The notes below the pieces were generated by a model, which was not told where the DNA came from, did no database searches, and saw only the letters and a list, made by a program, of their open reading frames with translations. A stretch of DNA of 58,008 nt from Rivularia sp. MS3 (GTDB lineage Bacteria; Cyanobacteriota; Cyanobacteriia; Cyanobacteriales; Nostocaceae). The stretch lies in NCBI GenBank assembly GCA_019192545.1, contig JAHCMI010000060.1, forward strand, positions 1-58,008. The letters are read 5' to 3'. Below, in pieces: positions 1 to 58,008 of this stretch (position 1 is the stretch's first letter; each line of letters begins with the position of its first letter). Made by a program: the position numbers and the translations under genes.

Positions 1-263
1 TCTACGGTCACGTTGCTGTATTCAACGTGTTCCCCTGCTCTTGATGCTGCATCTAGGCTTTTTCTACGTTCTGAAAAGCTATATCGACGTAGTTCTTCTC
101 GTCTTGCTATAGCGGACTTCTGTAGTTGCAGGTTCACCTGGTCTTGTTGTTCTTTGATAGCTACTCCTACCTGTTGGAATACGGCAGGAATGAAGGGGAC
201 TACACAGATAGCAGCCCCCAAGCCACCAAGAACATAGCTGGTGGTTCTGAGGGTGTTTTTCAT
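1..263 (-). CDS. Small membrane-anchored protein, partial (3' end outside window)
   Basis: Open frame on the minus strand that starts with ATG at 263 and runs off the left edge after 87 codons. The first ~30 residues hold one hydrophobic segment (LGGLGAAICVVPFIPAVF), followed by a charged, probably helical stretch (KEQQDQVNLQLQKSAIARR). This fits a single-span membrane protein with a cytoplasmic or periplasmic coiled tail. It starts 3 bp after the stop of the 113-aa gene upstream, so the two are probably cotranscribed. I do not recognise the family. No function is assigned. Confidence 0.6.
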   Translation of the reverse strand, partial: MKNTLRTTSYVLGGLGAAICVVPFIPAVFQQVGVAIKEQQDQVNLQLQKSAIARREELRRYSFSERRKSLDAASRAGEHVEYSNVTV

Positions 264-266
264 TGC

Positions 267-608
267 CTATTCAAAATTAAATTCGTATTGGTGTAATACA
301 ATGTCCGCCTGTTCTGGACTTTCACACACCCAACAGTCAACCTTCTCCCATTTCCGACAATCCCGTTTTTGCAGATCCAGTATTGCCATGAAGTTAATTA
401 AGTTGTTGAATTCTTCGCCCAATTGGTAGGTAAAATATTGACTTTCTTGGTCGAATTCCGACTGCCAGCAGACAAGCGGTATTGCTAGCCTTCCCGCAAA
501 TTCAATAATGTTGGCGCGTTGTATGATTTGGTCACTATGTTTCTCAAAGTCGCTCTCGTCAAGGCATTCGGCGAAGAATAAGTTAGTATCAACTATGCAA
601 CTTTCCAT
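267..608 (-). CDS. Hypothetical protein, 113 aa
   Basis: Complete ATG-to-stop frame of 113 residues, acidic and rich in aromatic residues. It begins MESCIVDTNLFFAE, which loosely recalls the first strand of PIN-type nucleases (DTN), but the remaining PIN acidic residues cannot be placed by eye, so this is not assigned. It lies in a minus-strand run of genes after the ParM/ParR-like pair and immediately before the small membrane protein, suggesting one operon or co-directional block. Unknown function. Confidence 0.6.
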   Translation of the reverse strand: MESCIVDTNLFFAECLDESDFEKHSDQIIQRANIIEFAGRLAIPLVCWQSEFDQESQYFTYQLGEEFNNLINFMAILDLQKRDCRKWEKVDCWVCESPEQADIVLHQYEFNFE

Positions 609-647
609 TTTTGGTACAATTCCTTCGTATTTGTTAAAATCTGGTCT

Positions 648-676
648 TTCTCCCTATTCCTCTAACATTGGGAGAA
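648..676. other. Short hairpin between ParR-like gene and 113-aa gene
   Basis: Arms TTCTCCC (648-654) and GGGAGAA (670-676) form a 7-bp perfect stem with a 15-nt loop. On the plus strand it is followed by a T-rich stretch (ACTTTTATTTT), which would suit a weak terminator on that strand, but no plus-strand gene ends here. It lies in the 157-bp gap 609-765, where nothing else is seen. Confidence 0.25.
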
Positions 677-765
677 GGACTTTTATTTTGATATCGCTGA
701 TATAGCTTGATTTACGTGTTCTCGGTTGGGAGTAAAGTTTGGGGCAAGCTTCTGAAAGATTTTAA

Positions 766-1224
766 TTACATCAATAAGTCGCTTAGACTCTCTCTTGCAC
801 CCGTTTTTTTACGTTTGGACTGCTCTCGTTTTGAGTCTGGAGTCTCATCAAACGCTTTGTCTCCAACAGATAAAGCCGCCTGTGTCGTCTGTTTAGGTAA
901 TGAAGTTGAGGGATTATGCAACAAGTGTGTTGAACTGGTGGATACTGTTAACCATTGAATTAAATGAGAACGCGCAATACTTGCCACACTTGCACCCGAA
1001 CTATGAGACATCTGTGTGAATATACGAGCGTGACGCGGTTTAATCCTGACTCTGCAAACATAATCGTTTAATAAGTTTGGAACTGGAGGTAACGGTATTT
1101 GCCAATTAAGCAAGACAGCATCAAAAATCACTGCAAGTGTTTCGCTTAAGTTCTCGTGCTGCCATGCTTCACTAATCGCTTTGAGTCTTCCCCCTAACTG
1201 TTTGCTGAGGGTAAGGTCGCTCAT
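766..1224 (-). CDS. ParR-like partner of plasmid segregation ATPase
   Basis: 152-aa protein whose ATG overlaps the stop of the actin-like ATPase gene by 4 bp (ATGA), so the two are translationally coupled. In ParM-type systems the second gene encodes the small DNA-binding adaptor that ties the centromere to the filament, and position, size and coupling fit that role. The N-terminal two thirds looks helical (ending near residue 95), followed by a Ser/Thr/Lys-rich, probably disordered tail that could be the filament-contacting segment, as in ParR. No ribbon-helix-helix signature is obvious by eye. The assignment is by context, not by motif. Confidence 0.5.
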   Translation of the reverse strand: MSDLTLSKQLGGRLKAISEAWQHENLSETLAVIFDAVLLNWQIPLPPVPNLLNDYVCRVRIKPRHARIFTQMSHSSGASVASIARSHLIQWLTVSTSSTHLLHNPSTSLPKQTTQAALSVGDKAFDETPDSKREQSKRKKTGARESLSDLLM

Positions 1225-2198
1225 GCTGCAATTAAAGGCTGTGTTTTGGTATGTCCCATCAATCCATAAAGATTTGCTAGTTGTGGTTCTGGCAAGATTA
1301 AGTGCATTCCTTTATTGATGATTTTGTGACGGATGATTTCTGCTCCTCCACCTGTCCAGACGATTCGGGTAACGTCGTCTAGTTGCTTGTCTACACTCGC
1401 CATGACTTTACTCAAAATTGCTTTAAGCCACTGGTCTACACAATCGTTATAGATAGGTTCAAAGGTGTAATCTCTATTCCTGCCAATGGTGCGTTCTCCC
1501 CTGGTGATTGCGTCCATTACTTTGGATACTTCAAAGTTTTTCTTGTAGCCTCTAACTAGGTCAGTTGCGAGAATTGTTTGAGCTAAGTTTATTCCTCCTT
1601 GGTTGGGGTAACTGTTGCGGTAGCGGACATAAAAGCCATTTTCTACGTCACAAACTACGACGTTTATGGTTCCTCCTCCGATATCAATTACTAAAGCAAC
1701 GTCTTCTGCGTCTAAAATGCCGGATTCAAAGGCATATCTAGCAGCCGCGTCTGTCTCTCGCTCAAAGATAACGTCGTTATATGAAACAACTGTGTCGATT
1801 ACTGTACCGTGAGAATATAATTTGTATTCGTGAGTGCCGATTACAGCGGATTTGATGAATTTTTGTGTTGAAATGTCGTCGTTTGGTACGAGCAATTTTA
1901 CTGTTCCGTCAAAGCCCGAGGGGGAGTTAGCTAAGAGTATTGGTAAAATCAATTCGGTCTTGGACTTGCCGAACTCAGCAGCACTCAGAAATCCATCGAA
2001 TTTGGATGCAAGGAAACCCAGTTTATATTTTTTAGCTCCAAGTTCAATCATTGGGCTTTCAATTGGATGAATGTTATTTTGACATTCGCTGTTATAGGTT
2101 GTGTCATAGATAAGGCTACGCATTTGCTTTATGTCGCTCTCATCTACGCTTGCAAGTACGCTGTAATTACCTATGTCTGCATAAAGAATGTTGTTCAT
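1221..2198 (-). CDS. Actin-like ATPase, ParM/StbA-type plasmid segregation protein (copy 1)
   Basis: 325 aa. Actin-fold nucleotide-binding motifs are visible in order: phosphate-1 DIGNYS (residues 8-13), phosphate-2 DIGGGTINVVV (172-182), and the adenosine motif WTGGGAE (281-287). Family knowledge: such proteins form ATP-driven filaments that push plasmid copies apart through a ParR adaptor bound to an iteron centromere. The gene for the likely adaptor follows with a 4-bp overlap. The upstream region 2465-2623 carries 11-bp direct repeats suitable as the centromere. A second, divergent actin-like gene is at 43669-44973; the two are not close copies. Confidence 0.85.
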   Translation of the reverse strand: MNNILYADIGNYSVLASVDESDIKQMRSLIYDTTYNSECQNNIHPIESPMIELGAKKYKLGFLASKFDGFLSAAEFGKSKTELILPILLANSPSGFDGTVKLLVPNDDISTQKFIKSAVIGTHEYKLYSHGTVIDTVVSYNDVIFERETDAAARYAFESGILDAEDVALVIDIGGGTINVVVCDVENGFYVRYRNSYPNQGGINLAQTILATDLVRGYKKNFEVSKVMDAITRGERTIGRNRDYTFEPIYNDCVDQWLKAILSKVMASVDKQLDDVTRIVWTGGGAEIIRHKIINKGMHLILPEPQLANLYGLMGHTKTQPLIAA

Positions 2199-2464
2199 TG
2201 TTTTTCTGAGATAAGAAGATTGGTACAGTTATCTGTCGCTACAAACGAGGGATGTAGACAAAATATTGACGCAGAAACGTATTGGCAGAATTTTACCCGT
2301 ATTCACGAATAATGATATCCAGGGTTAGTATTTTTGAGGATTAGCACTTGATTTTTATTTGCCTGCAAGTCTAAATAATCCTTTTTTTCAATTTTCTATA
2401 GCCCCGTCAAAGATTACTTTTGTTCGTGGGCGTGTCGTTTTCATTACTTAACCCTGTACGCACC

Positions 2465-2623
2465 AATAGTAACGCAATAGTAATCTAAAAAGCTATACTT
2501 TAGAGATTATGATTTTTTATTGGTATCAAATAATATTATTGGATAAAGTAATGCTATAGCAATACGAAGTAGGTTACTATAGCGGCGAGAGAAAATACCT
2601 TTAGTAACGCAATAGTAAGTTAA
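2465..2623. repeat. 11-bp iterons, candidate parC centromere/operator
   Basis: A 17-bp direct repeat TAGTAACGCAATAGTAA occurs at 2467-2483 and again at 2602-2618. Each copy is itself two 11-bp steps beginning TAGTAA, so the period is 11 bp (2467, 2478; 2602, 2613). Degenerate 11-bp steps AAGTAATGCTA (2546-2556) and TAGCAATACGA (2557-2567) lie between. The cluster sits between the divergent actin-like gene (2198, minus) and the RHH gene (2658, plus). The parC centromere of plasmid R1 is also made of 11-bp iterons upstream of parM. It could equally be the operator of the RHH protein. The rest of the gap (2199-2464) shows nothing else I can name. Confidence 0.5.
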
Positions 2624-2657
2624 AGTGAAGTATAAACTAATCACAGCTATAGTATTG

Positions 2658-2870
2658 ATGGCAGAAAGGCAGCGAAAAACTAGAACTTATCGCTTAGACA
2701 CACTGGTTATAGATGCTTGGAATGAGTTGGCTAAGAGGAGAGGAATTAGCGCAAATAGACTTTTAGAAATAACGATGTTTGATATGGCGAAAGAAGAAGG
2801 CATCATCAGCGCGGATACTCCAAGATTAGGTGAAACACGAGGAGGAGATTTTAGCCAGCGAAAATCATAA
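2658..2870 (+). CDS. Small ribbon-helix-helix type DNA-binding protein
   Basis: The open frame can begin at 2625, but the ATG at 2658 (MAERQRKTRTYRL) gives a compact 70-aa protein with the usual layout of a ribbon-helix-helix (Arc/CopG/MetJ-like) protein: a basic N-terminus with a short strand (KTRTYRLDT), helix 1 (LVIDAWNELAKRRG) and helix 2 (SANRLLEITMFDMAKEEG). Such proteins repress their own promoter or act as plasmid partition/mobilization accessory factors. The TAGTAACGCAATAGTAA repeats end about 40 bp upstream, making autoregulation plausible. The next frame downstream is open without a start codon across its end (see the finding on 2845-2915), so a frameshift is possible. Confidence 0.65.
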   Translation: MAERQRKTRTYRLDTLVIDAWNELAKRRGISANRLLEITMFDMAKEEGIISADTPRLGETRGGDFSQRKS

Positions 2871-2911
2871 CGGAAGACGAATTAAAATACGGAAGCTGCA
2901 CGGCTTGTAAG

Positions 2912-3121
2912 ATGACAGAAAATAACCAGTCGGACGACGGCGTAGAAAGAGGGGATGAGTTTGACCCAGCTACAGATCCAAGGGATTGGTCAGCTGCCAC
3001 TTCTGAATTAGCTTGCTTTGCTTTAGCTCGCAGTAAAGGGAAGAAGTTGGTCAAAATAATTAATACTAGAAAGAAAATGTTTCCAATTATTTGTATTTTT
3101 GAGGAATATAGTGATGGCTGA
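2912..3121 (+). CDS. Hypothetical protein, 69 aa
   Basis: ATG-initiated frame of 69 residues with an acidic N-terminal half and a basic C-terminal end. No clear Shine-Dalgarno precedes the ATG. The frame is open back to 2855, reading PAKIITEDELKYGSCTACK before the Met, which looks protein-like and suggests either a missed upstream start or a frameshift from the RHH gene. Its end overlaps the start of the next gene by 8 bp. No family recognised. Confidence 0.4.
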   Translation: MTENNQSDDGVERGDEFDPATDPRDWSAATSELACFALARSKGKKLVKIINTRKKMFPIICIFEEYSDG

Positions 3122-3356
3122 AACCTTGACAATAAAACCAATCAGCGTAGTAGCTCCCATATTTACCGCAATTGGTAATCGCAATTGGGAGGAATTTCAG
3201 CGGTTAGAAGCAGATTTTGTTAACCAGTATGGCGTTGAAGCGTGGGAATACGAATTTAACTTTCGGATTAAGCCAGCTTTGGATAAAGATTCCGACCGAT
3301 GGCTACTAATTAAATGGTGTGAAACAGGCATTGTATCGGTTAAAGATATTGCGTAA
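3114..3356 (+). CDS. Hypothetical protein, 80 aa
   Basis: The frame opens at 3099, but the ATG at 3114 (MAETLTIKPISVV) is preferred because TGAGGA lies about 8 nt upstream. The product is a compact, mixed-charge 80-aa protein with several tryptophans (NWEEFQRLEADF, AWEYEFNF). It overlaps the upstream 69-aa frame by 8 bp, which suggests translational coupling. It is the last gene before a 690-bp gap leading to the replication-type gene. Unknown function. Confidence 0.5.
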   Translation: MAETLTIKPISVVAPIFTAIGNRNWEEFQRLEADFVNQYGVEAWEYEFNFRIKPALDKDSDRWLLIKWCETGIVSVKDIA

Positions 3357-4043
3357 AGTTACCGCACAACCGAATCAAAACTGATTTTAAAAAGGTTAAT
3401 AAATGCAATAAATCGACTTTGTTGCGAGAAAGTTATCTGCAACAAGCAAAGTATATAAAAATTTACATTTATCAAAAATAGTTTTTTTAGTTTCATACAG
3501 CTCTCCAATGATGCCAAAAGCTGTACAATAAGCCCAGTTATTAATAGTAACCTTGACAAAGACGGCTCGATTTAAAGAGATAAAGTCTTGCTACGTGACC
3601 CATAACGGGAACAAAATTTACGTTTTTTAGGAGGTACAAAAAGACAGGCAACAAGTTCATTACTCTTATCGCCTGCAAAATGAAAAAATATTATCTTTAA
3701 AAATTTGAATAGGGAGACGGGTCAAGTCGTCAAAGAACTAAGAAGTGGGTGAGCGTCGGAAACTTATTCCACATCTAAGTTTAAAAAGGACGATTTTGTG
3801 CCACGTCGCCGCTTGTCTTTGGAGAAGACAATAAATGTATATTACTACAGTAAGTCGTCTTCGTACATCTGTAGGTGAACATTTTTAAGCTAAAAATATA
3901 CAAAAATATCCAAACTGACCCAATCTTTTCTCTCAAAAAGTTACGGTTGTTACATTTTTAGCGATGAATCCAAAGCGTAGTGGTTGATTGGCACGGCATC
4001 CCGACTCCAAAGACAGGAAAAACAAAACTTTGGAGAAAAAATA
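3357..4043 (+). promoter_or_regulatory. Gene-free leader region upstream of the DUF3987 gene
   Basis: About 690 bp without a convincing gene. Seen here: a TTGACA hexamer at 3553-3558 (possible -35, no good -10), an AGGAGG at about 3630 with no matching gene, a 7-bp stem AAACTTA/TAAGTTT (3760-3766/3776-3782) and a 7-bp stem with 5-nt loop TTGTCTT/AAGACAA (3813-3819/3825-3831). Structured leaders upstream of plasmid replication genes often serve copy-number control, sometimes with an antisense RNA; that role is inferred here. Confidence 0.3.
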
Positions 4044-7000
4044 ATGAACGCTACTGTACTAACTCAAAACCAACAAACTTCCACCAACAGCTTCAACAGC
4101 AATTACTGCAATGCATCTGAGGGCAAGAAATTCACAGCCCCCATACTATGGGTGTCCGACTTAATAGAAGCGAAAAAACTTTCTTGTGTTTTCAACGTCC
4201 TAGAATTTCCAGAAGTTTTAACCTACAAATTCTCTCCAGAAGACCAGCATTACATCATCGCCGAACCCGGAACAGCAGAAGAAGCGATAAGAGCAGTTGC
4301 ATGGAATAACAATCCAGAAAATTGTAAAGTTTATAGTTGTAATCAATCTTTACATTCTTGGGCATCAACAACAGAAGCAATTGGACAAATTATTGACTAC
4401 GCAGTCCCCTTTGATGAATGGGCTAGAAGAAAAGAAGAAGAACCACTCAACATTGGAGAAGCCTGCAACATAGCTCGTATTGCCTTCCAAACCCTGCCCG
4501 CTCTTTTGAAGCGGCAGACAGAACTTGCAAAATTGATGGCGAGAGTAGAAAAAACTTCTAAAAGTGCTGCATTCAGCTTTGGAAAAGTATTGAGAACTTT
4601 AGAAGCAGAATTTAGCAAAGAACTTTTAGCCCGTGGGTTAGTAGAAGATGATTCTCTAAGGGCACAATTGTTAGCTCTATCCGATGAAAACGACCCATTT
4701 AGCAGAAAAATGGGATTGGCTGCTTTAGCTAAAGCTTATGGCTTCAGCGACCGCAAGATGTCGGAACTTTTTGAGCAACTGCTTGCAGAACTACAACTTG
4801 TAGAAGAAAGGGACGACAACCGTGGAGAAATTGAGAAATTACTTAACATTAAGCAAACTCATTTGAACCTTAATGATTTTCTTCCCTCACTTTTGGCTAG
4901 TCCTTTAAAAAAATATTCTGAATCGCTAAAAATCCGAGAGGAAACAATTTTATTAGCATTGCTGACTGCAACCAGTTCCCTACACGAAGTAGGAACAGAA
5001 GTCATGCTGCAAAGAAGTCAAAACTTCTGGGCACCACCCACAATCTTTGGTGGAATTGTCAGCGAATCCGGACAAAAGAAATCACCCATAACTCGTCAAA
5101 TCATTACCGGACCGTTAAATAAATTAAAGTCAGAACAAAAAGCGAAGTATTTGGAAGAGAAGCAAGAGTACGAAGCCGAACTAGAAAAATGGCAAGAAGC
5201 CAAGGCAGCTGCTAAGAAAGAGAAACAACCATTTGACGAACCAGAACCAAAAGAACCGGAATCCCCCGATATTTACTTCTTTACAGATGCCAACGGCGAA
5301 GGAATCAAGCAACAAGCCCAAAATGCATCGCACAAAACATTATTTGGCTTAGTTGACGAATTAGCTGGTTACTTCAACTCCAGGAACGCTTATCGGGGTG
5401 GTAAAGGTGCCGACAAGCAAGATATGTTGAGTTACTACGACGGTAGCGGGCAATCAGTACTGCGTAGTTCTGGGGTTAAAGTAGACGTTCCCAGAATTTA
5501 TTTGTCATTGTTTGGCACAATTCAACCAGAAATACTGCGCGACGTAATGCGGGACTCGTCCGACCCCGACGGTCAATGGTCGCGGTTCTTGTTTGCACAA
5601 CAGCCCTTGGTAGCAAGCACTCTACCAGATGAAGAAGAAGAAACCGTTAACATTACCAAATTGCTGACTGGAATTTACAGAAAACTAACTTTAGTTCCAG
5701 CCACCCAATACAGATTATCGCGGAGCGCTTTTAAGCTTTTTCAACCTTGGTATGCCCAATTGGAGCAGCATCGAGTATCCGACCCAATACCGGGCATGAG
5801 AGCGGCTTATTCCAAAGCAGAAGGCTATACGGGAAGACTTGCTTTAAACCTACACGTTCTACACGAGTTAAGTTTGGGAGTTACCCCCAGCCCAGAAATA
5901 CCAGCCGAAAGAATGCGGGATGCTATAAAGCTGATGAAATTCTTCCTGGGGCAAACCATTCACCTTTACTCACAATTTGATGATGGTATTGCACCTCATA
6001 TTACTAAATTGATTGATATGTCCCGTCGCAAAGGTTGGGTAAAAGCCAAAGACGTGCAATTGGGATACAACTCCAAAAACCGCCCCAAACCCGATGTCGT
6101 CCGAGAATGGATGATTACCGCTCAACAAATGGGATTTGGTGAAGTACGGGGTGTAGGTAAGAAAATTGAGTTCTTAGTTTTTGACGAAAACAACAAAGCG
6201 GGTTTGATAAATAAATATCAACACCAAGTAGACCAAGAAGTAGAAGCTGGAAACATTGATATTAATAGGGTTGAAGAAAAAGTAGACCTCTTAGAAGGTA
6301 GACACACAAAACCAGAGACGAAAACCCAACCAGCGTTGCACAATCAATTTGCTGGGAAAGAGGAAAAACTGTCGTCCTTTTTAAAAGACCTAGTAAATAA
6401 AATGGAAGAACTAATAGAACTTTGGGAAGACCCAGTAATAGAAAAAGAGCGAAGGAAAAAGGAAGAGGAAAGAAGTATAGAAGTAACTCATGATTGTGAC
6501 CCACCCGTGACTACTCAAAGCGTAGAAGTTGGGATTAAAAACTCAAAAGCAACTTCGGGTAAAGGGTTTCAAACACATCAAAATGGGAATAAAGTTGACG
6601 AAACACCAAAGCAAGTCGAGGTACATTCTAATAAAGTTGACGAAACAGTAGAACAAGCTCCGGAGAAAGTAGAAGAGCCAATTATTGAAGCATCAGAAAC
6701 GGTAGAACAAGCAGAGGAAATAGTAGAAAAAATATCTCCGTGTGCATTAAAATCCAATTTTGACTCAAATACTGGTACAGAGGATGATAAGCCGCTTACG
6801 TCGCAGCCAAAAAACGAGTCTTCCGACAATAAAGCTACTACTTCTCAACCTCAATCAAAGTCTTCTTCTGCTTCTGTTAAAGCTAATTTAAAAGTAGGTG
6901 ACAAAGTTAGATATGTTGGTAGGAATTCTTTAGTTAAAAGTCTGGTTGGGGGTCAGAAACTAGAAATCTCGCAACAATTAAATGGTGGAAAATTCACTTG

Positions 7001-7088
7001 TATTGACTCCTTTGGGCTGCCAGTAGTTCATCCAGAAACCCAAATACTAATCAAATTTAAAGTTCGTGGTTTGAGAAAAGTTGAATAA
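4044..7088 (+). CDS. DUF3987-type primase/helicase-like protein, probable plasmid replication protein
   Basis: The frame opens at 3984; the ATG at 4044 (MNATVLTQNQQ) has GGAG 9 nt upstream and gives 1014 aa. The central part carries the features of DUF3987 ATPase domains: a degenerate Walker A in GGIVSESGQKKSPITR, a Walker B-like LVDELAGYF, and the conserved IYLSLFGTIQPEILRDVM. The last ~300 residues begin with a long acidic Lys/Glu-rich, probably coiled-coil and disordered region (repeats of VDET and VEQA) and end in a small SH3/KOW-like beta domain starting VGDKVRYVG. DUF3987 proteins are typical of cyanobacterial plasmids and the related CyRepA proteins act as replication initiators; a replication role here is inferred. 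No recognisable primase active site was found in the N-terminal 330 residues. Confidence 0.7.
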   Translation: MNATVLTQNQQTSTNSFNSNYCNASEGKKFTAPILWVSDLIEAKKLSCVFNVLEFPEVLTYKFSPEDQHYIIAEPGTAEEAIRAVAWNNNPENCKVYSCNQSLHSWASTTEAIGQIIDYAVPFDEWARRKEEEPLNIGEACNIARIAFQTLPALLKRQTELAKLMARVEKTSKSAAFSFGKVLRTLEAEFSKELLARGLVEDDSLRAQLLALSDENDPFSRKMGLAALAKAYGFSDRKMSELFEQLLAELQLVEERDDNRGEIEKLLNIKQTHLNLNDFLPSLLASPLKKYSESLKIREETILLALLTATSSLHEVGTEVMLQRSQNFWAPPTIFGGIVSESGQKKSPITRQIITGPLNKLKSEQKAKYLEEKQEYEAELEKWQEAKAAAKKEKQPFDEPEPKEPESPDIYFFTDANGEGIKQQAQNASHKTLFGLVDELAGYFNSRNAYRGGKGADKQDMLSYYDGSGQSVLRSSGVKVDVPRIYLSLFGTIQPEILRDVMRDSSDPDGQWSRFLFAQQPLVASTLPDEEEETVNITKLLTGIYRKLTLVPATQYRLSRSAFKLFQPWYAQLEQHRVSDPIPGMRAAYSKAEGYTGRLALNLHVLHELSLGVTPSPEIPAERMRDAIKLMKFFLGQTIHLYSQFDDGIAPHITKLIDMSRRKGWVKAKDVQLGYNSKNRPKPDVVREWMITAQQMGFGEVRGVGKKIEFLVFDENNKAGLINKYQHQVDQEVEAGNIDINRVEEKVDLLEGRHTKPETKTQPALHNQFAGKEEKLSSFLKDLVNKMEELIELWEDPVIEKERRKKEEERSIEVTHDCDPPVTTQSVEVGIKNSKATSGKGFQTHQNGNKVDETPKQVEVHSNKVDETVEQAPEKVEEPIIEASETVEQAEEIVEKISPCALKSNFDSNTGTEDDKPLTSQPKNESSDNKATTSQPQSKSSSASVKANLKVGDKVRYVGRNSLVKSLVGGQKLEISQQLNGGKFTCIDSFGLPVVHPETQILIKFKVRGLRKVE

Positions 7089-7105
7089 TGTTAATACAAC
7101 GGAAC

Positions 7106-7134
7106 GGCGGGATTCATCACGAGTGTATTCCGCC
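7106..7134 (+). terminator. Hairpin after the DUF3987 gene, possible terminator
   Basis: GGCGGGAT (7106-7113) pairs with ATTCCGCC (7127-7134), 8 bp including one G-T pair, with a 13-nt loop. It begins 18 bp after the stop codon. There is no T-run after it, so intrinsic termination is doubtful. The remaining gap to 7312 contains nothing else recognised. Confidence 0.3.
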
Positions 7135-7312
7135 AGGTGATATTAATGTAAGCAACTAAAAAATAACCCGCATCGTTTTGGTTAAAAAATTGATGTAGTT
7201 CAAATCCGCGAGACAAAAGTTTTTTCGGATGAAGGTGAGTTGTGCTGTCTTCCCCGGAAGTCATACGGCATATTTGACGGGGGCGTTCTAAACATGAACG
7301 GTTTATCCTGCT

Positions 7313-8263
7313 TCACTCATCTGTTGTTGGCTGATAAATTTCTCGTAATTCGGACACGCTACGAGAAGTTTTTATTCCTTCTAAAATATTCTCTAATTGT
7401 GTGACATCATCAATTTGAGATATTTCTGGTAGTAGATTTAGCCCTTCACTACCGAATTTTACTTCTAAACTGATTTCTATACCTTTCAAAAGTGCTTCTT
7501 GTTTACCTTTCTCAATACCACTACGTTCAAATGAAGTAACATATTTCATACCTCGTTCTTCCTCCAACTGTTCTAGGTCGTGCCGAAATTCTTGTTCTAA
7601 TTCAAATGGTAGCGTTAACATCCAATCTAAGAATGCCAATAAATTAAGTACTTGTTCTCGGCTAAATTCTTTTTCATACAAACGTCGTACCAACGCTAGC
7701 TTTTGGGCTTTACGTTCCACACGATTCTCGCTTGTCTCTAATGCAGTCAAATGTGCTAAAACTACGGTAGCGAAGGGATTGCGGCTTTCTTCAAGTTCGG
7801 ATTTCCGTTGTTGATAATCTACCAACTTCACCACGGGAAATTTAAAATCAACCGTACAGCCAAATAATTCATACCCGAATTGATTTGGTCGCCAAGTACT
7901 ACTAGAATCTGCCAACACAGCGAGGGAAGCAACGGGACGCTTGTAACGGTCAAATATTCGGTAATTATAAACAAACATCCGCTCCGGAAAGTTACTTTTC
8001 TCCTGGGCTTGCACTTCTAAATGGATAAGCAGCCATGATTCTCCACCCCCAATACGATAAATTTTAACTAATTTGTCAACCAATCTTTTACCAAGTTCAG
8101 CATCTCGGACAACTTGTTGTAGTTCTTGGTCAAGAAATTCAAATCCTTTATTCCAGTCAATTTCTTGATGCACTTGGGGAAAGAAGAATAACATGAAATC
8201 TTCAAAGTATAGCTGTATTATTTCCTTCCAAGGTGAATCATATTCGGTGTTCGGATTAGTCAT
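7313..8263 (-). CDS. Rpn family recombination-promoting nuclease / putative transposase
   Basis: 316 aa. The N-terminal half matches the PD-(D/E)XK Rpn/YhgA-like family that is abundant in cyanobacteria: an early acidic segment (FLDQELQQVVRDAE), then the core strand with the catalytic E-x-Q (LLIHLEVQAQ), followed by a conserved YNYRIFDRYKRPV segment. The C-terminal part has the usual helical segment and the closing LENILEGIKTSRSVSELREIY pattern (split here as LENILEGIKT and SVSELREIY). Family members cut DNA and raise RecA-independent recombination in E. coli. It stands alone on the minus strand between two non-coding regions and appears intact. Likely a mobile or addictive genomic element rather than a plasmid maintenance gene. 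Confidence 0.75.
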   Translation of the reverse strand: MTNPNTEYDSPWKEIIQLYFEDFMLFFFPQVHQEIDWNKGFEFLDQELQQVVRDAELGKRLVDKLVKIYRIGGGESWLLIHLEVQAQEKSNFPERMFVYNYRIFDRYKRPVASLAVLADSSSTWRPNQFGYELFGCTVDFKFPVVKLVDYQQRKSELEESRNPFATVVLAHLTALETSENRVERKAQKLALVRRLYEKEFSREQVLNLLAFLDWMLTLPFELEQEFRHDLEQLEEERGMKYVTSFERSGIEKGKQEALLKGIEISLEVKFGSEGLNLLPEISQIDDVTQLENILEGIKTSRSVSELREIYQPTTDE

Positions 8264-8720
8264 CTGGCAATAATTTTATGCTATCAAAAATGGTACTTTA
8301 TTTTAATAAGAAGATAGTTAATTAAAAGTACCAACTAACTTATTTTAATCATACCATTTTAAAGGTTTATAAAATAAAAGTATGAGTATAATATCAATTA
8401 AAATTATTCTATTTATTCTTTTATTATTGCCTATCAAAGAGATATTATTTAACTCAAAAATATCCACAATTTATGCATGAATATTTTCCTTAAAATACAT
8501 AAATATTCACAAAGCACGCAGTAATAAAATCCCATTGAATGATGTATCTAAATCTATTTTATGAATAGTTATAAAATGTATAAAGTGGTCAGTGTTTTAC
8601 AAGTATACTGGTCTATTTTATCAGCATAAAATGCAAGAGTTCAGTATTTGCAATGCTAGGAGCGGGCAGAGTGCAGGGTCAGGGGAATTTAGAATGAAGA
8701 ATGGAGAATGTAGAATTATC

Positions 8721-8743
8721 ACCCCATTGATGAATCAAGGGGT
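8721..8743 (+). repeat. Hairpin resembling an IS200/IS605-type right end
   Basis: ACCCC (8721-8725) and TTGAT (8727-8731) pair with ATCAA (8734-8738) and GGGGT (8739-8743), leaving a two-base loop and one bulged A. TTCAAC follows directly. A GATGAATC loop and a TTCAAC-like tail recall the right ends of IS200/IS605-family elements as remembered from cyanobacterial genomes. No transposase or TnpB gene is nearby, so at most this is a relic. Confidence 0.3.
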
Positions 8744-8780
8744 TTCAACTGTTCGCTAAAAATCTGGGGAATCCGCTTAT

Positions 8781-8838
8781 ATTTGGGCGAGGTTTACTCC
8801 TAAAATAAGCAGACGTTTTGACTAAACCTCGCCCAAAT
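8781..8838. repeat. 16-bp perfect inverted repeat
   Basis: ATTTGGGCGAGGTTTA (8781-8796) is the exact reverse complement of 8823-8838, with a 26-nt spacer. GCTTAT (8775-8780) and ATAAGC (8805-8810) form an alternative, mutually exclusive stem. Candidate for an oriT hairpin, a MITE fragment or a structured RNA. Confidence 0.5.
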
Positions 8839-8952
8839 TTCCACCCCAACGAGCGAGCTTTGGACTCCTAAAAGCTAGTGTGGTAAAGGTATCCGGCGAT
8901 TTTTCTAGAGAATACGGTAGCGGCTTGAAGAGTGGAAAAAATACTTTTTTCT

Positions 8953-8970
8953 CCACGGATGAATCCGGGG
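8953..8970 (+). repeat. Second hairpin with GATGAATC loop
   Basis: CCACGGAT (8953-8960) pairs with ATCCGGGG (8963-8970) with one mismatch and a two-base loop. It shares the loop core GATGAATC with the hairpin at 8721-8743, 230 bp away, in the same orientation. Probably the same class of relic end. Confidence 0.3.
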
Positions 8971-9147
8971 GCTTGTATCCGCTGCACCCATACATTCTTA
9001 ATTCTTAATTCTTTTTGGTCAAATACGGCAAAATTTCTAGCTATCTTTATATGTAACTCCTTTGTACTTCAATTATGCTACAAAAAATAGTAATTGTCTG
9101 GACACTCAGTATGAAGTTAGTAAATATTAGCACTGGTGTGTAAAATA

Positions 9148-9191
9148 GTAATGAAATGGTAGTGCAGTGGTAATAAAGTGGTAGTTTAGTG
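9148..9191 (+). repeat. Four tandem 11-bp iterons
   Basis: Four head-to-tail 11-bp units with consensus GTARTNNARTG at 9148, 9159, 9170 and 9181. The first is preceded by TA, so the run begins TAGTAATGAAAT, close to the TAGTAACGCAAT units of the 2465-2623 cluster. An exact 11-bp period places each unit about one helical turn apart on one DNA face, as expected for cooperative binding of a RHH or ParR-type protein. Confidence 0.55.
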
Positions 9192-9498
9192 ACGGTTTAA
9201 AGCCAATTTTATTTTTAAAATTAGTCAAAATTACTTTTTGCCCTCAAAAAAAAGTAACCTCCGGGTGACTTAATGGTGTATGTTGGTAATGTCTTCAAAA
9301 ATCGCCAAATTTTCAGCCATCGCCCCGAAACCCTTCCCCAGCCTCGCATATGAGCGCAGACCCTGCACTGTCGCATGTTGCAGCGGTTCTCGGTAGCGAG
9401 CAATGGCAGCGTATTACATTTATATTCATTTTTACCTGATTTGCGGCGCTGCCTATGCTCGCCAAAGAGGGCAACCCCCTTTGGAAACCCCCGCAACC

Positions 9499-9553
9499 CG
9501 ATAGACTTACCGTAGTATTATCCCCGGTATCTCGATAGGATTGCCGTAGATTA
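9499..9553 (+). repeat. Imperfect ~21-bp direct repeat
   Basis: Two copies related as CGATAGRMTTRCCGTAG followed by an A/T-rich end, at 9499-9520 and 9533-9553, 34 bp apart. They lie about 230 bp upstream of mobC-1 and could be accessory protein sites of an oriT. Confidence 0.35.
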
Positions 9554-9779
9554 CTTAAGTATAAAGTATAAAAATATTGGATTAAATACGATTTTTAATA
9601 ATCGCATTTTGGTGAATTTGGATGTAGATAAATACGAGTTAACACCGAGAATAATTCGCTACTAATAAGAAATTAATTATCAACATCCTATTATCTAATT
9701 GATAATTCCAGTAGCTGTAAAAAGGGCATTTATTGGTTTATTCTATAAACGAAAAGAAAACCAATATAAGTGTGAATAA

Positions 9780-10202
9780 ATGGAGAAAAACTTGGATAAA
9801 AAAGTTTATCAAGCAGGGCGTAAATCACAACCAAAACCAAAACGCACTTCACTTGTTAGCTTGCGGTTAACGGAGGAAGAAAAAGAAGCATGGGAAGCAA
9901 AAGCTGAAGAAGTAGGATTGGGAAATAACCTATCAAAATTTATCCGGTATTGTGTAGAGCATCGTCACATTGCACCACCAGCACCAGCAATTAATTCAGA
10001 TACCTATGCTGAATTGGGGAGAATTGGTAACAATATTAATCAAATTGCATATGCTATTAATCGTGCTATCAAGATGGGAGAACCCGTTACTACCTCACTA
10101 GAAGAAATTGAAGCTTTAAAACCATTGCTGCAAGAAGTTAAATTACAGTTGTTAGGAATGCCTTTTCAATACAACCCAGATAAAAATGTAGTAAGCGAAT
10201 GA
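9780..10202 (+). CDS. mobC: MobC-like relaxosome accessory protein (module 1)
   Basis: 140 aa. A basic N-terminus leads into a ribbon-helix-helix-like segment (SLVSLRLTEEEKEAWEAKA, then LSKFIRYCVEHR), followed by the family hallmark LGRIGNNINQIAYAINRA near residues 80-97. Bacterial MobC proteins bind oriT, help melt the nic region and recruit the relaxase. The start at 9780 is the first ATG; the preceding sequence is A+T-rich without a strong Shine-Dalgarno. It is followed 216 bp later by the relaxase gene on the same strand. A second MobC with the equivalent motif (LNSIGVNLNQIAKAVNRA) is encoded at 42527-42931. Confidence 0.85.
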   Translation: MEKNLDKKVYQAGRKSQPKPKRTSLVSLRLTEEEKEAWEAKAEEVGLGNNLSKFIRYCVEHRHIAPPAPAINSDTYAELGRIGNNINQIAYAINRAIKMGEPVTTSLEEIEALKPLLQEVKLQLLGMPFQYNPDKNVVSE

Positions 10203-10224
10203 AATTGCATTCGCTATCTGTGAC

Positions 10225-10322
10225 TTGAAGCATAAAATGGAAAACGGTCACGATATGCTTCAAAATGTCTAGGTCACGATATGGGTAAAGTCTACACAAG
10301 GGAGCTAAGAATTACTTAGCTC
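10225..10322 (+). promoter_or_regulatory. Repeats and hairpin between mobC-1 and relaxase-1
   Basis: Within the 216-bp gap: a 10-bp inverted repeat TTGAAGCATA/TATGCTTCAA (10225-10234/10254-10263), a 12-bp direct repeat GGTCACGATATG (10246-10257 and 10272-10283, 26 bp apart), and a perfect 8-bp stem GAGCTAAG/CTTAGCTC with a 5-nt loop (10302-10322). Likely an operator for the relaxase gene, an oriT component, or both. Confidence 0.4.
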
Positions 10323-10418
10323 TAGCATATTTTAGGATGCGCTCAATTCATGATATTGAACAAGTTTCTTCTGACTGAGAGCTAAAAAGTCCCTCGTTTA
10401 AAACTAGGAATTGTTGAA

Positions 10419-12203
10419 ATGATTGGTAATATCACGAAGGGGAATGGTTTCTACGGTTGTGTTGCTTATGTTTTGGGTAAGGAAAACGCACAATTGATTA
10501 ATAGTAATATGGCTTCAACCACACCCACGGATTTAGCGTGGGAATTTAGGAGGTTTTCACAGCTAAATCAACGTGTAGAAAAACCAGTGCTACACATATC
10601 ACTTAGTCCTGCCCCCGATGATAGAATCCTGGACGAGTGGGAATTGTGCATGATAGCCCAGGATTTACTCGAAGGTTTGGAATTATCAAACAATCAATTT
10701 ATTTTAGTTCAACACAATGATGCTGAATACGATGGGGAAATTAGACCCCACGTACATTTAGTAATTAATCGGGTGTCTCATAATGGTAAATGCAATGATG
10801 ATTATCTCGATTACTACCGCACCGAAAAGTTATTGCGTCAAATCGAGAAGAACTATGATTTAATTCCTCAGCCAAGCAGTTGGGAAGTAGAAAAGAAGAA
10901 AGCATATCCCAAACACTTTGAAAAAGCAGCAGGGGAATTAAATATAGTTGAAAGATTGCAAAATGCTATTGAAGAAGCAGCCGTAGATAAACCAGAAATG
11001 CCTGTATTTGTAGCAAGGTTGTTCAGGGATAATATACAAGTCAATTGTAAATTTACCCGTACTGGCAAGCTTAAAGGAATTAGCTATTGTATCGATGGAG
11101 AAGCTTTTAAGGGTGGGGATTTGGGCAAGTTATATACGCATATTGGCATACGTAAGCACTTGGAAGTAGGTTATCAGCAACATTATTCTAACCCAATTAG
11201 TTCTTTGATAGAAAGTTACAAGCGCGGATATACAATTGATGATGAATGGGTAGAACGCCTCGAAGATTGGTGTGTCTGGCGTAATGAAGAATTAAATATC
11301 AATAATAATAACCGTAATGAAGAATTAGATATTAATAATAACCGTAATGAAGAATTGAATATCAATAATAACTGTAACGAAGAATTAGATATTAATAATA
11401 ACCGTAATGAAGAATTAGATATTAATAATAATCGTAAGAAAAAATTAGATATCAATAATAATAACAATGACGAAGATAAGACAAATAATATTTCGATTTC
11501 ATCCGCATATGTGAACGGTAATAATGAATCCGCTCAAGAAGAAAAGCAACCAGAAGTAATAAAACCAGTTCCTTTTTCTGTAGATAAAGAGCAACATATT
11601 GTCCCCTCGGAGGAGACACCACTCACATCAGAATTCTATAATTTTGATTCGGAATCTAACTCCCAAACTCAACCCGAAGACCGGACACCATCGTTTTTTC
11701 AGGAGGAGTCCGAATATATTATTCCTACCAATAAATTACCACTGATTCGAGATGATATTTACCCAGAAATTATCACGGACACGACTAATTACTTAGATAT
11801 TAAATTTGAACCAACTGATACGGTAACTCAATCTCAATCTCAAGTTGAAATACCGTCAGACGTAACTCAAGAACAAGAACAGCTTCAAGAACAATACGTA
11901 ACTCGGATTGCTAACACCGTATTATTAATATGGCAGCAGTATTCCTTGAATAGTGAAAGTATAAGGGGTAAAAATTACGATATCGAGTTTGGTTCGGAAG
12001 ATATTATTTTAGTTAAGCGGAAATCGGGGGAGACAATTGCAGAAATTCCATTTGATGCAAGTAAGCAACCCAAAGGGATAGCACTTACCGAAGAAGATAT
12101 ATCAAACTGGAACGCTACAGAGCGTCAAATAGAAGCGCATCTTGAATCACAACTTAAACCAAGAACTAAGCGCAAAGTCGTCAAAGATAATGAATTAGAT
12201 TAA
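10419..12203 (+). CDS. Relaxase/mobilization nuclease, MobA/VirD2-type (module 1)
   Basis: 594 aa. Relaxase motif I is at the N-terminus, with the likely catalytic Tyr17 in CVAYVLGKE, aligned with Tyr17 of relaxase-2 (TLEYALEKE). HISLSPAPDD follows, then the histidine motif: QHND, a short insertion, and RPHVHLVINRV around residues 124-145, which coordinates the metal for nicking at oriT. Residues ~289-349 are a tandem 10-aa repeat (NEELDINNNR type), followed by a Glu/Gln/Thr-rich linker. The C-terminal ~80 residues (from QQYSLNSESIRGKNYDI) match the C-terminus of relaxase-2. MobC-1 lies just upstream. Together these form a mobilizable, not self-transmissible, set: no coupling protein or mating-pair genes are obvious except the P-loop ATPase at the right edge. 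Confidence 0.85.
   Translation: MIGNITKGNGFYGCVAYVLGKENAQLINSNMASTTPTDLAWEFRRFSQLNQRVEKPVLHISLSPAPDDRILDEWELCMIAQDLLEGLELSNNQFILVQHNDAEYDGEIRPHVHLVINRVSHNGKCNDDYLDYYRTEKLLRQIEKNYDLIPQPSSWEVEKKKAYPKHFEKAAGELNIVERLQNAIEEAAVDKPEMPVFVARLFRDNIQVNCKFTRTGKLKGISYCIDGEAFKGGDLGKLYTHIGIRKHLEVGYQQHYSNPISSLIESYKRGYTIDDEWVERLEDWCVWRNEELNINNNNRNEELDINNNRNEELNINNNCNEELDINNNRNEELDINNNRKKKLDINNNNNDEDKTNNISISSAYVNGNNESAQEEKQPEVIKPVPFSVDKEQHIVPSEETPLTSEFYNFDSESNSQTQPEDRTPSFFQEESEYIIPTNKLPLIRDDIYPEIITDTTNYLDIKFEPTDTVTQSQSQVEIPSDVTQEQEQLQEQYVTRIANTVLLIWQQYSLNSESIRGKNYDIEFGSEDIILVKRKSGETIAEIPFDASKQPKGIALTEEDISNWNATERQIEAHLESQLKPRTKRKVVKDNELD
11283..11465 (+). repeat. In-frame 30-bp tandem repeats in relaxase-1
   Basis: Six consecutive copies of a 30-33 bp unit encoding NEELDINNNR and close variants (NEELNINNNNR, NEELNINNNC, KKKLDINNNNN). 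Third-position differences between copies show that it is not freshly expanded. It forms a charged, Asn-rich linker between the nuclease half and the C-terminal domain. The other relaxase lacks it. Confidence 0.9.
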
Positions 12204-12287
12204 AACAAGAAAGGCTTGAGCCGGATTCCGACTTTTCCTGATATATAAGTAGAGGTAGATTTTTCCCCCATGTTTACCCCTCTTCCA

Positions 12288-12331
12288 AATTCTCCACTTC
12301 GGATGTGGAGAATTCGGAACCCTTGTCAAAA
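12288..12331 (+). repeat. Hairpin-plus-box element, copy 1
   Basis: Perfect 10-bp stem AATTCTCCAC (12288-12297) / GTGGAGAATT (12305-12314) with a 7-nt loop, followed with no gap by CGGAACCCTTGTCAAAA (12315-12331). The same 17-bp box follows an unrelated perfect 10-bp stem at 12439-12464. No T-run follows. It lies 85 bp after the relaxase stop codon. Confidence 0.6.
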
Positions 12332-12438
12332 CTAGTTTATAGAGTTTTTTAGCATTGTCTTTTTTTTTAATTGTTTGAATAATTCTCGCAGAGGCGGAGG
12401 GAGGTGGATTAAATCTATTATCTACCACCCTGTTCCGT

Positions 12439-12481
12439 AGTTTTTACGCCCAACCGTAAAAACTCGGAACCCCTGTCAAAA
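12439..12481 (+). repeat. Hairpin-plus-box element, copy 2
   Basis: Perfect 10-bp stem AGTTTTTACG (12439-12448) / CGTAAAAACT (12455-12464) with loop CCCAAC, followed with no gap by CGGAACCCCTGTCAAAA (12465-12481). The box is identical to copy 1 at 16 of 17 positions, while the stem sequence is entirely different, so the stem is conserved as structure and the box as sequence. Confidence 0.6.
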
Positions 12482-13162
12482 GTAGGTTTCAGCCACAGAA
12501 AAATGCATAAGATATTTTTTAATAACCAGCCTCCAAAGTAATGCATCTTCCATCAATCGGGTGTTCTTCAACATTGTCAATTAAGGTAAAAATGGGGGAA
12601 AAACGTTACTTCTTGATGTAAAACGTATATACAACAATGCTCTTAATATCCGCCGTTCCTGCACCGTTCCTTGTGAGGCACGAAAAAGTAAGCGTACAAA
12701 TATTTTATAGATAAAAATGTAGTATGCGTTTCCGCACGCCCACTACTCTTCAAGCTACTACGTTTATTGAATAGTCGCTTACTAAAAGTTTTTATATAAA
12801 ATGTCTAAACAATAATTTTTAGGGCACTAACTATTTGACTGAAAAATCTGAAAACCTAAACCGAGCAAAAATGAGGTAAAATACTACAAGTGTCCCAAGC
12901 TTTTACAATTACGACACTTCAGCCTCATACTGACCAAATCTGTGCATCTACCCTGCTCAGCAACGGTTCCCAAAACTACTGTGGTTAAAAGATATGTTAC
13001 ATTCTGTGACGCTTAATATTCTTAAAATTACCTTACTTTAATGCGTGCTACATAATTACATTAATGAAGTGTCACAGGTATAGTTGTAGTTTTGATAAAT
13101 CTGTGTATCTATTTATTGTCAATGCATCAATAAATTTTGATTGGTAGTCCGAGGTAAAAATG

Positions 13163-13310
13163 TTGAACGTTCGTCGGATGGGTGAGCCTGAAAAACCGTT
13201 CAATTCTTTATATTTAGATAAAATTTCTTGAAACGCGCACTCGTTTTACTTTGGGCTTTCTGAAATTTTATCTGCACTGTATCCATCCCCTACGGAATCG
13301 AACCAATTGC
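13163..13310. ncRNA. Highly structured region with a tRNA-like T-loop, possible ncRNA or att relic
   Basis: Inverted repeats TTGAACG/CGTTCAA (13163-13169/13197-13203) and a perfect 12-bp pair AGATAAAATTTC/GAAATTTTATCT (13216-13227/13262-13273). On the minus strand about 13310-13285 reads GGTTCGATTCC followed by GTAGGGGATGGA, resembling a tRNA T-arm and 3' acceptor strand. The T-stem has only three good pairs and no complete tRNA can be folded. It could be a tRNA 3'-end fragment left by integration, or coincidence. Confidence 0.25.
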
Positions 13311-13651
13311 CATGCTTAATTTTGGTGTTGTCTTTTCATGTGGATGAGTTACGCGATACGCCAGGAGCGTCGCATAGCGTTTATGTGCCAGTGACAAAAT
13401 ATAATTATGATAATTATGAAGTGTGTCAAATAAAGGGTGCGCTTTATGTGTCTCAGGTACGGCGTTAATCAAGATAATAATCTTGTTGCAATTTGCATTC
13501 CACTACATTACTCGTTTACTAACGTTATTTCTAAAGCAGGTCATCATAACGCCCGTTTTTCGCAGGTGCTTTTAGCTGTGATGCGTCTCTATATTTCATA
13601 TAAAGAGTTGTAGCGCATATAGCATAGCAGTTGTATCTCGTAACACCTGCC

Positions 13652-13671
13652 ATCGCACGCTTCCGTGCGAT
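13652..13671. other. Perfect 8-bp hairpin with CTTC loop
   Basis: ATCGCACG (13652-13659), loop CTTC, CGTGCGAT (13664-13671). Stable for its length, but not followed by a T-run. No gene ends nearby. Confidence 0.3.
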
Positions 13672-14492
13672 AGTACTTAGATATTTTAGAGAAAGCAAGT
13701 AATAACGATAACCGCTTTCTACAGAATATTAGCTTCATTACAAATAGAATTACGTTTTACGCTGTATTAACGTTACAGTTCCAATACTGGGAGTAAGTCT
13801 CGTCTCAAGAAAACCATCTCTACTTTTTCTTCCAAAACAGTTTTCTATAAAAATTTATACGCAATCAATCATAAAAATACTGTTCCCTGCTCCCTACTAC
13901 CTATTTCCGTTCATAGATTAATAGGAGCAATATAGTTCATTCTCGCCTAGTTGAAAACTATACTAGCTGCATACACCAACTCTAAAAGTTATGCTAGAGG
14001 TAATAAACATTACTTTATATCTATTAATTTTAAAGTAACAAAGTAAACATAGTTGCAATAAATTTTAAAAAATTATTTACGCTCTACAAACGGTTATTTC
14101 TTTAATCAGAAGCATTTTTTTCCAATACACCATTTACGTTAAATAGAGAAATTATCTTTATAACTTCTTAACAAGAATTCTTCGTTGGCAGTAAATATAC
14201 TGATAAAAATTATCGGTATTTGATTTTCACCTAGAAAATACTTAAAAAACTTAAGTATATTCATGGGTGGATGGTTAACAATTGAGTGTGATAAAAATGT
14301 TGAAGACAACAAGTGGAAATACTCTGTATTGTTTCATTTTGAATACATGTGCAGTAAAGACAAGTGATATTTCCTATAGATATTTAGATAACTACTATCC
14401 CGTATAAACTGCGTATATCTGAGAACTGTATACTGCAATTAATACGGAGATGTTAATCGGTAGCGCGTTCATCTACTTAAAGGGGTGCACTC

Positions 14493-15239
14493 ATGCAAAA
14501 AATAATTCCTCAAGACTTAACGTTTTTCATCGAGGCTAAAGAAATCAAGCCCCATCTGTTAAGTCTAGATTTTGCTAGATGTAGCGGTATGGTACCAGGT
14601 GATTGGGAGTTAGCACGCCAACCAATCGGTACTAACAATATTGCTCAGCTAATATTTACTAACGGTATTGCTATTACCGCAGAGCCTCAAAGAATAATTT
14701 TGGCACAGCCAATTAGAAATGTTGATAGAGAATCAATTCTAATTCCAGAAATTGCACGCAAATATACGAATGTGCTTTCTAATATGGAATTTGAGGCTAT
14801 TCGTATCAATCTTAGAAGTTACGTTCCTTTTGAAGAACAAGATTCGGCTCGGCAGTATATTACCCAAACACTGCTATCTCCTGGTGCTTGGCAATCAGTT
14901 GGAGAAACACCCCCTCATGCATCGGTTGAATTAGTTTACAATTTGCAGCGCGCTCCGTTTTATCTAAAAATAACGGAAGCAGCATTACAAGAAACGGAAG
15001 AAAAAGTAACACCTATCATCATTTTTAATGGTAGTTTCTCCTACCAAGTAGACGGTGAAAGCAATACAGAAAAGCTAGCCGTAGTTCATTCAGTTATTAA
15101 TAATTGGCAGTCTGATTTATCAGATTATCAAAATATTATTAATAATAAGTTTTTGGCGCAAGTAGCGCAACCTGAACTTGCATTACCAACAAATGGATAC
15201 AATCCGGAAGCAAACAATTTGTTTGCTGTAAGTGCATGA
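14493..15239 (+). CDS. Unknown protein, 248 aa, upstream of RHS toxin gene
   Basis: ATG at 14493 is preceded by AAAGGGG with about 7 nt spacing, a good Shine-Dalgarno. The product is soluble-looking, without signal peptide or membrane segment, of mixed alpha/beta composition, with a central segment SVELVYNLQRAPFYLKITEAA. No family is recognised. It is the only gene between the 2.3-kb gap and the giant RHS gene on the same strand, 300 bp upstream. A role linked to folding or export of the RHS protein is possible but rests only on position. Confidence 0.55.
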   Translation: MQKIIPQDLTFFIEAKEIKPHLLSLDFARCSGMVPGDWELARQPIGTNNIAQLIFTNGIAITAEPQRIILAQPIRNVDRESILIPEIARKYTNVLSNMEFEAIRINLRSYVPFEEQDSARQYITQTLLSPGAWQSVGETPPHASVELVYNLQRAPFYLKITEAALQETEEKVTPIIIFNGSFSYQVDGESNTEKLAVVHSVINNWQSDLSDYQNIINNKFLAQVAQPELALPTNGYNPEANNLFAVSA

Positions 15240-15251
15240 GTTAAAATGAGC

Positions 15252-15317
15252 GGACTTACTTACTGCATATTTATATTTATAGTTTTTAGTAGCTTTTATA
15301 TAACTAAAAGTAAGTCC
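15252..15317. other. 10-bp inverted repeat between the 248-aa gene and RHS gene
   Basis: GGACTTACTT (15252-15261) and AAGTAAGTCC (15308-15317) are perfect inverted repeats with a 46-nt spacer, beginning 12 bp after the 248-aa stop codon. No T-run follows. Possible weak terminator or mRNA-stabilising stem. Confidence 0.3.
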
Positions 15318-15540
15318 TGATTATATTAAATCTCAAATTGTTATTTAATTCCTAACTCGGATTACTACTCTTCGTTAATCAAAACATATCAGTATTTTTT
15401 GCGGACAAGCATTCAGCTATAGATGTCCGTAAAATTTATGTTGAATTTATTTATTGATTTTAGTTCTTAAGTTACTTAATTAAGACCTAGATAGCAGGCA
15501 TTTTACGTTTTATTTCTAATTGAATGTTGAAGGATTTTTT

Positions 15541-18500
15541 ATGGCTAGCAAAGATATATTTAATAACGGCAACCCAGAAGAACTTTTTGACTCTTCACTG
15601 TTAGATTCTTCTCAAGAAGATATTTATGGTTTAAATTCAGGTAATAAAGATAATAATCCAGGTAGTGACCCTTTATCTACAGAAATAGAAAAACTTTCTA
15701 CAGATAATATAAATATTGCATATAGCACCGATAACCTTGGTTCCGAAACTGTTAGTTTAGTCTCGGAACCATTTTTATTCAACGAAACATCTTCTCAAAA
15801 TCTGTTATTAGGACAACAAGCAACTGATTTTAATAAAACCGATACCGATTTAGATAAAAATAATATTGATTTTCTTACGGGTAATAACGAAAATAATCCT
15901 TTAGTTGGTAATCCAGAACTAAAATTTTCAACAGATAATAACGACGATAATTCAACTTCTCCTACACCAACTTCAGCAATTCCCCAAGCACCTGGAGATA
16001 TCACCGAACTAAAATTCATCCAAGACAGAAGTAAACTCAAAGTTTTTGAAAATGGTGAGTTGGTTGAGGAAGTACAAGCTAAACAAAATCAACCCATACC
16101 TTTTACGATAGAAAGATTACAAATTGCTGCACTCAACAGTAATGATTTACCAAGAGTTCAAGATGATAGTACCTTTCATGATAATGGAGAAGGTATTGGT
16201 GTAAAAGATGGTTCTGATGGTAATTCTTCGCTGAGAAAACGCATTGATAATGATGAAATTATCCAAATAAAAATTCAGCCCACCGATAATTACAACAGTG
16301 CGTTTAGCGCAACGGTTGGTGTAGATAGAGTTGAAGCCATTGCTAATAAATCTGCTGGTGGTAAAGTCAAAATTGTTGCCATGCGCGGTGCAACTACTAT
16401 TGGCGAACAAATTTATAATATTACTAATAAAAAGGAACAGCTTACATTTAGTTCAGATACAGCTTTTGACCGTCTGCATCTGATGGCTGGAGATGATAAT
16501 ACTAAGTTTACATTCCGCTCTACCGAATTCCAAGCTGTTGTTACACCAACGAGCGAGTTAACTTACCTTGAATTTGCTCCAGACGAGTTGGGAATAAGTC
16601 TTACAGAGAATGGTTCGATTGTAGAACAATTTTCTGTAGGGGAAAACCAACCCTTACCTAATAATTCTTCGCGTTTGGAAGTAACTGCTGTTGATAGCCA
16701 AGATGACGGTAGCGTTTTAGATACAACCAATTATTTGAGTGCGGAAGGTATTGGTATTATTGATGGGGATGATAATACCGAAGTATTGCAAAAGCGTATT
16801 GATGGGGATGAAATATTAGAATTTAAGATAAAGTCTACCGATAATTACAATAGTGCATTATCTGCAATAGTTGCTTTAGATAAAATTAAATCTGTTAGAG
16901 CGAATAATAACGGTACCTTAAAAGACGGTGGTGCAGTCAAGATTTTAGCATTAAGAGAAGATGTTTTAGTAGGAGGAACAACCTACAACATCAACTCAGA
17001 AACGGAAGAAATATTCATCAGTAGCAACCAACCTTTTGATAAACTGCAAATTCAAGCAGGAAATGAAGCTACTCAGTTTACGCTGCGCTCTGTTGAATTA
17101 GAATCCGTTACCACCTCCCCATCACCAACAGCTAGTCTCAAATTTGTCCAAGATAGAGCGCGGCTGAATGTATTTGAGAATGATGTTCTCAGTAAGCAAG
17201 TCAGGGGTAGGCAAAACCAAGCTATACCAGATGCTTTTGAACGCATACAAGTAAGTGCAGTCGATAGCAGCGATGGTAGTACGGTTAAAGTAGACAGTAC
17301 TTTTATCGATACTGGTGAAGGTATTGGTATCACCGATGGACAAGACGGGAATAGCTCGCTTAAGAAAAAAATAGATGGAGACGAAATCCTTCAATTCAAG
17401 ATTAAGCCAACCCAAAGTTATGAAACTGCCAATCAAGCACTCATTAGTGTAGATAGAGTTAGCGCTATAGATAGCAAGAAAAATGGCGGTACTGTTAAAG
17501 TCGTAGCCTTGCGAGAAGGTAATATTGTTAGCGAACAAACTTATACGATTGCTAATAAAAACCAAGAGTTATCTTTTGCCAGCGATAACGCTTTTGATAC
17601 GCTACAACTGCAAGCGGGAGATAATAATACCAAATTTAGCTTTAGATATATTGATTTTGGTTTAATAACCAATATTACCGACAATACCGATACAGAAGCA
17701 CCCATTATTTCTGCGAATTTAGCTAACGATACTGCACCAAACGACACTGTAAACAACGACGGTATTACGTTTGATGCAACTATCGTCGGTACGGTAACTG
17801 ATAGTAGTCAAATAGCAACTTTTATTGCTGGTTTGGACGATACCCCGGTTGCAGATTATGAAAACGTACTACCGCAACTTAAAGAAGATGGTAGTTTTAC
17901 TATTAGTCAAACTGCTTTAGAACAAATTAACGGTGGTGTTCTAACCCCAGGTTCTCATACGTTACGCTTGCAAGCAGTAGACGCTTTTGGAAATCAAAGC
18001 GATGTATTTGATATTGCCTTTACTTTAGATAACGACACTGCCGAACCTACTCTCAGCCTACTCTCCACAAGCGATAGCGGTACTAGCGATACTGATAATA
18101 TTACCAACGATACGGTACCGAGAATTACAGGTAGTGCCGAAGCCGGTTCTGTAGTTCAACTGTTCCAAGCTGGAGAACAACAGCAAGATAGTCAATTAGT
18201 AGGAGAAACTACAGTTGACGACACGGGTAATTGGCAGATTGCGACAAATAACCTTGCAGACGGTACTTATGAATTTAGCGCGATCGCAACAGATATAGCG
18301 GGGAATACCAACACCTCTGCAACACCACTGCAAGTAACGGTTGACACTACACAACCAACAATCAATTTTACGACAAGCATCGATACAGAATCACTTGCCG
18401 AAGGAGCAAGATTAACTGGTAATTTAGACGGTAGTGGTAGCGATATTTCTGCTATCAGTTACCGTTTTGATGACGGTGCAGAAATTGCCGTTACCTTTGA

Positions 18501-21500
18501 TGATACGGGTGCTTTTGACCAAGAATTTGATTTAACTGGAATTAGCGATGGAGATTATACGCTAACGGTTACTATTACCGATACCGCAGGTAATATTAGT
18601 ACGACTACATACAATATTACTATTGCCGCTCCTTCTGAAATTACAGCAGCTTTAGCCAACGATACAGCACCGGATAGTACTACCAATAGCGACGGTATTA
18701 CCAGCGATGCAACGGTTAGCGGAAATATTAGTAATTTTAATAGTAATGTCCGTTTGCGAGGTGGTTTTGGCGAGACTTCTGCTGAAAATTATGTAGATAT
18801 TACCGATTCGGTTAACAGCGGTGGTAATTTTAATTTAAATTTGAGTCAACTGGCGAATATTAACCGTGCGTCTCTAGAAGATGGAGCATACAGCCTCAAT
18901 TTGCTCTTGGAAGACTTGCAGGGTAATCAGTTGAGTAATTCGGAAGTTAATTTTACTTTAGATACCAGCAATCCCGTTCTGGAACTAAATACCCCCGTAG
19001 ACGGTGGGGAACACAGTAGCTTATCTCGCTTGATTGGTAGCGTTAGCGATACTGGTAGTGGAATATTAGATACCAGTTACAGCTTGGACGGACAAGCTTC
19101 TTCTCCTCTGACAATCAATAATTCAGGTACGTTTGACCAACAAATCGTTCCCACGGGTTTGACAAATGGCGACCATAGTTTAACGTTATCGGTATTCGAT
19201 GTTGCCGGTAATTCAACTCAAACAAGTGCCAACTTTACCGTCAGCGATGATTTTATTATTGGAACAACGGATACACAAGGTTGGGGAATCAAGACAGCAG
19301 ACGGCGTAATTTTGGGAGAACAAAACAGCTTTGTTACCCAAACCGCAATGGAAATCGAACTCGGTCAAGATGAAGGCAAGCGTCAGTTAGAATTTGAAAT
19401 CGATGCTCAATTTGATACCAGCGACACTAATACGGCATCGGAAGATAGATTGTCGCTTTACCTAGTAGATTCATTTAGCCCAGAAGTTACTTTACTCGAC
19501 CAAGGAGAACCGGGAACTGCTTTATTCTCCCTTTCCGGTACCAATGCAGAATTTACTCCCGGACTGGTAAACTACGACGGAAATCGGGTGAGAGTTGACC
19601 TCACCAGCTTAGAAGGTCAAACCGGCGGTTCTTTGGTATTCCAATTAATTAACAACGATAGCGATACCGGTAGCGTCGTCCAAATCAAAGATATTACCAA
19701 CACCGTTGACACAGAAGCAATTGCGGGTCCCGTATTCCCTACAGATATCGAACGAGCAGATGTAGGGGAACAAATAAATCTAGGTGATTTTAATACCACA
19801 ACCGATGTAGAATTACTGCTATCCAACGTCCGCCTTGACAGCGATACGGGGACTTACACCGCAGACTTGCAGGTACGCAATAATGGAACTACAACCCTGG
19901 GAAGGGAATTAGTAGTTGCATTGACAAATTTACCTGATGGTGTTTCCTTAAACAACGCTTCTGGAAACGATTCAGAAAACTCTCCCTACATCAACCTCAG
20001 TAACGCAATTCGTCCCGGTGGCTTAAATCCTCAAGGGATATCCGACGCAGTACAAATCGTCTTTGATAACCCATCCCTCACCCGCTTCGATCTACAGCCA
20101 GTATTCTATGCCGGAGCGCCAGAACTACCGCCTCAACTGTCTCCTATAGAATCCCAGAGCGTAATGCCCGGTGAACGCTTAGAAATACCGTTAATTGCTA
20201 CCGACCCCAACGGCGACCCCATTAGCTACTCCCTGCGCTCCGATACCCCGCTACCTAAAGGAACCTTGTCCGGGGATGGAACGTTAATTTTTACCCCCGC
20301 TCCCAACGATATTGGCACCTATAGCTTCACCGTAATTGCTACCGCTGGTGGGGTGGACGTAACTCAAGACGTTACTATCACCGTAGAACCAGACCCGATT
20401 ACAACTACCCGCGTTTCTGGTGTAATTGAAAACACCGACCAAGAAGCATTAGCGGGAGTAGTAATTGAATTGGGTGGATTGCAAGCTACTACTGATGCTA
20501 ACGGTTATTTCCAACTAGAAGTAGATGGAGAACTACCCAGCGATACCCTTAAGGTAAGAGCAGAACTGCTTGCTGGTGACGATGCTTATCCGTTTATTGC
20601 CGAGAAACTGCCCCTGGTGTTGGAACATGAAGTTTATGAAGGGGTAAATAACGTTATTAGTCGTCCCATTTACCTGCCAGTACTGGATACGGAAAATGGG
20701 GTTGCTATTGACCCGAATGCGGATACAACCGTTACCACCGATACAATTCCCGGCGCATCCGTATTTGTAGCAGCAGGTAGTTTAGAAGACCAAGAAGGTA
20801 ATCCGTTTACGGGTGAGTTGAGTATCACAGAAGTACCACGAGACTTAACACCCGCTGCTTTACCAGAAAACCTGCGTCCGGATGTAGTAGTGACCATTCA
20901 ACCAGGGGAAATGGTGTTTACTACTCCCGCACCTTTATCGCTGCCTAACCGCGCCGGATATGCGCCGGGATTGGAAATGGACTTGTGGTCAATTAATCCC
21001 AATACCGGGTTGTTTGACAAAGTGGGAGTTGGGAAAGTTAGTGACGACGGTAGCGTAATTGAAACGATATCCGGGGGGATTCGTAATAGTAGTTGGCACT
21101 TCTTAGCACCACCACCACCAGAGCCAGATGATCTCGATAAAAACAAGCGTAACAAAGACGACAAATGTAAAAATTGCGAAGTTAAGAACGACATTAATTC
21201 AGAAGTAGAATTGCACTCCGGAACAGTCCTAGAAGCTCATAACCTCGTTACCTATCAATCCTTGGGTGAAACTAGAGGACTGACACTTAATTATCATTCG
21301 CTGCGTGCAGACCCCAGACAAATCGTAAATTTTGGCTACAACAATGTTGCATCCGCCTCAAGTGACAAATTAGTAGCCCGGTTAAAAATTAAATCTAATG
21401 ATTTTAAGTACGAACTTGCTGGCATTGCTTCCGGGCAATATGGATTGCTAGGCAGCGAGCATATCTGGGATATTCCTGAAAATAGTAACTCTCTTGATGC

Positions 21501-24500
21501 CGCTTTGCAGGTAGATATGCGTTCCATGTCTTCTGGTAAATATGAATATGATTTAACAACAGGTCTTCAAGTATTTACTGGAATAGAATTCTTTGGTTCT
21601 TTATCAACTGGTACGGGCGAAATAATCAATGTTAACAGTATCGATAGCGCCTTTGGTAGCGGTTGGGGACTGGCTGGATTGCAGGAAATTGTTGAAAATG
21701 ATGACGGTTCCTTGCTGCTAATCGATGGTGACGGTACTCAATTATTGTTTGAAGCTCCAATTCAAACTGATGATTTTTATATTTCCCCTGGCGGCGATTT
21801 TTCTAATTTGGAACGCTTAGTAGATGGTACTTTTCGCCGTACTATTGAAGACGGGACGGTATACCAGTTCAGCGCCCAAAACAAGCTTGAATTGGTACGT
21901 GACTCCAATGGCAATGAAACGCAGTACCAATACAATACTGACGGTCAGATATCTAAAGTTATTGACCCCGTAGGTTTGGAAACTACATTTGCTTATACCA
22001 ACGGCAGAGTTAGTAGTATCACCGACCCAGGAAATCGCATCACCGAACTTGAATACGATACCCAAGGTAATTTAATTAAAATTACCGACCCCGATGAATC
22101 TTCTCGCAAATGGGAGTACGACAAATCTCATCGCATGACCGCTGCAATTGATAAACGTGGCAATCGTGGAGAAGATATTTATGATGCTTACGGGCGTGTC
22201 AAGAGCGCCGTTCGTCCTGATGGTTCGGTGGTTAGAGTTGACCCGGTACAAACACAAGGATTATCCCGTCCGGAACAAACCCTTAATCCTTTCAATGCAC
22301 CTGTTGCTGAAGAACTGGGTGATGCGGATTCAAGTTATGCTGATGGTAACGGTAACGTAACTCGCACGAAATTAGACCAAGCAGGTCAAGCTATTTCCTC
22401 AATTGACGGGGCTGGATTTTTGCCTTCTGTTGAGCGGAATGACGATAATCTGGTGACAAAATCTACATCTGGTAGAGGAAATGTTACTGAGTACACTTAC
22501 GATGAAAAAGGCAACGTCCTCAGTATTAAAGATGAGATTTCCAGTCCCAATCAAGGAACGGGTAGCAACACTTCAAATAGCTTATTCGCCAATCCCATTT
22601 ATAAGACAAGAGAAAACCCCGACCAAATCGTAGCAGCAGACTTAAACGGTGATGGTTTTCTGGACATAATAAATGCGAATTCTTATTCTAGCGATGTATC
22701 TATTCTCTTTGGAAACGAAGATGGTTCTTTTGATGCTGCTACTAATTTTGAAATAGGAAGTAATCCTTCTTTTATTACTGTAGGGGATATAAATGCTGAT
22801 GATTCCCTTGATATAGTAAGTTTAAGCAATGATTCCAGTACTATATCCATATTATTAGGAGATGGGGAAGGTTCATTTACTACTGGCACCTCTTTTGCTG
22901 TAAAAGACAAATCCAGCTTCCTTGTTTTAGGTGATTTAGATAATGATGCTGACCTAGATATTGTAGTCGCCAGTGGTGAAGGCTATGGTGGTAGTCTATT
23001 GGTGATGTCAAACAACGGCGATGCTACTTTTTCTGAGATAGCAAACTACGAGATAGAAGAAGATCCAGAAAGATTAGCTTTGGGAGATGTTAATGGGGAT
23101 GGTAGTCAAGATATAGTAACTGCCAACAACTACTATATTCCTAGCGTATCGGTGCTGTTAAACAACGGCGATGCTACTTTTGGTCAAAAAACAAACTATA
23201 CACCAAGCGCAGTTTCTGATGTTGCATTGGGAGATGTAAACGGGGATGGAAGTCAAGATATAGTAACTGCAAACTATTATGGTGATACCACCGTCTCTGT
23301 GTTACTAAACAACGGTGATGGTACCTTTGCTGATAGCACTGAATATACTGTTGGAAGCTTTCCCAATTCTGTAACATTAGGTGATGTGAATGGGGATGGT
23401 CGCCAAGATATAGTAACTGCAAACTATTATGGTGATAGCGTCTCAGTGTTGCTAAACAACAGCGATGGTACCTTTGCTAATAGTACTGAATATGCACTTG
23501 GAGACTCTTTCAGGTCTTTAGCTTTAGGCGATGCAGACGGGGATGGTTTCCTCGATTTACTCTCCGCAAACTACTATGATGACAACGTTTCTATACTTTT
23601 GAACAATGGAAACGGTTCTTTTGAAACGACTGAATATGAAGTTGGTTTTTCTCCGGAATCAATAATCTCCGGGGATGTCAACGGAGATTCAATCCCCGAC
23701 CTATTAACGCCGAATACTTATGATAACGGCGTATCCGTTCTTCTCGGTAGAGGTGATGGTGTTTTCTCCGATCTGCTAAATTACGCTACTGATTTCTATG
23801 CTAAATCCGTTGCTTTGGGAGATGTAAATGGGGATGGAAGTTCTGACCTAATTACTTCTAACTACTACGATAACAATGTGTCAGTGTTATTAAATAACGG
23901 TGACGGTACTTTTGGCAGTAGCAGTGAATATACAGTTGGAAGTTCTCCGGGCTATGTAGCCACCTCTGATGTGAATGGGGACGGAAGTTCTGACTTAATT
24001 ACTTCTAGCAACTACTCGGACACCGTTTCAGTGTTATTAAATAATGGAGATGGCACTTTTGGTAGTAATAATGAATATGCAGTTGGAAGTTCTCCAAGCT
24101 ATGTAGCCACCTCTGATGTGAACGGGGACGGAAGCTTTGACATAATTACTGCTAACTACGGTTCGGACAGTATATCGGTGTTGTTAAATAACGGTGACGG
24201 CACATTTGGTAGTAATAGTGAATATGCCGTAGGATTTGGTCCGAAGTCAGTAGAACTGGGAGATGTGAATGGGGACGGAAATACTGACTTAGTTACTGTT
24301 AACTATAACAATGACAGCGTATCAGTATTGTTCAATAATGGTGACGGCACCTTTGGCAGTAATAGTGAATATACAGTAGGTGAAGACCCAACATCCGTAG
24401 CGTTAGGAGATGTGAATGGGGATGGGTTACTTGATATACTTACAACTAATTATTACGAAGATTCAGTATCAGTACTATTAGGCGATGGTTCGGGTTTCTT

Positions 24501-27500
24501 CCTAGAAGAAAATATTCGTTACTTCGGTGTAGGAGATTCTCCTAAATCTATTACCTTAGATGACTTTGATGGTGATGGAGATTTAGATTTCGCTACTACC
24601 AACAGCAATGACAATACCGTTTCTATCCGGCTCAATAATACTGTTAGTCCGGGAGGAAGTGTTGAAACTACCGAACGCCGTTACACTTACGACCCCATCT
24701 TCAACCAAGTAACCAGCGAAATCGATGAACTTGGTAGAATCACGCTCTACGAAATTGACCCCAATAACGGAAATATGCTTTCCACTACCAGAGTAGTAGG
24801 GGAAATCGGTGGCGACGATGACGTAACTACTAGTTATACTTATACGGACTTCGGTCAAATCGATACAATGACCGATGCTTTGGGTAGGATAACTGACCAC
24901 GATTATGATGATTTTGGCAGACTGATTAAGACGACCGTTGCTAAAGGTACGGTAGATGAAGCGATACAGCAGTTTGAATATGATGGTGCTGGAAATCAAA
25001 CGGCGTTCATTGATGAAAATGAAAATCGTACCGAGTATGAGTATGATGGTTTGAATCGTTTGGTGAGAACAATTGAAGCTGACCCAGATGGTACGGGACC
25101 GCTGACATCGCCTATTAGTACCTACGTGTACGATGATTTAGGTAATTTGGTATCACAGACTGATGCAGTTGGTAATATCAGCACCAATGAGTACGACGAT
25201 ATGGGGCGCTTGATAAAGAGCATTGATGCGCTTGGTAATGTTAATACCTACAGTTACAACAAAGCTGGAAAACGAGAGTCAGTTACAGATAAGTTAGGTA
25301 ATACAACTCAATATCGCTACGATGCCCGCAATCGCTTAATTGAAACAATTCATCCCGATGGTACAACTGAAAAACCTCAGTATGACTTTGATAATAATGA
25401 AGTTTCAACTACTGATGGGAATAACAACCAAACCAACAAAGTTTACGATGCTCGCAAACGGTTAATTCGTGAAATCGATGCCCTTGGTAATGTGACTAAG
25501 TACGAGTACGACGTAGCTAATCAGTTAATTGCGACCATTGATGCCAACGGGAACCGAACGGAGTACGAATATGATGACCTGGGGCGACGATTTGCAACAA
25601 CTGATGCTTTGGGCAATACAACCACCACAGAATTTAACAAAGTTGGAAATGTTGTTTCTCAAACAGATGCTTTAGGAAACATAACTAGCTACACCTACGA
25701 CAATCGCGATCGCAATATTCAAGTCACAAATGCTTTGGGTAATACAACCACTACAGTTTATGATGCTGTAGGGAACGTAATATCACAAACGGATGCTAAG
25801 GGACGTACAAACCAATACACTTATGACGCTCTCAATCGTCAAATAGCTTCAACCGACGCACTAGGAAATACTGCTACTACTAACTACAATGCTGTAGGAA
25901 ATGTCACATCACAAATAGATTTATTGGGACGTACAACTCAATACACTTATGATGCTCTCAATCGGCAAATAGCTTCAACCGACGCATTAGGAAATACGTC
26001 TACTACTGCTTATGACATCTTAGGAAACGTAATATCCACGACGGATGAACTGGGTCGTACAACTCGATTCATTTATGACGAACTCAATCGCCGCACGGGA
26101 ATCACGGATGCTCTAGGCAATACTACAATCACCAATTACGATGCAGATGGTAGAGTTGCGTCTTATACAGATGCCCTGGGTCGCTCAACACAATTCAACT
26201 ATGATGCCCTTAACCGTATAACGGGTGTTACAGATGCTTTGGGTAATACAACTACTACTGTTTATAACGCTGTAGGAAATGTTGATTCGACCACAGATGC
26301 TTTAGGACGCACGACGACATATGATTACGATGCCCTAAATCGCCAAACATCTGTCACTGATGCGCTAGGAAACACCACAACCACTACTTTTGATGAAGTG
26401 GGTAATATTTCTGCGATAACTGATGGTTTGGGGAATCAAACTAGCTTTACCTACGATGCGCTTTATCGTCAGATTGGTTTGACGGACGCGAATGGGGATA
26501 CCGAAACTACTACCTATGATGAGGTTGGTAATGTTGTCGCTAGAACTGACGCAGAAGAAAACACGACTACCTTTGGCTACGACGCTCTCAATCGATTGAT
26601 TGCTGAAACAAATGCCTTGGGTGCTACTCGCTTCTTTGATTACGATGCTATAGGAAATCAAACGCTTATTACAGACCGCAATGGTCGCAAGCGGACTTTC
26701 ACTTACGATCTACTCAACCGCCGCAATCAGGAAAACTGGCTGGATGAAAGTGATAACGCTATTCGTTCCATTGACTACACCTACGATGCTGCCGGTCAAC
26801 TTACTGCTGTTAGCGACCCGGATTCGGCTTATAGCCATACTTACGACGCTGCGGGACGCTTGATTAAAGTTAATAATGCAGGCACCACGGGCGTTCCCAA
26901 TGTATTGCTAAACTACACTTATGATGCTGTAGGCAACCGTTTGAGCGTTACCGATACTATTAACGGTCAACTAAGTGGTATTGAAGAATTTACTTACGAT
27001 AACCTCAACCGCGTAACTAAAATTACTCAAAGCGGTAACGAAGTAGCTGACAAGCGAGTTGATATGACCTACGATGCTGCCGGTCAGTTGAAGAATGTAA
27101 CCCGTTATGCTGATTTAGCTGGAACGCAACTGGTAGCTGATAGCATTCACACCTATGACGATGCTGGCAAGTTGAGTGGATTGTCTCATGTCAAAGGTGA
27201 TACAACCTTTGCTGACTACAATTGGGATTACGATACTGCAAATCGGATTACTCAATTCACTTCTTCTGATGGCACCAGCGACTACAGCTACGACAATACA
27301 AATCAACTAACGGAAACCGACCATAGTTTCCAAGCAGACGAAGCCTACAGCTACGATGACAACGGTAATCGCACTAACACCGGGTACGTTACAGGTGGCA
27401 ACAATCGCTTGCAATCGGATGGTATTTATAATTACGAATATGATGCCGAAGGCAATCTTACCAAGCGAACTGAAATTGGTACGGGTGAAGTAACGGAATA

Positions 27501-28932
27501 CTTGTGGGATTATAGAAATCGCCTCACGCAAGTTGTTACTAAGGACGCAGCCGATAATACTATCAAGCAGGTACAGTACGCTTACGATGTTGATAATCGC
27601 CGCATTGCCAAAGAAGTAGACCCTGATGGGGATGGTACAGCAACTGCTGAAATTGAGCGCTTTGTTTATGACGGCGACCACATTGCTCTAACCTTTGACG
27701 GTAACGGTACGCAAACTCACCGATATTTGCACGGTTCGGGTATTGACCAGATTTTGGCAGACGAAAATGCCCGAGGTCAAACCCTATGGACGCTGACTGA
27801 CAATCAAAATACCGTGCGCGACTTGGTTGACTCCAATGGTGTAGTTCAAAATCACATTACTTACGATAGTTTTGGTAACGTTACCAGTCAAACTAATTCT
27901 GCTGTAAATACTCGGTTTGGTTATACGGGACGTGAGTTTGATGGGGAGACAGGGCAATATTACTATCGGGCTAGGTATTATGACTCAACAGTAGGGCGAT
28001 TTATTAACGAAGACCCGATTGGATTTGATAGTGGGGATATGAATCTTTATGCCTACGTTAGTAATAATCCAATAGGCATGGTTGACCCGACTGGAGAGTA
28101 TGGACGGGTAGTAAGTTTCAATCGTCGAATTAACTATATTAAACTTGATTCGTTTAAGACATTTTCTTCAAGAGATATGAGGGATGTGTGGTTTAAGTCT
28201 GGTGCCGCTACAGAGTTAGCGACTTTTAAACCATCAGCACTAAAGGGGATTACTTATGAAGATATATATCCCCCAATAAATCAAGAAAATAACTTACGGG
28301 TAAAACCAATATTTTTTATAAATAGAGATATTGTCACTGCTAGGATAGAAAAAGACCCTAATCAAACAACTAATTGGAAATCAGATCAAACTATACCTGT
28401 AGGGGGAAGACTTAGTAAAGCAGAAGGTGCAGGAGCAGATGAACAAAATGGACATATTATTCCTAATCTACTTGGCGGCTCTAATAAAACAATAGTTAAT
28501 CCTTTTGTTAATAATTTCTTTTCTCAAAATGCTTATGTAAATACATTTTTGTATAATAAATTTGGTCAATATTTAAATAAATACCTGGACTATCTTTATA
28601 GGCTCTATGAAGCAGAGAGTACTTATCGGGATGAAATACAAAATTGCTACTCAACTTTACCTCAAGAACCTCCTTATCTTAATATGGAAGTAAGGTTGAT
28701 ATATGCTGGTGATGAAAATCCATTAGCAGCTCAATTTCCCTTCAGACCTTCCGAATTCACAGTAAGAGCAGAATTTATAGTTCCGCAAGGACCCCCACCT
28801 TATAATTTATATCTGGCAAATTCAGTGGCACCTTCTCACTTGATTACTGCCAGATTCACTAATCCACTTGCCCAGTATGGCGGTACAGCTACAATTACCT
28901 CCAGTAATTTAGATCAAATTACATTGGATTAG
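15541..28932 (+). CDS. Giant RHS/YD-repeat polymorphic toxin with FG-GAP repeats and C-terminal nuclease
   Basis: The frame opens with TTG at 15520, but ATG at 15541 has GAAGGA 7 nt upstream, giving 4463 aa. Order: low-complexity N-terminus; three ~185-aa repeats beginning near 16009, 16558 and 17128 (LKFIQDRSKLKVFENG type); bacterial Ig-like domains (17.7-19.2 kb); a He_PIG/cadherin-like domain (about 20.1-20.4 kb); a carboxypeptidase-regulatory-like domain (20.4-20.7 kb); an RHS-associated N-terminal part (21.2-22.5 kb); 14 FG-GAP/VCBS repeats (22.6-24.6 kb); dozens of YD repeats (24.7-27.7 kb); the RHS core (GYTGREFDGETGQYYYRARY, DPIGFDSGD, NPIGMVDPTG) ending near 28110; then a ~275-aa variable tip. 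The tip has NGHIIPNLLGGSN and SQNAYVNTF, then RLIYAGDENP, typical of DNA/RNA non-specific endonuclease (His-Me finger) toxins. RHS shells encapsulate such tips. No signal peptide is seen. The immunity candidate follows at 29413. Confidence 0.9.
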   Translation: MASKDIFNNGNPEELFDSSLLDSSQEDIYGLNSGNKDNNPGSDPLSTEIEKLSTDNINIAYSTDNLGSETVSLVSEPFLFNETSSQNLLLGQQATDFNKTDTDLDKNNIDFLTGNNENNPLVGNPELKFSTDNNDDNSTSPTPTSAIPQAPGDITELKFIQDRSKLKVFENGELVEEVQAKQNQPIPFTIERLQIAALNSNDLPRVQDDSTFHDNGEGIGVKDGSDGNSSLRKRIDNDEIIQIKIQPTDNYNSAFSATVGVDRVEAIANKSAGGKVKIVAMRGATTIGEQIYNITNKKEQLTFSSDTAFDRLHLMAGDDNTKFTFRSTEFQAVVTPTSELTYLEFAPDELGISLTENGSIVEQFSVGENQPLPNNSSRLEVTAVDSQDDGSVLDTTNYLSAEGIGIIDGDDNTEVLQKRIDGDEILEFKIKSTDNYNSALSAIVALDKIKSVRANNNGTLKDGGAVKILALREDVLVGGTTYNINSETEEIFISSNQPFDKLQIQAGNEATQFTLRSVELESVTTSPSPTASLKFVQDRARLNVFENDVLSKQVRGRQNQAIPDAFERIQVSAVDSSDGSTVKVDSTFIDTGEGIGITDGQDGNSSLKKKIDGDEILQFKIKPTQSYETANQALISVDRVSAIDSKKNGGTVKVVALREGNIVSEQTYTIANKNQELSFASDNAFDTLQLQAGDNNTKFSFRYIDFGLITNITDNTDTEAPIISANLANDTAPNDTVNNDGITFDATIVGTVTDSSQIATFIAGLDDTPVADYENVLPQLKEDGSFTISQTALEQINGGVLTPGSHTLRLQAVDAFGNQSDVFDIAFTLDNDTAEPTLSLLSTSDSGTSDTDNITNDTVPRITGSAEAGSVVQLFQAGEQQQDSQLVGETTVDDTGNWQIATNNLADGTYEFSAIATDIAGNTNTSATPLQVTVDTTQPTINFTTSIDTESLAEGARLTGNLDGSGSDISAISYRFDDGAEIAVTFDDTGAFDQEFDLTGISDGDYTLTVTITDTAGNISTTTYNITIAAPSEITAALANDTAPDSTTNSDGITSDATVSGNISNFNSNVRLRGGFGETSAENYVDITDSVNSGGNFNLNLSQLANINRASLEDGAYSLNLLLEDLQGNQLSNSEVNFTLDTSNPVLELNTPVDGGEHSSLSRLIGSVSDTGSGILDTSYSLDGQASSPLTINNSGTFDQQIVPTGLTNGDHSLTLSVFDVAGNSTQTSANFTVSDDFIIGTTDTQGWGIKTADGVILGEQNSFVTQTAMEIELGQDEGKRQLEFEIDAQFDTSDTNTASEDRLSLYLVDSFSPEVTLLDQGEPGTALFSLSGTNAEFTPGLVNYDGNRVRVDLTSLEGQTGGSLVFQLINNDSDTGSVVQIKDITNTVDTEAIAGPVFPTDIERADVGEQINLGDFNTTTDVELLLSNVRLDSDTGTYTADLQVRNNGTTTLGRELVVALTNLPDGVSLNNASGNDSENSPYINLSNAIRPGGLNPQGISDAVQIVFDNPSLTRFDLQPVFYAGAPELPPQLSPIESQSVMPGERLEIPLIATDPNGDPISYSLRSDTPLPKGTLSGDGTLIFTPAPNDIGTYSFTVIATAGGVDVTQDVTITVEPDPITTTRVSGVIENTDQEALAGVVIELGGLQATTDANGYFQLEVDGELPSDTLKVRAELLAGDDAYPFIAEKLPLVLEHEVYEGVNNVISRPIYLPVLDTENGVAIDPNADTTVTTDTIPGASVFVAAGSLEDQEGNPFTGELSITEVPRDLTPAALPENLRPDVVVTIQPGEMVFTTPAPLSLPNRAGYAPGLEMDLWSINPNTGLFDKVGVGKVSDDGSVIETISGGIRNSSWHFLAPPPPEPDDLDKNKRNKDDKCKNCEVKNDINSEVELHSGTVLEAHNLVTYQSLGETRGLTLNYHSLRADPRQIVNFGYNNVASASSDKLVARLKIKSNDFKYELAGIASGQYGLLGSEHIWDIPENSNSLDAALQVDMRSMSSGKYEYDLTTGLQVFTGIEFFGSLSTGTGEIINVNSIDSAFGSGWGLAGLQEIVENDDGSLLLIDGDGTQLLFEAPIQTDDFYISPGGDFSNLERLVDGTFRRTIEDGTVYQFSAQNKLELVRDSNGNETQYQYNTDGQISKVIDPVGLETTFAYTNGRVSSITDPGNRITELEYDTQGNLIKITDPDESSRKWEYDKSHRMTAAIDKRGNRGEDIYDAYGRVKSAVRPDGSVVRVDPVQTQGLSRPEQTLNPFNAPVAEELGDADSSYADGNGNVTRTKLDQAGQAISSIDGAGFLPSVERNDDNLVTKSTSGRGNVTEYTYDEKGNVLSIKDEISSPNQGTGSNTSNSLFANPIYKTRENPDQIVAADLNGDGFLDIINANSYSSDVSILFGNEDGSFDAATNFEIGSNPSFITVGDINADDSLDIVSLSNDSSTISILLGDGEGSFTTGTSFAVKDKSSFLVLGDLDNDADLDIVVASGEGYGGSLLVMSNNGDATFSEIANYEIEEDPERLALGDVNGDGSQDIVTANNYYIPSVSVLLNNGDATFGQKTNYTPSAVSDVALGDVNGDGSQDIVTANYYGDTTVSVLLNNGDGTFADSTEYTVGSFPNSVTLGDVNGDGRQDIVTANYYGDSVSVLLNNSDGTFANSTEYALGDSFRSLALGDADGDGFLDLLSANYYDDNVSILLNNGNGSFETTEYEVGFSPESIISGDVNGDSIPDLLTPNTYDNGVSVLLGRGDGVFSDLLNYATDFYAKSVALGDVNGDGSSDLITSNYYDNNVSVLLNNGDGTFGSSSEYTVGSSPGYVATSDVNGDGSSDLITSSNYSDTVSVLLNNGDGTFGSNNEYAVGSSPSYVATSDVNGDGSFDIITANYGSDSISVLLNNGDGTFGSNSEYAVGFGPKSVELGDVNGDGNTDLVTVNYNNDSVSVLFNNGDGTFGSNSEYTVGEDPTSVALGDVNGDGLLDILTTNYYEDSVSVLLGDGSGFFLEENIRYFGVGDSPKSITLDDFDGDGDLDFATTNSNDNTVSIRLNNTVSPGGSVETTERRYTYDPIFNQVTSEIDELGRITLYEIDPNNGNMLSTTRVVGEIGGDDDVTTSYTYTDFGQIDTMTDALGRITDHDYDDFGRLIKTTVAKGTVDEAIQQFEYDGAGNQTAFIDENENRTEYEYDGLNRLVRTIEADPDGTGPLTSPISTYVYDDLGNLVSQTDAVGNISTNEYDDMGRLIKSIDALGNVNTYSYNKAGKRESVTDKLGNTTQYRYDARNRLIETIHPDGTTEKPQYDFDNNEVSTTDGNNNQTNKVYDARKRLIREIDALGNVTKYEYDVANQLIATIDANGNRTEYEYDDLGRRFATTDALGNTTTTEFNKVGNVVSQTDALGNITSYTYDNRDRNIQVTNALGNTTTTVYDAVGNVISQTDAKGRTNQYTYDALNRQIASTDALGNTATTNYNAVGNVTSQIDLLGRTTQYTYDALNRQIASTDALGNTSTTAYDILGNVISTTDELGRTTRFIYDELNRRTGITDALGNTTITNYDADGRVASYTDALGRSTQFNYDALNRITGVTDALGNTTTTVYNAVGNVDSTTDALGRTTTYDYDALNRQTSVTDALGNTTTTTFDEVGNISAITDGLGNQTSFTYDALYRQIGLTDANGDTETTTYDEVGNVVARTDAEENTTTFGYDALNRLIAETNALGATRFFDYDAIGNQTLITDRNGRKRTFTYDLLNRRNQENWLDESDNAIRSIDYTYDAAGQLTAVSDPDSAYSHTYDAAGRLIKVNNAGTTGVPNVLLNYTYDAVGNRLSVTDTINGQLSGIEEFTYDNLNRVTKITQSGNEVADKRVDMTYDAAGQLKNVTRYADLAGTQLVADSIHTYDDAGKLSGLSHVKGDTTFADYNWDYDTANRITQFTSSDGTSDYSYDNTNQLTETDHSFQADEAYSYDDNGNRTNTGYVTGGNNRLQSDGIYNYEYDAEGNLTKRTEIGTGEVTEYLWDYRNRLTQVVTKDAADNTIKQVQYAYDVDNRRIAKEVDPDGDGTATAEIERFVYDGDHIALTFDGNGTQTHRYLHGSGIDQILADENARGQTLWTLTDNQNTVRDLVDSNGVVQNHITYDSFGNVTSQTNSAVNTRFGYTGREFDGETGQYYYRARYYDSTVGRFINEDPIGFDSGDMNLYAYVSNNPIGMVDPTGEYGRVVSFNRRINYIKLDSFKTFSSRDMRDVWFKSGAATELATFKPSALKGITYEDIYPPINQENNLRVKPIFFINRDIVTARIEKDPNQTTNWKSDQTIPVGGRLSKAEGAGADEQNGHIIPNLLGGSNKTIVNPFVNNFFSQNAYVNTFLYNKFGQYLNKYLDYLYRLYEAESTYRDEIQNCYSTLPQEPPYLNMEVRLIYAGDENPLAAQFPFRPSEFTVRAEFIVPQGPPPYNLYLANSVAPSHLITARFTNPLAQYGGTATITSSNLDQITLD
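22626..24640 (+). repeat. 14 FG-GAP/VCBS repeats within RHS gene
   Basis: Fourteen units of about 147-150 bp, each with a calcium-loop pattern D-x-N-G-D-G-x-x-D and an ending like VSVLLNNGDGTF. Several adjacent units between 23.2 and 24.4 kb are nearly identical at the DNA level, so recent tandem duplication and recombination are likely. The block interrupts the usual order of RHS proteins, lying between the RHS N-terminal part and the main YD-repeat run. Confidence 0.85.
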
Positions 28933-28938
28933 GAAAAA

Positions 28939-29024
28939 TGGTAGAAGTAAGACATAGGAAAGTTGCCAGATTTTAAATTCAAATTCTCAATACTTCTATA
29001 TTGCACTTTCCTAAGCTTCTACCA
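28939..29024 (+). terminator. Two-part stem between RHS toxin and immunity candidate
   Basis: Outer arms TGGTAGAAG (28939-28947) / CTTCTACCA (29016-29024) and inner arms AGGAAAGT (28956-28963) / ACTTTCCT (29005-29012), separated by an asymmetric internal loop. It starts 7 bp after the RHS stop. No T-run follows, so it may act as a processing or stability element, or a partial terminator that sets the toxin:immunity transcript ratio. Confidence 0.4.
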
Positions 29025-29068
29025 AAGATTTATATATTAGTAGATGGACGACAAAATCTAAGGGGAAA

Positions 29069-29167
29069 ATGTATCGAGAAACGAGAATAAAACTACAAGT
29101 AAGAAATAATGAGCTTATGACATTAGAGTTGAAAATAAATTATCTTTCATTCCCAAAAAAAACGTAG
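29069..29167 (+). CDS. Possible 32-aa peptide
   Basis: ATG at 29069 with AGGGG about 5 nt upstream opens a 32-codon frame (MYRETRIKLQVRNNELM then TLELKINYLSF) ending TAG. It lies in the 480-bp gap between the RHS gene and the SUKH-WD40 gene. Good ribosome binding site but no homology recognised; it could be a small gene, a leader peptide or the remains of a displaced toxin tip. The rest of the gap shows nothing coding. Confidence 0.25.
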   Translation: MYRETRIKLQVRNNELMTLELKINYLSFPKKT

Positions 29168-29412
29168 CTTTCAGGTTTTATAAGCGTCATCTTGAGTTGA
29201 GTTGGTTCCATATTTATTAGACTGCTCGCTAGTTTAATCGCTAAACAATCTTAGATAGTAGTATTCTATCGATAGATATCTCTGAAAACTTGCTTTTAGC
29301 TCTAAAGCTAAAAGGAATTAAAATAAATCTTAGAGAGTTCTAATAGGCAGAAATACAAGAGCCTTAATGCAAAAATTTATAAATCATATCTAGGCGACCT
29401 TAATAATAACCA

Positions 29413-32142
29413 ATGATTCAGGATAAATGGCAAATACTAATCTCTCAATTAGAAATAGTGAATGGAAATAGTTTACCAAATACCGAACAGGATATCCATA
29501 ATTTTGAATCTCACACGGGAATTCTCTTACCTGCCGATTACAAGAAATTATGCCTTCTTTTGGGTGGAGGTAGATTCAACGAATTTATAGATATCGATAA
29601 CGTAAATCGTTTGCAGCAGAATTTTGAATTTTTAAAAGACGTACTTAAGTATCATCAACCATCATTTAGCGAGCCATATAATCAGTGGATACGATATTCC
29701 TCTGACTTAGAAGAAAGGCGTAAAAAATTCTGCCCGTTTATAAATTCTGCATTGCAATTTGCTTCTGGTCAAAATAATTATTATATTTACTGGGATTTGA
29801 CAAGTTATAGCGATGAAGATAAAAATTACGATATTTATGTAGGAACGTGGGATAATTACGATTTAATTAAAATCGGTCGTGATTTCTTTACTTTTGTCAC
29901 CGATTATTGTTTGGGAATAAAATCTTTTGACTTTTTGTCAGAAAGATTTAAACAGAAACGTTCGGATTTTTATAACCTGTATGAAACTACTTCTAATTAT
30001 GAAGAACGTACTGTTTGGAAGCCAAAACTAGAGGCGAGATTTGCAGCAACGCTAAAACTTGCTCAGAAGTATGAGCAGCAAAGTCAACCAATAAAAGCTT
30101 TAATTATTTACCTTAGTCAGTATCAAGTTATCCCACAATTATTAAGTTGGATTCTCCATGAAAATGGGTTAAAAAGATTATTTCTCAAATCACTTAGGCG
30201 TTTATATACATTACTTGGCGAACAGCAGTTTCGCTATGTTTGCCGAGCTATTCCTCTTTTACTTCTTTCTTATCAGCAGTTGCTTCAAGAAATGTATAGC
30301 TATAACAGTTTCTTGTGCAATCTATGGAGCAATAATACAGATACTGAAAATGAAAATCAAATACTAGATAAATTTAGTCACGATAGCGTTGTAGCTTCAG
30401 ATATTGAATCATTTATAGAAGATTTTATCGATTTAACTTTAAAACAACTACCTTTGAGCGCAGATTACAAATTTAGCGAATTTACTTCCTTAGAAGAGAA
30501 AATTTGGTGGACAAATATAGCATCAGGTGCCGCATACAAATTAGCACAACAATATGCAAATCGCGGTTATCCAGAAGAAGCACTAATAATTTTCTTGAAA
30601 ATTGCTAAAGTAACCGAAGAAATAGAAGTTTATTTTTTAGATATTCCTCAACAAATTGGTGTCAGAATGGCTGCTACTGTAACTCAAGGTATAGATAATG
30701 GTGCTAATTTTAAAACTACTATCTTACAGTTAGAACCAGTCGCGTATCTACGAGAAATTATTGGTGACATTCAGTTTCAATCAATATATCAAGCAGTAAT
30801 GGGTGAAACTATTAACAGTCTTACTGAAGACTTTGAAAACCCATCTCCTGATTTTGATATATTACCTGAAAAAGTTAAGGAAATGATATTTTCTAGACAA
30901 GCAAATTGGCAAGTAGTTGAGCAAGATAAAAATGATTTTGATGATATTATATCCTCTTTACCAGACCCAGGTTATGAATTTCAAGAGTGTTGTTTAAATC
31001 TATTCCAATTAGTTCGAGAGCAGATTGCTGAAAATTCACCAATTCAAACATCTTATGAAACACAAGATAAAAAACAAAAGGATTGGTACTATTTTGAATA
31101 TCTTGAGCCTTTACACTTACCACCAAAAAAAATAGATTGGTATTTTGATGAAAGGGTTGTGAGGAGTGGAAAAGAACTGGCTTTTTGCAGTAGAGAAGAA
31201 CGAGATCAACTGCAAACCTCTAATCCCTTTTATGCGTCCTTTCGCTATCTTAAAACTTTACGAGGACATTCGCGTTCCGTCTACTCAATTGCTTTCAGCC
31301 CAGATGGACAAATACTTGCTAGCGGTAGTGCTGATGCAACTGTTAAACTTTGGAATTTGCTTTCCTTTCAAGAAATTACCACACTTCGAGGACATACAAG
31401 CTCCATACGAACTGTAGCAATTAGCTCATGCAATCAAATACTTGCTAGTGGCAGCACTGATGCCACAATCAAACTTTGGAATTTACAAAGTAGAGAAGAA
31501 ATTTGTACGCTACAAGGACACAATCATTCAGTAAATACCGTAGCGATTAGCCCCGACGGACAAATACTAGCTAGTGGCAGCGACGATTGTACGGTAAAAC
31601 TCTGGGACTTGCACAGTCATCAAGAAATTTGCACGCTGCAAGGACATTCAGATGCCGTATTCGCTATCGATATTAGCCCAGATGGAAAAACGTTAGCTAC
31701 CGGCAGCGCCGATGGTACTATCAAACTTTGGGATTTACAAAACCTAAAAGAAATTCGTTGCTTTGGTGAAGATTTGGGCTGCGTTTACGCACTACGATTT
31801 TGGCAGCAACAAGAAATACTTGCTAGCACCCACGGGAATCGAATAATACTCAAGCATTTAAAAACAAACATTAGCGTTGATATAGTTCCCGGTTACACGT
31901 CTATAGCAGCAAGTCCAGATGGAAACATTTTAGCAGCGGGAGGACTAACGATTGATATATGGGATTTAACTAAAAACCAGATGATTCGTATGTTTAGATT
32001 GAATGCAGGTAATTCACTTCCCTATCATTCCGATTATATTTATTCAGTTGCGTTTTCTCCCAACGGTCAAATGATTGCTAGCGCTAGTCGGGATAGCACC
32101 ATCAAATTATGGGGTATTCCACAACCCATAGATTTATCATAA
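29413..32142 (+). CDS. SUKH (SMI1/KNR4)-WD40 fusion, probable immunity protein
   Basis: 909 aa. Residues ~20-165 match the SUKH-1/SMI1-KNR4 fold: EQDIHNFESHTGILLPADYK, LLLGGGRF, then PFINSALQFASGQNNYYIYW and a closing FFTFVTDYCLG. SUKH proteins are a major immunity superfamily next to polymorphic nuclease toxins. Residues ~200-580 are helical with TPR-like stretches (AYKLAQQYANRGYPEEALII). The C-terminal ~300 residues form WD40 repeats, with four clear consecutive copies (SVYSIAFSPDGQILASGSAD, VKLWN), two weak ones and a final clear one, enough for a seven-bladed propeller. It is directly downstream of, and on the same strand as, the RHS toxin whose C-terminal tip is a predicted nuclease, so it is the best immunity candidate. 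The large fusion is unusual, as stand-alone SUKH immunity proteins are usually 130-200 aa. Confidence 0.75.
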   Translation: MIQDKWQILISQLEIVNGNSLPNTEQDIHNFESHTGILLPADYKKLCLLLGGGRFNEFIDIDNVNRLQQNFEFLKDVLKYHQPSFSEPYNQWIRYSSDLEERRKKFCPFINSALQFASGQNNYYIYWDLTSYSDEDKNYDIYVGTWDNYDLIKIGRDFFTFVTDYCLGIKSFDFLSERFKQKRSDFYNLYETTSNYEERTVWKPKLEARFAATLKLAQKYEQQSQPIKALIIYLSQYQVIPQLLSWILHENGLKRLFLKSLRRLYTLLGEQQFRYVCRAIPLLLLSYQQLLQEMYSYNSFLCNLWSNNTDTENENQILDKFSHDSVVASDIESFIEDFIDLTLKQLPLSADYKFSEFTSLEEKIWWTNIASGAAYKLAQQYANRGYPEEALIIFLKIAKVTEEIEVYFLDIPQQIGVRMAATVTQGIDNGANFKTTILQLEPVAYLREIIGDIQFQSIYQAVMGETINSLTEDFENPSPDFDILPEKVKEMIFSRQANWQVVEQDKNDFDDIISSLPDPGYEFQECCLNLFQLVREQIAENSPIQTSYETQDKKQKDWYYFEYLEPLHLPPKKIDWYFDERVVRSGKELAFCSREERDQLQTSNPFYASFRYLKTLRGHSRSVYSIAFSPDGQILASGSADATVKLWNLLSFQEITTLRGHTSSIRTVAISSCNQILASGSTDATIKLWNLQSREEICTLQGHNHSVNTVAISPDGQILASGSDDCTVKLWDLHSHQEICTLQGHSDAVFAIDISPDGKTLATGSADGTIKLWDLQNLKEIRCFGEDLGCVYALRFWQQQEILASTHGNRIILKHLKTNISVDIVPGYTSIAASPDGNILAAGGLTIDIWDLTKNQMIRMFRLNAGNSLPYHSDYIYSVAFSPNGQMIASASRDSTIKLWGIPQPIDLS

Positions 32143-32370
32143 GCCTCGATATGTATCTCCAATAATAAATTTATCAGTATTTTTACATATTTAATAATCT
32201 AAAATCATTTATATTTAAGTATTATCACTGCCGTCATATCTACAGATGGCAGTAAATTATTTATTAGCAGCACTACACGTAGAACAGTATACGTCGTAGG
32301 CAGAATATTGAAAAAAGTATTACTAAACAAACCCATAGAAGTTTAGACAATTAATCTGAGCGCAAATATT

Positions 32371-33936
32371 GTGAAGCCCAAACTCCCCCTAATCCTATCC
32401 TCCACAATCAGCATCCTCTTCAACCTCCCTTCCCCAGCAATGGATTTTTCCTTACACACAGAAGACCCCGTACTGCTGTGGAACCAAGCAACCCTAGAAG
32501 CCATCAGCAACACCAACATGGGACCCACTCCCACATCCCGTGCCTTGGGCTTAGTTAATACCAGTATGTACGATGCCTGGGCAGCCTACGACCAAGTAGC
32601 AATCGACACTCAACTAAAAAACCTCCAAGTTGATAGCAAAGAAATCACTCCAGAAAACAAAAGCACCGCAATCAACTACGCTGCATACACCACCCTCCTA
32701 GACTTATTTCCCACCCAAGAACCTGCATTTACTCACCTCATGCAGCAGTTAGGAATAGATTCCACCATTACAACCACCAACCCAAACACCCCAGCAGGAA
32801 TAGGTAACTTAGCAGCTAAAACATTACTTAATAATAAATATACCGACGGTTCCAACCAATTAAATAATTACACCGACACCACTAACTACAAACCAGTCAA
32901 CACCTGGGATAAAATAACCGACCCCAATCGCTGGCAACCAATTAGTATAGATAACGGTAACAACATTCAAGAATTTCTCACACCGCAATGGGGAGACGTT
33001 ACCCCCTTTGCTCTAGAATCTGGAAATCAATACCTACCACCACCACCCGCAGAATTCGGTACTCAATCCTATATAGACCAAGCTCTGGAAGTAATTGAAT
33101 ACAGCGCTTTGCTTACAGACGAACAAAAAGTAATTGCAGAATACTGGGCAGACGGACCACAAACCATACTACCACCAGGTCACTGGCATTTGTTCGCCGA
33201 ATATGTCTCCACCAGAGATAATTTAAGCCTAGATGATAACGTCAAACTCTTCTTTAGTTTGGGCAACGCAGTATCCGATGCAGGAATTGCAGCATGGAAT
33301 GCTAAAGAACATTACGATTACGTCCGTCCCGTCACAGCCATCCAATACCTAGCAGCAAATAAATTATTACCAGACGACCATTCCCTAGTCCGTACTAACC
33401 CCCAAACCAACAGACAAGAAATCTATACTTGGGCTGGTCCAGATAAAGGTACTCAATGGATAGATGGTACAACCTGGCTACCCTACCAAGATATTACGTT
33501 TGTTACTCCTCCCTTTGCCGAATACGTATCCGGACACAGTACCTTTAGCGCTGCTGGTGCGGAGATTCTCAAACGATTTACCAGCAGCGATGAACTAGGA
33601 GCTTGTCACACTCAATTATCCAACACCTCCACCTTTGAAACCAATACACCTTCCACCCCAATAAAACTTTGCTGGGATACTTTTACGAGTGCTGCGGATG
33701 AAGCTGGAATATCTCGACTTTACGGAGGTATTCACTTCCAGGATGGGGATATCAACGGTAGAGTAATGGGACGTAAAGTTGGTGCAGCAGTTTGGGAGAA
33801 AGCCCAATATTATATTAACGGTGGTAAGTCAGCTAAAAGCATTCCCGAATCTTCTTCTATTATTAGTTTGTTGACATTTGTTGCTTTTAGTGCAGTGTCA
33901 TTTATTAAAAGTAATAAATCCCTTCAGAGAAAATGA
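32371..33936 (+). CDS. Vanadium-dependent haloperoxidase/PAP2-type protein with PEP-CTERM-like tail
   Basis: Start is GTG at 32371, chosen because it gives a signal peptide (MKPKLPLILSSTISILFNLP, cleavage probably after SPA). The vanadate/phosphate-binding motifs of the PAP2/haloperoxidase superfamily are present in order: the Lys/Arg-containing YVRPVTAI, EYVSGHSTFSAAGAE with the acid-base histidine, and RLYGGIHFQDGDINGRVMG with the vanadate-ligand histidine. The C-terminus is PES followed by a hydrophobic span and basic end (SIISLLTFVAFSAVSF, then KSNKSLQRK), the layout of a PEP-CTERM exosortase sorting signal with PES in place of PEP. Likely exported and oxidises halides or acts as an acid phosphatase. 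It is monocistronic, with 228 bp upstream and 395 bp downstream non-coding. Confidence 0.85.
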   Translation: MKPKLPLILSSTISILFNLPSPAMDFSLHTEDPVLLWNQATLEAISNTNMGPTPTSRALGLVNTSMYDAWAAYDQVAIDTQLKNLQVDSKEITPENKSTAINYAAYTTLLDLFPTQEPAFTHLMQQLGIDSTITTTNPNTPAGIGNLAAKTLLNNKYTDGSNQLNNYTDTTNYKPVNTWDKITDPNRWQPISIDNGNNIQEFLTPQWGDVTPFALESGNQYLPPPPAEFGTQSYIDQALEVIEYSALLTDEQKVIAEYWADGPQTILPPGHWHLFAEYVSTRDNLSLDDNVKLFFSLGNAVSDAGIAAWNAKEHYDYVRPVTAIQYLAANKLLPDDHSLVRTNPQTNRQEIYTWAGPDKGTQWIDGTTWLPYQDITFVTPPFAEYVSGHSTFSAAGAEILKRFTSSDELGACHTQLSNTSTFETNTPSTPIKLCWDTFTSAADEAGISRLYGGIHFQDGDINGRVMGRKVGAAVWEKAQYYINGGKSAKSIPESSSIISLLTFVAFSAVSFIKSNKSLQRK

Positions 33937-34259
33937 TTCGTCATTGGACAAAATTGAAATAGTGGCAATACTATATTAAAAGTATTATTCTTAATCAAAC
34001 TTGATGCAATAATTTTGGATTCAAAATAAGCCTATTATTTTCAATCAAAGGATAATACAAAATCTCCCTTTCTCGAATAAATCTTATTCTCTTGTTGGCA
34101 GAAAATTACTGATTTTAAAAAAAACCGCAGAATCGAGAGCGCAGAGGGAAGAGATATAGAGAGATAATAATTAAGAGCGGAAATTGAGCAATTAAAAATT
34201 GAAAATTTAAAGCTCCACAGTTTCTTTTTATAAGAAGAGAACAATCCAAAATCTGTCTT

Positions 34260-34299
34260 GGAAAGTTTGGGGGACGGAAACCGACACCCCCAACTTTCC
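34260..34299. repeat. Inverted repeat upstream of glycosyltransferase
   Basis: GGAAAGTTTGGGGG (34260-34273) pairs with CCCCCAACTTTCC (34287-34299) with one bulge and a 13-nt loop. The intergenic stretch 33937-34331 otherwise has only A+T-rich sequence and a patch of the AAAATCTAAAATCCAAAATC type (34302-34320) often seen between cyanobacterial genes. Possibly a MITE end or terminator read from either side. Confidence 0.35.
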
Positions 34300-34331
34300 G
34301 CAAAATCTAAAATCCAAAATCGAACGGCTTT

Positions 34332-35156
34332 ATGCAACCAAAAATTTCCATAGTCATCCCCGTTTACAACCGCTCAAATTATCTCAGCGCAGCCATAGAA
34401 AGCGTTCTCAAACAAACACTAACTGACTTTGAATTAATAATTTGGGATGATGGTTCAACCGACAATTCAGTAGATATTGCTAACCATTATGCCCAACAAG
34501 ATAAGCGAATAAAAGTAATTGCAGCAAAACACCAGGGACAAACTCTTGCATTACAAGGTGCATTTTCAGTTATATCTGGAACTTATACCGGGTGGATAGA
34601 TAGCGACGATATCTTAGCACCAACCGCACTAGAAGAAACCGCTATATTTTTAGATAACAATCCCCAAGTTGGATTAGTTTACACCGATTATTTAATAATC
34701 AACGAAAAAAATCAAATGCTTGGGAAAGGGAAGCGCTGTCAAATCCCCTATTCCCCAGATAGATTGCTAGTTGACTTTATGACTTTCCACTTCCGATTGA
34801 TGCGTAAGGAAGTGTTTAAACAAGCAGGTGGAATTGATTCGGAATCTGGACTTGTTCAAGACTACGATTTATGCTTAAGATTATCAGAAATTACACAAGT
34901 TCATCACTTAGAACGTCCGCTATATTACTATCGCCAGCATACAGGCTGTATATCTTATCAAAAGCGTGTAGAGCTAATTTACAATTCCCAAGAAGCAATT
35001 GCAAGAGCATTACAGCGTCGGGGAATGGCAACCGATTATGAAATTGATGTAGAAATTGTTGGTCGCTATCATCTTAAACGGAAAATCAAACCACAAGCAA
35101 CTGCTCAAATTATTGAGAAGCAAGAAATTACAGAAAAAGTGATTGTAAGTAATTAA
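34332..35156 (+). CDS. Family 2 glycosyltransferase, 274 aa
   Basis: GT-A fold glycosyltransferase. N-terminal ISIVIPVYNRSNYLSAAIES, nucleotide-binding DDGSTDN, metal-binding DSDD near residues 94-97 and the acceptor-side motif QDYDLCLRL are present. It transfers a sugar from a nucleotide-sugar donor; acceptor unknown. It is a paralogue of the first domain of the 750-aa enzyme at 37283-39535: both share LLVD(F/L)MTFHFRL and RPLYYYR or KPLYYYR. The two genes converge on, and flank, the Septu pair. It has no membrane segment. Confidence 0.85.
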   Translation: MQPKISIVIPVYNRSNYLSAAIESVLKQTLTDFELIIWDDGSTDNSVDIANHYAQQDKRIKVIAAKHQGQTLALQGAFSVISGTYTGWIDSDDILAPTALEETAIFLDNNPQVGLVYTDYLIINEKNQMLGKGKRCQIPYSPDRLLVDFMTFHFRLMRKEVFKQAGGIDSESGLVQDYDLCLRLSEITQVHHLERPLYYYRQHTGCISYQKRVELIYNSQEAIARALQRRGMATDYEIDVEIVGRYHLKRKIKPQATAQIIEKQEITEKVIVSN

Positions 35157-35179
35157 AACCAGTTCGATAATATTTATCT

Positions 35180-35821
35180 TTATTTTAACCTTGATAATTT
35201 CTTTTTTAGATAGTAAATAGCTATTTGACAGTAAGCTTGATATTTTCCATCTTTATTTTTATCGCTCCATTCCTGAATTTTTCTATTTAAAAACGCTGCT
35301 GTCCAATCTCCCTTTGGTTGCTCGCTTTTTAATTGTTTAATAAGAATATCTAAAATTACTTTACGATTATTAACTAATGTTTGTATATTTAAATTTAATA
35401 CTTCATTTAATTCATTATTTATAGCTGTATCGTCCGAGTAGATTATTCCATTGGGAAGATATTTAATTAAATCTTCGCAATTTTTAAGATTATCAGTAGG
35501 ATTTATAGTTAGTCTTGCATTACCTTTTTTAGTATCGCAATGTTGTAAATGTTCTGGTAAACCTTGATTACCTTCACAAGCACCAAGTAAATTATTATAA
35601 TCTAATTGTAAATCTGGATATTCGTCTTGAGAACGCCAATGCTCGATTTTCATTTTATCTTTCTTAATTCGTTGCATACAATAACAATAAATATGACCTT
35701 GTTCAGTTAATAGCGAATCCCTTAATTCTTCCTTTTGGGGATAATTATTATAATCTGCAAACTGCTGTAAGCGATGTTCCAATAATGATTTTGGCTCCTG
35801 ATTTTTGATAATTCGCTTCAT
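35180..35821 (-). CDS. ptuB: Septu defence system HNH-type nuclease PtuB (TIGR02646-like)
   Basis: 213 aa. The HNH/zinc-type motif reads CYCMQR, KIEHWRSQ, DYNNLLGACEG and HCDTKKGN, the pattern of TIGR02646/PtuB proteins. PtuB is the nuclease partner of the PtuA ATPase in Septu anti-phage systems. ATG at 35821 is 20 bp after the ptuA stop on the same strand, consistent with a two-gene operon. The C-terminal half is helical. The gene ends 23 bp from the stop of the converging glycosyltransferase, with no visible terminator between them. Confidence 0.8.
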   Translation of the reverse strand: MKRIIKNQEPKSLLEHRLQQFADYNNYPQKEELRDSLLTEQGHIYCYCMQRIKKDKMKIEHWRSQDEYPDLQLDYNNLLGACEGNQGLPEHLQHCDTKKGNARLTINPTDNLKNCEDLIKYLPNGIIYSDDTAINNELNEVLNLNIQTLVNNRKVILDILIKQLKSEQPKGDWTAAFLNRKIQEWSDKNKDGKYQAYCQIAIYYLKKKLSRLK

Positions 35822-35841
35822 TTGATTAATTAAGCCAGTTA

Positions 35842-37131
35842 TTATTCTAAAAAATCAATAAGTGTATTAGCTCTAACAACTTCCGAATCATTTTCTCCCA
35901 GTAAATTAGATAATTCACTTAAAGCTGATTTAGCCGTTTCTATTTGACCATCATTTATTAATCTTAAACAATTATTGATTTGATTTTGTACAGTTTCCGG
36001 TCTTTCCTTAACATCCATTAATTGATATAAAATAGAGTTACTATCTTTCCCATAAGTATGAGGTGTATTCTCAACTATTTGATAATTTTCGATAATAAAT
36101 ACATTTTCTCTTTTAACTTCACTTAATACCTGTGGTGAGTGAGTAGTAACAATAAATTGACAATTGGTAAACGTTTGCGTCAAACTTGGAATCACACTTC
36201 TTTGCCATTGAGGATGTAAATGCAGGTCAATTTCGTCAATTAAAACTATTCCTTCACCCGATAATGCATCACTTGAATTAGGATTAGCAATTGCCAATCT
36301 TCTAGCTAAGTCAGTGACTAGCATTAATAACATTTTTTCACCGTCAGACAGTTGCTCTATCTTAAAATCTTGATTGTTTTTAGTGATTGTCAAAGAAGGT
36401 TTAGCCGAATTTCTCATAAACCTTTCCGACACTGACCTAACTACTCTTAGGTTAGTAAAATTACTGTGATAAAAATTATTAAAAAAACTGGTAATAGCTC
36501 TCCTAATAATTTCCAATCTAGGATTTCTATAATCGGGATTTTCTCTTAACCGAATTTCATTTTCATAGTCTTCTTCTTCCTTAAACCAATCAAAAAAATC
36601 CTGAAAATTATTAATCTCGCTAGAGAAAGCTTTCTGATAAGCATAAAATTGATAATATTTTTCTGGTTTACCCTTTTTACGATTAAAAGAGTAGGGATTC
36701 TTTAAAACCATGCGATGAGTTTGATAATAAACCATCACGGGCAAATTTAAATCGGAATATGATTTTAAATTCTCTTGGAGACGTTGAATATAATTTTCAA
36801 TTTCATCATGGTTACTACAATTTTGTTTTAACAAACCCTCTTCAATCATTTCCCAGGAGATTCTTTCTTGTTCTCCTGTTAAAAGAGTTATAGTATTAAC
36901 AGTAAACTGAGAATTAATATTGATATCATTTTCTGAAGACTCAATATCTGCTACTTCAAGATTGCGGAGTTTAGCAACAAATTGAGCTAACATTATCGCA
37001 ATACAATCTAAAATAGATGACTTACCCGCACCATTTATACCAATAAATACAGCCGTGTTAGATTTAGGTAAATTGAGCGTTATATCTTCAAATCCTCGAA
37101 AATTTTGGATGTGTAACTTTTCAATACGCAT
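35842..37131 (-). CDS. ptuA: Septu defence system ATPase PtuA
   Basis: The frame begins with TTG at 37149, but the ATG at 37131 (MRIEKLHIQNFRGFEDI) is the natural start for this AAA/SMC-like family; 429 aa. Walker A GINGAGKSS, signature QLSDGEKMLL, Walker B VLIDEIDLHLHP and H-loop TTHSPQVL are all intact, with a helical insertion between Walker A and the signature. PtuA senses infection and controls PtuB nuclease. The operon with ptuB is complete and both members look functional. It is flanked by paralogous glycosyltransferase genes, indicating a defence cargo inserted in a glycosylation locus. Confidence 0.85.
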   Translation of the reverse strand: MRIEKLHIQNFRGFEDITLNLPKSNTAVFIGINGAGKSSILDCIAIMLAQFVAKLRNLEVADIESSENDININSQFTVNTITLLTGEQERISWEMIEEGLLKQNCSNHDEIENYIQRLQENLKSYSDLNLPVMVYYQTHRMVLKNPYSFNRKKGKPEKYYQFYAYQKAFSSEINNFQDFFDWFKEEEDYENEIRLRENPDYRNPRLEIIRRAITSFFNNFYHSNFTNLRVVRSVSERFMRNSAKPSLTITKNNQDFKIEQLSDGEKMLLMLVTDLARRLAIANPNSSDALSGEGIVLIDEIDLHLHPQWQRSVIPSLTQTFTNCQFIVTTHSPQVLSEVKRENVFIIENYQIVENTPHTYGKDSNSILYQLMDVKERPETVQNQINNCLRLINDGQIETAKSALSELSNLLGENDSEVVRANTLIDFLE

Positions 37132-37282
37132 AATTATAATCGCGCTCAAATTATCGCTTATAAATGTAAATTTAATAATCAGCTAATTGAAGAAACTGTA
37201 AATAATGATTATTTATATTTTAATCTTCTTCTAATTAAAAAACTGCAAGCAGTCTACTAACAATACCTGATATCAAAATAGT

Positions 37283-39535
37283 CTACAGCGCTAACAAATT
37301 CAAGCTAGATTGTACGGGTGTATGCTGTACGAGCATTCCCTCATTGCGTAATTTATCTAAAGTGTAAAAAACCGCTAACCTTTGTCGTTCAAACAGTGGA
37401 GCAAACCAAGGAATTGTATTCATTAACACTTTTAATTCCTCCTCCTGTTTGCTTCTCAACGAGGTGGAAGATGCATTTTTAATATCCAACTGCGACTGCT
37501 TCCAAGTTAATTGATCGCGATTTGAGGAATATTCAATTCCCACCCATTTTGATAGCTCCTCTACAACTTTGTCATAGCTATCAATTTTCTGAGAAAGCAC
37601 AATATGTTGTGCCATTAGATGTACAATTCTATGAGCATGGTCTTCTAAAGTGCAAACCGTATTAATTCTATGCAATGCACTGATAACCCTTGCAACTACA
37701 GGAGTAATATTTATTCCAGATTGGGTACTACGGTTGACTAGAAAGAAACTACCTGGAGTTTTTTGCATCAACGTAACTGATGCCAATTTCCACAAATCCC
37801 AATTTTGTTTGAGGAGAAACCAATGTTGTTTGGTAATTATTTGTGCTGGTTGTTGTGCAGCAATTTCCTGGAACCGGAGATGCATTTTTTTGTAACATCC
37901 AGTACGCCAAGAGTAAGAAGCTTTACGGCTATTTTGAGTGGACGACCAAAAATTGTAACGTACCAAAGCCTTGGGAACGTAGAGAAATTTTAAACCAATA
38001 ATTGCAGCAATAGTATAGTATTCTCTGTCAGTGGCTAAAAAAGTTTGTGGATTCCAAGCAAATAATTCTTGCAATTTTACTGCACAATCACGACGTAATA
38101 AATAGGACAAGGGAGGTTGCCAGTTGTGGGATAAAGCTTGTAATAAATAATCGTCGTATTGTCGCGAAGTAAAGCCGAATCGATATTGGCATCTTTTTTG
38201 AGGAATTACCTGTTGCGGATTTTCTCCCTTCTCCACATCAGATTGATAAAAACAATATTCCCAATCTCCATAAGCAATATCAAAGTTAGGATTTTGTTCT
38301 AATGCTGCTACTTGTAATGCAATTTTATCAGGCATCAAAGAGTCATCAGCATCCAACCATTGAATGTAATCACCAGTTGCTAAAGTAAACCCGTGATTGA
38401 AAGCATAATTTTGTCCTTGACTGTGACATTTTGTAAAGACGACGCGACGAGAAGTATTAGCTGCTAATTTACGAGCAATTGCGATCGAACCGTCAGTTGA
38501 ATTGTTATCGACGATAATAATTTCTATATTGGGATAAGTTTGCTCAAAACAAGAATTCAAGCAACGCTCAAACATCTCACCTGGGTTATAGCAGGGAATA
38601 ATTATAGAAACTAGAGGAGAGGTAGAATTCCTTTCTGCTTCTGCTGACTTCTTAACTGTAGCGTTTAATATATTGCCTTGAAACTGATTGTCGGATTGGC
38701 TTTCCCCTTCTACACCAGTTCTGAGTACTGTATTTACCGCTTCGTAACACTGGCTCCCCTGCTCTGTGTCTTCTGCCTTTGTTTTGGGTTTGATGCTAAA
38801 AAAAGCCGTTATATTAGTATCCAGTTCGTAATCTTTATCTAATCCCCGCCGTTTTAACGCATCATTGATTGCTTTTTGTGCCCAATAAATATTTTTTAAA
38901 TTGTCGTTGGTAACGTTGCTGTCGTGACGACGGTAATAATAAAGAGGTTTAGCAATATGGTAAACTTCGGTAACTTCCGACAGCTTCAAACACAAATCGT
39001 AATCTTCACCCCTATCAAAGCTATCGTCTACACCACCAACCGCATCATATACGCTGCGACGAATCAACCGAAAATGAAACGTCATCAAATCTACCAACAA
39101 ACCTTCCTTGGAGTAAGGAATTTGACATCGCGGTCCCAACCCATGAAGATTGCCTTCCGAATCCATTAATTCATAATCGGTGTAAACAAGTCCCACTTGA
39201 GGATGATTGTTGAGAATTAAACTTGTTTCCTCAAGCGCCGATTTGACAAGCATATCATCGCTATCTACCCACCCGATATAATCTCCCGTAGCGGCTTCAA
39301 CAGCAGCTTTGATGGCTGGGGAACAGCCCATGTTTTGTTTAGAAGCAATTACTCGAATACGTTTATCTCGTTCTGCATACTGATAAGCGATGTCTAAAGA
39401 ATTATCAGTACTCGCATCATCCCAGATAATTAGTTCAAAATCATTATGGGTTTGATTGAGAACGCTTTCTATAGCATTTCCCAGGTAATGCGAGCGATTG
39501 TATACCGTGATAACAATAGAGATAGAAGGATGCAT
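37283..39535 (-). CDS. Two-domain family 2 glycosyltransferase, 750 aa
   Basis: Two GT-A glycosyltransferase domains in tandem. Domain 1 (about 1-250) has ISIVITVYNRSHYLGNAIES, DDASTDN, DSDD and EDYDLCLKL, and is closely related to the 274-aa enzyme on the other side of the Septu pair. Domain 2 (about 305-560) has VSIIIPCYNPGEMFERCLNS, DNNSTDG, LDADDS and ATDREYYTIAA. The last ~190 residues, with LVNRSTQSGINITPVVARVI, form an unrecognised helical region. Likely builds a repeating or branched surface glycan. It ends 152 bp before the ptuA start and its own start is separated from the TIGR03032 gene by heptamer repeats. Confidence 0.8.
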   Translation of the reverse strand: MHPSISIVITVYNRSHYLGNAIESVLNQTHNDFELIIWDDASTDNSLDIAYQYAERDKRIRVIASKQNMGCSPAIKAAVEAATGDYIGWVDSDDMLVKSALEETSLILNNHPQVGLVYTDYELMDSEGNLHGLGPRCQIPYSKEGLLVDLMTFHFRLIRRSVYDAVGGVDDSFDRGEDYDLCLKLSEVTEVYHIAKPLYYYRRHDSNVTNDNLKNIYWAQKAINDALKRRGLDKDYELDTNITAFFSIKPKTKAEDTEQGSQCYEAVNTVLRTGVEGESQSDNQFQGNILNATVKKSAEAERNSTSPLVSIIIPCYNPGEMFERCLNSCFEQTYPNIEIIIVDNNSTDGSIAIARKLAANTSRRVVFTKCHSQGQNYAFNHGFTLATGDYIQWLDADDSLMPDKIALQVAALEQNPNFDIAYGDWEYCFYQSDVEKGENPQQVIPQKRCQYRFGFTSRQYDDYLLQALSHNWQPPLSYLLRRDCAVKLQELFAWNPQTFLATDREYYTIAAIIGLKFLYVPKALVRYNFWSSTQNSRKASYSWRTGCYKKMHLRFQEIAAQQPAQIITKQHWFLLKQNWDLWKLASVTLMQKTPGSFFLVNRSTQSGINITPVVARVISALHRINTVCTLEDHAHRIVHLMAQHIVLSQKIDSYDKVVEELSKWVGIEYSSNRDQLTWKQSQLDIKNASSTSLRSKQEEELKVLMNTIPWFAPLFERQRLAVFYTLDKLRNEGMLVQHTPVQSSLNLLAL

Positions 39536-39581
39536 GAGTCGATGAAGAAATAACTTTTAATAGCGAGCAGCTCCCCTGTTC

Positions 39582-39692
39582 ACTGATAACTGCTCGCTGT
39601 TAACTGCTAACTGTATGTCCCTCCGGGACACGCTACGCTAACACTGTTAACTGATAACTGCTCACTGTTAACTGCTAACTGTTCACTGTTCG
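39582..39692. repeat. Heptanucleotide short tandem repeats (STRR type)
   Basis: Two runs of 7-bp units of type ACTGNTA (ACTGATA, ACTGCTC, ACTGTTA, ACTGCTA, ACTGTTC): 39582-39613 and 39643-39692. Between them is a GTCCC-TCC-GGGAC hairpin with a CACGCTACGCTAAC tail, another common cyanobacterial intergenic sequence. These fill most of the gap between the glycosyltransferase and TIGR03032 genes. Confidence 0.75.
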
Positions 39693-39696
39693 CTGA

Positions 39697-40776
39697 TTAC
39701 AGCTTGCTCATCGAATCCAAAGTCAGCAAAGTGCTAATTTCATCATTCTGGAAACCCAATGCCATTGGTCGCCGTACCTGCGGTAATATTTGTACATCGT
39801 ATAATTCTCTAATTACCCCAGACACAGAAACCGAGTGGACGATTTCACCTGTATTTATATCAACTACCATCAATCCACAACGAGCTTCTTCTCCTTTCTC
39901 CGTCAACCTTTCATCCAACGCTAACCCAGAAAAAGTTTTATCTTCCCCTCGCGGCTTAGATAATCCAATAATTGCCCACTGCTTCCAAAATGCCAACCCC
40001 CGCAAATAACCGGGACAAAACGCTACAACTTCAAAACTTCCCCTTTCCAAATCAATATAACCAAACTCCCCAGTTCCCGAATTCATCAACCACAACTTAC
40101 CTTGATAAAACCGAGGTGAATGGGGCATCGATAACCCAGATACAATAACTTCATTGCTAGTAACATCAATTACACAACCTCCATCACGACGCTTTTCTCG
40201 CCAAGCATCCTTTACATCGGTTTGAGCAACTGCCGTTACATAGCCCGGTTTGCCGTCCACCATTGCCATTCCATTCAAATGACAGCGGTCTTCATTTACC
40301 ACTTTAGAAATAAACGACGGTTTCCACAACGGCGTACAGCTATTGTGTTCGCTTACCGTCGCCAAACAATTAAGCAACGTACTGACAAAAACTATCCTTC
40401 CAGAAGAATCAACAGTAACATCGTGGATATCCAAATCCCCCGTAGTATAACCAGTGCGGGGAACGTAAAGTTTATCGTAACCTTGATAATTCTGTCCCGG
40501 AGCAAGTACGTTATCAAACTGCCACAATTGATACTTGCTACTGAGGTAGAAGCGCTCGGAACCAACCGTATACAACCCCATTGCTCGGTTAAAATTGCGC
40601 TCAAACCCAGAAAATCTTCCTTCTTGTCCAATTCCCAGCAATATCAAACGACTGGTTTGGTAGGTAGTAAAAGCTAAACTTATTTGTTCTTGATACAACC
40701 ATCCCACAAACTTTTGAGAGCAATTTATTTCCAAAGCTGGGGAATTAGAAGTAGGTTTGGAACTTGTAACAACCAT
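39697..40776 (-). CDS. TIGR03032/DUF4915 family beta-propeller protein
   Basis: 359 aa. Recognised from the characteristic segments of TIGR03032: RLILLGIGQEGR near the start, DLDIHDV, FVSTLLNCLA, WKPSFISKVVNEDRCHLNG, GLSMPHSPRFYQGKLWLMNS and GYLRGLAFWKQWAIIGLS. The fold is a predicted beta-propeller. Family members often sit with glycosyltransferase or sulfotransferase genes; their biochemical role is not established. Intact, no signal peptide. It precedes the two-domain glycosyltransferase on the same strand, though the repeat-filled 160-bp gap may separate transcription. Confidence 0.8.
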   Translation of the reverse strand: MVVTSSKPTSNSPALEINCSQKFVGWLYQEQISLAFTTYQTSRLILLGIGQEGRFSGFERNFNRAMGLYTVGSERFYLSSKYQLWQFDNVLAPGQNYQGYDKLYVPRTGYTTGDLDIHDVTVDSSGRIVFVSTLLNCLATVSEHNSCTPLWKPSFISKVVNEDRCHLNGMAMVDGKPGYVTAVAQTDVKDAWREKRRDGGCVIDVTSNEVIVSGLSMPHSPRFYQGKLWLMNSGTGEFGYIDLERGSFEVVAFCPGYLRGLAFWKQWAIIGLSKPRGEDKTFSGLALDERLTEKGEEARCGLMVVDINTGEIVHSVSVSGVIRELYDVQILPQVRRPMALGFQNDEISTLLTLDSMSKL

Positions 40777-41037
40777 AATTGTATACTGTTGCGCTGTGTA
40801 TAGAATACGAGTAAATTTTGCTTCCCTTAAAATGCTATAAGCCTGTTATAAAGTTAGAAAAATTTATATATTGTTACTAATATCTATCGATGCTTGTACG
40901 TATAAATAACTAATTCCCTACCATACAACATATATTTGGGAATGTCATATTGAAAACAAGCAGTGTTACTTTGAAGGAGAGCATTTATTTACTGGTCAAC
41001 GCTTCAATCTATAGCCAGGAGAGATGCTCCGCACTTT

Positions 41038-41152
41038 CCCCAACTGGAAAAATCAGGCGGTGTGGCGCTGCCTTGGAGAAACTAGATTCCCACGAGTAAT
41101 AATTGTGGCAGTGCCACCCCCGACTGATTTAACGCAGTGGTTCTAGTTGGGG
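41038..41152. repeat. 115-bp imperfect inverted repeat, three stacked stems
   Basis: CCCCAACT (41038-41045) / AGTTGGGG (41145-41152); AAATCAG (41050-41056) / CTGATTT (41124-41130); TGGCGCTGCC (41063-41072) / GGCAGTGCCA (41107-41116, one G-T pair). All three nest, giving one long interrupted hairpin with a 34-nt apex. It ends 16 bp from the relaxase-2 stop codon. Could be a MITE, a relaxosome hairpin or a bidirectional terminator. The remaining gap 40777-41037 is A+T-rich and featureless. Confidence 0.5.
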
Positions 41153-41167
41153 GCTGTAATTGGGGTG

Positions 41168-42523
41168 CTAACGTTCCAATCCTTGATTTTTTTGAATATT
41201 TTGACGTTCATGTTGGTTATTGAGTATTCGTTGTAATTCCAAAAATCTTTCTACATCGGATTCATTCAAATTAAATCCTTGTGGTGTCGTACTGTTGTCC
41301 GTAGGAATGTCAGCAATCTTTTCACCCATGCGGCGTTTAAGCGTTAATATTCCTTCTTCCAATGTAATGCTGTAGTGATTGCCTTTAATAGATTTAGGAC
41401 GTTTATTAATTTCCCAAAATTGTCGGATGGTAGGAGTAATTTTATTAACGTATTCTTGTTGAATAAGATTGATTTCCTGGGTAGCGTTTGGTTGCTTATC
41501 TTCACTCTTGTGTTGATTGGTTATGGCGGTAGTTTTTAGTTCATTATCTTCAACTCTAGGTTGACTGTTTTCATCAATAAACGTTGGTTTATCATCAGTA
41601 ATGGAGTATGGAGAAACGCTCTTAACAGGAAGTTTGACTAATTGCCCATCGCGTGCGCTTCTCAATGCTGGTATATCGCGTTCTGAGTTGTAATCAACAC
41701 CTTTACGTTGAAGCAGTCCAGGAAAGCTGTAAGCCTTACCCAGCTTCCAACCAGCCATCTTTACCCCATTCATAGAAAACGCGATCGCGTTCTTAAATTT
41801 CCCCTTCGTACTAAAGCTAGGGTGTACGTTTATATGAAGCTTTTGGAGTCGAGCAATTAATTCGGTGACTGTTGGTTGGTCAAAAGTTGCTTCATCGATA
41901 GCGTCAGCTAGTAATTGTTTAACGGGTGGCTTACCGCTAAAATGGTGCTTCTGTTTCTTAGTTTGGGCGCTGCGTTCTCCAACAGTTGTTTTAATACCAT
42001 GTTTCTGTTTAACTTTTTCTGCCACTCGTTCGTTACTACAGCGTGTTGGCTCCAAACCAAATTCTTGCTCTAATTGTCGCACCACCACTTCACTGCGGCG
42101 GTAGTCCCAAGAATCCGGTACAACTGACCCATCCATGCGAATGCGGCTAGCGATTATATGAATATGTTCGTGCTTGGTGTCTTGGTGACGGGCAATTACG
42201 TACTGACTTTTGTGCAAACCATCACCCAGGAACTCCATTTCTTTTAACCAGCGCCTAGCAATTAGAGCGTATTTCTCATCATCTAAATGTTCGTGGTATT
42301 CCCCCTGGGGGTGAGATGCTTCGCGGTGAGGTAGAGACAAAATTATGTGACCGCAAGCGCGTTGAAAATTCGGTCGCATTCTTCTAGCTGCACCAAATTC
42401 TCTAGCTAATTGTCGAGGATTGTACCCACCCATATTGCTGTCAATAATTACATAGTCTTCTTTCTCTAAAGCGTATTCCAGAGTGGAGCGGAAGCTGCGG
42501 TTTTTCATTTGGTTGGCAATCAC
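41168..42523 (-). CDS. Relaxase/mobilization nuclease, MobA/VirD2-type (module 2)
   Basis: 451 aa, starting with GTG at 42523; this start is supported by alignment with relaxase-1 (MIANQMKN and MIGNITKG share the position relative to the catalytic Tyr17 in TLEYALEKE). The histidine motif is the canonical RHQDTKHEHIHIIASRI (about residues 111-127). A long Lys/Arg-rich region follows. The C-terminal ~80 residues (from RPKSIKGNHYSITLEE through KRRMGEKIADIP) match those of relaxase-1, although the N-terminal domains have clearly diverged. It lies 3 bp after mobC-2, so they are coupled. The enzyme would nick oriT and pilot the strand during conjugation driven by a helper. Confidence 0.85.
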   Translation of the reverse strand: MIANQMKNRSFRSTLEYALEKEDYVIIDSNMGGYNPRQLAREFGAARRMRPNFQRACGHIILSLPHREASHPQGEYHEHLDDEKYALIARRWLKEMEFLGDGLHKSQYVIARHQDTKHEHIHIIASRIRMDGSVVPDSWDYRRSEVVVRQLEQEFGLEPTRCSNERVAEKVKQKHGIKTTVGERSAQTKKQKHHFSGKPPVKQLLADAIDEATFDQPTVTELIARLQKLHINVHPSFSTKGKFKNAIAFSMNGVKMAGWKLGKAYSFPGLLQRKGVDYNSERDIPALRSARDGQLVKLPVKSVSPYSITDDKPTFIDENSQPRVEDNELKTTAITNQHKSEDKQPNATQEINLIQQEYVNKITPTIRQFWEINKRPKSIKGNHYSITLEEGILTLKRRMGEKIADIPTDNSTTPQGFNLNESDVERFLELQRILNNQHERQNIQKNQGLER

Positions 42524-42526
42524 TCG

Positions 42527-42931
42527 CTACTTCTCCTCTACTCTTCGCCCGTCATCCACAACCCCACATTCCAACAACTGCATTTGTGTTTCTCGAATGG
42601 AAGCATTTAACTTCGTAACCAAATTCTGTAATCGCTCAACATCAACATTCGCCCCCTTCCCCGATTTAACTGCTCGATTAACAGCCTTAGCGATTTGATT
42701 TAGATTTACCCCAATAGAATTTAACTCCTCATACAACTTCCAATTTAATTGCGGGGGTGGTGGTGGTTCTACAACTTGTCTTCTGAGCGCCGCACGACGA
42801 ATAAATTCCGTCAAAGATACTCGCGCATTGTAGGCTTTTAGCTTTAATTGTTCGTACTCGTCGTCCGCAAATCGCACCGGATGTGTGATTTTACGAGCGA
42901 CACCATCGCTTCTTTTAGTTTTACTTCCCAT
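42527..42931 (-). CDS. mobC: MobC-like relaxosome accessory protein (module 2)
   Basis: The open frame can start with GTG at 42991, but that extra 20-residue part (GRRQRLAPAEGYG) is the translation of a dispersed cyanobacterial repeat; ATG at 42931 (MGSKTKRSDGV) is chosen, giving 134 aa. RHH-type segment KITHPVRFADDEYEQLKLKA and VSLTEFIRRAAL, proline spacer, then the MobC hallmark LNSIGVNLNQIAKAVNRA. Same architecture as MobC-1, different sequence. The relaxase-2 gene follows after 3 bp. Confidence 0.85.
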   Translation of the reverse strand: MGSKTKRSDGVARKITHPVRFADDEYEQLKLKAYNARVSLTEFIRRAALRRQVVEPPPPPQLNWKLYEELNSIGVNLNQIAKAVNRAVKSGKGANVDVERLQNLVTKLNASIRETQMQLLECGVVDDGRRVEEK

Positions 42932-42968
42932 AACAGATAACCCATCTGTGCCATAGCCCTCCGCAGGA

Positions 42969-43316
42969 GCCAGCCGTTGCCGTCGTCCCACAGGGGCGTT
43001 CTGCGCGTACAGCGTAGAAAGGCAACATGGCTGGCGTTAAACCCAGTTGCTGCATATGAATAAACTAGCGCAAAAATACAAAAACGTGGGAGAAAATAAC
43101 GAGAAAATATTGTTAGAAAAAATGGGTTAATTGGATGAATGAGTAATTAAGAGAAAGGTGTAATTACTACACTTTTTATTTTTAAATTAATATGTCTTTT
43201 TGTATAGGTAAAAGTGCCGAATGTCACAGTCATAGCACAGTTGCTATACTGTTTTTTGAGATTAATTAAATGCTTATGACACAGCGATAACGAGATTTTT
43301 GTGTAACTACTGTGCT
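42969..43316. promoter_or_regulatory. Inverted repeats upstream of mobC-2, candidate oriT region
   Basis: GCCAGCCGTTGCC (42969-42981) pairs with GGCAACATGGCTGGC (43021-43035), with a two-base bulge and a 39-nt spacer. Further out, AGCACAGT (43234-43241) pairs with ACTGTGCT (43309-43316). The gap 42932-43668 contains no gene. Relaxases of this family usually nick next to an inverted repeat just upstream of mobC, so oriT-2 is expected here. Part of the first repeat belongs to a dispersed cyanobacterial repeat, which weakens the case. Confidence 0.35.
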
Positions 43317-43485
43317 GTTACCTATGAGGAGAAACATAACTTTAAAAAAAATATCCGTTTTTAGTAAAAATCAAGTCGCTTTTTGAATAAATTAGTCATA
43401 AAAAATGGGGAAATAGGAATATAGAAGCGCTCGTTCCCCAACTTTACTAAGACAACTATATACGAGTGAAGTTTTAAACCCAAAG

Positions 43486-43629
43486 AATAATTCCTTCTTT
43501 TTCCTTCTTAGTTCAAAAAAAAATATCTCCTGAGCTACGTTATTCCGGGACGGCTACCTTCATTATTTCCTGCTTTCAAATCTCTATAAAAATAATTCCT
43601 TCTTCTATAAGCGGCGGTATTTCCTTCTT
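43486..43629. repeat. Direct repeats upstream of parM-2, candidate parC-2
   Basis: TTCCTTCTT occurs four times (43491, 43501, 43596, 43621), and the longer AATAATTCCTTCTT occurs twice exactly (43486-43499 and 43591-43604). The group ends 40 bp before the actin-like gene, where type II partition systems place the centromere. The first two copies are 10 bp apart, near one helical turn. Confidence 0.4.
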
Positions 43630-43668
43630 CCGTATCTCCCGACAATAATTATCAAGGGCAATATTTTT

Positions 43669-44973
43669 ATGACAACAACGTGCAATATTTTTCTATCAGT
43701 TGATGTTGGGGGTTCCCAAACCAAGATTATTTATCAATTTTCAGGTTGGAATAAACCAAACTGTTTACTCATGTCCCCCGGTGTCGAACAAATTACCAAG
43801 TCCGATTTAAAGCGCTATTACGACCAATCGGGTTGGCTTGGCGCTCCCTCTATAGAACAACAAGCCTGGGTGGAGTGGAAAGGTAGCATCTTTGTGGTGG
43901 GAGATTTTACGTCAGAGTTTGCAGCAATCGATAGAATTTTTGAACGTAAATATGAAAACGCTTTGTACAAAGTACTGGCTGCAATTGGTGTCATCTTGTC
44001 AAAGCATGATGTTAAATCCAAACGCAGAAAAAATGCTTCCTCGCAATCAATCAAAGTAAATCTGTATATCGGGTTATTACTTCCCTGGAACGAATACAAC
44101 GACCGCAATCGGTTCCAAGAACAGTTGGAACTGATGCTTAGAAGCCTCAAGTTTTGCGGACAATCCTGGAACGTTAATTTATCTGCTTTTGAATGTCGTC
44201 CAGAAGGTGGAGGTTTAGCTGCAATTCGTATCAAACAAAAAGGTTTGGAATGGCTGCAAGAAAATAAAGTTGTAGTATTAATGTTTGGACATCGCAACGT
44301 GACAGCAATTTATTTTGATGGAGGTGCTATCAAACGGGGAGATAGTCCTTTATTGGGTTTCTCTACTTTTCTAGATGATGTTTGTAGACGGGTAAGCGGC
44401 TTGGAGCGAGATAAATTAGCAGCCTCCATCTTTGAAACCATCGATTATTCCGAACACCATATTTACCATGACGAATGTACCGTTCATCCCAAATGGGAAG
44501 AGAGTAAAGCAATTGCAACATTAGCAACAGCTAAAGATGAAACCTTAAGAAAATTAGAAAAAGAAGATATAGTTAAAGCGATAAAACTAGCAATACCTTC
44601 TTATTGGAATCAAATAAAAAAATGGTTAGATAAAAATATCTATTCTATGCCTGATGAGGTAATTATTGGTGGAGGGGCTGCGGTATTTTTAGAACCAGAA
44701 TTAGAAGAATATTTTAATTGTAAAGGTATTAAACCGGAGAGTCATAGTTATAGAGAAAGGAAAATCGGAGAAAGAACAAATACTTATTACGGTCGGGATT
44801 ATATTAACCATGCGGATTTAGTTTGGGTTGAAGACATCCAAAAACGAATTGGAAATATTTTTAGTTTCAAATGGAAGATTAAGAAACATCAATCAATTCG
44901 TTTAATTGATTGTTTTGGAATGTTCTCGCAGTTAAAAGATATTGTCACAGAGACAGAAAATGCCAAAAACTAA
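43669..44973 (+). CDS. Actin-like ATPase, ParM/StbA-type plasmid segregation protein (copy 2)
   Basis: 434 aa. Phosphate-1 motif DVGGSQTKIIY (residues 12-22) is clear and the adenosine motif EVIIGGGAAVFLEPELEEYF occurs around residues 330-349. The phosphate-2 region VVVLMFGHRNVTAIYFDGG (201-219) has FGHRN in place of the usual D-x-G, so its catalytic Asp is missing or elsewhere; the first copy (1221-2198) has the standard DIGGGT. The next gene overlaps its end by 14 bp and encodes a small basic protein like a ParR adaptor. Direct repeats occur directly upstream. The product probably forms filaments for plasmid segregation. Start ATG at 43669 has no strong Shine-Dalgarno. Confidence 0.75.
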   Translation: MTTTCNIFLSVDVGGSQTKIIYQFSGWNKPNCLLMSPGVEQITKSDLKRYYDQSGWLGAPSIEQQAWVEWKGSIFVVGDFTSEFAAIDRIFERKYENALYKVLAAIGVILSKHDVKSKRRKNASSQSIKVNLYIGLLLPWNEYNDRNRFQEQLELMLRSLKFCGQSWNVNLSAFECRPEGGGLAAIRIKQKGLEWLQENKVVVLMFGHRNVTAIYFDGGAIKRGDSPLLGFSTFLDDVCRRVSGLERDKLAASIFETIDYSEHHIYHDECTVHPKWEESKAIATLATAKDETLRKLEKEDIVKAIKLAIPSYWNQIKKWLDKNIYSMPDEVIIGGGAAVFLEPELEEYFNCKGIKPESHSYRERKIGERTNTYYGRDYINHADLVWVEDIQKRIGNIFSFKWKIKKHQSIRLIDCFGMFSQLKDIVTETENAKN

Positions 44974-45397
44974 AAGGGTACGTAAAAGCTTGAGTTTGCG
45001 TCTCCAACCTTATGAAGGTACACCCCTTGCAGAAGTGGCTGATTATCTCAACAGTTTGGATAAAGAAGAAGCAACTCGGAGAATAGGAGAAATTTTGGTA
45101 ATGGCATTTCTGCCATACGCTAGTAAAGGAAACGGTCAGTGTAATACAGATAAATTACGTTCTGCTTTTTTGATAGCGCGAGATATGGCAGACAAACACT
45201 TTGGTATTATGGCGCTGGCTTTAGGGTTGGATGCGGTATATGCCGTTGCTACACCAATTGTAAGTACTGGTGGTAATGGGGTTGATATAAATTCCCAGGT
45301 AAATAAAGAAGAATCACCCCATGAAGTTGAGGTTCAGAATTCCAGTTTGATTGAAGGAAAAGCAACGGCTACTGAGATAGGTAAACTTTTTGGTTGA
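44960..45397 (+). CDS. ParR-like adaptor (partition module 2)
   Basis: The frame opens at 44942, but ATG at 44960 (MPKTKRVRKSLSLRLQ) gives a typical RHH-type N-terminus: basic residues, strand SLSLRL and helices PLAEVADYLNSL and KEEATRRIGEILVMAFL. 145 aa. It overlaps the actin-like gene by 14 bp, hence coupled. The C-terminal third is acidic and probably disordered up to ATEIGKLFG, which could be the filament-binding tail. It converges with parB, with only 30 bp between stops. Confidence 0.6.
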   Translation: MPKTKRVRKSLSLRLQPYEGTPLAEVADYLNSLDKEEATRRIGEILVMAFLPYASKGNGQCNTDKLRSAFLIARDMADKHFGIMALALGLDAVYAVATPIVSTGGNGVDINSQVNKEESPHEVEVQNSSLIEGKATATEIGKLFG

Positions 45398-45427
45398 CTC
45401 TCAGAACAACATAATCAACCATTAACA

Positions 45428-46654
45428 TCATTGCTCAGACAGAAGCTTTTCAATATCACCCAACAATTTTTCCAACTTCTTGCGCTTTCTAGCATCACCC
45501 CATACCGAAGCTCCCTTAAGCTGCTTACCAATATTTACAACTCGTTGAGAAGCAGCTATCTTCGGTGATATTTCTTGCTCCTCTTCGGATTGTAATTTTT
45601 TTATCAACTCTTTGATTTGAGTCAGAGAAAGATTTTGACTAATTACCTTTTTGAGTAACTTTGTGCGTTGTTGTTTATCTTTAACTCGTGCAATTGCACG
45701 GGCTTTGGTATACTCAATTCTTCCAGATGCTAACGCTTGTTGAATATCACTGGAGAGGTTTAATAAAGGTAGACGATTTGCTCGGAATGACTCGGGAGAA
45801 AGCCTACCAATAGAAGTAAATACGTTGTTTATTATCTCAACATCTTCTGAGCGGATAACGTTATCCGCTTGTGGTTTCTGAGAACGGCGAATAACATTAT
45901 CCGCTGTTTTATCTGCCAACTTCCCTTCATGGCGGATAACATTATCCGCTGTTTTATCCACTGACTTTTCATCCGAGCGGATAACATTATCCGCCTTTCT
46001 TTCTTCTGACTTCCTCTCGTGGCGGATAACATTATCCGCTTGCTTCTTTTCTTTAGAGCTACTAACGTTATCCGCTGTTTTATTCCCTGACTTCCCCTCG
46101 TGGCGGATAACATTATCCGCTTGCTTGCGGTTGGCTTTCTCCATACGATTGAGCAAGCTGATTACCTCGGACTGCGTTATTCCCAACCGCAGCGCTAGTA
46201 ATTCCAAAATCCCAATTGTTTCCTCATACGCATTCAAATCTTCACGCTGGAGGTTTTCAATTAACTGTACTTGTTTAACCGTATCGTCATCCATTTCCTT
46301 GACGACACATGGAACTTCTTTAAGTCCTGCAATTCCAGCTGCTTTAAAACGACGTTCCCCAGCAATAAGTTCGTACAAACCATCATTCAACGGACGCACA
46401 AGTAACGGCTCTAGTATGCCTAGTTCTTTAATCGACTGCGCGAGGCTCGATAGCTTTTGCTGGTCAAAATATCGCCTGGGTTGGTTTGGGTCTAATTTAA
46501 TTTTCTCGGACGCAATTGTATTGTTGGTTTTATTGTTGGAAGTTGCTTGTACTAAGCTTTGCTCGGAAGTATCAGAATCTTCACCGCCAAACATTAAATC
46601 CAATGGTTTAGCGTGTTTGAGTTTTGCACTATAAGCTACGTTTTTCTTGCTCAC
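45428..46654 (-). CDS. parB: ParB/Spo0J-type partition protein with in-frame ADNVIR repeats
   Basis: 408 aa. Residues ~50-150 are the ParB N-terminal (CTPase) domain: DPNQPRRYFDQQKLSSLAQS, LLVRPL, YELIAGERRFKAA, then QLIENLQREDLNAYEE. A helix-turn-helix segment follows (LRLGITQSEVISLLNRM, ~152-168). Residues ~177-270 are an insertion made of ADNVIR repeats separated by charged 6- or 9-residue spacers (for example HEGKLADKT). The DNA-binding region resumes at VFTSIGRLSPESF and NRLPLLNLSSDIQQAL, and a helical C-terminus ends the protein. The ADNVIR units are the translation of an 18-bp palindrome described separately. ATG overlaps the parA stop by 4 bp. ParB would load at parS, spread as a CTP-dependent clamp, and stimulate ParA. 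Without the insertion the length (~315 aa) would be ordinary for the family. Confidence 0.9.
   Translation of the reverse strand: MSKKNVAYSAKLKHAKPLDLMFGGEDSDTSEQSLVQATSNNKTNNTIASEKIKLDPNQPRRYFDQQKLSSLAQSIKELGILEPLLVRPLNDGLYELIAGERRFKAAGIAGLKEVPCVVKEMDDDTVKQVQLIENLQREDLNAYEETIGILELLALRLGITQSEVISLLNRMEKANRKQADNVIRHEGKSGNKTADNVSSSKEKKQADNVIRHERKSEERKADNVIRSDEKSVDKTADNVIRHEGKLADKTADNVIRRSQKPQADNVIRSEDVEIINNVFTSIGRLSPESFRANRLPLLNLSSDIQQALASGRIEYTKARAIARVKDKQQRTKLLKKVISQNLSLTQIKELIKKLQSEEEQEISPKIAASQRVVNIGKQLKGASVWGDARKRKKLEKLLGDIEKLLSEQ
45851..46120 (-). repeat. Array of seven 18-bp palindrome-like sites inside parB (candidate parS)
   Basis: Arms GCGGATAA and TTATCCGC around a central CG or CA. 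Copies: 45851-45868 (perfect GCGGATAACGTTATCCGC), 45887-45904 (one arm mismatch), 45932-45949, 45977-45994, 46022-46039, 46058-46075 (degenerate left arm, CG centre), 46103-46120. Steps are 36, 45, 45, 45, 36 and 45 bp, all multiples of 9, and every copy is in the same codon phase of parB. Read in that phase, the palindrome gives Ala-Asp-Asn-Val-Ile-Arg on either strand. The degenerate copy reads ADNVSS. Confidence 0.9.
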
Positions 46655-47424
46655 GATTTTACTTCAAGTTTTTCTAACTCTTTCACTATTTTCTTCATCA
46701 CTTTTACGGCTGCGTGTTTTTTATCATACATAGCCAGCGGCATTCTACGCTCGGATGCGTCAGCAAAAGCAATGGATTTAGGGATGGCAGGATATATAGT
46801 CCCCACCTGGGAAAGTTGTTCTTGTACTGCGTTCAAAGTACGGGTTTCTTGTGCCGTGCGACTATCTAACATAGTAGGAATAAAACCAGCAATTTGTAGA
46901 TTCTTGTTGAGTTTTTTCTTCACACGGGCAATGGTATCGAGAAGTAGGTCGGTACCAAGGAAGGATTTAAATTGACACTGGATTGGTACTACTAAATGTG
47001 TAGCAGCCGTTAAGCTAAGGATACTCAAAATACCAAGCGATGGAGGACAGTCAATCAAGATAAAATCATAATTATCCTTTATGGGGGCGAGTGCTTCAGC
47101 TAGACGATATTCTCGTGCGGTTGCGGCTGGTAGAAGAAGTTCGGCAGCGCTAAGGTTAATGTTAGTGGGAGCAAGCTGAATTCCGTTGATGGGTTCGGGG
47201 TAAATAAATAATGGTTCCTCGTCAATTATGGCATTGTAGACAGTTTGTTCGAGTGATTCAGGGTCTACACCCATAAACTGAGTAAGACTTGCTTGGGGGT
47301 CCATATCAACTAGCAAAACTCGGCGTTTATTGGCGGCGAGGTGGTAGCCCAGATTGTGAGTCAAAGTAGTCTTAGAAACGCCGCCGGATTGGTTAAATAG
47401 CGTGATGATGCGGGTAAAATTCAC
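46651..47424 (-). CDS. parA: ParA-type partition ATPase
   Basis: 257 aa. Deviant Walker A is FNQSGGVSKTTLTHN (residues 10-24), in which Ser13 occupies the place of the usual signature lysine (KGGxxKT) and Ser17 replaces the usual Gly; the P-loop Lys18 and Thr19 are kept. Walker A' LLVDMDPQASLT and Walker B FILIDCPPSLG are intact. No N-terminal HTH domain, so this is a small (type Ib/Soj-like) ParA. It overlaps parB by 4 bp in a parAB operon. It would form the nucleoid-bound gradient that moves ParB-parS complexes. The palindrome at 47475-47492 lies 50 bp upstream, suitable for autoregulation by ParB. Confidence 0.9.
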   Translation of the reverse strand: MNFTRIITLFNQSGGVSKTTLTHNLGYHLAANKRRVLLVDMDPQASLTQFMGVDPESLEQTVYNAIIDEEPLFIYPEPINGIQLAPTNINLSAAELLLPAATAREYRLAEALAPIKDNYDFILIDCPPSLGILSILSLTAATHLVVPIQCQFKSFLGTDLLLDTIARVKKKLNKNLQIAGFIPTMLDSRTAQETRTLNAVQEQLSQVGTIYPAIPKSIAFADASERRMPLAMYDKKHAAVKVMKKIVKELEKLEVKS

Positions 47425-47474
47425 TGTATGAAAAATGCTTGAATTGTTGCGATATTTGGATAATTATAAACCAG

Positions 47475-47492
47475 GCGGATAACGTTATCCGC
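47475..47492. promoter_or_regulatory. Non-coding parS-like palindrome upstream of parA
   Basis: Perfect 18-bp palindrome GCGGATAACGTTATCCGC, identical to the copy at 45851-45868 within parB. It lies 50 bp upstream of the parA start in non-coding DNA, which argues that the element is conserved as a DNA site and not merely as a peptide repeat. Likely parS and/or an operator in the parAB promoter. Confidence 0.75.
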
Positions 47493-47979
47493 TATGCACG
47501 AAAAAGGATTTTAATGAAGCTTTTAGAGTGGCAATTGCGTCTTACCGGGTGGGCGTTAAACGAGTACGTCAAAAGTAGGGTATTGGTAATTTCTTTTGGG
47601 TAGGAGAATATCATGAAAACCAACATCAATAGCAAATTTTATTTTTTATACACATTTTTATAGTTCACGTTTTTGACTGCTGGTGAAATATAAAATATAT
47701 GAATGCTTTACCACAACGACAACTGCCCCGGAGAAATATTTGACTTCCCGCCTCTGTGATACTCAAGGTAGCACCCACTTCAAAGTGCTACTAGGTTATC
47801 GTAATAGTTTCGCCCCGGGGTTTCTTTCCCTTCGGATGGGTTTGTAGCGTGCGTTTCATGCGCTCGGAGCAGGTAAATTTAGAAGTATCTTCACTTCCTG
47901 TTTTATGCATTGTTTTTCAAACAATAAAACAAATCAGCTACTATAATTACCGTTGAATTTTTAGATTTTATTCTCGTGT
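47493..47979. other. Intergenic region with a 7-bp hairpin and G+C-rich palindrome
   Basis: GTAGCAC (47768-47774) pairs with GTGCTAC (47785-47791) across a 10-nt loop, and CCCCGGGG lies at 47813-47820, with CCCCGG also at about 47727. The block 47720-47900 is more G+C-rich than its surroundings and looks like a structured RNA or mobile-element end. A plus-strand ATG at about 47613 with GGAG upstream opens only 16 codons. No gene is supported. Confidence 0.3.
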
Positions 47980-49146
47980 TTAATTAAAGGAATTTTTATC
48001 TTTTTCTGCTTGTCTTCTAAGTTCTTCAATAAAACGCTGTCTACCTTCATGATCTTCTTTAATTTTACTCATTCTATCTTGAAATGCTTTTTGCTCTTGT
48101 AAAAATAGTTCAGTTGATATTTTTATATCATTCGTTCCCCCTTGCTTATCTCCTAATTCAAAGCGAGCAATACCTCGGTTTTTATAAGCAATAGCATTCA
48201 ATGGATTAATTTTAATGGCTTGGTTTGAGTCATTGATTGCACCTTGATAATCCTTTAATTTAATGCGAGCATTACCCCTTCCCAAAAATGCTTCTGTATA
48301 TTGAGGATTAAGATTGATAGCTTGCGTAAAATCAGCAATTGCTCCAGTATAGTCCCCACCCAGATTTTTATTAACACCTCTTGCAAGTAAATCCCCGGCT
48401 TTGACCTCAGAAGTTGCAACTACAGGGGATGCGGTGACTCCGATATTCACTCCTGCTTGTGCTGAGAGTCGCACAAAAGTATTGATAGGAATTCCCAAAT
48501 TCAAACCGCTTTTTTGAATGGTATCGGTTTTTTCATCGTAACTGTTATCACCTCTACCATGAATACCGATTAGCTTACCCGCATCGTTTAATACCGCACC
48601 GCCACTCATTCCCACTTTGGTAGTAATATCGTAAACCAAACCATAACCATTTTTTAGATTGGAATTAGCAGCTATCTTGCCTTCAGTAACGACGAGAATT
48701 GATTCGTTGATAACTGCATTTTTATCTGGAAAGCCGCTTATATAGGCTACCGTCCCCCTTTCGCTACTGTCGGAGTTACCAATAGATGCGACTTTGTAAT
48801 TGTTGTTGCTAGTAAATGTAACAACAGCTAAATCTATTTGATTGGGTAACACTTTAACGGTGCTGTGATTTAGAGAATAACGCTTCTTGCCAGGAGTCAC
48901 AATTTCATATTTTCGGTTTGGGTTTGCTACCACATGGGCAGCAGTCAAAATAGTGTAAACGTTCCCCTCTTTTTTGATAATTACGCCAGAACCATTATTA
49001 GGACTATCTTTGTACTCAATTAATACAGTAATTCCTTCGGCAATCTTCCCTACTTCTGGCGCTGATAAAGCGTTTGCCGCCAAAGGCTGTAAAATAATCA
49101 TCGATGGAAGTATGATGGCAGATATTATAGCTTGATAATATTTCAT
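47980..49146 (-). CDS. Secreted trypsin-like serine protease with TPR repeats
   Basis: 388 aa. Signal peptide MKYYQAIISAIILPSMIILQ, with probable cleavage after AANA. Chymotrypsin/HtrA-like catalytic triad: His in LTAAHVVANP, Asp in NQIDLAVVTF, Ser in GMSGGAVLND. Residues ~250-350 hold about three TPR units (GDYTGAIADFTQAINLNPQY, DYQGAINDSNQAIKINPLNA), followed by a charged helical tail. This protease-TPR layout is common in filamentous cyanobacteria. Exported to periplasm or outside; substrate unknown. Monocistronic. Confidence 0.85.
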   Translation of the reverse strand: MKYYQAIISAIILPSMIILQPLAANALSAPEVGKIAEGITVLIEYKDSPNNGSGVIIKKEGNVYTILTAAHVVANPNRKYEIVTPGKKRYSLNHSTVKVLPNQIDLAVVTFTSNNNYKVASIGNSDSSERGTVAYISGFPDKNAVINESILVVTEGKIAANSNLKNGYGLVYDITTKVGMSGGAVLNDAGKLIGIHGRGDNSYDEKTDTIQKSGLNLGIPINTFVRLSAQAGVNIGVTASPVVATSEVKAGDLLARGVNKNLGGDYTGAIADFTQAINLNPQYTEAFLGRGNARIKLKDYQGAINDSNQAIKINPLNAIAYKNRGIARFELGDKQGGTNDIKISTELFLQEQKAFQDRMSKIKEDHEGRQRFIEELRRQAEKDKNSFN

Positions 49147-49238
49147 TTATACGGAGTAAATATATAGTTTGCATTTATTATATATACATTAATACACCGT
49201 GTTTTTTCTGATATATTTGATGAAGAGACGCATACTAA

Positions 49239-49493
49239 TTAATCGCTATAAGAATCGGTATGGGGCGACTCTTTTAAATAAAACTTTATCGCACTCCTCA
49301 AACCAAATTTGCAAATATATCGGTCATCTGAAGAAAGCAATTTTTGCCGATTATCGTCATATTTTATTACCGTATCGGGTTTGGCATGACAGTTAAACCC
49401 GATACGGTAATTCTCATTATTTTTATCCAATACCGTAGTAATCAAACTGTGTCGAATCCGGTGCGGCGACATTTGTTGTGCAGATATTCGCAC
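49239..49493 (-). pseudogene. Tyrosine recombinase C-terminal remnant
   Basis: 84-codon frame that contains MSPHRIRHSLITTVL, nearly the same as MSPHRIRHSGVTAVL of the intact recombinase at 49631-50644, followed by a decayed version of its catalytic end (CHAKPDTVIKYDDNRQ against SRHSKVETVMTYNDNRNQ). The catalytic Tyr is retained (KYDD), but the N-terminal ~270 residues are missing, so it cannot be active. It is in opposite orientation to the intact gene and 138 bp from it. A 17-bp perfect inverted repeat lies within it (49366-49411). Confidence 0.75.
49366..49411. repeat. 17-bp perfect inverted repeat inside recombinase remnant
   Basis: ATTACCGTATCGGGTTT (49366-49382) and its exact reverse complement (49395-49411) flank a 12-nt spacer. 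One arm lies in sequence homologous to the intact recombinase (the KPDTVIK part); the other replaces the corresponding part. Could have arisen by template-switching, or be a site for the recombinase. Confidence 0.7.
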
Positions 49494-49630
49494 TTAAATA
49501 AACGTATATGAAGCAACATTACATCCTACAACAAAATATAACGAATTATCGCCCCAATTAATTACCACGTATACCATTCGCTGTATTGTAGGTGTGAATA
49601 CGAAAACGCCCACTTTCGCGTCCACAATAT

Positions 49631-50644
49631 ATGTCCGACACTCCTCGCTCCTCAGCGGAGTCTTTAGAAAAATCTCTCGCTACCCCTATCGAGCGTTACT
49701 TCGCACCCGAGGAGTCGGAGCAGGATATTATTACTTCGATGTTGGCCACAATTCGTACAGAAAGCACCAAACGCGAGTACCGCAAGGATATAAATAAGTT
49801 TTTTAAGGAAATGACCGGACTTGAACCAAACAACGATAGTGTTTTGGAGTTTTTGCATTTATCAGAAAAACGGGCTGTGGCAGTTGTGCTTAAATACAAG
49901 GGGAAGCTTCTTGAGAGAGGGTTGAAGGAAGCGACGGTAAATAGGAGAATTACCAGCATTAAATCTTTAGTAAAATTTGCGCGGAAGGTGGGGGTGTGTA
50001 CATACTCTCTAGAAGATGTGGAGATGGAGAAAGCGGTTGCTTATCGGGATACTACTGGTGTAGACGCTCCAACCTATGCAACGGTAGTAAGAACGTGCGA
50101 CCGTTCAACTAAGATTGGTAAACGTGACTATGCAATACTGCGGCTGCTGTGGGAAAATGGGTTGCGACGCGGGGAGATGAGCAAGTTATCTGTGAAAGAT
50201 TTTGACCCGCACGGTAGGAGACTGCGGATATTTGGGAAGGGTAAAGGTAATAACGACGAGTGGGTAAAGCTTTCCGCTCAAACCGTTGCTGCAATTACTA
50301 ATTGGCTCGATTCTCGTTCTCGGTTAATTGCCAACGATGCTTTGTTTATTTCTTTGGACAATAACACCTGGGGACATCGTTTGAGCGGTAACGCGATTCG
50401 TTCTATGGTGGTGCGTCGGTTTAAAGCAGCGGGTATCGATAAAGTTATGTCACCCCACCGAATAAGACATAGCGGAGTTACGGCAGTTTTGGAAATTAAT
50501 AACGGTGACGTAACTAAAGGTAAATCCTACAGCCGTCACTCTAAGGTCGAAACCGTGATGACTTACAACGACAACCGCAACCAAAACCAAGGCGAAATTA
50601 CCAACCAACTTGCTGACTTAATTGACCAAGAGTATAAAGAGTAA
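49631..50644 (+). CDS. Tyrosine recombinase (phage integrase family)
   Basis: 337 aa. An N-terminal SAM-like core-binding domain (TKREYRKDINKFFKEMTG to about residue 120) is followed by the catalytic domain with Arg in WENGLRRGEMSKL, Lys in FGKGKGNNDEW, HxxR in SPHRIRHSG, His in KSYSRHSK and the nucleophile Tyr in TVMTYNDN. All six active-site positions are present. Works on specific sites: candidates are plasmid dimer resolution or integration. No Shine-Dalgarno is evident; inverted CCTACAA/TTGTAGG (49525-49531/49586-49592) lies upstream and might be part of a binding site. A remnant of a related gene is next to it. Confidence 0.9.
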   Translation: MSDTPRSSAESLEKSLATPIERYFAPEESEQDIITSMLATIRTESTKREYRKDINKFFKEMTGLEPNNDSVLEFLHLSEKRAVAVVLKYKGKLLERGLKEATVNRRITSIKSLVKFARKVGVCTYSLEDVEMEKAVAYRDTTGVDAPTYATVVRTCDRSTKIGKRDYAILRLLWENGLRRGEMSKLSVKDFDPHGRRLRIFGKGKGNNDEWVKLSAQTVAAITNWLDSRSRLIANDALFISLDNNTWGHRLSGNAIRSMVVRRFKAAGIDKVMSPHRIRHSGVTAVLEINNGDVTKGKSYSRHSKVETVMTYNDNRNQNQGEITNQLADLIDQEYKE

Positions 50645-50742
50645 CTCCGTATCAGAAGATAAAAAGTAAGAAAAAATTTCTCCGTATTAACGACCCGGCA
50701 GATATATAAAGGGAATTATTGAAGTGCAACCGAGCAGGGGTA

Positions 50743-50776
50743 CTGCGAGGCATTGGTTCTATGCTTACGCTCGCAG
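50743..50776. other. 7-bp inverted repeat after recombinase gene
   Basis: CTGCGAG (50743-50749) and CTCGCAG (50770-50776) with a 20-nt spacer, in the 172-bp gap after the recombinase. Not followed by T-runs on either strand. Possible weak bidirectional terminator between converging genes. Confidence 0.25.
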
Positions 50777-50816
50777 ATGAATGGCTAGCGTACTTGATGG
50801 TTTATGTTGTGGAATT

Positions 50817-51110
50817 TTATAACCATTCAGGTAGTTTGTTGATTTTACCGTTGCTATAAGCTTGGTTTACTGCTGCTTTTATTTTGTCTTCATAGCAGTA
50901 GTTACCGCGTAATTTCGGGTAGTTATCTGTTTCCTCGTGGGTACTTGTTTGTGGTTCGCAATTAGCATGGTCTGGTTCTTCTTCCCAATCATTAAAGTAT
51001 GTTTCTGTGTAAGTACGTAGGATAGTTCCGTCCTCATAAATCGCAGCGTAGTGAGAATAGGAGTGGTCTACATCTAGGGTGCAGCTTGCTATTACTTTCT
51101 TATCAGTCAT
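50817..51110 (-). CDS. Hypothetical protein, 97 aa
   Basis: Acidic 97-aa protein with strand-rich N-terminus (KKVIASCTLDV, HYAAIYEDGTILRTYTETYF), an acidic middle with two Cys and a short helical C-terminus. Complete ATG-to-stop frame, converging with the recombinase gene. No family recognised. Confidence 0.5.
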   Translation of the reverse strand: MTDKKVIASCTLDVDHSYSHYAAIYEDGTILRTYTETYFNDWEEEPDHANCEPQTSTHEETDNYPKLRGNYCYEDKIKAAVNQAYSNGKINKLPEWL

Positions 51111-51190
51111 AGGTCAGCAGTTATAACGTTATTAACCACATTTATCGTGCTTGCGACAATCAATCAACAACCGTGGTAATTTTAACTACG

Positions 51191-51562
51191 TTATTTATTT
51201 TTACTTAATAACAAATCAATTTTTTCAGGGTTTTTAGAATAATCGTCCCAGGATAACAAATATTCACGAAGTAGTTCTTCTACTCCATAGTGTTTACTTA
51301 TTTGGATGAGATTTTTACCTAGTTTAGTCGTTTCTGAATAGTAGATAGCGTTTTGCTTATGTCTGTTTGGGGGAAGTAAATTTTCTACTCCAGGAGGAAG
51401 TATGTAGGTGTAATAAATTGCTGGTGCGTCTCCAGGTTGCACCCTCATATCATTGCGATATTCACCACCAGCTGCTTGTTCTATAGCATTTATTAGATTT
51501 TCCCATCTAATGGTAGATAGGTTTTCAGTTATTGTCTTTCTTGTACCAATCTTTTTAGCCAT
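51191..51562 (-). CDS. Hypothetical protein, 123 aa
   Basis: Basic N-terminus (MAKKIGTRKTITENL), then a mixed alpha/beta domain with conserved-looking AIYYTYILPPGVENLLPPN and a helical C-terminus. 80 bp upstream of the 97-aa gene and on the same strand. Complete frame, no recognised family or membrane segment. Confidence 0.5.
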   Translation of the reverse strand: MAKKIGTRKTITENLSTIRWENLINAIEQAAGGEYRNDMRVQPGDAPAIYYTYILPPGVENLLPPNRHKQNAIYYSETTKLGKNLIQISKHYGVEELLREYLLSWDDYSKNPEKIDLLLSKNK

Positions 51563-51829
51563 CGTTGTAAAATATTTATAACGAATGCTTTAAAAATACC
51601 ATCCTCCAAGTCATTTTCTGAAGATAAATCATATGAATTAATGTAGCATCCATTGCTAGCTATCGGTTTTTATGCCAGCATAAATTAAAAGAGCAATGTT
51701 AGCTTAAATTTTTATTTAGACCCCAAAAACTATTAAATCGTGGTCGTACAGGTTTATTCCAGAAGAAGAGGAGGAAGATAATCAAAACTATATGGAATTA
51801 TTGGGAATATTTGAAAGCGATGATTATTT
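51563..51829. other. Gap with a short open fragment
   Basis: No complete gene. On the plus strand an open stretch without a start codon, ending with the TAA at 51830-51832, reads SWSYRFIPEEEEEDN and then NYMELLGIFESDDYF; this looks protein-like and may be the 3' end of a decayed gene. It ends against the stop of the 52-aa gene on the other strand. Confidence 0.25.
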
Positions 51830-51988
51830 TTAAGTTAATTTGTATGCGACGGTAGAACCCATAAGTATTGCTTGGATTAGCTTTTTACCATTTTTATCTA
51901 TGTAAGTCACTTCCTTATAACCATTCTTTTTTGTAATAATTGCAGCTATACCGTTCTCTGTGTCGAATCTTGCTTTTGTTGTTTTCAT
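51830..51988 (-). CDS. Small protein, 52 aa
   Basis: Short frame from ATG at 51988 to TAA at 51830: MKTTKARFDTENGIAAI, then TKKNGYKEVTYIDKNG and KLIQAILMGSTVAYKL. The strand-turn-strand pattern with aromatic Tyr suits a small beta-rich protein. It begins 6 bp after the stop of the RHH/coiled-coil gene, so it is probably its operon partner. Unknown function. Confidence 0.55.
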   Translation of the reverse strand: MKTTKARFDTENGIAAIITKKNGYKEVTYIDKNGKKLIQAILMGSTVAYKLT

Positions 51989-51994
51989 TGATTA

Positions 51995-52609
51995 TTAGTT
52001 TTCAACCGGGTGATAAAGCCCATCATTAGAATTAAATCGCCATTTATATCTACTATCGTGGTCTTTACTCCACTTCAAAAATTCTTCTTGAGTTAAGGTT
52101 GTACGTTTTTCTTGAAGTGTCGCAGCATCGATATTAAGTCTCCACGCTAATTTTTCTTCTGAGAGTGGTTGCATTTGAGGTGGTCGTCCACTTTGATTGT
52201 AGGGGTTGCCCGAATATCTATATCGCTGACGATTGTTTGATGCACCACCATTACGTTGAATGGCAATCAATGCTCCTTCTAACTGTGCTACTCGATTGTT
52301 GATTGTTTCTAACTTTTCTTCGATTTTGGTTAGTCTTGCTTCCGTGTGGGAATCGGCAGCGGCATTTTCCGTTTTGGTCGTTTTACCTTGACCGTTGGTG
52401 TTGCTCCATAGTTGCTGCAAATTTTCTTCTATTTTCTGCAAGCGAATTTCTGTACTCACTTCTACACCCGGCGCGTCTTCTAAAATTTGGTGCAGCCCTT
52501 GAATTACTAAATCCGTCGCTGTGGTGCCTCGTTCCTTTGCAGCGCCTCGAAGTGCATCAGCTAAGGGTTTGGGGAGTTTGAAGTTAATTGATTCGCGCTC
52601 TACTCGCAT
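51995..52609 (-). CDS. RHH-type protein with coiled coil, 204 aa
   Basis: The frame opens at 52720, but ATG at 52609 (MRVERESINFKLPKPLADAL) is the likely start, as the residues before it are low-quality and cysteine-rich. N-terminal RHH-like segment (SINFKLPKPLADALRGAAKE, TTATDLVIQGLHQIL), then two heptad-like segments (IRLQKIEENLQQLW; ARLTKIEEKLETINNRVAQL), an Asn/Arg/Gln-rich linker and a C-terminal globular part (LAWRLNIDAATLQEKRTTL, HDSRYKWRF). This is similar to cyanobacterial plasmid DNA-binding regulators. It precedes the 52-aa gene by 6 bp. Confidence 0.6.
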   Translation of the reverse strand: MRVERESINFKLPKPLADALRGAAKERGTTATDLVIQGLHQILEDAPGVEVSTEIRLQKIEENLQQLWSNTNGQGKTTKTENAAADSHTEARLTKIEEKLETINNRVAQLEGALIAIQRNGGASNNRQRYRYSGNPYNQSGRPPQMQPLSEEKLAWRLNIDAATLQEKRTTLTQEEFLKWSKDHDSRYKWRFNSNDGLYHPVEN

Positions 52610-52823
52610 TGTTTCTACACCCGGATATATACCGTATGTAAATAGAATACAGTTTTTTGGGCAACGCAGGCGAACAAGGAATACGATTTTTTTTTGAATA
52701 AAGATATTTGCGGCAAGCAATGTTAGGGGCGCGAGTACTAATAAAAAAGCTTCCGAAGTTTGTTAGAAATTAAGCACCTATGGGAATAATACCGAAGATA
52801 AATACTTATCCAACCTTTAAGCA

Positions 52824-54164
52824 ATGAGTAAGCTAGCAAACAGCAAACGTCAGTTTTTATTAAAATATCATCCTATCCGATATGCACAAAGTCGGGAATT
52901 GTTTTTACCTGAAGCAACCGAAAGGTTTTTATCATTATTTGAAGACCCAATTAAAGGTGTATTTAACAAACATAAATTAACCTTTAACAAAATTGCGAAG
53001 CCTTTAATAAAATATTTTGATAATTACTTGGGAGATTCGGTATCTTCTAATTTATATTCGGTTTACATGAGAGAATTGAATCAAGAAAAATTAGATAGAG
53101 ATTCAGCATATAAAAACAAGCAGAATGTTTTAGCAGAAAAAGCAATGCTATGTCATCTAAACCAAGAAATACTAGTTTTAAAACAATACGTATCTTTTAT
53201 TCATAGCGGAAACAATATTTTTGAATTTTCTCCTTGTTTACTAGACTTATTTTGGGATACGGACGTAGATAATGTACTAGTCGAAGATATTAAATTACCC
53301 TTCCCAACAGTTTATTTACACTTTGGCAAGCAAGAAGACAAAAAAATATGCACGGCTATATGCGAGACTCAAAATATGATTATGGAAAGTAATTCAGCCA
53401 ATATAGGTAACTATATAGATTTTGATTTAGATGGTGCTTATGTAAGCCAATGTCGGATAACTGGCGCATTAGACATTGTTTTAACTAGTGTAGCGAATCA
53501 GCGCCAAAAATATAATAATTGGATTGATGGTTGTGAAGATGCAAAAGGTTTTACACTAGAAATTGCAAATACGGGAAATACAGTTAGCAATAGTTTAATA
53601 GAAGCTAAAAATGTACTTCGTAATAAAAATAATAAATACATTCAAGATATAATAGATAAGAACAATCAAGATTTAAATTCTATTACCGATTACCATAGCT
53701 CACATCAACTTATTTTAAAAACAGCATTTGATAGGTCAGCAGAATATTTAAAACTTGTTATTAACTGTTTACTTTACTTGCAATCTTACCCTAAAGAAAT
53801 CGTAGAAGATTATCCAATTGAAGCACCAAAAAATTTAGTAGCTCAAACCAAAAGAAAGTCAGTATCAGCAGTTGCCAAAAAGAAACTAGAACAACTAGGG
53901 TATACAAAAATTAAGTTTTGCGGACGTTTGCAGCAACATTTTGAGCAAATTGAAGACGAAATTGAATCGGAATCTACGCTCGAAGTCGCAGCGATGCGCT
54001 CCCCACACAAGCGGCGCTCGCATCTTCGCAAGCAGAGATATGGTAAGGGAAGAGCGCAATGGCGATACGTATGGATTAAAGAAACTACCATTCATAAGGA
54101 GGAATATCAGCATTCTGAGAATTGTTATAGGATATATGAGGTAGAAATGCCGCATAAGCATTAA
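52824..54164 (+). CDS. Unknown mobile-element-type protein, 446 aa
   Basis: Large soluble protein with an N-terminal helical region (SRELFLPEATERFLSLFEDP), a middle mixed domain and a distinctive C-terminus: MRSPHKRRSHLRKQRYGKGR followed by WRYVWIKETTI. A similar PHxRRxHxRxQxYG...W-I ending is, from memory, recurrent in phage and plasmid proteins that include relatives of the anti-CRISPR AcrVA2; the resemblance is only in this tail and is not proof. It is the only plus-strand gene in the last 7 kb. Part of the coding sequence near 53975-54025 is unusually G+C-rich and repeat-like. Confidence 0.6.
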   Translation: MSKLANSKRQFLLKYHPIRYAQSRELFLPEATERFLSLFEDPIKGVFNKHKLTFNKIAKPLIKYFDNYLGDSVSSNLYSVYMRELNQEKLDRDSAYKNKQNVLAEKAMLCHLNQEILVLKQYVSFIHSGNNIFEFSPCLLDLFWDTDVDNVLVEDIKLPFPTVYLHFGKQEDKKICTAICETQNMIMESNSANIGNYIDFDLDGAYVSQCRITGALDIVLTSVANQRQKYNNWIDGCEDAKGFTLEIANTGNTVSNSLIEAKNVLRNKNNKYIQDIIDKNNQDLNSITDYHSSHQLILKTAFDRSAEYLKLVINCLLYLQSYPKEIVEDYPIEAPKNLVAQTKRKSVSAVAKKKLEQLGYTKIKFCGRLQQHFEQIEDEIESESTLEVAAMRSPHKRRSHLRKQRYGKGRAQWRYVWIKETTIHKEEYQHSENCYRIYEVEMPHKH

Positions 54165-54248
54165 TTGCAAGCGAGATAATAATATTTTTGGCTCAATGCC
54201 TATATTTCATCATTCGATAAATATTCATTCTGTGTCCCAACGGGAAAT

Positions 54249-54548
54249 TCATTTATAGACTCTGGCTCCGAGGGACAAAATTCTAATATTAATTTGGCTC
54301 TTAATCAACATGTTTTGTAAACCTGTAGCTCCAGATTTGAAGACTTCACAACTTATACCTTCCTTAAATAGTGTTTGTCCTTTCCTATCTTCTATGTTTA
54401 ATTTTCTTTTAATTACTTCTGCAAGCTGTTCGGACTTAATTTGTACGTCATCAAAACCGTTGGACTTCAAATTTAGATAGCAACCAATTTCTTGATAATT
54501 GACAGATATAATTTCCCCGTCGTTTACTGGTTTAAATTCGTTGTTCAT
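54249..54548 (-). CDS. Hypothetical protein, 99 aa
   Basis: Complete frame from ATG at 54548. N-terminal strand-rich part (GEIISVNYQEIGCYLNLKSN), a helix (IKSEQLAEVIKRKLNI) and a C-terminal strand (QINIRILSLG). It converges with the 446-aa gene and precedes no close partner. Function unknown. The 84-bp gap to 54164 and 63-bp gap to 54612 are A+T-rich and hold nothing visible. Confidence 0.45.
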   Translation of the reverse strand: MNNEFKPVNDGEIISVNYQEIGCYLNLKSNGFDDVQIKSEQLAEVIKRKLNIEDRKGQTLFKEGISCEVFKSGATGLQNMLIKSQINIRILSLGARVYK

Positions 54549-54611
54549 ATTTATATGGATATTAATTAAATAATAATTTGTATGGTGTGATTTCTAACTT
54601 GAGGCAAATAT

Positions 54612-55631
54612 CTATTGAATTTTATTTAACCATTTAGTTAATGCTAAATCAGTCAGTGCTTCTAAATTATTGGGAGTATCGTTATAGCCTTGAAAAATTG
54701 GTACTGGTGTAAAGGATTTAGAAGAACCGCTATGAAACATATGTTTAGGTCGTTTTTCTCGTGGCATAGCATCCCATTCCCATTGCAGTTTCATTCTGCC
54801 AAATCCCGACGCTATATGACCGACATGAGTAACCGTGGAACCATCAAGCCATAACCGTAATCTTCCTATTACTTCTTTTCTCCATGATGTGGGAGTAGGC
54901 AACCACAGAAATATGATTGGTTTACTGCTACTTTGTTGATAGCAAATTTCAGCTATAGCTTTAGTTTTACCTTTACCGTATCGAATGGTATTCCTACTTT
55001 CAATTGTTTCCTTAATCCGTTCATCAAAGCTCAAAATCTGCTCTCGCATTTTGATGATTGCTACTTGCTCATCACCACTACAATTACCAAGCCAATCTAG
55101 TAATTTTTGAGGTGGTTCTGGAATATCTTGTGATAATTGACTAAAGTCTATTTCTTTATACGGGATGTTAATTGACCAAGTTTGAGAAGTATCAATGTCT
55201 TTTAGCTGTAAGTTAAACTCTTGATTATTTTGTAAAACAACCAATTCTAAAAAATCTATTGTCAGTAAATTATATTTACGGTCAATATGATTGTGTCTGT
55301 GAAAAGATGGGGCTATTCCTATAAGATTAATTGGTTGATTGTAATCAATTTGTTCTGAAAATGGTTTCTCATCTACTAAATTGTCATAGTAGCGAGTTAG
55401 TTGCTGAACAAGATATCTATCTTCTGTATTTTTAAGCTCAATAATTGTCAGTTGTTTCTTATCATCTACCGCTAAAATATCGCAGTATTCACCTTTAGCT
55501 GGATGTTGTCTTTTGAGGGGAGTTAATTTAAATAGCTGGGATAAATTTTCCCAAATAAAATCTTCCAATGCCAGTTCGCTGGCGAATTCCCAACCACTAC
55601 CCGTTTTTCTTAACGCTGCACCTGATAACAT
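54612..55631 (-). CDS. PD-(D/E)XK nuclease, NucS/DUF91-like
   Basis: 339 aa. Residues ~20-125 have the endonuclease NucS-like layout: ALEDFIWENLSQLF, then the core YCDILAVDDKKQLTIIELKN with the catalytic D and E-x-K, followed by VQQLTRYYDNLV. The middle (up to ~230) is variable and the C-terminal ~110 residues (FLWLPTPTSWRKEVIGRLRL, GFGRMKLQWEWDAMPREKR) form a second, unrecognised domain. This suggests a DNA endonuclease of restriction or defence type with a separate sensing domain. It stands alone on the minus strand. Confidence 0.65.
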   Translation of the reverse strand: MLSGAALRKTGSGWEFASELALEDFIWENLSQLFKLTPLKRQHPAKGEYCDILAVDDKKQLTIIELKNTEDRYLVQQLTRYYDNLVDEKPFSEQIDYNQPINLIGIAPSFHRHNHIDRKYNLLTIDFLELVVLQNNQEFNLQLKDIDTSQTWSINIPYKEIDFSQLSQDIPEPPQKLLDWLGNCSGDEQVAIIKMREQILSFDERIKETIESRNTIRYGKGKTKAIAEICYQQSSSKPIIFLWLPTPTSWRKEVIGRLRLWLDGSTVTHVGHIASGFGRMKLQWEWDAMPREKRPKHMFHSGSSKSFTPVPIFQGYNDTPNNLEALTDLALTKWLNKIQ

Positions 55632-55852
55632 TATTATCGATAAAATGTATTAGTTAATAAATATTTTTATAGAATATAAAGTTCAGAATTACTCTGTACT
55701 AAGGTCAATATCTATTATTTTATTTAAATATTAAACAAGCCAATAAATATGTTGTTTAATACATTTTATTTATACCCTAGATAAAATGTATAGAGTGATT
55801 TTACTGATTAATAAGATAAGCTTTTAGGTATTTTTACGATTTGATTTATTAA
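55632..55852. other. A+T-rich gap of 221 bp
   Basis: Between the nuclease gene and the 71-aa gene. TAAAATGTAT occurs near 55636 and again near 55783, and TACATTTTAT near 55757 as an approximate inverse. No clear promoter. Nothing else seen. Confidence 0.3.
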
Positions 55853-56068
55853 TCAATCATCTGGTTCTGTACCAATTAAGTCTAAGGATTTAGATAATTC
55901 AGATTCAGCATTAAGTAATCCTTGTAATACATCTCCCATCCTTATATCTGAATCTTCTGGTAATACTTCATTGAATAATGATGGGTGTTCTTGTTTAAGC
56001 TTTTGAATTAATGATAAAGCTTGTAATATTCCATAGTGAAAATTATCTAGTTCTTTGATTACATTCAT
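55853..56068 (-). CDS. Hypothetical protein, 71 aa
   Basis: Small acidic, largely helical protein (YGILQALSLIQKLKQEHPSL, GLLNAESELSKSLDLI). ATG at 56068 is preceded (minus strand) by a purine-rich stretch AGGAATAACAAT that can serve as a weak ribosome binding site. It lies between the GGACA-rich repeat region and the nuclease gene. Unknown function; the size and position near a repeat region would suit a replication or regulatory accessory protein, which is only a guess. Confidence 0.5.
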   Translation of the reverse strand: MNVIKELDNFHYGILQALSLIQKLKQEHPSLFNEVLPEDSDIRMGDVLQGLLNAESELSKSLDLIGTEPDD

Positions 56069-56189
56069 ATTGTTATTCCTGCTTTCAATAAAGGATTTTT
56101 GCTGTGTATTTATGATTGCCTCGCATTACAGTATTTAGTGGTCTGTATTAGTTGAAATCAGCCGGTGTTATAAGGTAGGAATACTGGCG

Positions 56190-56388
56190 GGACAACTCAC
56201 GGACAAGGACGGGCAGAAGCCCTCTGAAGATGCGGACAGTTGTCCTTCATGGACAAGTTACGGACAGCGCGGACAGCTTACGCCCTATGAATGTCCGCGA
56301 TTTATTCATTATGGACGGACGGACAAAGGACAGGGCGGACGAGAGGTAATGTAGGTGTTATCGCTTTGTTGTCCGCCTGTCCGTCCAT
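56190..56388. repeat. GGACA/GGACG-rich iteron-like region with terminal inverted repeat
   Basis: Twelve direct GGACA or GGACG pentamers (56190, 56201, 56207, 56234, 56251, 56262, 56271, 56313, 56317, 56321, 56328, 56337) and five in inverse orientation (56241, 56292, 56370, 56378, 56382) within 200 bp. ATGGACGGAC (56311-56320) and GTCCGTCCAT (56379-56388) are perfect inverted repeats. The block is far richer in G+C than its surroundings. It lies just after the stop of the P-loop ATPase gene and before the 71-aa gene. Candidates: replication origin iterons, oriT or a strong terminator. Confidence 0.6.
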
Positions 56389-56392
56389 GTGT

Positions 56393-58008
56393 CTAATTTA
56401 AGTCGGAAGCTATATATAATTCACTCGGTTCTTCTCCTATTTTTCTAACTAAATTTGCATAATATAATTCTCCAAGGTAATAACGGATTTCTTTAGCAGG
56501 TGGCTTATCTGCTCCAAATGGACGTTTATCACAAACTGCTTTTACTTTAACTGGTTCTCCGTTTGTATCTCTGTTTGCTTCTTTTAATTTATCAAGTACG
56601 GCAAGAGATTTTTCGCTAATTGAGGCGTATTTACTACTCAATCCTTCGTTAAATAGTTTATCCAATTTATCGGTTTTATCAGCGTTATTTTGTTGATTTT
56701 GAATTACAGTAGGTGCTTCTGTTGCTGGTAATTGTGTAGGTGTTTCTGGTGGATTAATGAATGTATTTGAATCGCGGTCGTAGCCAGAATAATTCGTCAT
56801 CTCTGGCATTGGTAGCCATTCATCAAATTTGCTGTAAAAGAATGCTCTGTCTCTCGGACTTTTATCACATAAAACTCTTACGTCATCAAAAACATATTTG
56901 GTATTAGCGGTAAATTTTGTCCGATTCATCATGTCAAAACTGGCGCTTGCTTCCCCTTTTTTTGTACAAAGTAAAGCCAATCTTGCAAATTGAGAAAGTA
57001 TTCCGGTGTTAATTCCTAAATCGCTAACGTGAGGGTTTTGACAAACAATCCAGGATGAAACTCCTTCGCTTCCTCCTAAGCTTGGAAGTTCTCCTACTCT
57101 ACTTTTTAAAAGGTCGGCTTTTTTTACTAATGCGTATTTGATTCCCATCGTTGTGGCTTCGTCTAAAACTAATAGTTTTCTACCTTTAATTAAGTAAAAT
57201 TCTTCCCAAAAGCTTTCATAGGCTGCAACTGCTTTTTCTGGGTCTGCACCTAATGTTTTAAAACTTCTGTATGTGTCAACGCATCCGGTTAAGTAACCTT
57301 TTTCTTTGGGGTCTGCTTTGGGGTCAATGTAGAAGATGTGAATATCGGGATGCAGTTTTTTGACTTGTCGTAATGCGTTCGAGATAACTATTCCTTTACC
57401 ACCACCACCCGGAGAACAAATAATTAAATTACCTACGTTTTCTGCTATTGCGTTAATTAATTCTTCTGGTTGGTGTTTGGCAACTTCAAGTAAACATTCT
57501 TGTCTTACTTCGTCTACTGGTAAGCGATACGCCATTTTTTCTATGAAGGTTTGGGGGAGTGCTGAAAGTGTTTCTTCTTTTTCTTGTGGGGGATTTAGCT
57601 TACCCTTGATTTGACACATTAGGTCTTCATCTAAGGTGGTATCCGGACTTACGGTGTCAGCTAATTTATTAATTTGTTTTGTAATTTCTTTGGTGTTATT
57701 CCCAAAACCCCCTTCTACATAAGCTTTACGCAGGACGTAGTAAATCGCGAATCTTTTACCTTCTGGGAGGTTGGAAAGTAATTCCAGAATCATACCTTGG
57801 TAGTCCACGAGCATTTCTAGTTCTCGTGCCGTGGAAGTGGGCAGGAAGGCGAGTTTTTCTGCTCGTTGTGGATCTACATCATGAATGGTATCTTTGAGTG
57901 CTTCTCGTCCGTCAGCGCTTGTTGATACTGCTAGTTTTTGCAATGTGAACCCATTGAAGGGAATGGGGAGAATTCGTCCCAATCTTAAAGCGCTGTCAGC
58001 GACGGATG
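56393..58008 (-). CDS. P-loop ATPase (HerA/FtsK/coupling-protein-like), 5' end outside window
   Basis: The frame remains open to the right edge, so the N-terminus is cut; at least 538 codons are visible. Walker A is SPGGGGKGIVIS (about 190 residues after a TTG at 57982), with Gly in the position that is usually Ser/Thr after the P-loop Lys. Walker B LLVLDEATTM and a probable sensor SSWIVCQNPHVSDLG follow. After the ATPase part comes a Pro/Gln/Asn-rich linker and a C-terminal winged-helix-like domain (KSLAVLDKLKEAN, KEIRYYLGELYYANLVRKIG). The layout resembles DNA translocases or conjugation coupling proteins that use a wHTH to read DNA; it could supply the coupling function for the two relaxases. 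The GGACA repeat region starts right after its stop. Confidence 0.6.
   Translation of the reverse strand, partial: SVADSALRLGRILPIPFNGFTLQKLAVSTSADGREALKDTIHDVDPQRAEKLAFLPTSTARELEMLVDYQGMILELLSNLPEGKRFAIYYVLRKAYVEGGFGNNTKEITKQINKLADTVSPDTTLDEDLMCQIKGKLNPPQEKEETLSALPQTFIEKMAYRLPVDEVRQECLLEVAKHQPEELINAIAENVGNLIICSPGGGGKGIVISNALRQVKKLHPDIHIFYIDPKADPKEKGYLTGCVDTYRSFKTLGADPEKAVAAYESFWEEFYLIKGRKLLVLDEATTMGIKYALVKKADLLKSRVGELPSLGGSEGVSSWIVCQNPHVSDLGINTGILSQFARLALLCTKKGEASASFDMMNRTKFTANTKYVFDDVRVLCDKSPRDRAFFYSKFDEWLPMPEMTNYSGYDRDSNTFINPPETPTQLPATEAPTVIQNQQNNADKTDKLDKLFNEGLSSKYASISEKSLAVLDKLKEANRDTNGEPVKVKAVCDKRPFGADKPPAKEIRYYLGELYYANLVRKIGEEPSELYIASDLN

Follow-up and report, generated by a model that had tools for sequence, protein, structure and literature searches.

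Most plasmid parB genes of a family found in Nostocales, other cyanobacteria and Thermaceae carry short palindromes within their coding sequence. In all likelihood (at a probability of about 0.9), these palindromes are the parS sites of the ParB proteins encoded around them, that is, the binding and CTP-clamp loading sites of a self-encoded ParB in a ParABS plasmid partition system. In Rivularia sp. MS3 the site is multiplied in frame into an array, which a preliminary description of this DNA had proposed to be parS inside parB. Synonymous-codon shuffles across the family, and covariation between the sites and the recognition helix of ParB, speak for that proposal.

The par locus of Rivularia sp. 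MS3

The window, meaning the whole 58,008-nt stretch of DNA analysed (contig JAHCMI010000060.1), contains adjacent parA and parB genes on the minus strand. parA (46651..47424) encodes a ParA-type ATPase of 257 amino acids (AAA_31, E 1.2e-50) and overlaps the start of parB (45428..46654) by 4 nt. The 408-residue ParB has a ParB_N match at residues 46-136 (E 9.7e-30), a GERR motif at residues 99-102 and an HTH_ParB match at residues 292-355 (E 1e-11), the last covering only positions 38-101 of the 102 in the profile. Together with palindromic sites that lie near parAB and are specific to this replicon, these are features expected of a ParABS system. The site array is held in a variable linker of approximate bounds 45824..46135 (minus strand), and the HMM alignments are compatible with a linker loop lying before the HTH or inside its turn. 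The putative recognition helix, SPESFRANRLP (45767..45799, minus strand; residues 286-296, with the N293 codon at 45776-45778), can be aligned, though at only 20 bits, with the stretch of Thermus Spo0J (1VZ0) that contains its recognition helix. For Caulobacter ParB, insertion of this helix into the major groove of parS has been reported (PMC7383237).

Within parB, GCGGATAACGTTATCCGC recurs seven times in frame between 45851 and 46120, in exact or degenerate form. The copies start at 45851, 45887, 45932, 45977, 46022, 46058 and 46103, with steps of 36, 45, 45, 45, 36 and 45. All seven are in one codon phase, in which the intact form reads A-D-N-V-I-R. Site 1 (45851..45868) is the perfect palindrome. 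Site 2 (45887..45904) has two mismatches, one in an arm and one central (C to T on the parB strand). Sites 3 (45932..45949), 4 (45977..45994), 5 (46022..46039) and 7 (46103..46120) have intact arms and a central CG altered by C to T on the parB strand. Site 6 (46058..46075) has lost its left arm, carries three mismatches and encodes ADNVSS. Both 8-bp arms are thus intact in five of the seven sites. Helical phasing of the copies was not evident, 36 and 45 not being multiples of 10.5. The coordinates and phase given for this array in the preliminary description were confirmed, and no such sites appeared in 100 shuffles of the 58,008-nt window. An eighth copy (site 8, 47475..47492), again a perfect palindrome, precedes the parA start codon by 50 nt.

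Allowing up to two mismatches, the whole draft genome (9.19 Mb, 174 contigs) contains seven sites, six in parB and one upstream of parA, all on JAHCMI010000060.1, and no copy elsewhere. The preliminary description, which had called for a scan for further copies, did not mention the perfect one upstream of parA. A promoter scan gave no match beside site 8 (one match in the region against 1.8 expected); this site is possibly an operator, a parS, or both. A lone perfect palindrome with an AACGTT core, TGGTAACGTTACCA, at 27873-27886, lies away from the par genes and may be due to chance.

Other genes in the window bear on plasmid maintenance and transfer. Beside parAB lies a gene for an actin-like protein (43669-44973, plus strand), which matches the NCBIfam FcmB model at E 9e-9, far under its cut-off, and the PDB CorM entry 9rmi at E 3.8e-6. 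It is neighboured by a small gene (44942-45397, plus strand), also next to parAB, and the two perhaps form a second, ParM-like system. Annotated ParM/StbA genes occur about 2 kb from parB at locus L038 and about 9 kb from it at L305. A MobA/VirD2-type relaxase and a NikA/MobC-like gene (41168-42991, minus strand) make the plasmid look mobilisable.

Conservation of the site in the ParB family

ParB regions were collected from cyanobacterial genomes and from named plasmids, including those of Thermaceae; in one collection round, matches at E up to 0.001 turned up in 130 of 386 genomes. The 225 ORF hits comprised 187 distinct sequences; seven were removed for unclear linker bounds or low coverage, and the remaining 180 gave 127 representatives with 85% similarity or less in the ParB core. 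At least one perfect 14-bp palindrome was found in the linker loop of 85 of these 127. Among the other 42, a further 25 had a site with one mismatch and 17 had none by the criteria used, one-mismatch sites having been sought in a single phase and with a core filter only. A palindrome inside parB is therefore not peculiar to the Rivularia plasmid; counting sites with no more than one mismatch, it is the rule in this family (110 of 127 representatives).

The codon phase was identical in all 101 perfect linker palindromes examined. These 101 palindromes lie in 12.4 kb of linker, compared with 12 in the remaining 116 kb of the same genes. When codons were shuffled synonymously within genes (200 shuffles), a mean of 3.9 loci, and at most nine, had a palindrome. 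The perfect sites comprise 26 different palindromes encoding 42 different hexapeptides. In four cases the Asn-Val core is replaced (by GACGTC, by ATCGAT and twice by AGCGCT), the peptide changing and the palindrome being kept. It was said earlier that homologues keeping ADNVIR with the palindrome destroyed would point to the peptide as the only object of selection. The opposite was found, with 42 hexapeptides among 85 perfect sites and the palindrome kept beyond the shuffles. Since 26 palindromes are spelled by 42 hexapeptides, computation shows that selection acts on the DNA beyond the peptide. The shared position of the sites would reflect common ancestry.

Among close relatives, parB of Nostoc C057 contains a single perfect copy, and the flanking DNA examined has none upstream of parA. 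Between fixed motifs its ParB has 66 residues, against 150 in Rivularia, a difference of 84; the preliminary description had put the addition at about 93. In-parB copy number, which had been suggested for comparison, does vary among relatives, from one in Nostoc C057 to seven. A perfect site at a similar upstream distance occurs in Calothrix PCC 6303 pCAL6303.01, Calothrix NIES-4101 plasmid4, Microchaete NIES-3275 plasmid08 and Nostoc FACHB-892, and the in-parB copy number varies among these four; in pCAL6303.01 none of the copies within parB is perfect. Upstream placement like that of site 8 is seen at loci L035, L036, L037 and L042. A scan of genome contigs gave two loci. Gloeothece has the palindrome CAATAACGTTATTG, encoding DNNVIG, whose arms differ jointly from those of GCGGATAACGTTATCCGC; CAATAACGTTATTG and ACATAACGTTATGT are sites of other classes than GCGGATAACGTTATCCGC.

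Covariation of the arms with the recognition helix

Mutual information between arm bases 1-4 and the variable ParB columns (linker removed) was compared with permutations in 75 of the 110 site-bearing representatives, namely those with a perfect site and a score over 300 bits. Arm base 4, which is next to the core, was linked to the N293 column at z=28 (background mean 0.8, sd 2.5). The top columns for arm base 2 (P287 and R291) and arm base 3 (A292) also fall in the helix stretch, and the top column for arm base 1, N169, lies before the linker. In 37 disjoint pairs of nearest relatives, base 4 differs in 13; residue 293 differs in 12 of these 13 and is the same in all of the remaining 24 (p=7e-9, uncorrected for the 816 tests made). 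Base 4 is also linked to the L285 column in this test (2.6e-5), and after correction none of the recognition-helix columns remains significant for bases 1-3.

The resulting table is nearly a code: T goes with Asn in 82 of 82 sites, C with His in 15 of 15, and A or G with Ser, Thr, Ala, Lys or Val in 60 of 60. All 157 symmetric sites fit, and one further asymmetric C/T site has His. These 158 come from the 180 sequences after leaving out 19 without a site and three without a parsed residue (two of which fit by eye, the third being truncated). All 25 one-mismatch representatives, which lie outside the 75-sequence set, obey the base-4 rule (His in L211 being assigned by eye). A ParB on a viral contig (L225) has TAGTAACGTTACTA with Asn and fits as well. 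It is the one locus followed out of 80 viral loci and the sole site bearer among the best 40 ORFs listed, where the next score drops from 302 to 157 bits.

Shared ancestry was assessed on a tree of 105 of the 110 representatives (those over 250 bits). Its well-supported branches offer only four independent base-4 pairs, all of which agree (p=0.125). A link between arm-2 G and Arg291 was rejected as mostly ancestry, being largely gone on well-supported branches despite z=10.8 in the mutual-information test. The link between arm-3 G and Arg292 is moderate, with agreement in about 3.6 of 6 on such branches. Given the palindromes throughout the family and the covariation of their bases with the helix, ParB very probably binds these sites as parS.

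Sites elsewhere in replicons and genomes

An extra copy matched to the site in parB was found within 1.5 kb in 27 of the 110 representatives, 20 of them with one upstream, as against 3 of 2288 in a mismatched-arm control with sites of other classes; the sequence analysed included at least 1 kb of upstream DNA for 103 of the 110. An earlier count on the first 51 ParBs had given 13 with a second matched copy nearby (control 0 of 861). Counted as perfect 14-mers in 100 genomes, their own included, the GGAT class has 10 copies (reversed control 1) and the CAAT class 66 (control 3). The ACAT 14-mer, with 12 copies against 7 in the reversed control, is barely above it. A number of the perfect copies found in relatives are at a distance from the ParBs collected. 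In genome G000 the arm classes are on separate contigs (GGAT on C130; CAAT on C20, C35 and C155; ACAT on C145). Site-bearing ParB fragments stand there at contig starts (C35:3-743 and C155:41-562), as if the assembly had broken at the parB arrays.

Six plasmids or contigs were read whole, and their sites are confined to parB, the region upstream of parA and positions no further than about 3.1 kb from parB. The single site of Trichormus variabilis plasmid B (35.8 kb) is in parB. The nearby sites outside parB are at 8878 on pP742403, at 40013 on pCENA543b and, on pCAL6303.01, at 10109 in a second ParB fragment. On pCENA543b (L310), parB contains the asymmetric CCGTAACGTTATGG (41372), and the copy at 40013, about 1.4 kb away, is equal and likewise imperfect. 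On pCAL6303.01 (L305:7335-10559) a second ParB-like gene has an N-terminal part that looks KilA-N-like by eye. An ISKra4-type transposase comes after this gene, and past the transposase a ParB-like stretch holds the degenerate site at 10109.

Arrays and diversification

Two to seven copies are present in 13 of the 110 representatives. On the tree of 105, the multi-copy state requires six changes, two of them forced by well-supported branches; the array was gained or lost more than once. Related arrays differ in their arms, with CAAT in L011 and L076 and CCAT in L029 and L159. Because each of these arrays is mostly homogeneous (L159 having one CAAT-like degenerate copy), the comparison suggests that arrays undergo concerted change. 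The repeat period in L029 is mostly 81 bp.

Plasmid incompatibility stems in part from partition specificity. The idea that site diversity is driven by the avoidance of equal co-resident sites was tested and found no support: of 133 pairs of ParBs from the same genome, 11 have an identical 14-mer, compared with 5.6 expected, and 1978 of 2000 shuffles did not exceed 11. Equal sites are thus shared more than by chance, and there is no sign that incompatibility drives the diversity. Nine of the 11 sharing pairs come from genomes G029 and G133, and 32 of the 36 multi-ParB genomes share none. The shared 14-mers, of the CAAT and GAGA classes, belong to L046, L048, L049 and L102 in G029 and to L145, L146 and L148 in G133, locus assignment being inferred. 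This sharing would be unexpected if equal sites meant incompatibility.

Alternative explanations

ParB might bind the palindromes mainly as operators for autoregulation of parAB, with the centromere elsewhere, as could be read from the perfect copy 50 nt upstream of parA and from the upstream copies in 20 of the 110 representatives. However, a site deep within parB makes a poor operator, no promoter match stands beside site 8, and 83 of the 110 have no further copy within 1.5 kb in the sequence analysed, which included at least 1 kb upstream for 103 of the 110. Across the 35.8 kb of Trichormus plasmid B, moreover, the site is in parB only, so that a mainly operator role appears improbable. It is still harder to credit that ADNVIR was selected as a functional linker repeat to which the palindrome is incidental. 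All copies are indeed in frame, and the linker varies in length without frameshift; yet the palindrome is spelled by more hexapeptides than there are palindromes, is lost under synonymous shuffling and recurs as equal sites outside coding sequence, and an arm base at a third codon position tracks the recognition helix. A linker role for the array peptide is not needed, yet it may exist alongside.

Control of parB translation or decay by hairpins of the repeats in mRNA would fit the parB-sense strand, which folds far better than shuffles (z -8.6), and site 8, which also scores as a terminator-like hairpin. The parB strand is self-complementary in any case because the sites are palindromic, and covariation with a DNA-recognition helix is not predicted by RNA pairing, which makes this explanation very improbable. 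Selfish palindromic elements inserted in frame are known from Rickettsia, where they occur in several unrelated genes. The Rivularia sites resemble them in being palindromic, in frame and repeated, but they have no copies elsewhere in the genome, occupy a single homologous position in one gene family and are matched to their own ParB; an origin of this type seems extremely improbable.

Proposed mechanism and implications

In the preferred reading, that the palindromes are parS sites of the ParB encoded around them, parS would lie among the codons for a variable loop on the N-terminal side of the recognition helix, in a single reading phase and usually with the core AAC GTT (Asn-Val). Arm bases differ pairwise between lineages, the palindrome being kept, along with a residue of the recognition helix, so that gene and centromere would switch specificity as one unit. 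In some lineages, Rivularia included, the site has been multiplied in frame to 2-7 copies, in a loop that would tolerate changes of copy number in three-base steps. ParB would load at the sites and ParA would most likely move the plasmid; many copies may give stronger ParB loading, and the copy upstream of parA may have an additional role in autoregulation.

A more comprehensive reading, which we favour only slightly over its negation, joins these elements. In it parB would be a self-addressed centromere cassette with a nearly one-letter code (T-Asn, C-His, A or G-other), in-frame tandem growth and concerted arrays, and in Thermus thermophilus HB27 the published parS would be secondary, the main site being GGGACAACGTTGTTCC in the same gene. 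As helix and site are in one gene, both would travel and change specificity together. This touches an old question, namely how a DNA-binding protein and its site can change together without a failing intermediate. The 26 natural perfect versions, with reader and site apparently in one gene, offer ready pairs for specificity-switch tests, and site/ParB pairs are candidate orthogonal plasmid labels. The parS of unstudied cyanobacterial and Thermus plasmids should be predictable from parB alone.

Comparison with known systems

The closest precedent is the megaplasmid of T. thermophilus HB27. Its ParBm is reported to bind AAGGACGCGTCCTT within its own gene in EMSA, and competition was specific for ParABm-parSm against the chromosomal parS (PMC4409726). 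HB27 and Rivularia share a plasmid ParB of this family whose gene contains a palindrome that the protein binds in HB27 and probably binds in Rivularia. Unlike in Rivularia, the HB27 palindrome is a single copy, and AAGGACGCGTCCTT, at nt 657, lies 184 nt beyond the family position. AAGGACGCGTCCTT (L107:3158-3171) is absent from four further Thermaceae ParBs in the comparison. In HB27 the family position is occupied by GGACAACGTTGTTC, with one mismatch, and the helix residue is His, as the code predicts (C-His). The family site is present in all eight Thermaceae ParBs examined, six perfect and two with one mismatch (HB27 among them), and all fit the code. The parSm palindrome published for HB27 differs from the family site conserved in this gene; its published binding in EMSA is undisputed.

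For ParB and Noc, Jalal 2020 (PMC7383237) describes a switch in which a few residues within the recognition helix and close to it determine which palindrome is chosen, with two specificities tested by mutagenesis and a crystal structure. By comparison, the present family, known from computation alone, offers 26 natural palindromes, each inside the gene of its presumed reader.

That parS can lie inside parB was already known, from B. subtilis and T. thermophilus. Among the titles and abstract openings returned by searches of open-licence literature, none described a parS array inside parB or a cyanobacterial plasmid parS, and apparently new with respect to that literature are the family-wide self-encoded centromere with diversified sites, the helix code and the in-frame, copy-variable arrays. 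On the chromosome of B. subtilis, parS lies within spo0J (parB) as one copy of the widespread TGTTNCACGTGAAACA type; a parS within a parB gene is what is proposed for Rivularia too, but the B. subtilis copy is single and not an array. In the sopC centromere of the F plasmid, a 43-bp repeat occurs 12 times in tandem, and SopB binds an inverted repeat within each unit. This locus resembles the Rivularia locus in being an array of palindromic sites with similar spacing, and differs in lying outside coding sequence, downstream of sopB.
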